Positions 1-35,506 of a DNA stretch of 35,506 bases are shown one piece after another (within the stretch, counting starts at the first letter, position 1; every line of letters begins with the position of its first letter). The stretch spans positions 1 through 35,506 of the forward strand of contig JAIEQC010000064.1 in the NCBI GenBank assembly GCA_019748055.1. The letters are read 5' to 3'. Below the pieces are notes generated by a model. The model did no database searches, was not told where the DNA came from, and saw nothing but the letters and a program-made list of their open reading frames with translations. The position numbers and the translations under genes are program-made. The DNA is from Caulobacteraceae bacterium. Lineage in GTDB: Bacteria; Pseudomonadota; Alphaproteobacteria; Caulobacterales; Caulobacteraceae.

Positions 1-140
1 CCCGCGAACGCGCCGCGCGAGAAGCCGCCGCGCGACCGGCTGCGGCCGCCGCCGCACCGGCCCAGGTCGCCCCGGCTCCGACCCCCGCTCCCGCCGCGGC
101 AGAAGGCCAGGGCGTGCCCTACGACTCCCTGCCGGGCTGA
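1..140 (+). CDS. C-terminal fragment of an upstream protein (Ala/Pro-rich tail)
   Basis: An open frame enters from the left edge (codons starting at base 3) and ends at a TGA at 138-140. The 45 visible residues are dominated by Ala, Pro, Arg and Glu and end in VPYDSLPG, so no domain can be identified. In E. coli the gene directly before ispG is rodZ, and RodZ proteins have long Ala/Pro-rich periplasmic linkers; that is a suggestion from gene order only. The frame is coherent to a stop and lies just upstream of ispG on the same strand, which supports a real gene, but the fragment is too short and low in complexity for more. Confidence 0.45.
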   Translation, partial: RERAAREAAARPAAAAAAPAQVAPAPTPAPAAAEGQGVPYDSLPG

Positions 141-162
141 GGTCGCGCGGGCGGTCATGGTC

Positions 163-186
163 TTGACGCGCCCTTGCGCCTATCTT
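163..186 (+). promoter_or_regulatory. Putative ispG promoter, possibly giving a leaderless mRNA
   Basis: TTGACG at 163-168 matches the Caulobacter housekeeping -35 (TTGACGS). After 12 bases comes TATCTT at 181-186, in the context GCCTATCTTC, which resembles the GCTANAWC -10. The ATG at 195 lies only 8 bases after the -10, so transcription would begin at or within a few bases of the start codon. Leaderless messages are common in Caulobacter. The call rests on consensus resemblance only. Confidence 0.45.
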
Positions 187-194
187 CGCCGTCC

Positions 195-1334
195 ATGAGC
201 GCCGATCACACCCACGTCCGCCCCTGGCGGCACATCGAACGCCGCAAGAGCCGCCGCATCATGGTCGGTCCTGTGCCTGTGGGCGGCGACGCGCCGATCA
301 CCGTCCAGTCGATGACGAACACGCCGACGTCGGACGCGGCCGCCACGATCGACCAGATCCGCAAGCTGGAAGAGGCCGGCGCCGACATCGTCCGCGTCTC
401 CTGCCCGGACGAGGACTCCACCGCGGCGTTCAGAACCATCGCGCGCGAGGTTCGGGTGCCGCTCGTGGCGGACATCCATTTTCACTACAAGCGCGGCATC
501 GAGGCCGCCCAGGCCGGCGCCGCCTGCCTGCGCATCAATCCGGGCAACATCGGCAGCCCCGAGCGCGTGCGTGAGGTGGTCCAGGCCGCCAAGGACCACG
601 GCTGCTCCATGCGCATCGGCGTCAACGCCGGATCTCTGGAGAAGGATCTGCTGGAGAAGTACGGCGAGCCCTGCCCCGAGGCGATGGTCGAGAGCGCCCT
701 GAACCACGCCCGCATCCTGCAGGACCACGACTTCCATGAGTTCAAGATTTCGGTGAAGGCGTCCGACCCTTTCCTGACCGTCGCCGCCTATCACCAGCTG
801 GCCGACGCCATCGACTGTCCCCTGCACGTCGGCGTCACCGAGGCGGGGCCGCTGCGCACCGGCACGATCAAGTCGTCGATCGCCATGGGCAACCTGCTGT
901 GGGCCGGCATCGGCGACACCATCCGCGTGTCGCTGGCCGCCGACCCGGTCGAAGAGATCAAGGTCGGGTTCGACATCCTGAAGTCGCTGGGCCTGCGCCA
1001 CCGCGGCGTGAACATCATCGCCTGCCCCAGCTGCGCGCGTCAGGGCTTCGACGTCATCAAGACCGTCGGCATCCTGGAGGAGCGGCTGGCGCACGTGACC
1101 ACGCCCATGTCGCTGTCGATAATCGGCTGCGTCGTGAACGGTCCGGGCGAGGCCCTGTACACCGACGTCGGCTTCACCGGCGGCGGGGCGGGCTCGGGCA
1201 TGATGTATCTGAACGGATCCATCGCCCGGAAGCTGGCCAACGCCGACATGGTCGAGGAGATCGTCGACATGGTCGAGCGCAAGGCCGCCGAACTGGAAGC
1301 CGTCCGCGCGGCGGAAAAGGTCGCCGCCGAATAG
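195..1334 (+). CDS. ispG: 4-hydroxy-3-methylbut-2-enyl diphosphate synthase (flavodoxin)
   Basis: IspG (GcpE) is the iron-sulphur enzyme of the MEP pathway that reductively converts methylerythritol cyclodiphosphate to HMBPP, an isoprenoid precursor; it is cytosolic and essential in most MEP bacteria. The 379-residue protein has the TIM-barrel part ([10 protein letters not shown] near the N-terminus, [19 protein letters not shown]) and a C-terminal cluster domain. The cluster ligands are visible: C277 and C280 in ACPSCAR, C312 in [10 protein letters not shown] and the acidic ligand E319. Length is normal for the family. ATG at 195 was chosen over an in-frame TTG at 174 because the family starts near [11 protein letters not shown] and the putative -10 covers the TTG. 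A toxin-antitoxin pair follows after 35 bases. Confidence 0.97.
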
Positions 1335-1369
1335 TTGCGGCCGGCCCCCTCGAGGCGCATCATCCCGGC

Positions 1370-1552
1370 ATGGCCAAACTGGACCCCATCGTCTCGGAGT
1401 TCGCCACGACCGAAGAGGCCGAGGCCTACGACGTCTGGTTCCGCAAGAAGGTGCAGGAGGCGCTGGCCGACCCGCGCCCGCCGGTCCCGCATGACGAGGT
1501 CGTTCGGCAGGTTAAGGCGACGATCGAGCGCAATCGCAAGAAGCGGGCCTGA
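1370..1552 (+). CDS. PaaA2/stability-determinant-type antitoxin
   Basis: A 60-residue acidic/basic protein beginning MAKLDPIVSEFATTEEAEAY, followed by a W-F-R-K-K-V-Q segment and a PRPPVPHDEV motif. This pattern is typical of small proteins annotated as stability determinant or PaaA2-like antitoxin, which bind and neutralise RelE/ParE-type toxins. The toxin gene starts in the last base of its stop codon (TGATG), the usual arrangement for translational coupling. A weak Shine-Dalgarno (GAGGCG, 1352-1357) precedes the ATG. Only 35 bases separate it from ispG, so it may be read from the ispG promoter or from a promoter inside ispG. The family call comes from motif memory; the pairing with a toxin is directly visible. 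Confidence 0.8.
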   Translation: MAKLDPIVSEFATTEEAEAYDVWFRKKVQEALADPRPPVPHDEVVRQVKATIERNRKKRA

Positions 1553-1827
1553 TGCTCCCGGTCGTCTGGAGCGCGACGGCGCTCGGCGACGTCGATTCGA
1601 TCGCGGACTACATCTCCCAGGACAATCCCCTAGCCGCGGACCGCCTGACGGACCTGTTGTTCGAGGCCGCCGTCGGGCTGGGAGAGCGTTCCGCCCTGTA
1701 CCGGCCCGGCCGGGAGCCGGGCACGCGGGAGATGGTGGTCACGCCGAACTATCTTCTGGTCTATCGCGTCGATCTGGACGCGGTCCGCATCCTCAACGTC
1801 CTGCACTCAGCCCAACGGTACCCATGA
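1552..1827 (+). CDS. RelE/ParE-family toxin
   Basis: A 91-residue protein with the RelE/ParE layout: an N-terminal beta strand (PVVWSATALGDV), two helices (DSIADYISQDNPLAADRLTDL), then a three-stranded sheet with GTREMVVTPNYLLVYRVD and VRILNVLHSAQRYP. The conserved Arg in the REM strand and the YRVD and LHSAQ-YP signatures fit the family. Members either cleave ribosome-bound mRNA (RelE) or block gyrase (ParE); the sequence does not decide between them. It is paired with the upstream antitoxin, and its TGA overlaps the ATG of the following GST-like gene (ATGA at 1824-1827). Confidence 0.85.
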   Translation: MLPVVWSATALGDVDSIADYISQDNPLAADRLTDLLFEAAVGLGERSALYRPGREPGTREMVVTPNYLLVYRVDLDAVRILNVLHSAQRYP

Positions 1828-2420
1828 AGCTCCACATCACCGTCCCCTCGCCCTATGCCCGCAAGTGCCGGATCGTCGCGCGGGAGAAGGCGCTGGGGGT
1901 CGAGGAGATCGCGGTCGATCCCTATGCCTCCGATCCCCGGCTGGTCGCGGCCAATCCGATCGTGCAGGTGCCGGCGCTGGAGACGGACGAAGGCGTCCTG
2001 ACCGACAGTCCGGTGATCTGCGAATGGCTGGACGTAAACGGCGCCGGCCCACGCCTGCTGCCCGCCGACGGCCCTGAGCGCTGGCGGGTCAAGCGGCTTG
2101 AGACCCTGGCCGCCTCGGGCCTCGAGATGGGCGTGAAGCGGGTGCTGGAGCTGCGCCGGCCGGAGCAGGAACGATCCGGGTCGTGGATCGGCCGCTGGAC
2201 CGACAATCTGAACCGCGTGCTGGACCGATTGGAGGCTGATCCGGGCATCGCGCCGGGCCTGCCGCTGGACATGGGGCGGATCACGGCGGGCGTGCTGGTC
2301 ACCTGGGTCGGCTTCCGTCACCCGGACCTGAACTGGGCCGAGGGCCGCCCACGGCTGGTCGCGCTGCAGGCCGAGCTTGAGGCGCGCCCCAGCTTCGCGG
2401 ACACGCGCCCGGACGCCTAG
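1824..2420 (+). CDS. Glutathione S-transferase-like protein
   Basis: A 198-residue cytosolic GST fold. The N-terminal thioredoxin-like domain (about 1-78) reads MKLHITVPSPYARKCRIVA, has the cis-Pro loop NPIVQVPALE (about 44-53) and the glutathione gamma-glutamyl contact DSPVICEWLD (about 61-70). The C-terminal helical domain covers about 85-195. The Ser in SPYARK is the likely activating residue, as in beta/theta-like GSTs. Substrate cannot be told. ATG at 1824 overlaps the toxin stop by four bases (ATGA), so translation is probably coupled to the toxin-antitoxin pair. Its TAG is shared with the stop of the opposite-strand TauE gene in a single CTAG. Confidence 0.88.
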   Translation: MKLHITVPSPYARKCRIVAREKALGVEEIAVDPYASDPRLVAANPIVQVPALETDEGVLTDSPVICEWLDVNGAGPRLLPADGPERWRVKRLETLAASGLEMGVKRVLELRRPEQERSGSWIGRWTDNLNRVLDRLEADPGIAPGLPLDMGRITAGVLVTWVGFRHPDLNWAEGRPRLVALQAELEARPSFADTRPDA

Positions 2421-3199
2421 GCGACCACGCCGGCCAGTTGCAGGCCCTGAAAGATCGACAGGCAGATCAGCAGGCCGCCGACGGCAAAGCTGAGCGCCCG
2501 CTGCGGAACGCGCTTGACGATGTGTCCGGCGAAGGGCGCCGCGATCAGGCCGCCGACCACCAGGCCGCCCACCGCCGCGGCATGATCCTGCAACGCGCCG
2601 ACGTCGCTCCATCGGCCGCTCAGCAGGGCCCAGACGAAGGTGGCCGAGACGGTGCAGGTCACCAGAAACTCCGCCGAGTTGACCGTGCCGATCACCCGCC
2701 GCGCCTCGGCCCCGGCGCCCATCAGGGTCGAGGACACCGTCGGGCCCCAGCCCCCGCCGCCGATCGCGTCGAACAGGCCGCCGACCAGCCCCAGCGGCGC
2801 GGTGATCCAGGCCGGCCGGATGCGCCGGGTCTCGCTCCGCTTGCGCGTCCGCCACAGGATCCAGACGCCGATGACGGCCAGGTAGGTGATGATGAAGGGC
2901 TTCACCACGTCGCCGTCGATCCCGGTCAGGACATAGGCGCCCAGCGCTCCGCCGATCATGCCCGCAATCGCCAGCGGCACGAAGACGCGCCAGTCGACGT
3001 TGCGGTGCGCAACGTGGCTGCCGGCGGAGGCGGCGGTGGTGAACACCTCGGCCCCGTGCACGCTGGCGCTGGCCGTCGCCGGCGGCACGCCGAAGGCCAG
3101 CAGCACCGACGTTGAGATCACGCCGTAGGCCATGCCCAGCGCCCCGTCGACGGCCTGGGCCAGCAGGCCGACCATGAGAAACAGCAGGAAGGTTTCCAT
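2417..3199 (-). CDS. TauE/SafE family membrane protein (TSUP)
   Basis: A 260-residue protein with about eight hydrophobic segments and the family hallmarks: LLAQAVDGALGMAYGVISTS in the first repeat and a second-repeat GLVGGLFDAIGGGGWGP. TSUP proteins move sulphite, sulphonates, sulphoacetate or thiosulphate across the inner membrane; the substrate is not determined here. The length is typical. The gene is convergent with the GST-like gene and ends in the same CTAG (2417-2420). The ATG (cat at 3197-3199) is divergent from prfA. Confidence 0.92.
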   Translation of the reverse strand: METFLLFLMVGLLAQAVDGALGMAYGVISTSVLLAFGVPPATASASVHGAEVFTTAASAGSHVAHRNVDWRVFVPLAIAGMIGGALGAYVLTGIDGDVVKPFIITYLAVIGVWILWRTRKRSETRRIRPAWITAPLGLVGGLFDAIGGGGWGPTVSSTLMGAGAEARRVIGTVNSAEFLVTCTVSATFVWALLSGRWSDVGALQDHAAAVGGLVVGGLIAAPFAGHIVKRVPQRALSFAVGGLLICLSIFQGLQLAGVVA

Positions 3200-3291
3200 T
3201 CAGCCCCCGGAAAGCCTCGTCGGCCGCTCAACGGTCTAGGTGGCGCTTCGGGTTCCGGTCCGCATCCCGGCTGACGCGAACGTGACCGCAT

Positions 3292-3307
3292 GGACGCCCG
3301 GGCGTCC
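3292..3307. repeat. 16-bp perfect palindrome upstream of prfA
   Basis: GGACGCCCGGGCGTCC reads identically on both strands. It lies in the 151-base space between the divergent tauE-like gene and prfA, just upstream of a -10-like GCTATC (3311-3316). It could be an operator covering a -35 region or a chance G+C-rich palindrome. Confidence 0.35.
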
Positions 3308-3350
3308 GTCCGCTATCGCTCCGGCCCGTTTCCGCAAAGGACGCCGCCGC

Positions 3351-4414
<1,064 letters not shown>

Positions 4415-4418
<4 letters not shown>

Positions 4419-5692
4419 GACGCCGCGGACTGACGCCGCATCGCTCGACCGGCGTTGACGGCCATGATCGCGGCCGGAACGGTCAGGGCCGCACCGACCA
4501 GAAACGGCCAGTCCGCCCCCAGGCTCGAAAACAGCACGCCGGCCACGATGGGGCCGAAGATCCTCGCCACCGATCCCGCCGCCATGTTCAGGCCCAGCAT
4601 GGCGCCCTGCCGATCGGGCGGCGTCGCCCGGCTGATGATGGCCGAGATGTTCGGCATGGCCAGCGACATGCCGAAGGCGCCCACCGTCATCGCCAGCGGC
4701 ACGACCCATCCCTGAACGATGGGCACCACGAACAGGCCGAGGTCCAGCCGCATCGCGGGGAACCAATCGGGCGGCGCGACCACCTGGATCACCAGGGACG
4801 TCCCGAACATCAGCATGCCGATCGCCAGCACCCGCGTCTCGCCGAACCGTCGCGCCAGCCGGCCGGAGAAGATGCCCTGGTTCAGCGCCGAGACGATACC
4901 CATGACCATGAAGCTGAGTCCCACTTCGCGCGCGCCCCAGCCGTGCCGTTCGCCCGCCCACAGGCCGAACACGCTCTCCATCGCCGAGAAGCCGGCCAGA
5001 TAGATCAACGTCACGACCAGAACGCGGGAGATGACCGGGCTCGCCCGGGCGTCCCGGATGCCGGACAGGAATGCCGGTCTGGGGGCGGCCGGATCGGCCT
5101 TGGCCCGGCTTTCGCGCAGGAACAGGACCACCCCGACCGCCGCCAGCGCCGCCATCGCGGCGGCGGTGAAGATCGGCAGCTGATAGCCGATGCGCCCCAG
5201 CTGCGGCTGGGTCAAAAGTCCGCCCAGGCCGGGTCCGACGATGAACCCCAGCCCGAAGGCCGCGCCGATCAGGCCCATCCGACCGGCCCGCTGGTCGGGC
5301 GGCGTCACGTCCGCGACGTAGCCCTGCACCGTCGAGACGTTGCCTGCCCCGAAGCCGGTGAACAGGCGCACCGCGATGGCGGCCCAGACGTTCGGCACGA
5401 AGGCCAGCGCCAAATAGCCCAAGGTGTTCGCCACCAGGGTCATCAACAGCACCGGCTTGCGCCCGATCCGGTCCGACAGCCGACCCCACAGGGGCTCGGC
5501 GAAGAACTGACCCAGCGAATAGGCCGAGAACAGCAGGGTCACCTGCCACGGCTCGGCGCTCAGGCTGCGCGCGAAGAAGGGCAGCAGCGGCACCACAAGG
5601 CCAAAGCCGACCAGGTTGATGAAGACCGTGGCGAACAGCACCGCCAGCGCCGGCGATCCCGGAGCTTCGCGCGGCGCGACGGCGGGGGTCAT
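4415..5692 (-). CDS. MFS efflux transporter, TetA-like (DHA1 type)
   Basis: A 425-residue, 12-helix major facilitator. TM1 contains [18 protein letters not shown] and the loop between TM2 and TM3 has the MFS motif A ([14 protein letters not shown]). [10 protein letters not shown] and the [12 protein letters not shown] segment (motif C-like) point to drug:H+ antiporters related to TetA. Substrate is unknown; a tetracycline or general-drug pump annotation would be by similarity only. It is transcribed against prfA and overlaps it by four bases. A same-strand YihY-type gene ends 36 bases upstream, so the two may form a transcription unit. Confidence 0.9.
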
Positions 5693-5728
5693 ATGGTCTG
5701 GCTTAGAGCAATCCGCGCCGTCGTCCAG

Positions 5729-6961
5729 CTACCTTCGGATGCGACGTTTCAGCAGTCGGTCCGACAGGGCCTCCGCGTGTTTCAGGGTGAAGGCCAGCGC
5801 CGCCGGATTGCCGCGCCGGGGCCCGACCGAATCGGCCATCACCGCGCCCCGCTCGCCGATCGGCTTCGGCCCGCCGGTGGTGGTGTCCAGCGCCGTCTGG
5901 TGCTCGATCTCGGCGTTCAGCTCGGCGCCCATCAGGATGATCTGCACGGTCAGCCAGGTCCACAGCAGGAAGCCCATCATCGCCGCCAGCGGGCCGTAGG
6001 AGGCCGTGCGCACGAAGGTGGTCAGGAACCAGCTGAAGCCCAGCGACAGCAACAGGCTCAGCAGCGCCGCCGCGACGGCCCCCGGCGTCAGCCACCGCCA
6101 CCGCGCCCGCGCTCGGCACGGCCCCGTGCGATAGATCAGCGTCAGTACCGCCCCATAGATCACCAGCAGCAGCGGCCAGCGCAGCGGCGCCAGATGGGTC
6201 CATTCGTCCAGCAGATCCAGCGGCCCCAGCACGACCGGCGTCGCCACCACCAGCGCCGCCGACAGCAGCACCGCCGCCAGCCCCACCACGGTGAAGCCCA
6301 TGCACACCAGGTTGTAGGTCACGATGTTGCGCCGCTCGACCTCGTGATAGGCGACGTTCAGACCATAGAAGAGCACCTTCACCGCTCCGTTCGCCGTCCA
6401 AAGCGACAGGGCCAGCGTCCACGCCAGGGTGAAGGTCAGCTGGCTGTTGGAGTTGGCCGCCAGCCGGTCCATCTCGCCGGCCAGGAACTCCGCCACCGCG
6501 GGCGGCAGCACTGAGTAGAGATAGTAGAGCCGCGCCGCCGCGTCGGCCGGATCGGCGAACAGGCCATAGACCGTCACGATCACCGCCAGCGTCGGGAACA
6601 GCGACAGCATGACGAAGAAGGTCACGCCCCCCGCCACGAAGCCGACCCGGTCCCCGAAATAGGACGCGCCCCAGCGCCAGAAGATGTCGGTCCAGCCTTT
6701 TCGCGGGATGCGGTGCGGGCGGTCCGCCATCCGCCCGCGACCCGGCTCGCGGTCCTCGAAATCCTGCGGCTGCGGCGGACCCGTGTCCGGCGGGTCGGGC
6801 TTGTAGACCCTCAGATCGACCCCGACGCGATGCCCCTGCCGGTACAGCAGATGCGCCGCCCCGGCCCCCGCCGCCAGACCGCCGAACGCCGCCGCGATCA
6901 TGACCGGCAGGCCGCCCCCCTTTCGGGATCTGGGCTTCGAGAGGGGGCGGCGGTCGGACAT
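5729..6961 (-). CDS. YihY/BrkB family inner-membrane protein
   Basis: A 410-residue protein. After a 30-residue basic N-terminus, one membrane segment (MIAAAFGGLAAGAGAAHLL) and a charged linker comes the YihY core: WGASYFGDRVGFVAGGVTFF, FPTLAVIVTVYGLFADP, LALSLWTANGAVKVLFYGLN and a final PLAAMMGFLLWTWLTVQIIL-GAELNAE helix. The family was once called ribonuclease BN in error; its role is unknown. The ATG at 6961 (MSDRRPLSK) was chosen over an upstream extension of 70 residues, which would run through the prmC promoter and has no family look. It is divergent from prmC, with 76 bases between the starts. Confidence 0.9.
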   Translation of the reverse strand: MSDRRPLSKPRSRKGGGLPVMIAAAFGGLAAGAGAAHLLYRQGHRVGVDLRVYKPDPPDTGPPQPQDFEDREPGRGRMADRPHRIPRKGWTDIFWRWGASYFGDRVGFVAGGVTFFVMLSLFPTLAVIVTVYGLFADPADAAARLYYLYSVLPPAVAEFLAGEMDRLAANSNSQLTFTLAWTLALSLWTANGAVKVLFYGLNVAYHEVERRNIVTYNLVCMGFTVVGLAAVLLSAALVVATPVVLGPLDLLDEWTHLAPLRWPLLLVIYGAVLTLIYRTGPCRARARWRWLTPGAVAAALLSLLLSLGFSWFLTTFVRTASYGPLAAMMGFLLWTWLTVQIILMGAELNAEIEHQTALDTTTGGPKPIGERGAVMADSVGPRRGNPAALAFTLKHAEALSDRLLKRRIRR

Positions 6962-7022
6962 TCCTTCGCCAACGGTGAAGCTGGCCCTCGCGTTCCCCTG
7001 CTTCCCATGCGGCGCCCGACGC

Positions 7023-7029
7023 CCTATCT
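7023..7029 (+). promoter_or_regulatory. CTATC-type -10-like element before prmC
   Basis: CCTATCT lies eight bases before the prmC ATG. The same seven bases lie nine bases before the ispG ATG (179-185). No convincing -35 is seen. If it is a -10, the prmC message would be almost leaderless. Confidence 0.3.
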
Positions 7030-7037
7030 GGCCGCCC

Positions 7038-7919
7038 ATGTCCGACGCCCCCACGCTCCTGACCGCCTGGAAGGCGGCGCAAGCCCGCCTGAAGGCCGGC
7101 CGCATCGACAGCCCCTCCATCGACGCCCGTCTGTTGCTCGAGGCGGCGACCGGCGCGACGCGCACCGACATCCTGACCGATCCCTATCGCACCGTGACCG
7201 CGGATCAGCAGGCCGTGCTGGACGGCTTCGTCGAGCGCCGCCTGCGCCGCGAGCCGACCTCGCGCATTCTGGGCCGCAAGGGGTTCTGGAAGATCCTGCT
7301 CAACGTCACGCCCGACGTGCTCAGCCCCCGCCCTGACACCGAGGCGATCCTCGACGTCGTCCTGCCCGCGTTTCCGGAAGGCCGCGCCTTCCGGATGATC
7401 GACCTGGGCACGGGTTCCGGCGCCATTCTGCTGGCCGTGCTGGCCGAACGGCCGGCCGCGAACGGCCTCGGCACCGACGTGTCGGCCGAGGCTCTGGCCG
7501 TGGCGCGGGAGAACGCCGCCAATCTGGGCCTGGACGGCCGCGCGGCCTTCCTGCGCACCGACTGGGCCGCCGGTCTGGACGACGCCGCCTTCGACCTGGT
7601 GGTCTCCAATCCGCCCTACATCGCCTCGGCCGAGATAGAGACGCTGGACCCGGAGGTGCGCGACCACGACCCGCGTCTGGCGCTGGACGGCGGGGAGGAC
7701 GGGCTGGACGCCTATCGCGTGCTGGCGCCCGAGGTGCGGCGCATCCTGAAGCCCGGCGGAATCTTCGCCGTCGAGATCGGCTGGACCCAGGGCGACGCGG
7801 TCAAGGCGCTGTTCGAGGCGCAAGGCTTCGAGGACGTGAAGATCACGCTGGACCTGGCCAACCGCGCCCGCGTGGTCACCAACGGCCCGGACCCCCGCGC
7901 CGCGCCCGTCACGCTCTGA
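7038..7919 (+). CDS. prmC: Peptide chain release factor N5-glutamine methyltransferase
   Basis: PrmC (HemK) methylates the Gln of the GGQ motif of release factors 1 and 2 using S-adenosylmethionine. The 293-residue protein has an N-terminal helical substrate-binding domain (about 1-95, with the conserved P-T-S-R-I-L-G-R-K-G-F-W segment), then a Rossmann methyltransferase domain with the SAM loop MIDLGTGSGAILLAVL and the catalytic NPPY (191-194, VVSNPPYIAS). ATG at 7038 gives MSDAPTLLTAWK, a family-like start; an extension to 6900 would run antisense through the YihY gene. prfA and prmC are often adjacent, but here two opposite-strand genes separate them. Confidence 0.96.
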   Translation: MSDAPTLLTAWKAAQARLKAGRIDSPSIDARLLLEAATGATRTDILTDPYRTVTADQQAVLDGFVERRLRREPTSRILGRKGFWKILLNVTPDVLSPRPDTEAILDVVLPAFPEGRAFRMIDLGTGSGAILLAVLAERPAANGLGTDVSAEALAVARENAANLGLDGRAAFLRTDWAAGLDDAAFDLVVSNPPYIASAEIETLDPEVRDHDPRLALDGGEDGLDAYRVLAPEVRRILKPGGIFAVEIGWTQGDAVKALFEAQGFEDVKITLDLANRARVVTNGPDPRAAPVTL

Positions 7920-8041
7920 GTTTTCCGCCCCCTTCCCAAGTCGGTTCGGGCGCGCTAAGTCTCCCCTCGTCTCCCACCCCTTCGCATCTTTCCGGGCCCG
8001 ATCGCCCGGCGGCGCGCGAGCGGTTCACGTGAGGGTCGGCC

Positions 8042-8080
8042 GCCTCCGGGCGTCCGGCGGACCACGGGAGGCGAGGTTTT
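8042..8080 (+). terminator. Nested hairpin followed by a short T run
   Basis: GCCTCC (8042-8047) pairs with GGAGGC (8067-8072); inside it GTCC (8052-8055) pairs with GGAC (8059-8062). GAGGTTTT follows. It lies 120 bases after prmC and 105 bases before the DUF4167 gene, so it could be a weak terminator or a leader structure. Nothing else was recognised in the 266-base gap 7920-8185. Confidence 0.3.
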
Positions 8081-8185
8081 CCGAAACATCGACGACGGGA
8101 GTTGGTCCCGGAGCGAGCGGAACGACGATCACGGCGACCGGCGCCCTCCTTTCGGCGGCGCGGTTCCAGGACACGGCAGCGTCAT

Positions 8186-9034
8186 ATGAGAGATTTCAAG
8201 GGCATGAAGCGCCAGCGCGGCCGTAACCGCAAGCCGGGCGGCGGCGGCGGCGCGAACAGCGCCAATCCCAACCGGTCGTGGGATTCGCAGGGCCCTGAGA
8301 ACATCAAGGTCCGCGGCAACGCCCAGACCGTCTACGAGCGCTACATGCAGCTGGCGCGTGATGCCTCCTCGGCCGGCGACCGGGTCCTGGCCGAGAACTA
8401 TCTGCAGCACGCCGAACACTATTTCCGGGTCCTGCGCGCCCTTCAGCCCCAGCGTCCGGCCAGCGAGATCGCCCAGCGCGAACTGGCGGGCCAGGGCTTC
8501 GACATCGACTTCGAGGACGAATCCGGGGCCCAGGCCGCCGCCTTCCTGGCCGCCCAGCAGGCCGCCGACCGCGCCGCCGAAGAGGAGCGCCGCCGCGAGC
8601 AGCAGCGCACCGAGCCGCGTCAGGAACGCGACCGTCCGGACCGCCCCGAGCGGGATCGTCAGGACCGCGACCGTCCCGAACGCGCCGACCGCGATCGCGA
8701 CGGCGACGACGGCGAGGCCCGCGCCGAGGGCGAGGGCGGCCGTCGCGAAACCCGCCGCGAACGCTGGGAGCGCCGCCAGCAGGAACGCCAGCGCCGCTTC
8801 GCCGAAGAGCGCGGCGCGACCGAGGGCGGGTCCGAAGACGCCCCCGTCTCCCAAGCGGCCTCGCAGCCGGCCTCCGAAGACGATCGGTCCGACGACGAAG
8901 CTCCGGCCGCCCTGCCGGGCTTCCTGACCCGCGCGCCCGAACCCGCGCCCGCCGCCGAGACGTCGGCTGCGGAAGAGGCTCCGGCTCCCAAGCGTCGCGC
9001 GCCCCGCCGCAAGGCCGCGACCGCGGCGGATTGA
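8186..9034 (+). CDS. DUF4167 domain-containing protein
   Basis: A 282-residue alphaproteobacterial protein. The N-terminal domain (about 1-80) has the DUF4167 signature: a basic, Gly-rich start (MKRQRGRNRKPGGGGG), NRSWDSQGPENIKVRGNAQ, then VYERYMQLARDASSAGDRV and LAENYLQHAEHYFRVL. The remainder is low-complexity: a long Arg/Asp/Glu-rich stretch (about 135-215) and an Ala/Pro/Glu-rich end finishing in a basic KRRAPRRK tail. The composition suggests RNA or ribosome association, but no function is established. ATG at 8186 was chosen because the family begins at MRDFKGMK or the inner MKRQRGR. Confidence 0.9.
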   Translation: MRDFKGMKRQRGRNRKPGGGGGANSANPNRSWDSQGPENIKVRGNAQTVYERYMQLARDASSAGDRVLAENYLQHAEHYFRVLRALQPQRPASEIAQRELAGQGFDIDFEDESGAQAAAFLAAQQAADRAAEEERRREQQRTEPRQERDRPDRPERDRQDRDRPERADRDRDGDDGEARAEGEGGRRETRRERWERRQQERQRRFAEERGATEGGSEDAPVSQAASQPASEDDRSDDEAPAALPGFLTRAPEPAPAAETSAAEEAPAPKRRAPRRKAATAAD

Positions 9035-9111
9035 TCGCGTTCGAAGCCGCTCTTGACGGGCGTCGCCGCCTTCGGCCCTCTGGGCGGACCCGTCGATACA
9101 GGACCGTCCGC

Positions 9112-9777
9112 ATGCGTCTCGCCGCGTCTTCTCTCGCCGCCGCCCTGGTTCTTTCGGCTTGTGCGACGCCTTACGCGCCGCCTCCTGGCGGTTCCGGCGC
9201 GCCGCCGCCCCCGCCTCCGCCTCCGGGGCCCGGAGGTCAGGTGCTCAGCGACTGGCGTGGCCCGATCACCGACTTCGACCGCGATCGTCTGAACCGGCTG
9301 GACCGCGCATGGTCCCAGGCCCTTTCCGAGGCGAGGCGCTTCGAAGGATCGGGCGATCTGGCCTCGGTCGGCGCCCTGACCGATCCCGACGCGGGCCGCG
9401 CGGGGGCCGAGCCGCCGGTGGGCGAGTACCGGTGTCGGACGGTGAAGCTGGGCAACCAGAACCGCGACGGTCTGGGATACGTCGTGTACGGATGGTTCGA
9501 CTGCCGCGTCGAACGCACCGCCGCCGGCCTGCGCTTCTCCAAGCTGACGGGATCCCAGCGCCAGACCGGCTTGCTGTTCCCCGAGGCATCGGATCGGCTG
9601 ATCTTCCTCGGCGGCCTGGCCCTGGCCGACGAGCCGCCCGCAAACTCCTACGGCCGCAACTCCGAACGCGACGTGGTGGGGGTGTGGGAGCGGATCGGCG
9701 ACCGCCGCTGGCGGCTGGTCATGCCCTATCCCGTCTATGAGTCCACGCTGGACCTGCTGGACGTCGTGCCGCGCTGA
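9112..9777 (+). CDS. DUF4893 domain-containing lipoprotein
   Basis: A 221-residue exported protein with a signal peptide and lipobox (ALVLSAC, C17), then a Pro-rich spacer with a run of eight prolines (about 22-45). The mature domain matches DUF4893 as remembered: WRGPITDFDRDRLNRLDRAW near its start, VGEYRCRTVKLG, FSKLTGSQRQTGLLF, IFLGGLALADE and a final W-R-L-V-M-P-Y-P-V-Y-E-S-T-L-D. Function is unknown; it should be anchored in the outer or inner membrane, facing the periplasm. ATG at 9112 is set by the signal peptide; upstream in-frame codons to 9031 overlap the DUF4167 stop and carry no signal. Confidence 0.85.
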   Translation: MRLAASSLAAALVLSACATPYAPPPGGSGAPPPPPPPPGPGGQVLSDWRGPITDFDRDRLNRLDRAWSQALSEARRFEGSGDLASVGALTDPDAGRAGAEPPVGEYRCRTVKLGNQNRDGLGYVVYGWFDCRVERTAAGLRFSKLTGSQRQTGLLFPEASDRLIFLGGLALADEPPANSYGRNSERDVVGVWERIGDRRWRLVMPYPVYESTLDLLDVVPR

Positions 9778-9794
9778 CGGCGGCTGGTCCGGGG

Positions 9795-9823
9795 TTGAAC
9801 CGCGGGCATGCGCCCGGTATGCC
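9795..9823 (+). promoter_or_regulatory. Possible promoter of the small ORF - SDR - folB unit
   Basis: TTGAAC (9795-9800) and TATGCC (9818-9823) are separated by exactly 17 bases and lie 25 bases before the 26-residue ORF. Only consensus resemblance supports it. Confidence 0.3.
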
Positions 9824-9848
9824 GACCGCCTTTCCGGAGAGACACATC

Positions 9849-9929
9849 ATGATCGCCCTCGGCATCATCCTCGGTTTCGTGGCCGTCCTGGCGGCGGTGA
9901 ACCTGTTCGAGTTCGGCCGGGTTGACTGA
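9849..9929 (+). CDS. 26-residue hydrophobic small membrane protein
   Basis: ATG at 9849 is preceded by a good Shine-Dalgarno (GGAGAG, eight or so bases upstream) and encodes a 26-residue peptide. It begins MIALGIILGFVAVLAAV, one transmembrane helix, and ends N-L-F-E-F-G-R-V-D, a polar tail. Its TGA (9927-9929) overlaps the TTG start of the following SDR gene by eight bases, so translation is probably coupled. The strong ribosome site, helix-plus-polar-tail layout and overlap argue that it is real. The function is unknown; peptides of this kind can be subunits or regulators of membrane proteins, but nothing here shows a partner. Confidence 0.6.
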   Translation: MIALGIILGFVAVLAAVNLFEFGRVD

Positions 9930-10674
9930 CGCCGGTCGCGGCGTCGCCCTGGTCACGGGCGCGGCCCGGCGTATCGGGCGAGAGATCGCCCTGCACGCCG
10001 CCCGCGCCGGCTGGGACGTCGCCCTGCATCACGGCTCCTCCGCCGACGAGGCCGAGGCCGTCGCCGCCGAGGTCCGCGCCGTCGGCCGCCGCGCCGTCGT
10101 GCTCCAAGCCGATCTGGCGGAGGTGGAGGCCGCTCACGCCCTGGTCGGCCGCGCCGCCGACGCGCTGGGCCCCGTCACCCTCCTCGTGAACAACGCCTCG
10201 GTCTTTCAGGAGGACCGGCTGGAGACGATCACGGGCGCGAGCTGGTCCACCCACATGGACGTCAATCTGCGCGCACCGGTGCTGCTGGCCCAGGTCTTCG
10301 CCAGCCAGGCGCGTGACGGGTCGTGCGTCGTCAACCTGCTGGATCAGAGGGTCCTGAAGCCCGATCCGCGCTTCTTCTCCTACGCCCTGTCGCGCGCCGG
10401 CCTGCACTGGGCGACCACGACGATGGCCCAGGCCCTCGCTCCGCGCATCCGCGTCAACGGCGTCGCGCCCGGCCCGACGCTCAAGTCGATCCACCAGTCC
10501 GACGCCGACTTCGAGGCGGAATGGTCCAACGTGCCGCTGGAGCGCGCCGTCGATCCCGCCGCGGTGGCCGAGGCCGTGCTTTGGCTGGCCGGCGCGACCC
10601 ACGTCACGGGCCAGACGATCGCCGTCGATTCCGGCCAGCATCTGGCCTGGCGCACGCCGGACGTTCACGACTGA
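9922..10674 (+). CDS. Short-chain dehydrogenase, pteridine-reductase-like, with YxxxR
   Basis: A 250-residue SDR. The cofactor loop is V-T-G-A-A-R-R-I-G (TGxxxRIG, about 12-19), the form found in pteridine reductases and FolM rather than the common TGxxxGIG. LVNNASVF (NNAS) is intact. The catalytic positions are D141 and Y154, spaced 13 apart as Asp and Tyr are in PTR1, but the position of the essential Lys is R158 (YALSR). folB follows after four bases, so dihydropterin or dihydrofolate reduction is the natural hypothesis. TTG at 9922 is the start, overlapping the 26-residue ORF. The Lys-to-Arg change may lower or alter activity. Confidence 0.85.
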   Translation: MTDAGRGVALVTGAARRIGREIALHAARAGWDVALHHGSSADEAEAVAAEVRAVGRRAVVLQADLAEVEAAHALVGRAADALGPVTLLVNNASVFQEDRLETITGASWSTHMDVNLRAPVLLAQVFASQARDGSCVVNLLDQRVLKPDPRFFSYALSRAGLHWATTTMAQALAPRIRVNGVAPGPTLKSIHQSDADFEAEWSNVPLERAVDPAAVAEAVLWLAGATHVTGQTIAVDSGQHLAWRTPDVHD

Positions 10675-10678
10675 GCCC

Positions 10679-11053
10679 ATGTCACAGCCTGCCTTCCATC
10701 GCGACGGCCTGACCGTCTTCGTCCGCGGCCTGTCGCTGGCCGCAGAGATCGGCGTCCACGCGCACGAGCGCGGCATCACCCAGCCGCTTGACGTCGACGT
10801 CAAGCTGGAGCTGACGCCCGGCCCGGTCGAACACCTGTCCGACACCCTGAACTACGAGATCGTCCGCGCCGCCGCGCTGGACCTCGTGGCCCAAGGTCAC
10901 ATGGAGCTGATCGAAACCTTCGCCGAACGACTGGGCGCCGCCTGCCTGACCGATCCGCGCGTCCGGTCGGTGGCCGTGCGCGTCGAAAAGCCCGGCGCCC
11001 TGCGCGGGGCCCAGGCGGCCGGCTGCGAGGTCCGCCTCTCGCGCGCGGACTGA
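10679..11053 (+). CDS. folB: Dihydroneopterin aldolase
   Basis: FolB converts 7,8-dihydroneopterin to 6-hydroxymethyl-dihydropterin and glycolaldehyde in folate synthesis. The 124-residue protein has the expected VFVRGLSLAAEIGVHAHERG start, the active-site Tyr segment LNYEIV, the pterin-binding Glu in ELIETFAERL and the catalytic Lys in VRVEKPGALRGA. The length is typical of the homo-octameric enzyme. It starts four bases after the stop of the pteridine-reductase-like SDR, which supports a small pterin operon; other folate genes are not in the window. Confidence 0.92.
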   Translation: MSQPAFHRDGLTVFVRGLSLAAEIGVHAHERGITQPLDVDVKLELTPGPVEHLSDTLNYEIVRAAALDLVAQGHMELIETFAERLGAACLTDPRVRSVAVRVEKPGALRGAQAAGCEVRLSRAD

Positions 11054-11117
11054 GTTCCAGGCGGCGTTGCGCCGCGACGGCCCGCCCGGCATGATCGGCG
11101 CGCTTCAAGGGTAGACG

Positions 11118-11732
11118 ATGACCGACACCGGCGACCGCCAGCCTCCGACAGACCCGACGCCGGACCACGATCCGGACGACCTCGTCGGCTTCGCCTCGCC
11201 CGCGTCCCTCGCCGGCCGCCCCCGCGCTCCCGAGCCCGAACCTGACCCCACTCCCGCGCCGGAGCCGGAGTCCGCGCCGCCGGCCGAACCCGAGCCGAAA
11301 GTCGCCGCCGAAGCCGCTCCCCCGACCCCGGACCCCATCGCGCCGCCGCCCGGGCCGGAGCCCGAGCCGAACTTCGGACGCCGCGACCGCGAGGCCGTGC
11401 CTGAGGCGCCCATCGGCCTGAACGCCGTCTACGCCCTGATCCTGTTCGCCGTGCCGACCTTCGGCGTCTCGGCCGTCATCGGCCTCGCCTCGGTCCTGTT
11501 CCGCGACGCCCCGACCGAAGATCCGTGGGCGAGTCACCACCTCTATCAGCTGCGCACCCTTTGGGCGGCGGCCATCGTGGCGGTGATCGGCGTCATCCTG
11601 ATCGTCGTGAACCTGGGCGTCTTCGTCCTGTTCGCCCTGGTGATCTGGCTGGTGGTCCGCGGCGCCTGGGGCGTCTGGCTGGCCAGCCGCGGCCGCCCGG
11701 TGCCCAATCCTCGCGGCTGGTGGATTCGCTGA
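11118..11732 (+). CDS. Proline-rich membrane protein (DUF4870/COG3671-like)
   Basis: A 204-residue protein with two parts. Residues 1-98 are disordered and rich in Pro, Glu and Asp, with repeated PEPEP and PAPEPE units. Residues 100-190 hold a hydrophobic segment (about 103-127), a short loop with SHHLYQLRTLW, and a long hydrophobic stretch (about 148-187) that may form two helices, ending in NPRGWWIR. The SHH-YQLRTLW loop and membrane layout resemble small COG3671/DUF4870 proteins of unknown function; this assignment is from memory. It is convergent with the HNH gene, 13 bases apart. Confidence 0.7.
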   Translation: MTDTGDRQPPTDPTPDHDPDDLVGFASPASLAGRPRAPEPEPDPTPAPEPESAPPAEPEPKVAAEAAPPTPDPIAPPPGPEPEPNFGRRDREAVPEAPIGLNAVYALILFAVPTFGVSAVIGLASVLFRDAPTEDPWASHHLYQLRTLWAAAIVAVIGVILIVVNLGVFVLFALVIWLVVRGAWGVWLASRGRPVPNPRGWWIR

Positions 11733-11745
11733 CCCCACGCGGGGG

Positions 11746-12300
11746 TCAGGGCTCCAGCTCGATGTCCCAGTAGAGGTAGTCCAGCCAGCTCTGGTGCAGG
11801 TAGTTCGGCGGGAACCGCCGCCCCGCGTCCTGCAGCTGCCAGGCGTTCGGCCGGTGCGGCGCGCGCAGGATGGGCATGCCCGCCTGGGTCGGCGTGCGCC
11901 CCCCCTTCCTCAGATTGCAGGGTCCGCAGGCGGCGACGATGTTCTCCCACGTCGTACGACCGCCCCGGCTGCGCGGGATGACGTGGTCGAACGTCAGCTC
12001 CTTCGTCTCGCCGCAGTACTGGCAGCGGAAGTCGTCGCGCAGAAACACGTTGAACCGCGTGAACGCCGGCGCGCGGTCCTGGTCGACGTAGCTCTTCAGC
12101 GAGATGACGCTGGGCAGCTGGATCTCATGCGACGGGCTGCGGACGACCTTGTCGTAGACCGAGACCACGTCGACGCGGTCCTGCCACACGGCCTTGACCA
12201 CTTCCTGCCAGGGCCAGATCGACAGCGGATAATAGGAGAGCGGCCGGAAATCGGCGTTCAGCACCAGTGCGGGCCAACCGGAAGGCGGTCGCTCGGACAC
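11746..12300 (-). CDS. HNH endonuclease family protein
   Basis: A 184-residue protein. The N-terminal half begins PPSGWPALVLNADFRPLSYY and includes YPLSIWPWQEVVKAVWQDRV. The HNH domain follows: C93xxC96 (CQYCGE), D105-H106 (LTFDHVIPRSRGG), N120 (WENIVAACGPCN) and C125xxC128. The two CxxC pairs form a structural zinc site and the D-H...N set is the metal-dependent nuclease centre. This family is widespread on alphaproteobacterial chromosomes and is not a restriction enzyme by context. GTG at 12300 was chosen because GAGGTGAGG lies immediately before it; the frame is open further upstream, but nothing in that extension looks conserved. Confidence 0.88.
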   Translation of the reverse strand: MSERPPSGWPALVLNADFRPLSYYPLSIWPWQEVVKAVWQDRVDVVSVYDKVVRSPSHEIQLPSVISLKSYVDQDRAPAFTRFNVFLRDDFRCQYCGETKELTFDHVIPRSRGGRTTWENIVAACGPCNLRKGGRTPTQAGMPILRAPHRPNAWQLQDAGRRFPPNYLHQSWLDYLYWDIELEP

Positions 12301-12437
12301 CCTCACCTCAGGGCTCCGGTCATTCGTCGGACGTAAGAGGCCAGATGACTGAAGACGCGTCTCCTCCGTTCGGATCAGCCTACGCCTGATTCGGTCACGC
12401 GCCCATGACCCCGGCGCGTCGGTTCCGTGAAGATCCG

Positions 12438-13082
12438 TCAGCCCCGCGTGGGAAAGGCCGGCAGGCTCCATCCCCACTTCAGCGCCCCGGCCCTCAGCGC
12501 GAAGCCCAGCCCGGCGCCCAGGATCGCCGCCGGCCAGTCGTCCAGCCCCAGCGCCTTGCCGACGACATAGGCCGCCGCCGCCAGGATGGCCGCCGACACC
12601 GTGATTTCCCGCCGCAAAAGGATCGACGGCTGCCCGGCCAGCAGGTCGCGCACCACCCCGCCGAAGCAGGCGGTCAGCGCGCCCATGACGACGCAGATCA
12701 GGGGCGGCACGCCCCACGCCTCGGCCTTGGCCGCGCCCAGCACGCCATAGGCGGCCAAGCCCACCGCATCCAGCCACAGCAGGGCCCGGAACCGCCACTC
12801 CCGCGACCCGATCAGCCACACCGCCACCGCCGCCGCCACGCAGACGGCGACGTAGCGCCAGTCGGTCACCCAGAACACCGGCGCCCCGATCAGCAGGTCC
12901 CTCAGCGTCCCCCCGCCCACGCCCGTGATGGCGGCGAAGAAGGCGGCGGTGACCAGATCCTGCTTCAGCCGCGCCGCCGCCAGCGCGCCCGTCGCCGCGA
13001 ACACGGCCACGCCGGCGAAGTCCAGCACCGCCAGCAGCCGCTCAGGCGCGACGATCTCGGGCGTCAGTACCGCCGTCGTCAT
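12438..13082 (-). CDS. TRIC/UPF0126 family cation channel protein (YicG-like)
   Basis: A 214-residue protein with about seven hydrophobic helices built as two repeats. Each has the UPF0126 signature: AITGVGGGTLRDLLIG-PVFW in the first repeat and ALTACFGGVVRDLLAGQP in the second. Prokaryotic members form trimeric monovalent cation channels. The length is typical. Its ATG overlaps the stop of the upstream DNA glycosylase (ATGA at 13079-13082 on the minus strand), so the two are co-transcribed, although their functions are not obviously linked. Confidence 0.92.
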   Translation of the reverse strand: MTTAVLTPEIVAPERLLAVLDFAGVAVFAATGALAAARLKQDLVTAAFFAAITGVGGGTLRDLLIGAPVFWVTDWRYVAVCVAAAVAVWLIGSREWRFRALLWLDAVGLAAYGVLGAAKAEAWGVPPLICVVMGALTACFGGVVRDLLAGQPSILLRREITVSAAILAAAAYVVGKALGLDDWPAAILGAGLGFALRAGALKWGWSLPAFPTRG

Positions 13083-13720
13083 ATCGACGCCTCTCCCCGC
13101 TTCACCAGCCCGTACCAGGCCCACAGCAGGTGCGCCGCCACCCCGCGGTGCGGCCGCCACGCCTCGGCGCGGGCATAGGCGGCCTTCTCCTTCGGCCGGA
13201 CCTCCAGCCCGTCGGCCCACTTCATCGCCTCCTGCAAGGCGACGTCCCCGCCCGGGAACACGTCCAGCCGCCCCTCGCAGAACATCAGGAAGGTCTCGGC
13301 GGTCCACAGCCCCACGCCCTTGATCGCCGTCAGCTTCTGAACCGCCTCGGCGTCAGACAGCCTCTCCAGATGGTCGAAGTCGATCCGGCCCTCGACGTGC
13401 GCCCGCGCGATCTCATGGCCATAGGCGGCCTTCTGCATCGACAGGCCGAGGCCGCGCAGCGTCTCGACGTCGCGAGCCAGCACGGCCCGCGGGGTCACCT
13501 CGAAGTCCAGACCCTCGACCACCCGTTTCCAGATCGCGGCGGCCGCCGCCACCGACACCTGCTGCTCCACGATCATGCGGAACAGCCCCTCGAACCCGCC
13601 GGTCCTCAGCCGCCATTCGAACGGCGGCACGGCCGCGTGCGCCCGGGCCAGCGCCGGATCGGCCTCGGCCAGCGCCGCGCGCGCGGCGGCCAGGTCGGCG
13701 GAGGAGGGAGGCTGGGCCAT
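13079..13720 (-). CDS. DNA-3-methyladenine glycosylase, AlkA-like (HhH-GPD)
   Basis: A 213-residue helix-hairpin-helix base-excision glycosylase. It has LFRMIVEQQVSVAAAAAIWK (the conserved I-x-x-Q-Q segment), the hairpin LTAIKGVGLWTAETFLMF, and the following DVFPGGDVALQEAM, where the Asp of GGD is the expected catalytic residue. AlkA-type enzymes remove alkylated purines. ATG at 13720 gives MAQPPSSADLAAAR, a family-like start; a longer reading to 14041 would run antisense through parD. It is divergent from the parD/parE pair and overlaps the TRIC gene by four bases. Confidence 0.92.
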   Translation of the reverse strand: MAQPPSSADLAAARAALAEADPALARAHAAVPPFEWRLRTGGFEGLFRMIVEQQVSVAAAAAIWKRVVEGLDFEVTPRAVLARDVETLRGLGLSMQKAAYGHEIARAHVEGRIDFDHLERLSDAEAVQKLTAIKGVGLWTAETFLMFCEGRLDVFPGGDVALQEAMKWADGLEVRPKEKAAYARAEAWRPHRGVAAHLLWAWYGLVKRGEASI

Positions 13721-13797
13721 GCCCGCCAGCCTGAAGCGCCCCGCCCGCCCGGGCAAGGGCGCTGCCGCGACTTCCGGACCTCGTCGCTCGTGCAGGC

Positions 13798-13812
13798 AAT
13801 AACTGTTATTAT
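13798..13812 (+). promoter_or_regulatory. Palindromic operator overlapping the -10 of parD-parE
   Basis: AATAACTGTTATT (13798-13810) is a perfect palindrome around a single central base, an A+T island in very G+C-rich surroundings. TATTAT (13807-13812, one mismatch to TATAAT) overlaps its right half. It lies 22 bases before the parD ATG. This geometry fits autorepression by the antitoxin. No good -35 was found. Confidence 0.6.
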
Positions 13813-13831
13813 CCCGGCGAAGGAGACCGCC

Positions 13832-14083
13832 ATGACCATGACCGTCGAACTGGGAGCGCTGGAGAAGGTCGTTCAGGACCTGGTCGACAGCGGCCGCTAT
13901 GGCTCGAAGAGCGAGGTCCTGCGCACCGGCGTGCGGCTGGTGGAGGCGCAGGAGGCGCGGCTGGCGGAGCTTCAAGCGAAGCTGCAGGTCGGGATCGATG
14001 AGCTTGATCGCGGCGAGTTCGTCACGATGGAAGAGGCGCAAGTGTATCTCGCGGAGCGCAGGGCCGCCTGGTCTGCCGAGTGA
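13832..14083 (+). CDS. ParD-type antitoxin
   Basis: An 83-residue antitoxin. The N-terminal part (MTMTVELGALEKVVQDLVDS, then GRYGSKSEVLRTGVRLVE) is the ribbon-helix-helix DNA-binding fold of ParD/CopG proteins; the C-terminal part (LQVGIDELDRGEFVTMEEAQ) is the toxin-binding arm. AAGGAG (13820-13825) lies six bases before ATG 13832; a second in-frame ATG is at 13838. Its stop overlaps the GTG start of the toxin (GTGA at 14080-14083). The palindrome directly upstream is the likely operator. Confidence 0.92.
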   Translation: MTMTVELGALEKVVQDLVDSGRYGSKSEVLRTGVRLVEAQEARLAELQAKLQVGIDELDRGEFVTMEEAQVYLAERRAAWSAE

Positions 14084-14361
14084 GGACGCGGTTCTCGCCG
14101 CGCGCCCTCAGGGACGTCGCTGAAATCGAAGCATGGATCGCGCGGGACAGTCGATCCGCGGCGATACGGATGGGCGACCGGATCATGGCGGCATGCCGCG
14201 GACTTGGCCGATTTCCGCTCCGCCACCCGGAAGTCGCTCCTGGCCTCAGACGACGCGCCGTCGGGCCCTATGTCGTCTTCTATCGTGTTGTCGAAGAGGT
14301 CGAGATCGTGCGGGTTCTCCATGGCGCGCGCGACGCCGGCACGGCGTTGGGCGGCGAATGA
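14080..14361 (+). CDS. ParE-type toxin
   Basis: A 93-residue RelE/ParE-fold toxin: FSPRALRDVAEIEAWIARDS (strand plus helix), AAIRMGDRIMAACRGLGRFP (second helix), then L-R-R-R-A-V-G-P-Y-V-V-F-Y-R-V-V and VEIVRVLHGARD. ParE toxins inhibit DNA gyrase; the pairing with a ParD antitoxin supports this reading. The start is GTG 14080, overlapping the parD stop by four bases. Its TGA overlaps the ATG of gluQRS (ATGA at 14358-14361), so the toxin-antitoxin pair and gluQRS are probably translated from one message. Confidence 0.92.
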   Translation: MRTRFSPRALRDVAEIEAWIARDSRSAAIRMGDRIMAACRGLGRFPLRHPEVAPGLRRRAVGPYVVFYRVVEEVEIVRVLHGARDAGTALGGE

Positions 14362-15212
14362 CCCTCACCACCCGCTTCGCCCCGTCCCCCACCGGCCGCC
14401 TGCATCGCGGCCACGCCCTGTCGGCGCTGACGGCGTGGCGGGCCGCGCGGGCGGCGGGCGGGCGGTTCATTCTGCGCATCGAGGACATCGACCCGACCCG
14501 CTGCAGGCCGGAGTTCGAGGCGGGCATTCTGGAGGACCTGACCTGGCTCGGCCTCGACTGGGACGGCCCTGTGCGCCGCCAGTCGGATCACCTGCCGGAG
14601 TACGCCGCCTTGGTCGACGTGCTGGACCGGCGCGGCCTGATGTACCGCTGCTTCCGTACCCGGAAGGAAATCCTCGACGCCATCGGCGACGCCCCGCACG
14701 GGCCCGTGGAAGCGGCGCGTCCCGGCCCCCATCCGCCGGAGGAAGAGGCCGCCCTGCTGGCCGAGGGCCGGCCCTTCGCCTGGCGCCTGTCGCTGGATCG
14801 CGCCCGCGCCGCGCTGGGCGACCGCGCCTGGTCGCAGCTGTCGTTCGTTGAGGAGGGGGCCGGCCCGGACGGCGAGCGCGGCCTGATCCCCGCCCGCCCC
14901 GACACCGCCGGCGACGTCGTGCTGGCGCGCAAGGATGCCGGCACGGCCTATCACCTGGCGGTGACCTACGACGACGCCGTGCAAGGCGTCACCCACGTGA
15001 TACGCGGCCACGACCTGTTCGAGGCCACGCACATCCAGGTGCTGATCCAGGCCCTGATGGGCTGGCCCACGCCCGCCTATCGCCACCACCCCCTGCTGCT
15101 CGACCCCACCGGCCGCCGCCTCGCCAAGCGCGACAAGGCCGAGACGTTGCAGTCGCTGCGCGAGCGCGGCGTCGATCCGGCCCAGCTGCGGGCCGAACTG
15201 GGGTTTCAATGA
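14358..15212 (+). CDS. gluQ: Glutamyl-Q tRNA(Asp) synthetase
   Basis: GluQRS activates glutamate and attaches it to queuosine at the wobble position of tRNA(Asp). It is a GluRS catalytic domain without the anticodon-binding part, which matches the 284-residue length here. The N-terminus TTRFAPSPTGRLHRGHALSA holds the HIGH-type motif (HRGH, 16-19), then FILRIEDIDPTRCRPEF and LGLDWDGPVRRQS. A KMSKS-like RLAKRDK (K257-K260) lies near the C-terminus. ATG at 14358 overlaps the parE stop. A palindromic repeat element starts immediately after its stop. Confidence 0.93.
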   Translation: MTLTTRFAPSPTGRLHRGHALSALTAWRAARAAGGRFILRIEDIDPTRCRPEFEAGILEDLTWLGLDWDGPVRRQSDHLPEYAALVDVLDRRGLMYRCFRTRKEILDAIGDAPHGPVEAARPGPHPPEEEAALLAEGRPFAWRLSLDRARAALGDRAWSQLSFVEEGAGPDGERGLIPARPDTAGDVVLARKDAGTAYHLAVTYDDAVQGVTHVIRGHDLFEATHIQVLIQALMGWPTPAYRHHPLLLDPTGRRLAKRDKAETLQSLRERGVDPAQLRAELGFQ

Positions 15213-15344
15213 ATCCGCTCATCCCCGCGAAAGCGGGGACCCAGTCCTTTGGAAGATGGGCGCCGCGTGGCTCTTTCGGTCCGCGATCCCCGACACCGGA
15301 AGTGTGAAAGCACTGGGTCCCTGCTTTCGCGGGGATGAGCGGAT
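15213..15344. repeat. 132-bp inverted-repeat element (REP doublet/MITE type)
   Basis: Two 33-base arms, 15213-15245 and 15312-15344, are reverse complements with one mismatch and flank a 66-base centre. Each arm contains a small hairpin; the left one is CCCCGC-GAAA-GCGGGG (15223-15238). Translated, the arms give the P-A-K-A-G-T-Q and V-P-A-F-A-G-M strings familiar from repeats of this type mis-annotated as protein. The element fills the gap between two convergent genes and could act as a bidirectional terminator. No second copy was seen in the window. Confidence 0.85.
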
Positions 15345-15353
15345 GAAGAGGAG

Positions 15354-16013
15354 CTATGCGCACTCCCTGACGCATGCCCGGGCCAGCACCTCGGCGGAGT
15401 CGATCAGCGGCACGCCCACGTCGCCCGGCCCCATGACCAGCGGAATCTCCGTGCACCCCGCGATGATCGCCTCGGCCCCGGCGTCGATCAGCGCCTGCGC
15501 CAGCGCCCGCATCTCCGCCCGCCGGTCGTCGCCCACGTCGCCCGCCTTGATGGCGAACACCAGGTCCAGAAACGCGCGCCGCCCCCCGACCGCGGGCACG
15601 ACCGGCGACAGCCCGCGCCGCTCCAGCTCGGCCACGTACAGGTCCTGTCCGCCCGGCGTGGCCAGCACGCCGACCTTCGTGGCCCCTTGCCCAGTCGCCT
15701 CCGCCGCCGTCAGCTCGATCATGTCCAGAAACGGCACGCCCGCCGCGCGGATGGCGTCGGCGTGCGCGTGCGCCGTGTTGCACGGCATGGCCAGAACCTC
15801 CGCCCCCATGTCCCGCAGCCGCGCCGCCATGGCCCCCAGTTCCTCCTTCGCGCCCGGAGGATCCCGATGCCGGTTCGGCACCTGCGGATTCATGTCCATC
15901 AGCACACGGACATGATCCTCATCCTCTCGCGCGGGCGTGAGCTCCAGGACGCGCTGGAGGAAGGCCACGGTGGCGGCGGGGCCCATCCCGCCAAGGATGC
16001 CCAGAGGTTTCAT
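15354..16013 (-). CDS. Aspartate/glutamate racemase family protein
   Basis: A 219-residue PLP-independent racemase. It begins MKPLGILGGMGPAATVAF, typical of aspartate racemases, and has both catalytic cysteines: C78 in AMPCNTAHAHAD and C187 in IAGCTEIPL. These enzymes interconvert L- and D-Asp (or Glu) by a two-cysteine acid-base mechanism; some relatives act on other amino acids. It starts 15 bases downstream of the lipoprotein hydrolase on the same strand, so they are probably co-transcribed. The repeat element lies directly after its stop. Confidence 0.92.
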   Translation of the reverse strand: MKPLGILGGMGPAATVAFLQRVLELTPAREDEDHVRVLMDMNPQVPNRHRDPPGAKEELGAMAARLRDMGAEVLAMPCNTAHAHADAIRAAGVPFLDMIELTAAEATGQGATKVGVLATPGGQDLYVAELERRGLSPVVPAVGGRRAFLDLVFAIKAGDVGDDRRAEMRALAQALIDAGAEAIIAGCTEIPLVMGPGDVGVPLIDSAEVLARACVRECA

Positions 16014-16028
16014 GATGTCGACCGCCCC

Positions 16029-17060
16029 TCAGAACGCCAGTTGAATCCACACCTCGCGATAGACTGGCCGACCCTGGGCGTCGAGCGGCGTGACCGCATC
16101 GACAACCGGCGAGGAGTGGCGTGGCTGGGGAACGGTCCCCGGCGGGCTAGGATTGGGCGGTGCGCTCGTGACCAGCTGACGCGACCCGCCATAGGGGGGC
16201 GTCGCGCCGTCCACGGAGGTGATAGGGCCGAAGGTGGGCAGACCGATCAGGGACCAGTTCAGACTGATGAGGGCGAGGGGCACCAGCTCGTCCGCGGTGT
16301 GGGTGAATCCGTATTGCCGCCCCGGAGGCGTCACATTGGGCAGACTCAACCACTGCGCGGTGCTTCCCGTCAGCCCAAGATCGCCGGGGCCCGAAAACAT
16401 CACGATCCGATCGAGCGACTCCATCTTCCCGAGATAGGCGGCATGGCCGGCTCCTTGCGAATGGCCGGCCACGGTGACGCGAATCCAGTTCGGCTGGCCG
16501 CCCATCAGCAGCTGACCCCAGCCCTCCGTCGGATAGTTTGCGTGTAGCCAGGCGATCAGCGCCGTCAGTCGGCCGATGATGGAGTTCGCCGGCGACACGG
16601 CGACCACGGGGCTCAGGGGTTCGCCCGTGATGATCTCGCGTCGCGCCTTGCCGGCGCAGTCCGGGTCCGGGCTTCCGGCGCACAGATCGCCCACCGCCAC
16701 GTCGTTGGGATAGGTCAGCCCGACGGCATGCCAGCCCCTCTCGGCGCCGGTCCGAACGATCTCGCGGTAGAAACGCGGCACGCCGCCCGTGCCCGGCAGC
16801 ATGACGAACAGGCGGTTCTGCGCCGTCACGGCGGGGTTCGGCGTGACGACGAAGTGGGCAGACAGATTCGCCGTCAGCGCCGGATTTACCGTCGCCGGAG
16901 ACACGTCGCGTTCCACCGACGCGGCCGGTGGCGGGGGCGGCGGCGGTGAGGGCGGCGGCGTCGAACCGGATCCGTCACCTCCGCCACCGCAGCCGACCAA
17001 GGCGGCCGCAGCGAGGATCAGAACTGGCGCAGGCGCGGCTCGCGACAGAAAGCGTCTCAT
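16029..17060 (-). CDS. Secreted alpha/beta-hydrolase lipoprotein (BPSS1187-like)
   Basis: A 343-residue protein with a signal peptide and lipobox (LVGC, C24), a Gly/Ser spacer and a run of prolines (about 35-45), so it should be a surface or periplasmic lipoprotein. The mature part has a hydrolase fold: RLFVMLPGTGGVPRFYREIV (oxyanion-loop region), the nucleophile elbow G-H-S-Q-G (199-203, S201) in VTVAGHSQGAGHAAY, and FTHTADELVP, which may hold the acidic residue (D257). Resemblance to the BPSS1187 family is from memory. The substrate is unknown. It lies between the D-cysteine desulfhydrase and racemase genes on the same strand. Confidence 0.75.
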   Translation of the reverse strand: MRRFLSRAAPAPVLILAAAALVGCGGGGDGSGSTPPPSPPPPPPPAASVERDVSPATVNPALTANLSAHFVVTPNPAVTAQNRLFVMLPGTGGVPRFYREIVRTGAERGWHAVGLTYPNDVAVGDLCAGSPDPDCAGKARREIITGEPLSPVVAVSPANSIIGRLTALIAWLHANYPTEGWGQLLMGGQPNWIRVTVAGHSQGAGHAAYLGKMESLDRIVMFSGPGDLGLTGSTAQWLSLPNVTPPGRQYGFTHTADELVPLALISLNWSLIGLPTFGPITSVDGATPPYGGSRQLVTSAPPNPSPPGTVPQPRHSSPVVDAVTPLDAQGRPVYREVWIQLAF

Positions 17061-17130
17061 GTGCGTCTCCGATCGCCCGTAAGCGAACTCTTTGCTTTGA
17101 ACGACGATCCCACGACAGTCCGGCGCGTGG

Positions 17131-18135
17131 TCACACCTCCGCGCCGAACGCCCCCTCCAGCACGCTCTGGTAGCCGAACAACCCCTGCGCCCCGCCGGTG
17201 TGCAGGAACACCACCGTCTCGCCCCTGAACTCCTCCGCCCGCGCGATCAGTCCCTTCATCGCCTTGGCCGAATAGACCGGATCCAGCACGATCGCGTCGG
17301 TGCGCGCGGCCATCACCAGGGCGTCGATCACCCCCTGATCGACCAGACCATAGCCCTCGCCCACATAGTCGCAGTCGGCGACCACCATCCCGTCCGTCAC
17401 CGCGTCCGGTCGGCCCAGCAGGGCGGCGGTCTCGCGGGCCAGTTTCAGGACCATGGCCTCCTGCCGGGCCTTGGGCGCGCGCACGCCGAAGCCCAGCACC
17501 GGCACGTCCGACCCCATCACCGCCAGCCCGGCCACCAGCCCGCCGTGCGTGCCCGCGCTGCCGGTCGCCGTCACGATGCGGTCGATCGCCAGATCCAGAT
17601 CGTCCGCCTGCGTCACGATCTCGCGCGCGCAGTCGACGTAGCCCAGCGCCCCGATCGGGTTCGATCCGCCGCCGGGGATGACGTAGGGGCGCCGCCCCTC
17701 GCCGCGCAGGCGTTCGGCCTCCGCCTCCAGCTCGGCGTTCATGTCCGTGCCCGCCGCCACGGTGCGGATCGAGGCGCCGAACAGCCGGTCCAGCAGCACG
17801 TTGCCGTTGCCCACGTAGTCCGGTGCCGTCGATCCCGTCCGCGCCTCCAGAATGATGGCGCAGCCCAGCCCGTGCGCCGCCGCCGCCGCCGCCGTCTGGC
17901 GCACGTGGTTCGACTGCACCGCGCCCTGCGTCACCAGAACGTCGGCCCCCTGTTCGAAAGCGTCGCCCAGCAGGAATTCCAGCTTGCGCGTCTTGTTGCC
18001 CCCGCCCGCCAGGCCGGTCGCGTCGTCGCGCTTGATCCACAGATCGATCCCCAGCTTCTCCCCCAGCCGGGGCAAAGGCTCCAGCGGCGTCGGCAGGTGG
18101 GCCAGGCGGACGCGAGGAAAGCGGGCGAGGTGCAT
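17131..18135 (-). CDS. dcyD: D-cysteine desulfhydrase (ACC deaminase family)
   Basis: A 334-residue fold-type II PLP enzyme. LWIKRDDATGLAGGGNKTRK contains the PLP-lysine motif (N47-K-T-R-K51; K51 is the expected Schiff-base lysine). TQGAVQSNHVRQTAAAAA and TATGSAGTHGGLVAG (phosphate-binding) follow. D-cysteine desulfhydrase converts D-cysteine to pyruvate, sulphide and ammonia; ACC deaminase is the closest alternative in the family and cannot be excluded by eye. It is the first gene of a probable three-gene minus-strand unit, followed by the hydrolase after 70 bases, and is divergent from the AraC regulator. Confidence 0.88.
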   Translation of the reverse strand: MHLARFPRVRLAHLPTPLEPLPRLGEKLGIDLWIKRDDATGLAGGGNKTRKLEFLLGDAFEQGADVLVTQGAVQSNHVRQTAAAAAAHGLGCAIILEARTGSTAPDYVGNGNVLLDRLFGASIRTVAAGTDMNAELEAEAERLRGEGRRPYVIPGGGSNPIGALGYVDCAREIVTQADDLDLAIDRIVTATGSAGTHGGLVAGLAVMGSDVPVLGFGVRAPKARQEAMVLKLARETAALLGRPDAVTDGMVVADCDYVGEGYGLVDQGVIDALVMAARTDAIVLDPVYSAKAMKGLIARAEEFRGETVVFLHTGGAQGLFGYQSVLEGAFGAEV

Positions 18136-18318
18136 GGGCGGGCTCCGGTGAGGTCAGGCGAAGCGCCTGACTAGCACCGTTCCGGCCGCCCGCGCGACGG
18201 ATCGGACCGCCGCGCGCGTGTGACACGGGTCGACGCCCGGACCTTCTCCCGCCGCGCCGGCCTCGGCGGCCCGGTCCCCTCACCCTGTCGGCCGGGCCGT
18301 CGCTGGCCGGTTCGGATG

Positions 18319-18339
18319 GGCGTCCCCGGAACGGACGCC
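18319..18339. repeat. Inverted repeat in the dcyD/araC intergenic region
   Basis: GGCGTCC (18319-18325) and GGACGCC (18333-18339) are perfect reverse complements around seven bases. The repeat lies in the 281-base divergent region between dcyD and the AraC gene. It could be an operator or hairpin. Apart from this and the TTGCATCC motif at 18362, nothing was recognised in that region. Confidence 0.35.
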
Positions 18340-18361
18340 GGCCCTCTCGCCGCCACCGACC

Positions 18362-18372
18362 TTGCATCCATT
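18362..18372 (+). promoter_or_regulatory. TTGCATCC motif upstream of the AraC gene (copy 1)
   Basis: TTGCATCCATT lies 44 bases before the AraC-family ATG. The same sequence with one change (TTGCATCCGTT) is found 56 bases before the beta-lactamase-family ATG. Two matches at similar distance suggest a shared regulator site, perhaps for the AraC protein itself. Confidence 0.35.
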
Positions 18373-18416
18373 TCACGGGTTCCCGGCCTCTTGTGGACGT
18401 AGGATTCGGGACCGCC

Positions 18417-19139
18417 ATGACCGCATTCGCCGCCACAGCCCGTCTCAGCTGGTATGGACCGGGCCTCGTCCAGTCGGCCCACGACCATGAGGCGGCGCAT
18501 CTGTCGCTCCTCCTGTCCGGCGGCTTTGAGGAACAGTCGGGCCGCCGGACCCACACCGCCCGCGCCGGCCAGCTGGGTCTGCGGCCCGAGGGACTCAGTC
18601 ACGCGGTCGCCTTCGGCGGGGAGGGGGCCCTGGTCCTGACGATGGCGGCCCCCGCCCTCGACGGCGATCGCCGCCCCGTCACCGCGCCCGCCTGGACCCC
18701 GCCTCTGCCCGGCGGTCATCTTCGCCGCCTTGCGCCCCTGATCCTCGAAGGCGGCGACGCCGCTCCGGAGGCGGTCTGGGACGTGCTGGCCCTGCTCGAT
18801 TCCGGCTCTCCGGCTCCAAAGCCCGATCCTTGGCTGGCGGAGGTGCGCGACCGGATCCAGTCGTGCCCCGGCCCCACGCGCGTCTCGGACCTCGCCCGCC
18901 GCGCGGGCCGTCACCGGGTGCATCTGGGGCGAGCCTTCCTTTTGGCCTACGGCGAGACCCCGTCGGAGTTTCGCCGCCGCGTCATGCTGGACCGGGCGCT
19001 CGGCCTGATCGCCTCGGGCGAGACCCTGGCCGCCGCGGCCGTGGAGGCGGGCTTCTCCGACCAGAGTCATTTCACCCGCGCCTGTCGGGATCACTACGGC
19101 GTGGCCCCCGGCCGCCTCACCGCCCGGCTGCGCGCCTGA
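18417..19139 (+). CDS. AraC family transcriptional regulator
   Basis: A 240-residue regulator. The N-terminal part (about 1-110) is a cupin-like sensing domain with HDHEAAHLSLLLSGGFEE and the R-A-G-Q-L-G-L-R-P-E-G-L-S-H turn. The C-terminal part (about 145-240) has the two AraC helix-turn-helix units: VSDLARRAGRHRVHLGRAFL, then AAAVEAGFSDQSHFTRACRD and GVAPGRLTARLRA. The ligand is unknown. ATG at 18417 was preferred to an in-frame GTG at 18393. The next gene, a beta-lactamase-family protein, starts 83 bases downstream on the same strand and is the likeliest target. Confidence 0.92.
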   Translation: MTAFAATARLSWYGPGLVQSAHDHEAAHLSLLLSGGFEEQSGRRTHTARAGQLGLRPEGLSHAVAFGGEGALVLTMAAPALDGDRRPVTAPAWTPPLPGGHLRRLAPLILEGGDAAPEAVWDVLALLDSGSPAPKPDPWLAEVRDRIQSCPGPTRVSDLARRAGRHRVHLGRAFLLAYGETPSEFRRRVMLDRALGLIASGETLAAAAVEAGFSDQSHFTRACRDHYGVAPGRLTARLRA

Positions 19140-19155
19140 CCCGACGGACGGGACG

Positions 19156-19166
19156 TTGCATCCGTT
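19156..19166 (+). promoter_or_regulatory. TTGCATCC motif upstream of the beta-lactamase gene (copy 2)
   Basis: TTGCATCCGTT differs at one position from the copy before the AraC gene (18362-18372) and lies in the 83-base gap before the beta-lactamase-family gene. It is a candidate shared operator. Confidence 0.35.
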
Positions 19167-19222
19167 CAAGACCCGCAAGCCGCGGCGGTCTTTCCTGTCC
19201 TCGAAACGAGGAGTTCCCCTTC

Positions 19223-20773
19223 ATGCGTCCTGCCCTGACCGCCGTCCTGTCCGCCTGCGTCGCCCTGGCCCCGCTGACGACCGCCGCCCAGACCGCTCCC
19301 ACGACCGGAATCGCGGCGCCCCTCGCCCCGGCCGACGCCGCCGCCTTCGATCGCGCCGCCGCCACAGTGCTGGAACGGATGCGCGTCGCCGCCGCCACGC
19401 CCGGCGCGTCGCCCGCCATGGCGGTGGTCATGGTCCGGCGCGGCCACCCGCCGGTGATCTGGACCTCCGGCGACCTGTCGACCGCCGCCGGGGCCGCTCC
19501 CGCCGATGCGGACACCCCCTTCTACATCGCCTCCCAGACCAAGGCCTTCGTGGGCCTGCTGGCCGTTCGGCTGGACGCCGAGGGGGTGTTCGATCTGGAC
19601 CAGACCCTGGCCGACGTCTGGCCGGGGCTGACCCTACCCGCGCCCGCCGATCCGGCCGCGATCACCTTTCGGGACCTGCTCAGCCATCAGGGCCCGTTCG
19701 AGACGCCGGCCCTTTCGTATCGCACCGCCTACGTCGACCGCGTCCCGGCCACGGACTACGCCCGGCTGATGGCCGAGGGATCGCAGGGGCGCGAGCCGGG
19801 CTTTCGCTATTCCAACCTCGGCTACCTGATCTATTCGGCGGCGGTGGAACTGAAGACCGGCCGCGACTGGCGCGACTGGCTGGACGCCTCCCTGTTCCGG
19901 CCCGCGGGCATGAGCCGATCCGGCGCGCGGACCAGCCGTCTCGACGGCATCCCCCTTTATCACCGCTGGATGGGCGCGCGCGGCTGGGACGCGTTCGAGG
20001 GCAAGCCCGACGACCTGATGCATGCGGCGGGCGGGCTGGTCGTGTCGCCCAACGACATGGCGCGCTGGCTCTCGATCCAGCTGGGCGACGGCGCGGGCGG
20101 CCTCGACCCCGCCTGGGTCCGCGAGACCCAGACCCTGGCCGTCGCCGCCGACATCCGGGGCGACGGCGTGCCGTGCCAGGGCTATGGCCTGGGCTGGAAC
20201 ATCTGCCGCATCGGCGCGGTCGACGTCCGGGCGCACGGCGGCGGCTACACAGGCATGCGCTCGGCCATGGCCGTCTCGCCCGAGCTCGGCGTCGGCTTCG
20301 CCTTCTTCAGCACCAGCGACAGCCTGACGGGCGGCCTCAGCCAGATGCTGATCCAGACCTTCTTCGAGGCCGTCCAGTCGGACCGGCCGCCGGCCATGGA
20401 CCTGGAGACCTTCGGCCGTCAGTACGGCGAGCGCCTGGCCCGCTTCGCCGCCCAGCGCGTGCAGGCCGTGGACGACCGCCGGGCGGAGGCCCGATGGGCC
20501 GGCTGGACCTGGCGTCCCTCGCACGCCGACCGCGCGGCCTATGTCGGGACCTATCGCCACGCCACCCTGGGCGATCTGGCCGTGCTGAACCGGGACGAGG
20601 CGGTTCTGGTGCGCATGGGCGTGGTGACCCGCCGGCTGGAGCCCGCGGCCCCGGACCTGTTCGGCATCACCGACGGCCTGGCCGATCCGCCCAGCCCGGT
20701 CCGCTTCGAGCGCGCCGAGGGCCGGGTCACGGCCGTGGTCTGGGACGAGGAGCGGTTCGAGCGCCTGCCTTGA
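19223..20773 (+). CDS. Serine hydrolase, beta-lactamase/class C PBP family
   Basis: A 516-residue exported protein with a signal peptide (MRPALTAVLSACVALAPL, cleavage near TTAA-Q). The penicillin-binding fold motifs are in order: S104-Q-T-K107 (IASQTKAFVG), Y196-S-N198 (FRYSNLGYL) and H338-G-G (RAHGGGYTGM) in place of K-T-G. A C-terminal extension of about 130 residues holds YVGTYRHATLGDLAVL, a lipocalin-like domain seen in esterase and D-aminopeptidase relatives. The substrate may be an ester, a D-amino-acid peptide or a peptidoglycan stem; antibiotic hydrolysis is not implied. ATG at 19223 follows GAGGAG (19208-19213) and is set by the signal peptide. Confidence 0.9.
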   Translation: MRPALTAVLSACVALAPLTTAAQTAPTTGIAAPLAPADAAAFDRAAATVLERMRVAAATPGASPAMAVVMVRRGHPPVIWTSGDLSTAAGAAPADADTPFYIASQTKAFVGLLAVRLDAEGVFDLDQTLADVWPGLTLPAPADPAAITFRDLLSHQGPFETPALSYRTAYVDRVPATDYARLMAEGSQGREPGFRYSNLGYLIYSAAVELKTGRDWRDWLDASLFRPAGMSRSGARTSRLDGIPLYHRWMGARGWDAFEGKPDDLMHAAGGLVVSPNDMARWLSIQLGDGAGGLDPAWVRETQTLAVAADIRGDGVPCQGYGLGWNICRIGAVDVRAHGGGYTGMRSAMAVSPELGVGFAFFSTSDSLTGGLSQMLIQTFFEAVQSDRPPAMDLETFGRQYGERLARFAAQRVQAVDDRRAEARWAGWTWRPSHADRAAYVGTYRHATLGDLAVLNRDEAVLVRMGVVTRRLEPAAPDLFGITDGLADPPSPVRFERAEGRVTAVVWDEERFERLP

Positions 20774-20784
20774 CGTCGGCGCGC

Positions 20785-20813
20785 TCGACACGCCCCGGCG
20801 CCCGGCCTATCGT
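20785..20813 (+). promoter_or_regulatory. Putative thiC promoter
   Basis: TCGACA (20785-20790) and TATCGT (20808-20813) are 17 bases apart, just before the TPP riboswitch. The -10 context GCCTATCGTC resembles the one before ispG. A TTGACG at 20770-20775 is too far upstream to pair with this -10. Confidence 0.4.
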
Positions 20814-20819
20814 CGCGCC

Positions 20820-22892
<2,073 letters not shown>

Positions 22893-22896
22893 TCAG

Positions 22897-24324
22897 TCAG
22901 CGTTTGCTGGCCGACTTCCTCCGACGCGCGTCGACGTATTCGATCGAGCTCGCGGTCAGGCCGGCCTCTTCCGCCTTTTTCTGAGCGGCTTGGATTCGCC
23001 TGAGCTTCATACCCATGCCGCCAACGTCAACCACAAGAAACACTCCAGAAGCGTTCTTGGATGCGGCTTTGTAGACCTCTAACTGTTTTCTATAGCCGTG
23101 CTCGACTTGGCCCTTTGATAGTTTAATCTCGACGAGTACCCTGCCATTAAATCCGGTCGAGAACTTGAAATCGACGGGACCGCCTCCACTATTGGTTTCG
23201 GGTGAAATATCGACATCGTTTACTGCGCAGATCACATTCGCGACGGCGAAAAAGAGGAGCTGTGCAGCTCTCTCATGGCGCGGTTCGTGACCGTTCCACA
23301 GCAGTTCCCATAGATTGTTATCCTCCACCAAGGATCGAAACTGCGCCACGACCTCCAAGACGGTCGCTCTGAGTGTGTCTTGGTTCTTCTTCGTCGGAGC
23401 GGTGATCAGACCGACGTACTTGTCACGGTTCTCAGTCAGCACCTTTCGGAAGGTGAAAAGGCCGTCCAAATCGGCCTTCTCATCATAGGACTCGCTCGCG
23501 TTGGCGACCGCTGCAAGAAGGCGTCTCATATTCTCCGGAGAGTCGAAAGCTGCCTTCCTCATGGCCGCCTTGCGCTCGGAAACGGTTGCTTTGGACCAGT
23601 TCCCAAACAGCTTGTTCACCGCGTCTCGAAGTTCCTTAACTTCCAGGATAACGCGGGAAACGTCAGCCCAATCGGTTGCTAGCGGTAAGTCACGGAGGAC
23701 ATCCCTCGGCACCAGAAGGACCGGCTCATTCGGCCGATACGGGTTTTTGGGAAGCTTCGAGTTTCCGTACAGATCGCCGAACTGGCTGACTTTTATGCCG
23801 TTGACTTCCGCGAACTGCTTAGTGATCTTGCAAAGCGCAGGCAGTAGAGCATTGGTAGTCATGTCACTGAGCGTGTCAGGGCCGACGCCATCCTCGAATA
23901 GACCCATAAGAGGGATAACGTTGGGGTTCTTCTCACCCAACGTGATGATCTCTTTCGCGGTCCTCAGAATGTTGTTCCGCAGCCATTCCGGTCGGTCAGC
24001 GCCCGATGTGCTAGCGCCGCCGTAACCCAATCCAGTCTCCGAACGCTCATCGAGGTTGAGCGCCTTATAGGCACCACGCCACGCGACATCGCCTTCGCTC
24101 GCCGAGACCTCAAGTAGCTCCAGGACATTCTGAAAGCTCCTCCTGAGGAGCTTCATTCCATCGGCCCGCATGGCCGGATTTCGGCTCTTCTCAATGAGCA
24201 ATGGATCGATGAACAGCTTGGTATCCGAATTAAGAATCGGATCCATGAGGCCGGCCGTGTCCAGGAGCTTCGGATCAAAGCCGAACTTCTGGGAGAACAA
24301 TACGGGTTGGACTAGCTTTGCCAT
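22897..24324 (-). CDS. Uncharacterised protein with a C-terminal RecB/Cas4-type PD-(D/E)xK nuclease signature
   Basis: A 475-residue protein without a family name that I recognise. Residues 1-345 are mostly helical, with conserved-looking blocks: FGFDPKLLDTAGLMDPIL, K-L-F-I-D-P-L-L-I-E-K-S, GDVAWRGAYKALNLDE, LGYGGASTSG and EDGVGPDTLSDMTTNALLP. Residues about 350-435 look like a PD-(D/E)xK core: an early helix with E351, then D385 (PVDFKF), E399-I-K401 (VLVEIKLSKG) and Q414xxxY418 (KQLEVY). The QxxxY motif is typical of RecB/Cas4/AddB nucleases, but the four cluster cysteines of Cas4/AddB are absent. The tail is basic. Local base composition is far lower in G+C than thiC or frnE, suggesting transfer. 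A defence or DNA-processing role is inference. Confidence 0.7.
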   Translation of the reverse strand: MAKLVQPVLFSQKFGFDPKLLDTAGLMDPILNSDTKLFIDPLLIEKSRNPAMRADGMKLLRRSFQNVLELLEVSASEGDVAWRGAYKALNLDERSETGLGYGGASTSGADRPEWLRNNILRTAKEIITLGEKNPNVIPLMGLFEDGVGPDTLSDMTTNALLPALCKITKQFAEVNGIKVSQFGDLYGNSKLPKNPYRPNEPVLLVPRDVLRDLPLATDWADVSRVILEVKELRDAVNKLFGNWSKATVSERKAAMRKAAFDSPENMRRLLAAVANASESYDEKADLDGLFTFRKVLTENRDKYVGLITAPTKKNQDTLRATVLEVVAQFRSLVEDNNLWELLWNGHEPRHERAAQLLFFAVANVICAVNDVDISPETNSGGGPVDFKFSTGFNGRVLVEIKLSKGQVEHGYRKQLEVYKAASKNASGVFLVVDVGGMGMKLRRIQAAQKKAEEAGLTASSIEYVDARRRKSASKR

Positions 24325-24358
24325 TCAACCAATTTAGTTGAAAAAACGCCGCTATCAA
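24324..24358 (-). promoter_or_regulatory. Promoter with palindrome over the start codon of the nuclease-like gene
   Basis: On the minus strand TTGATA (24358-24353) and TAAATT (24336-24331) are 16 bases apart, and the ATG begins six bases after the -10, which would give a leaderless message. A perfect 6-base inverted repeat, TTCAAC (24324-24329) and GTTGAA (24337-24342), brackets the -10 and touches the start codon. No Shine-Dalgarno is visible. A repressor site at this place would block transcription. Confidence 0.5.
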
Positions 24359-24495
24359 CCCTGCGTCGAAATCGAGGGTCGAGTACCCGGAAACCTTGAG
24401 CGTCGGAGCAAAATCCACGGAGGAAAACACAGCCTCTCAGCCGACTTCAGAGGATGGAATCCCAGCATGCGCAGGTTCTAAAGGCCTTAGCGGGA

Positions 24496-25110
24496 TTAGA
24501 CTGTTGCCGGCCCAATGCGATACTTGCGCACCTTACGATTTCGGCTGTTCGAGTGTGCCAGTTGGTGAATGCGCGCGCTGGCTGCGGCAGCTGCATTGAC
24601 CGGCCCCCGTAGTCCGCTGACATCCACATGCGCCATGTCAGGATAGACAAGTGCAGCGCGATTCCCCGCGTGGATCGTATTCAGTTCAACGATTCCAACT
24701 GCGAGGGCGTCTTCCATTTCCATCACAGCGGAGGCGAGCTCCCACTCTAGTTCATGGACAGGAATCCCTCCGATAATTCGTTGGCATCGCTGGAGATTAC
24801 GCAGATTGGCCTCCCAAGCCTCGCCAGCAAAAACCTCACCAAAGCGAGCCGGAGGTTCCGCGGTCATTTTCTCGTATGGCCCTCGCAGGGTCCCTTCTGC
24901 CTTGAAGAGCACGCTAGCCAACGCCGAAATCTGCTTGTCGCGTTGGGCGCGGCGCGTTTCGGCTCGATCGTGATTGGTGACCCAGATGGCAGCGAGTATA
25001 GCGGCCACACTCCCTACCGCCTGAGCAACAGCGGCCCCGATTACGATCCAATCAGAAATGTCTTGGGATCGGCCAACGATTTCGATGGGGATGCTCATAA
25101 GCGTTGCCAT
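24496..25110 (-). CDS. Hypothetical single-pass membrane protein
   Basis: A 204-residue protein I do not recognise. One hydrophobic helix (about 21-44, WIVIGAAVAQAVGSVAAILA) is followed by a charged, probably cytoplasmic helical region (NHDRAETRRAQRDKQISALA) and a C-terminal domain with ANLRNLQRCQRIIGGIPVHE and W-E-L-A-S-A-V-M-E-M-E-D. The layout resembles small membrane-anchored accessory proteins of mobile DNA but gives no function. An alternative start is ATG 25098 (MSIPIEIVG). Base composition is again lower in G+C than the flanking chromosomal genes. It lies upstream of the nuclease-like gene on the same strand, but a 171-base gap with a separate promoter makes independent expression likely. 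Confidence 0.65.
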   Translation of the reverse strand: MATLMSIPIEIVGRSQDISDWIVIGAAVAQAVGSVAAILAAIWVTNHDRAETRRAQRDKQISALASVLFKAEGTLRGPYEKMTAEPPARFGEVFAGEAWEANLRNLQRCQRIIGGIPVHELEWELASAVMEMEDALAVGIVELNTIHAGNRAALVYPDMAHVDVSGLRGPVNAAAAASARIHQLAHSNSRNRKVRKYRIGPATV

Positions 25111-25138
25111 AACATCTTCGTCGACATCCCTGAACCGC

Positions 25139-25837
25139 TCACCCCTCCCCCGCCATCCCCCGCAACGCCTCCTCGAACACCCCCGCCGGCTGCCCGCCCG
25201 AGATCAGCCACTTGCCCTCCACCACCACGGCGGGCACGCCGGTGATGCCGCGCGACAGCCACAGGGCCTCTTCGGCGCGCACCTCGGCGGCGTACAGGTC
25301 GTCGGCCAGGACTTCGACGGCCTTGCCCCGGTCCAGCCCCGCGGCCGCCGCCGCGTCGGCCAGGACCCCGGGGTCGGTCAGGCGGCGCCCCTCGGTGAAG
25401 TGGGCGAGGAACAGGGCTTCCTTCAGCGCGCGCTGAGCCTCCGCTCCCACCGTCCCGGCCCAATGCAGCAGGCGGTGGGCGTCGAAGGTGTTCCAGATCC
25501 GGCTGTCCTCGCCCATCCGCATTTGAAATCCCGGCCACGCCTCGGCCGCGCGTTCGGTGATCATGGCGCGGTTGGCCGCCGACTGCTGCGGCGTCGATCC
25601 GTACTTGCGCCCTATGTGCTCGACGATGTTCTCGCCCTCGGGCGCCATCTGCGGGTTCAGCTCGAACGGCCGGAACGTCACCTCCGCCCCGATCCCCTCG
25701 GCCTTCAGCCGCGACAGCGCCGCCTCCAGCCCGCCCAGCCCCACCACGCACCACGGGCAGACCACGTCCGAGACGAAGTCGATGTGCAGGGTGCGGGCCA
25801 GGGTCGGGGCGGGGGCGGGGGGCGCGGCGTCGGTCAT
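25139..25837 (-). CDS. DsbA-family oxidoreductase, FrnE-like
   Basis: A 232-residue thioredoxin-fold protein with the active site C27-P-W-C30 (IDFVSDVVCPWCVVGL), the helical insertion domain, FRPFELNPQMAPEGENI and the cis-Pro loop GITGVPAVVVEGKWLISGGQ. FrnE-type proteins are cytosolic disulphide oxidoreductases/isomerases; no signal peptide is present here. The family is often annotated as DsbA family oxidoreductase or polyketide biosynthesis protein. It lies at the right edge of the low-G+C insert and has the normal high G+C of the chromosome. Confidence 0.92.
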   Translation of the reverse strand: MTDAAPPAPAPTLARTLHIDFVSDVVCPWCVVGLGGLEAALSRLKAEGIGAEVTFRPFELNPQMAPEGENIVEHIGRKYGSTPQQSAANRAMITERAAEAWPGFQMRMGEDSRIWNTFDAHRLLHWAGTVGAEAQRALKEALFLAHFTEGRRLTDPGVLADAAAAAGLDRGKAVEVLADDLYAAEVRAEEALWLSRGITGVPAVVVEGKWLISGGQPAGVFEEALRGMAGEG

Positions 25838-25884
25838 GCCCGACAGATGGGAACCGCCGGGGCGCGGCGGAAGCGGCGGCGCGC

Positions 25885-28737
25885 CTAGGCCAGGAACGCC
25901 CCCACCTCCTCCACCGCCTCGGCCAGGCCCAGCCGGCGGACCTCCGTGCCCGGGGGAAGGCCGGCGAACAGGCGGGTGGGGCAGGCGGCGTCCAGCATGA
26001 CGAAGACGCCCTTGTCGTCCGCCCGGCGGATCAGGCGGCCGAACGCCTGGGCCATCCGCCCGCGCGCCAGGGCGTCGTCGTAGGCCCTTCCCCCGTTTCC
26101 TTGGCCGCCGAACCGCTCACGCCGCGCCTTGTGCAGCAGGTCCGGCCGCGGCCACGGCACCCGGTCGAAGGCCAGGATGCGCAGGGACCGCCCGGGCACG
26201 TCCACCCCGTCCCGCACCGCGTCGGTGCCCAGCAGGCAGCTGTCCTCCTCCGCCCGGAACACGTCCACGAGGGCGCCGACCTCCAGCGGGTCGACGTGCT
26301 GGGCGTGCAGGGGGATGCCCGCCTTGGCCAGATCGGGCCCCAGCCGCTCGTACACCGCCTTCAGCCGGCGGATGGCGGTGAACAGGCCCAGCCCCCCGCC
26401 GCCCGCCGCCAGAAACAGCTCGCGCATCGCCGCCGCCGTCTGGCGCGGATCGTCCTTGATCAGGTCCGTGATCACGATCACCCGGCTGTTCGCCGCATAG
26501 TCGAACGGGCTTTCGACCTTCAGCGTCCGCGCCGGCTCGATCAGCCGCGCCGCCCCGGTCCGCAGCCGGGCCAGCTCGAACGGATCGTCCGCCATCGGAT
26601 CGCTCAGCGTCGCGCTGGTCACCAGCACGCCGTGCGACGGCATCACCACCGCCGCCTCCAGCGGCACGGTCGGGTCGATCCAGTGACGGCGCAGGGCGAC
26701 GTCGTGGATGCGCCCGAACGCGGCCTCGGCCGACAGCCAGTCGACGAAGTCGGGGTCCGGCTCGCCGACGTCGCTCTCCAGCGCCTGCAGCATGGCGCGC
26801 CAGCCGGGCAGGGTCATGCGCGCGCGCCGGTCCAGCCCGCGCAGGGCGCCCTCGATCCGCGCGCGCGACGACGGCTCCAGATCGGCCGCCTCGTCGTCGA
26901 GAATGTCCTCCAGATGCCGCGACAGGGCCAGCAGCGGCGCCTCGACCGCCGCCAGCGCCTGCGCCGCCGCCCGCGCGGTCTCCAGCACCGGCTCGGTCAC
27001 CGGGAACAGGGCGCACTCCATGCCGAACTCGCCGCCGGCCGGCGTCGCGTTCTCGCTGGTCCGGGCGCGCAGCTGCTCCAGCGCGGCGACCAGGAACCGC
27101 TCGATCGGCCCGATCGGATTGATCTCGCCCGACGGCGGGGCGATGCGGCTGGACACGCCCTCGCCGGGCAGCTGGGCCGCCGCGCGGATCGCGTCGTTCA
27201 GGGCCTGGGTGGCCTGTTCGGAGTCGGCGCACAGCTCGCCGATCCTCTGCTCCAGCCCGCGCCCGCGCCGCCCGCGCCCCTCCGGCCCCCGGATCCAGCG
27301 CCTCAGCTCGGCCGCCTCCTGCCCCGACAGGGCGGCCGAAAAGGCGCCGTCGGCGGCGTCGAACAGGTGGTGCCCCTCGTCGAAGACGATGCGCTTCAGC
27401 GCCGCCGTCTCCCCGTCCTGCTTCAGGCCCCGCGCCGTCCGCGCTCCGTCGAAGGCGGCCTGGGTCATGACCAGCGCATGGTTGGCGATGACCAGATCGG
27501 CCCGGCGGCTGGCGCGGATCGTCTTCTCGACGAAACAGGTGCGATAGTGGGGGCAGGCCGCATGCACGCACTCGCCGCGCCGGTCCACCAGATTGGCCGC
27601 ACTCGCCTGCTGCCCCGGCGAGACGGCGAACAGCGTCGGCAGCCAGCCGGGCCAGTCGCCGCCCGTCATGTCCCCGTCGCGCGTGTGCATGGCCCAGCGC
27701 GACGCCAGCGCCGCGCCGATCAGGTCGCCGTTCCCCAGCTGCGCCGCCTGCACCGTCTCCTGCAGGTTCAGCAGGCAGAGGTAGTTCTCGCGCCCCTTGC
27801 GGACGACGGCCTTCTTCCTGCGCTCGGCCGGATCGGGCCACAGCGAAGCGCTCTCGCGGTCGATCTGCCGCTGCAGGGCGCGGGTGTAGGTCGACACCCA
27901 GGCCGCGCCCGCATTGCGCTCGGCCCACAGCGACGCAGGCGCCAGATACCCCAGCGTCTTGCCCGTCCCCGTCCCCGCCTCGGCCAGCAGCACGCGCGGC
28001 CGCCCCTCCTCGTCGCGCGGCGAGAAGGCGAAGGCGGCCTCGGCGGCATAGTCGCTCTGCGTCGGCCGCGCCTCGTCCAGGCCCGAGGCCTGCAGCAGCT
28101 TCTCCAGCCGGATGCGCGCGCTCTCGCTGTCCACCGGCGCCGACCCCGCCTCGCCGCGCGGGGCCTCGTCCTCCCACTCCGGCAGGCGCGACCAGGCGTC
28201 GAGGCCGCTGCTCCTCTGCCGCCGCTCGCGCACCGGCTGGGCGTGCAGCGCCTCCAGCACCCGCTCGCCCCAGGCCCAACCCGTGCGGTTCAGGGTCTCG
28301 GCCAGGGTCACGGCGTCCTCGCGGCCCGGCCACGCCGCCTCGGTCATCTCCTCCAGCAGCAGCCGCGCCGCCTCGCGCAGGGCCATAGCCTGCGCCTCCG
28401 CGCCCTTGGGCTCCGCCTGACCGGTGGCCAGCGCCAGCCCGGTCGGCGACGGCGCACAGAACCGCGCCGGCCGCACGAAGGCGAACAGCTCCAGCACGTC
28501 CAGCAGGTCCCGCGACCGCGGCGGCGGCGCGATCCCCAGTCGCCGCGCCGTCAGGCTGGCATGGCACACCAGCACGGGGCCGCCGGTGAACAGCCCCTCG
28601 GCCGCGCCTCGCCCGATCCGGCGCGCGCCCTCTGCGTCCGCGACCGCGCCCGAGCCCGGCGGCACGGCCAGCGCGGGGGGCAGGGCGGCGAGCGTGACCG
28701 CGCGCGTGGTCAGGGGTGTGGGCGAGTCGAGGGACAC
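25885..28737 (-). CDS. ATP-dependent DNA helicase, DinG/XPD-like with iron-sulphur cluster
   Basis: A 950-residue superfamily 2 helicase. The N-terminal 230 residues hold a region with GGPVLVCHASLTARRLG and DLLDVLELFAFVRP. Helicase motifs follow: Walker A in LLAEAGTGTGKTLGYLAP, then four cysteines for a 4Fe-4S cluster (one in ENYLCLLNL, three in GECVHAACPHYRTCF), ANHALVM, the DEGH box (IVFDEGHHLFDA) and the late motifs VLVTSATLSDP and QAFGRLIRRADDKG. DinG/XPD proteins unwind forked DNA and R-loops in repair. GTG at 28737 (VSLDSPTPLTTRAV) is the chosen start; ATGs at 28803 and 28800 would add up to 22 residues, so the start is uncertain. Confidence 0.9.
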   Translation of the reverse strand: MSLDSPTPLTTRAVTLAALPPALAVPPGSGAVADAEGARRIGRGAAEGLFTGGPVLVCHASLTARRLGIAPPPRSRDLLDVLELFAFVRPARFCAPSPTGLALATGQAEPKGAEAQAMALREAARLLLEEMTEAAWPGREDAVTLAETLNRTGWAWGERVLEALHAQPVRERRQRSSGLDAWSRLPEWEDEAPRGEAGSAPVDSESARIRLEKLLQASGLDEARPTQSDYAAEAAFAFSPRDEEGRPRVLLAEAGTGTGKTLGYLAPASLWAERNAGAAWVSTYTRALQRQIDRESASLWPDPAERRKKAVVRKGRENYLCLLNLQETVQAAQLGNGDLIGAALASRWAMHTRDGDMTGGDWPGWLPTLFAVSPGQQASAANLVDRRGECVHAACPHYRTCFVEKTIRASRRADLVIANHALVMTQAAFDGARTARGLKQDGETAALKRIVFDEGHHLFDAADGAFSAALSGQEAAELRRWIRGPEGRGRRGRGLEQRIGELCADSEQATQALNDAIRAAAQLPGEGVSSRIAPPSGEINPIGPIERFLVAALEQLRARTSENATPAGGEFGMECALFPVTEPVLETARAAAQALAAVEAPLLALSRHLEDILDDEAADLEPSSRARIEGALRGLDRRARMTLPGWRAMLQALESDVGEPDPDFVDWLSAEAAFGRIHDVALRRHWIDPTVPLEAAVVMPSHGVLVTSATLSDPMADDPFELARLRTGAARLIEPARTLKVESPFDYAANSRVIVITDLIKDDPRQTAAAMRELFLAAGGGGLGLFTAIRRLKAVYERLGPDLAKAGIPLHAQHVDPLEVGALVDVFRAEEDSCLLGTDAVRDGVDVPGRSLRILAFDRVPWPRPDLLHKARRERFGGQGNGGRAYDDALARGRMAQAFGRLIRRADDKGVFVMLDAACPTRLFAGLPPGTEVRRLGLAEAVEEVGAFLA

Positions 28738-28817
28738 GTGCGAAAGATAGTCCCTCCGGCCCCGAAACGAAACCGGAACACTGGCGGACCCCGCAGTCAT
28801 CACCTACAGGTTCGGGA

Positions 28818-28994
28818 ATGGCCCGACAGGTCTCCCGCCGCGTCAAAATCGCCTTGGGCGTCATGGCTTTGTTCGTGGCGTTCTGCGCTGGCTGCTGGTT
28901 CGCGGGGTTCGACGCCGTGGACGGCTGTCTGGACGCGGGCGGGCGCTGGAATGAAGGGCGCGGCTTTTGCGAGGGAGCGCGTCCACGCGAGTGA
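28818..28994 (+). CDS. 58-residue membrane-anchored small protein
   Basis: A short protein with a basic N-terminus (MARQVSRRVK), one hydrophobic helix (about 11-30) and a small exported tail containing D-G-C-L-D-A-G-G-R-W-N and a second Cys (C37 and C51, possibly a disulphide). The C-L-D-x-G-G-R-W-N string is common in small alphaproteobacterial proteins of unknown function, as far as I recall. Its TGA overlaps the GTG start of the Lhr-type helicase gene (GTGA at 28991-28994), so it is co-transcribed with it. It is divergent from the DinG-like gene. Confidence 0.75.
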   Translation: MARQVSRRVKIALGVMALFVAFCAGCWFAGFDAVDGCLDAGGRWNEGRGFCEGARPRE

Positions 28995-31474
28995 CCACCC
29001 TTCCCCCCCTCTTCGCCGATTGGTTCGCGTCGCGCGGCTGGGCGGCCCGGCGGCATCAGCTGGAGATGGTCGCGGCGGCTGAGGCCGGGGCGCACGCCCT
29101 GCTGGTCGCGCCGACCGGCGGGGGCAAGACGCTGGCGGGCTTCCTTCCCTCGCTCATCGAACTGGCCGAGCGCGGGCCGAAACCGGACCATGGTCCGGGG
29201 TCCGGCGTGCACACCCTCTACCTCTCGCCGCTCAAGGCCCTGACGACCGACGTCGAGCGCAACCTGATGACGCCGATCCGCGAGATCGGGCTGAACATCC
29301 ACGTCGAGAGCCGCACCGGCGACACCAAGCAGTCCAAGCGCGCCCGCCAGCGGGAGTTTCCGCCGGACGTCCTTTTGACCACGCCCGAACAGCTGGCCCT
29401 GTTCTGCGCCTGGGAGGGGGCGCGGGCCTATTTCGCCGATCTGAAATGCGTCGTCCTGGACGAGGTCCACGCGATCTGGAGCGGCAAGCGCGGCGACCTG
29501 CTGAACCTCGGTCTGGGCCGGCTGCAGCGGTTCGCGCCGGACATGCGGCGGGTGGCGCTCAGCGCGACCGTGGACGACCCGGACATGATCGCGGACTGGC
29601 TGAGGCCGACGATCGACGCCCCCGTGACCCTCGTCCGCGGCGATCCCGGCGCGCCGCCGGTGGTCGATGTGCTGATCTCCGAAGGGAAGGTCCCGTGGGC
29701 CGGCCACACCGGCGTCCACGCCATCCCCGAGGTCTACGACGCCATCAGGCGCTCGGGCATGACCCTGATCTTCGTCAACACCCGCTGGCAGTCGGAGTTC
29801 GTGTTCCAGCGCCTGTGGGAGATCAACGACGAGAACCTGCCCATCGCCCTGCACCACGGCTCCCTCGCCGCCGAACAGCGGCGCAAGGTCGAGGCGGCGA
29901 TGGCGCGGGGAGATCTGCGGGCGGTGGTCTGCACCTCGACGCTGGACCTCGGCATCGACTGGGGCGACGTCGATCTGGTCATCCAGCTGGCGGCGCCCAA
30001 GGGGGCCAGTCGTCTGGTCCAGCGCATCGGCCGCGCCAACCACCGGCTGGACGAGCCGTCGCGCGCGCTGATGGTGCCCGCAAGTCGGTTCGAGATGCTG
30101 GAATGCCAGGCCGCGCGTGAGGCCGTAGCCGAAAACGCCTTCGACTGGGAGCCGACGCACGTCGGCACTCTGGACACTCTGGCCCAGCACGTCATGGGCT
30201 GCGCCTGTTCCGAGCCCTTCACGCTCGATGATCTGTATGCGGAAATCACCGGCTGTGGGCCCTATCGGGGGCTGACGTACGAGACCTTCGAGGAGGTCGT
30301 CGATCTGGTCGCCACCGGCGGATACGCGCTGCGCACCTACGAACGGTTCGCCCGCATCGTCCGGACGAAGGACGGGAAGTGGAAGGTCCGCAACGGCCAG
30401 GTCGCCCAGCGCCATCGCATGAACGTGGGCGCCATCGTCTCGGCGGGCACGCTGAACATCAAGGTCGCGCACCGGCGGGGCGGCGGCACGGGCGCCGCGC
30501 GCTGGACCGCGGGTCGAAAGGTCGGCGAGGCCGAGGAGTGGTATTTCGAACAGCTGACGCCCGGCGACACCTTCGTCTTCGCCGGTCAGGTCTGGGCCTA
30601 TCAGGGCATCAGCGGCACCGACGCGCTGGTGACGCACGCCCGCGACGTCGACCCGAAGATCCCTTCGTGGGGCGGCTCGAAATTCCCTCTGGGCACGTCG
30701 CTGGCGGAGCGGGTGCGGGACATGATCCAGGACCGCGACCACTGGCGCGTCCTGCCGCCCGATGTGCAGGAGTGGCTGGAGCTGCAGGAGGCCCGCTCGA
30801 TCATCCCCAGGGCCGGCGACATGCTGGTCGAGACCTTCCCGCGCGGCTCGCGGCATTTCCTGGTGGCCTATCCGTTCGACGGCCGGCTGGCCCATTCGAC
30901 GCTGTGCATGCTGCTGACTCGACGGCTGGACCGGCTGGGCGTGGGGCCGCTGGGGTTCGTGGTGACCGACTATTCGCTGGCCATCTGGTCGATCCGGCCG
31001 ATGGACGGGCTGGACCTCGACGCCCTGTTCGAGCCCGACATGCTGGGCGACGATCTGGAGACGTGGCTGGAGGAGAGCTTCATGATGAAGCGCACCTTCC
31101 GCAATTGCGCCCTCATCTCCGGCTTGATCGAGCGCCGCCAGCCGGGCGCCGAGAAGACGGGGCGGCAGGTGACCTTCTCCACCGACCTGATCTACGACGT
31201 TCTGCGCCGCCACCAACCCGATCATCTGCTGCTGCGCACCGCCCGCGCCGACGCGGCCGCCGGCCTGCTGGACGTGGCCCGGCTGGGCGCGCTTCTGACC
31301 CGCATCCAGGGCCGGATCACGCATCAGCCGCTGGAACGGCCGTCGCCGTTCTGCGTGCCCGTGCTGGTCCAGATCGGGCGCGAACGGGTCGGCGGCGGCG
31401 CGGCCGAGATGATCCTGGACGACAGCGCCATGGAGTTCTCCGAAGAGGTCCTGATCGCCGAGGTGATGGCGTGA
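28991..31474 (+). CDS. Ligase-associated DNA damage response DEXH box helicase (Lhr-type)
   Basis: An 827-residue superfamily 2 helicase. Motifs in order: Q-like and Walker A region VAPTGGGKTLAGFLPSL, LYLSPLKALTTD, TTPEQLAL, the DEVH box (VVLDEVHAIWSG), VALSATVDDP, FVNTRWQSEF, CTSTLDLGIDWGDVDLVIQL and QRIGRANHR. A winged-helix and C-terminal Lhr domain follow. This subtype is encoded with an ATP-dependent DNA ligase, an exonuclease and PdeM in a repair module; here only PdeM follows. GTG at 28991, overlapping the stop of the 58-residue gene, fits the family start; the frame is open a little further upstream (TTG 28967). Confidence 0.95.
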   Translation: MTTLPPLFADWFASRGWAARRHQLEMVAAAEAGAHALLVAPTGGGKTLAGFLPSLIELAERGPKPDHGPGSGVHTLYLSPLKALTTDVERNLMTPIREIGLNIHVESRTGDTKQSKRARQREFPPDVLLTTPEQLALFCAWEGARAYFADLKCVVLDEVHAIWSGKRGDLLNLGLGRLQRFAPDMRRVALSATVDDPDMIADWLRPTIDAPVTLVRGDPGAPPVVDVLISEGKVPWAGHTGVHAIPEVYDAIRRSGMTLIFVNTRWQSEFVFQRLWEINDENLPIALHHGSLAAEQRRKVEAAMARGDLRAVVCTSTLDLGIDWGDVDLVIQLAAPKGASRLVQRIGRANHRLDEPSRALMVPASRFEMLECQAAREAVAENAFDWEPTHVGTLDTLAQHVMGCACSEPFTLDDLYAEITGCGPYRGLTYETFEEVVDLVATGGYALRTYERFARIVRTKDGKWKVRNGQVAQRHRMNVGAIVSAGTLNIKVAHRRGGGTGAARWTAGRKVGEAEEWYFEQLTPGDTFVFAGQVWAYQGISGTDALVTHARDVDPKIPSWGGSKFPLGTSLAERVRDMIQDRDHWRVLPPDVQEWLELQEARSIIPRAGDMLVETFPRGSRHFLVAYPFDGRLAHSTLCMLLTRRLDRLGVGPLGFVVTDYSLAIWSIRPMDGLDLDALFEPDMLGDDLETWLEESFMMKRTFRNCALISGLIERRQPGAEKTGRQVTFSTDLIYDVLRRHQPDHLLLRTARADAAAGLLDVARLGALLTRIQGRITHQPLERPSPFCVPVLVQIGRERVGGGAAEMILDDSAMEFSEEVLIAEVMA

Positions 31475-32202
31475 ACGCCGCCCTGAGAGACAGCCTCTCC
31501 CCCTTCCGCCATCCGTGCGGCGGGCTGAAGGTGCGGGTGAACGGCGAGGCCTGCGTGCTGCGGTGTTCCGGCGCCCTTTGGATTCCGGGGCAGGGGACGC
31601 TGATCGCCTCGGACCTGCACCTGGAGAAGGGCTCGGCCTTCGCCGCGCGCGGCCAGATGCTGCCGCCCTATGACAGCCCCGCCACGATCGCCAAGCTGGA
31701 GGCTGAGATCGTCGAGCTCGACCCCGCCGTCGTCGTCCTCCTGGGCGACAGCTTCCACGACGCGCGCGCCATCGCCCGATTGGCCCAGGCCGATCGCGAC
31801 CGCCTGAACCGGCTGGCGGCGGGGCGACGCTGGGTCTGGCTGGAGGGCAACCACGACGTCGCTGCCTTGGCCGAGGCGCTCGACACGCTGGCGGGAGAGG
31901 TGGTCACGACCCTGTCGGTCGGCGCCCTGACCCTGATCCACGAACCGCAGGCCGAGCCCGCGCCGGGAGAGGTGGCCGGCCACCTGCACCCCTGCGCCAC
32001 CGTGGTCGCCTATGCACGCGGCGTGCGGCGGCCCTGTTTCGTCACCGATGGGCGGCGGCTGGTGATGCCCGCCTTCGGCGCCTTCACCGGCGGGCTGGAC
32101 GTGCGCCACGCCGCCTTCGCCGGCCTGTTCGAGCCGCGCCCGCTGGTCGCCGTGCTGGGCCGCGACAAGGTCCACGCCGTCGGCTGGGACAAGCTGGCCT
32201 GA
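31471..32202 (+). CDS. pdeM: Ligase-associated DNA damage response endonuclease PdeM
   Basis: A 243-residue calcineurin-like metallophosphoesterase with all five metal motifs: D-x-H (IASDLHLEKG), GDSFHD (VVVLLGDSFHDAR), GNHD (VWLEGNHDVAA), the His in LTLIHEPQ and GHLHP near 165. The LHLEKGSAFAARG segment is typical of the PdeM subgroup, which is found with the Lhr-type helicase. It is thought to act as a nuclease or phosphatase in DNA repair; the substrate is not defined by sequence. GTG at 31471 overlaps the helicase stop (GTGA), which indicates translational coupling. Confidence 0.93.
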   Translation: MNAALRDSLSPFRHPCGGLKVRVNGEACVLRCSGALWIPGQGTLIASDLHLEKGSAFAARGQMLPPYDSPATIAKLEAEIVELDPAVVVLLGDSFHDARAIARLAQADRDRLNRLAAGRRWVWLEGNHDVAALAEALDTLAGEVVTTLSVGALTLIHEPQAEPAPGEVAGHLHPCATVVAYARGVRRPCFVTDGRRLVMPAFGAFTGGLDVRHAAFAGLFEPRPLVAVLGRDKVHAVGWDKLA

Positions 32203-32209
32203 AACGAAA

Positions 32210-32239
32210 TCGCCCCCGCCGGCGGACCGACGGGGGCGA
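32210..32239. terminator. Hairpin terminator between convergent pdeM and cspA
   Basis: TCGCCCCCG (32210-32218) and CGGGGGCGA (32231-32239) are perfect complements around a 12-base loop. On the minus strand the stem is followed by TTTCGTTTC, a moderately U-rich tail, so it should terminate the cold-shock gene and may also stop pdeM transcription. Confidence 0.75.
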
Positions 32240-32263
32240 AAGCTCAAACCCGGAAGGGATCGA

Positions 32264-32473
32264 TCAGCCGGCCTTCAGCTGGCCCGCCGATTCCTTGCCC
32301 GAGCGACGGTCCTGTTCGATCTCGTACGAGATCGTCTGACCTTCGTTCAGGCCGCCCAGGCCCGCGGCCTCGACCGCCGAGGCGTGGACGAACACGTCCT
32401 TGCCGCCGTTGTCGGGCTGGATGAAGCCGTAGCCCTTGGTGGAGTTGTACCATTTCACAGTGCCGGTCGCCAT
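32264..32473 (-). CDS. Cold-shock protein (CspA family)
   Basis: A 69-residue single cold-shock domain: [20 protein letters not shown] with RNP1 (KGYGFI) and [14 protein letters not shown] with RNP2 (VFVHAS), then [11 protein letters not shown]. CspA proteins bind single-stranded RNA/DNA and melt mRNA structure, in the cold or constitutively. GGAGG lies eight bases before the ATG at 32473. The 176 bases upstream (32474-32649) hold no gene and probably form a long 5' leader, as is usual for this family. Confidence 0.95.
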
Positions 32474-32649
32474 TTTCTGGACCTCCGTCTTGCATTGCCG
32501 ACGCGCAAGAGCGCGCGCCGGAGAGGTCGGTCTTTTATGGGAGCGGCTGAGGATCTCGGGCGAAGTGCGGGAGAACGAGAGCGTTACGCAGAAGAGATCG
32601 ACCCGCACACCCTGCGCCCTCGAGACGGCGAAAGCAAGGCGCGCGGGCG

Positions 32650-32844
32650 TCAGCCCTCGACCCGGGCCACCGCCGCGATGCAGCGGTCGCGCAGCGCATT
32701 GGTCACCACGCGGCCGTACAGCTGGTCCGCGATGCGGTCGTACCCCTCGGCCTGCAGGCGCTTCTTCACCTCGGTGACGGTGCGGCATTCGCCGGAATCG
32801 GCGAGCTGATAGGCCCGCTCCAGCGTCGTGGGTCTAAAGGTCAT
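32650..32844 (-). CDS. Conserved small protein of unknown function
   Basis: A 64-residue protein beginning [20 protein letters not shown], then [16 protein letters not shown] and Y-G-R-V-V-T-N-A-L. The helical pattern and the L-x-x-E-G-Y/F-x-x-I-x-x-Q-L-Y-G string resemble small conserved alphaproteobacterial proteins that I remember as unnamed. No domain with a function is recognised. It lies upstream of the cold-shock gene on the same strand. Confidence 0.75.
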
Positions 32845-32886
32845 GGCCGCAATATGGGCATGGGGCCCCCGGATTGCGACCCAGCG

Positions 32887-33666
32887 TCAGAAGGTGAAGC
32901 GCCGGGCCAGGAAGGCGCCCACCCTCCAGGCGTCGTCGTTCCGCGACAGAGGGCTGTCGGCGACGTCGCCCAGACGCCGCTCCCATCCCGCCAGACCGCC
33001 CAGCGCCCAGCCGCCGCTCAGCGGGGCGACGAGAACCGCATTGATCCCCGCGCCCTGCAGCCCGCCGTCCGGCGACCAAGTGGAGATGCCGTTGGCCAGC
33101 GCCTCGCCCGCGTCGACGCCATAGTAGGCCTCGGCCAGCTTCCGGTCCCCGCCGCGCGCGAAGCCCGTCAGCGTCAGCCCGCCGATCGGCGTCACCGTCT
33201 GATACGCGGCCTGAAGCACGATCTCGGTCCCGTCGCTGACGCCCGAGACGTCGCGGCTGATCCGCCCGCCGATCACAACATTCCCGGGGATGCGGCCATA
33301 GGCATAGACCGCCGCGTCCGCCCCGAAGTCCGGGCGATCCAGAACCAGCCCCTCGACCTCGTCGGCGTCGAAACGCGGTCGCAGCTGGACGCCGGCCCGA
33401 AAGCTGTCGGACTTGAGCGCGTTCCAACCCAGCCCCTCGAACGGGCTGAAATAGACCACGTCGTTCCAGCTGGCGGCGACATAAGGCACCACCCGCGTCT
33501 CGCCGCCTGTGTCGCCGTCGGAATCGACGCCGTGCAGGGCGCCCACGCCCAGATCGACCGCCCAGCCCTGCACCGCCGGGCCACGGGACTCGAACGGTTG
33601 CGTCTGCGCGGCGGCCTCCCCGGCGAAGCTCAGGACCAGGGCGGCGGCGGCGAGGGCGAGGCGCAT
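32887..33666 (-). CDS. MipA/OmpV family outer-membrane protein
   Basis: A 259-residue exported protein with a signal peptide (MRLALAAAALVLSFAGEAAA, cleavage after AAA or AAAQ). The mature part alternates polar and aromatic residues, as in a beta barrel, with WAVDLGVGALHGVDSD near the N-terminus, RVVPYVAASWNDVVYFSP, GLGWNALKSDSFRAGVQLRP, and it ends in R-R-F-T-F, a terminal Phe typical of outer-membrane proteins. MipA was described as a scaffold linking MltA to PBP1B in E. coli; most family members are uncharacterised. Confidence 0.85.
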   Translation of the reverse strand: MRLALAAAALVLSFAGEAAAQTQPFESRGPAVQGWAVDLGVGALHGVDSDGDTGGETRVVPYVAASWNDVVYFSPFEGLGWNALKSDSFRAGVQLRPRFDADEVEGLVLDRPDFGADAAVYAYGRIPGNVVIGGRISRDVSGVSDGTEIVLQAAYQTVTPIGGLTLTGFARGGDRKLAEAYYGVDAGEALANGISTWSPDGGLQGAGINAVLVAPLSGGWALGGLAGWERRLGDVADSPLSRNDDAWRVGAFLARRFTF

Positions 33667-33708
33667 GGGGGCTTCCGAATTATCGTCAGGTTGCGCCGGA
33701 GATGGAAA

Positions 33709-34464
33709 TCATCCGGCTGTCGGGTTCGCATATACGCCAGCCGGCGTCGAAGCGATGCGAGCCCCTAACAACGCCCCCGACGCCCCTTCCAGCTCCGTCT
33801 CCAGCCGCGCCATGAACTCGGCCCGCTTCAGGCCGGCGGGGATGGCGGGCAGGAATTCGAAAACGACAAGTCCCGGCTTGCGGCGGAACCCGTGCGCCGG
33901 CCAGTGCTCGCCGGAGTTGGTGGCCATGGGCACGCAGGCGACGTCGAGATCGCGGTAAAGCGCGGCGATGCCGGGCTTGTAGTCGGGCGCCGCGCCGATC
34001 GGTTGGCGCGTGCCTTCCGGAAAGATCAGGATCTGTCGGTCTTCGGCCAAGCGAGCGCGGGCGTGGCGGACCATGTCCTTCAGCGCCTTGGAGCCAGCCG
34101 ATCGGTCAACCGGGATCATCTTCGATTTCCAGGCGAACCAGCCGATGAAGGGCAGAGGCATCAGCTCCTTCTTCATGACGAAGCAGGCGTCGGGGAGAAC
34201 GGCGAACGGGGCCACGATGTCCAGCATCGACTGGTGCTTGCCGGCGACCAGAGACGGACCGGTCGGCCGGTGCTCCAGCCCGCGGAACTCGACCCGAACG
34301 CCGGCGATCCAGCGCAGGCCGAACAACACGAACCGCGCCCAATTACGGATCACCCACATGGCCGCTGCGTGAGGCCCCAACATCGCCGGCGAAAGGCCGA
34401 CGGCGAACAGCACCATCGACAGATAGAGCCAGGCCACGAACAGCAGGGAACGGACGGTCGTCAT
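33709..34464 (-). CDS. plsC: 1-acyl-sn-glycerol-3-phosphate acyltransferase
   Basis: PlsC adds the second acyl chain to lysophosphatidic acid in phospholipid synthesis at the inner membrane. The 251-residue protein has an N-terminal hydrophobic segment (about 6-25), the catalytic H-x4-D motif (H77 to D82 in VAGKHQSMLDI), the glycerophosphate-binding MIPVDR region and FPEGTR (148-153, ILIFPEGTRQP). Length and order match the family. It lies downstream of the DUF218 gene on the same strand, 32 bases away, in a block that continues from ftsX. Confidence 0.93.
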   Translation of the reverse strand: MTTVRSLLFVAWLYLSMVLFAVGLSPAMLGPHAAAMWVIRNWARFVLFGLRWIAGVRVEFRGLEHRPTGPSLVAGKHQSMLDIVAPFAVLPDACFVMKKELMPLPFIGWFAWKSKMIPVDRSAGSKALKDMVRHARARLAEDRQILIFPEGTRQPIGAAPDYKPGIAALYRDLDVACVPMATNSGEHWPAHGFRRKPGLVVFEFLPAIPAGLKRAEFMARLETELEGASGALLGARIASTPAGVYANPTAG

Positions 34465-34496
34465 GCGGGCCTTCTAGCGCCGACCAGGCTTCGGCG

Positions 34497-35144
34497 TCAC
34501 GCCGCTTTGCGCGCGTCTTCCGCCGCCTCGGCCGCGTCCTGCACCGCCTGGGCGCCCTCGTCGCCCGAGACGCGCCGCACCAGCTCGCGGAACAGCACGG
34601 CCAGATACTTCATGTATTCCAGCGTCATCCGCCGCGCCGTCACCGTCGCCCGCCACCAGCGTGAGTCGTCCAGCGACGGCGTGGTCACCGCATAGGGGAT
34701 CAGCTCGATCTCCGGCGCCTCGGTGCGGATCTCCACCAGGCTGCGCGGCATGTGATAGTCCGACGTCACCACGATCAGCCGATCATAGCCGCGCGCCCGG
34801 GCCCAGCGGGCGATCTCCTGGGCGTTGCCGCGGGTGTTCTCGGCCTCGAAGCCCAGATCGACGCAGCAGTTGAACAGCCGCCGCGACCCCGGGGTGACCT
34901 CGCGCAGCTCCTGCCGCCGCACCTGACGATTGACGCCCGAGATCAGCAGCCGATCGCCCTTGCCCTGCTCCAGCAGCCGCATCGACGCGTTCACCCGCTC
35001 GGGCGACGGCCCGGTCAGGGCCACGATGCCGTCGGCGCGGTCCGGGTCGTCCGCCGGCGTCAGCCCGCGCACCCGCTCGGCGAAGGCGAACAGCCCCACC
35101 AGCCAGACCAGGGCCGCGATGGCCAGTGCGGCGAGAAACTTCAT
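34497..35144 (-). CDS. YdcF family protein (DUF218)
   Basis: A 215-residue protein with an N-terminal membrane anchor (MKFLAALAIAALVWLVGLFA), then the DUF218 domain: DGIVALTGPSPERVNASMRL, RLLISGVNRQV, N-T-R-G-N-A-Q-E-I and the signature LIVVTSDYHMPRSLVEIR. E. coli relatives ElyC and SanA act in envelope integrity; a role in peptidoglycan or undecaprenyl-carrier metabolism is suggested for ElyC. The C-terminus is charged and Ala-rich. The order ftsX - ydcF - plsC on one strand is consistent with a cell-envelope gene group. Confidence 0.9.
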   Translation of the reverse strand: MKFLAALAIAALVWLVGLFAFAERVRGLTPADDPDRADGIVALTGPSPERVNASMRLLEQGKGDRLLISGVNRQVRRQELREVTPGSRRLFNCCVDLGFEAENTRGNAQEIARWARARGYDRLIVVTSDYHMPRSLVEIRTEAPEIELIPYAVTTPSLDDSRWWRATVTARRMTLEYMKYLAVLFRELVRRVSGDEGAQAVQDAAEAAEDARKAA

Positions 35145-35156
35145 GATGAACGAAGC

Positions 35157-35506
35157 CTAGCCTTGCGGGGGAACCGCGCCAAGCGTTTCGCGCAGCAGGC
35201 GCATCGCTCCCACCGCCGCGGCCGGCAGGGCCGTCGCCGGCGCCGCCAAGGCCAGCGCCAGATCGCTCCATCCGACCGGCAGGGCTGAGGCCGCCTGACC
35301 TCCGCCCGCCAGCAGTTTCCATCCCGCCGCCAGCGCCGCCGCGCCCGCCCCGCCCGCCAGCGTCGCCACCAGCACCAGCGGCAGCGCCGCCCCCAGCGTC
35401 AGCAGGGCCAGCCGCCGGGGATCGGCGCCCAAGCGATGCAGCACGGCCAGATCGGTCCGTATGCCCACCACCGCCGCGCTGGCCCGCGCCCAGGCCAGGG
35501 CTCCCA
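35157..35506 (-). CDS. ftsX: Cell division protein FtsX, C-terminal part (cut by window edge)
   Basis: The frame runs from the right edge of the window to a TAG at 35157-35159, with at least 115 residues visible. The start of the visible part reads ARASAAVVGIRTDLAVLHRL followed by GAD, matching the FtsX loop before the third helix (I-x-V-L-H-x-L-G-A). Two hydrophobic helices are visible (LLTLGAALPLVLVATLAG and the SDLALALAAPATALPAA region). FtsX with FtsE forms an ABC-type complex that regulates peptidoglycan hydrolysis at the division site; FtsE would lie outside the window. A GTG at 35471 is internal, not the start. Confidence 0.85.
   Translation of the reverse strand, partial: GALAWARASAAVVGIRTDLAVLHRLGADPRRLALLTLGAALPLVLVATLAGGAGAAALAAGWKLLAGGGQAASALPVGWSDLALALAAPATALPAAAVGAMRLLRETLGAVPPQG

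Follow-up and report, generated by a model that had tools for sequence, protein, structure and literature searches.

A predicted nuclease, probably a lone anti-phage system, in a defence-rich slot between thiC and frnE of Brevundimonas

How does a stretch of low-G+C DNA come to lie between thiC and frnE on a Brevundimonas chromosome, and what is the nuclease-like protein encoded in it for? The window, by which we mean the whole 35,506-nucleotide stretch of DNA that was analysed, has a G+C content of 71-72% outside an insert of 2,246 bp, where it falls to 55.5%; the lowest 500-bp value is 0.524 in the insert, against a minimum of 0.646 elsewhere in the window. Features of the locus are collected in Table 1. 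A preliminary description of this DNA, made from the letters alone, had reported a 475-residue product, which is confirmed, and G+C counts of 29/60 in a row of the insert and 42/60 in a row of thiC, both of which are exact. It had also spoken of a single gene with its own promoter, and here it does not hold: a second open reading frame, encoding the 204-residue P0002, lies in the same insert, on the same strand as the nuclease gene and 171 bp away from it, and the one sigma-70-like match, at 24358-24331 directly before the start codon of the nuclease gene, is taken as no promoter evidence, because 0.7 such matches are expected by chance. As to the flanks, thiC with its upstream TPP riboswitch stands on the left as described; the right-hand gene, presumably a member of the DsbA-like family, is the one called frnE in the preliminary description, and the name is kept on the word of that sequence-only reading. 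A search of the window for tRNA and tmRNA genes came back empty, and the insert has neither a helicase nor a Cas gene.

Table 1. Coordinates of the slot, its flanking genes and the parts of the predicted nuclease (P0001), in window positions.
Feature	Position	Strand	Remarks
TPP riboswitch of thiC	20822..20911	+	Rfam RF00059, 63 bits
thiC, left flank of the slot	20892..22892	+	
Low-G+C cargo (occupied slot), thiC stop codon to frnE stop codon	22893..25138		
P0001, 475 aa	22897..24324	-	predicted N-terminal LFIDP domain and C-terminal PD-(D/E)xK-like nuclease
C-terminal nuclease-like core, residues 345-470	22915..23292	-	predicted
Q414xxxY418 codons	23071..23085	-	Q and Y in 100/100 rows
E399-I400-K401 codons, predicted catalytic E-x-K	23122..23130	-	E and K in 100/100 rows
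D385 codon, predicted catalytic	23170..23172	-	100/100 rows
N-terminal part, residues 1-280, mainly helical	23485..24324	-	PADLOC PDC-M36A match at residues 29-215; border approximate, from the model
D34-x-x-L37-F38-x-D40-P41 motif (DTKLFIDP)	24202..24225	-	conserved in the alignment
P0002, 204 aa, the other ORF in the insert	24496..25110	-	N-terminal stretch hydrophobic by eye; a single relative
frnE-type gene, right flank of the slot	25139..25837	-	3' end towards the cargo

What kind of protein is P0001? Searches against Pfam and NCBIfam named nothing above the cut-offs, nor does any PDB chain stand out as clearly related to it in sequence. Across 100 of 100 aligned relatives, E351, Q355, D385, E399, K401, Q414 and Y418 are invariant; among them are the acidic D and the (D/E)xK of PD-(D/E)xK enzymes and, after the catalytic lysine, the QxxxY of RecB/Cas4-type ones, and we take D, E-x-K and QxxxY together to be the signature that goes by the RecB/AddB/Cas4-type motif names. 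The four-cysteine iron-sulphur site of AddB and Cas4 is absent, the protein having cysteines at 165 and 366 only. In an AlphaFold model (pLDDT 88.5) the signature sits in a C-terminal domain that is most like PD-(D/E)xK nucleases, and a mainly helical domain precedes it. The motifs, the missing cysteines and the helical N-terminal part had thus all been read correctly beforehand, and the model leans towards the fold that had been proposed for the C-terminal end, which is predicted to be a PD-(D/E)xK nuclease domain. In the N-terminal part, D34, L37, F38, D40 and P41 are invariant in the family alignment, and LFIDP-like blocks can be recognised by eye in the distant relatives L002 and L029. Structure-match lists for P0001 name AspBHI, MspJI, XisH-type proteins, Shedu SduA and CBASS Cap4. 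The last two are defence nucleases of the PD-(D/E)xK class, and both appear in the first of these lists; the sequence match to SduA (DUF4263) is not significant (0.041), and as regards Cap4, no SAVED family is named in P0001 or P0002.

A hint of kinship comes from PADLOC, in which residues 29-215 match positions 26-215 of the 457-position profile PDC-M36A at 1.4e-6. This profile is a PADLOC-DB candidate (PDLC04597), and a passage of PMC11514479 explains "PDC" as phage defence candidate. A scan of 22 members of the family, among them the window protein, found every one to match it at E <= 0.1 (best 3.5e-13), and distant relatives score more strongly: a 512-residue protein of another Brevundimonas (L002:565-2103), whose C-terminal end looks by eye like an ExK-type nuclease, at 4e-41, and the Paenarthrobacter relative at 9.5e-20. 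The relative on a Bradyrhizobium plasmid (L100) gave no match at 0.001. In the protein database, where the nuclease has more than 800 relatives, the window protein and all the relatives listed (120 of 822 and 120 of 805, respectively) carry the labels PF28130 and PF28123, and the source names of the listed relatives are "hypothetical" or "uncharacterized protein", except for one (P0169) called "chromosomal replication initia...". The N-terminal part is what P0001 and PDC-M36A have in common; the match is remote and covers under half of the profile, and no partner gene is recognised. On this sequence evidence, we regard P0001 as a remote member or a close cousin of this candidate defence family. 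A search of the open-access literature returned nothing on a PDC-M36/PF28123 gene or on a defence site between thiC and frnE.

Might the nuclease need a partner? The "M" in the PDC-M36A label presumably stands for multi-gene, and P0002, membrane-like and encoded so close by in the same insert, could be a partner of the nuclease effector or an antidote to it. Nevertheless, by tblastn P0002 was found in the window's own genome only and in none of the other loci searched, L003 and L013 included, and a search of 5.8 billion proteins gave it a single other relative (47% identity), against the more than 800 of the nuclease. PADLOC assigned it no family at E <= 1. We consider such a two-gene system improbable.

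Another question is whether P0001 is simply a housekeeping DNA repair or processing enzyme of the RecB, AddB or Cas4 kind. The P0001 gene is under strong purifying selection (dN/dS of about 0.02). D385, E399-x-K401 and Q414xxxY418 are shared with such nucleases; the iron-sulphur cysteines are missing and the N-terminal part is different. The distribution speaks against it: just 5 of 131 Brevundimonas genomes have the gene in full length, and another two give a distant match; three of the full-length copies lie in the thiC-frnE slot and two elsewhere, which is not the inheritance at a fixed housekeeping locus that would have spoken against the defence reading of the preliminary description. A housekeeping role is rejected on this sporadic distribution, and its probability is close to negligible. 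The window's genome is a Brevundimonas, and the copy closest to it within the genus (G083) has sequence in common with the named record of B. naejangsanensis DSM 23858 (L003). Outside the genus, 27 loci in named genomes were found, most of them in Alphaproteobacteria. A phage gene was also considered and rejected: no relative was seen in 50,697 phage records, while two viral-contig loci and 6 of 72,556 plasmid records hold one.

Few neighbours of the nuclease recur between loci, and the scans of neighbouring genes were made with no control set alongside. Within about 3 kb, 123 ORFs in 22 loci drew 105 PADLOC families at 1e-8, with Type IIG enzymes leading among the 25 listed; such enzymes lie near relatives in L011, L012 and L019. 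L012 also has a DEDDh exonuclease of a reverse-transcriptase system, L018 a helicase-type match, and L026 an MvaI/BcnI-type gene that ends 2 bp before the gene of the nuclease relative. Other neighbours are integrases (L010), a resolvase (L005, with relatives in L016, L019 and L030), an IS1595 transposase (L009), an ATPase (L018) and a tRNA synthetase (L027); two of the ten scanned gave no family at 1e-5 in the family scan. On plasmids, the relative adjoins SIR2, DUF3427 and GIY-YIG genes in Rhodobacter, stands by a tyrosine recombinase and toxin-antitoxin genes in Nitrosospira, and lies among genes without a telling name in Bradyrhizobium. On the conjugative Paenarthrobacter plasmid pA (L099:1074-8449), it follows a Type IIG-like enzyme, a DEAD/DEAH helicase and a GIY-YIG gene, the frame of which it overlaps, and these four overlapping genes could be a restriction system of their own. 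Defence genes adjoin several relatives; five of the ten scanned by name had no PADLOC match at 1e-5.

Then, what about the place itself? A first set held 35 stretches of the genus found from frnE, together with the window and L003; 29 have thiC and frnE together, one of these, L096, with a 3' piece of frnE only. In all 29 the interval dips to a 500-bp minimum of 0.41-0.56 G+C, compared with 0.60-0.65 in the 4 kb up to the end of thiC. A thiC gene turned up in 121 of the 131 genus genomes, and the extended set comprises 114 stretches, 86 of which (one per genome) carry both thiC and the 3' end of frnE. As for the rest, 18 have thiC with no frnE after it, five with an early contig end and 13 read over about 6.5 kb, and 10 lack the thiC end. 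The 13 loci with thiC and no frnE within 6.5 kb (L117, L127, L130, L133, L138, L139, L143, L145, L157, L159, L163, L164 and L167) are either larger islands or rearranged loci.

Across the 86 sites the interval ranges from 1.1 to 5.8 kb, with a median of 3.0 kb. In 84 of them it carries a low-G+C ORF of 100 aa or more, and in L153 and L169 it carries none; 73 sites have one or two such ORFs and 11 have three or four. The 150 cargo ORFs fall into 121 clusters, and sites joined by a common cluster form 64 groups, or 62 cargo groups once the two cargo-less sites are set aside, between which no ORF is common by blastp. The nuclease occupies three slots (the window, L003 and L107), and 83 hold other cargo or none. 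The last 60 bp of thiC show 80% median identity over 3,655 pairs, and bases 3-63 past its stop codon 25%, which is random. Because identity can be expected to drop abruptly past a stop codon when distant species are compared, we take the turnover of genes, rather than this drop, as the evidence for a slot. Window ORFs beyond thiC and frnE occur in no other fetched stretch, a comparison of hand-picked ORFs with short stretches past frnE that is uninformative.

Is the slot a place for defence genes? The cargo at 27 sites without the nuclease comprises 46 low-G+C ORFs with a length of 110 aa or more. A PADLOC scan of 30 of them, mostly the larger ones and from 25 sites, gave 13 matches at E <= 1e-8, from 11 sites: Septu PtuA/PtuB (L063), a reverse transcriptase-protease (L076), PD-Lambda-5 A/B (L077), pAgo (L074), a caspase (L064), Dazbog DzbA (L089), an Mrr-type enzyme (L082), a "beta" component (L072), KwaB of Kiwa (L090), PDC-M41A (L086) and an HNH effector (L087). 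With two further ORFs, taken from the two sites not yet covered, came one more match, again pAgo (L062), so that 12 of 27 sites are matched and 15 have no match at 1e-8. Weaker matches came from five sites (L088, 6e-7; L071, 5.6e-6; L092, 6.6e-5; L066, 9.3e-5; L096, 1.4e-4). By comparison, none of 67 control ORFs upstream of thiC, from 23 sites, matched at 1e-8 (13/30 against 0/67, Fisher p = 2.6e-8), the control ORFs being called mechanically and, with their high G+C, unlike the cargo in composition. Conserved flanks around a variable interval, seen over 86 loci, and enrichment in defence families at the 27 scanned sites are what is expected of a defence hotspot. The two pAgo-like proteins (L074:3576-5009 and L062:2027-3403) are stand-alone and 458-477 aa long, and their best stretch falls within positions 55-465 of the 1,121-position pAgo profile.

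How, then, does a cassette enter such a slot? The 11 loci closest to the window in frnE (83-91% identity) have other cargo or, in L153, none, and the closest copy of the nuclease (93%, L003) belongs to the genome with the most distant frnE of the 83 compared (65%); thiC identity was dropped as a measure of relatedness, many of the 86 stretches carrying only its final 200 residues. This mismatch, read from sequence comparison, fits exchange at the slot between species. Because dS between the window and L003 copies is high, these two do not represent a recent swap. In L107 the nuclease adjoins frnE, and about 1 kb of other DNA separates it from thiC. It might be imagined that P0001 itself drives movement of the cassette, as a homing-like nuclease or an accessory of the XisH or Cas4 kind: its gene is part of a low-G+C insert, several relatives have resolvases, integrases or a tyrosine recombinase nearby, and XisH-type proteins appear in its structure lists. 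Yet the slot turns over without P0001 at 83 of 86 sites, none of 29 inserts showed a duplicated thiC end, and its loci have few neighbours in common, and we hold a mobility nuclease to be very improbable.

Attachment sites were sought with the terminal 24 bp of both thiC and frnE on both strands of the 29 inserts, and the model was rejected: matches were about as good as in five shuffles per insert, with an advantage of one or two mismatches in a few cases. Mobility of the inserts by genes of their own was likewise rejected by tblastn of eight mobility proteins against 86 inserts, which gave no match and, without integrase profiles, is a weak test. Two or more 3' ends of frnE follow thiC at 11 of 86 sites (L065, L066, L067, L071, L123, L151, L153, L175, L180, L184 and L185), with one 3' piece beside the cargo and a second end of frnE at a greater distance. 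These extra pieces are possibly scars of imported cassettes; of five such loci examined, L071 alone clearly favours import (85.6% identity to the frnE of the window and 76.7% to its own), the others being ambiguous. For hotspots of P. aeruginosa, homologous recombination in the flanks is one possibility raised in PMC10250203. Here it would be the simplest account of cargo exchange, and we think it likely that the cassette came in through homologous recombination within the conserved genes on either side, not through an integrase that it carried itself.

Taking protein and place together, we think it probable that P0001 is a PD-(D/E)xK nuclease behind a helical LFIDP domain, acting as a lone anti-phage system in the thiC-frnE defence slot. 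The solitary transferred nuclease of defence or DNA processing in the preliminary description finds support in sequence, model and context, and holds in substance. We suppose that the N-terminal domain holds the nuclease idle and recognises a sign of infection; the C-terminal domain would then bind a metal ion via D385 and E399, K401 being a further active-site residue, and the activated nuclease would cut DNA, so that phage replication stops. Why a trigger? Restriction-modification of Types I-III or IIG would call for a cognate methyltransferase, and no methyltransferase family was recognised in P0001 or P0002 by Pfam, PADLOC or NCBIfam; because none is recognised in the insert, we hold self-protection by cognate methylation to be unlikely and favour a nuclease that is activated by a trigger. 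The main rival to a triggered nuclease is a solitary modification-dependent enzyme, Type IV-like, whose N-terminal domain would read modified bases and which would cut directly, with no trigger and no cell death. The same lack of a methyltransferase suits it, and so do the AspBHI-type enzyme beside the relative in L014, the blastp relative of that enzyme in L015, the Mrr-type cargo of L082, and AspBHI and MspJI in the structure lists. Against it, Pfam names no base-reading domain in the N-terminal part at E <= 1, and we judge it unlikely, roughly a one-in-several chance. The triggered nuclease is the reading that we follow.

The slot around the nuclease is a larger finding than the nuclease itself. 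Like the core defence hotspots of P. aeruginosa and the defence islands of E. coli, as PMC10250203 and PMC10121019 present them, it has core genes that flank a variable interval rich in defence genes, and like the former it is almost always occupied (PMC10250203). It is far smaller, with its median of 3.0 kb against a median of 26 kb stated for cDHS1 in PMC10250203, and differs in holding mostly one or two low-G+C ORFs and in the absence of tRNA and tmRNA from the window. We lean, by a modest degree, towards seeing the thiC-frnE interval as a one-slot defence port of Brevundimonas, in which almost every species would keep one small cassette, swapped whole by flank recombination without an integrase, and which would act as a trap for undescribed one- or two-gene immune systems, this partnerless nuclease, with what would be a new N-terminal sensor domain, among them. 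If P0001 protects, it would be a compact one-protein nuclease system standing for a family of more than 800 relatives. With no recognised mobility gene or att-like repeat so far, the slot is a test case for integrase-free exchange of defence genes, and the 15 scanned sites without a confident defence match are direct candidates for new immune systems of an easily cloned size. With cargo in 84 of 86 genomes, in 62 groups, at one small fixed address, the slot outweighs the gene that led to it.
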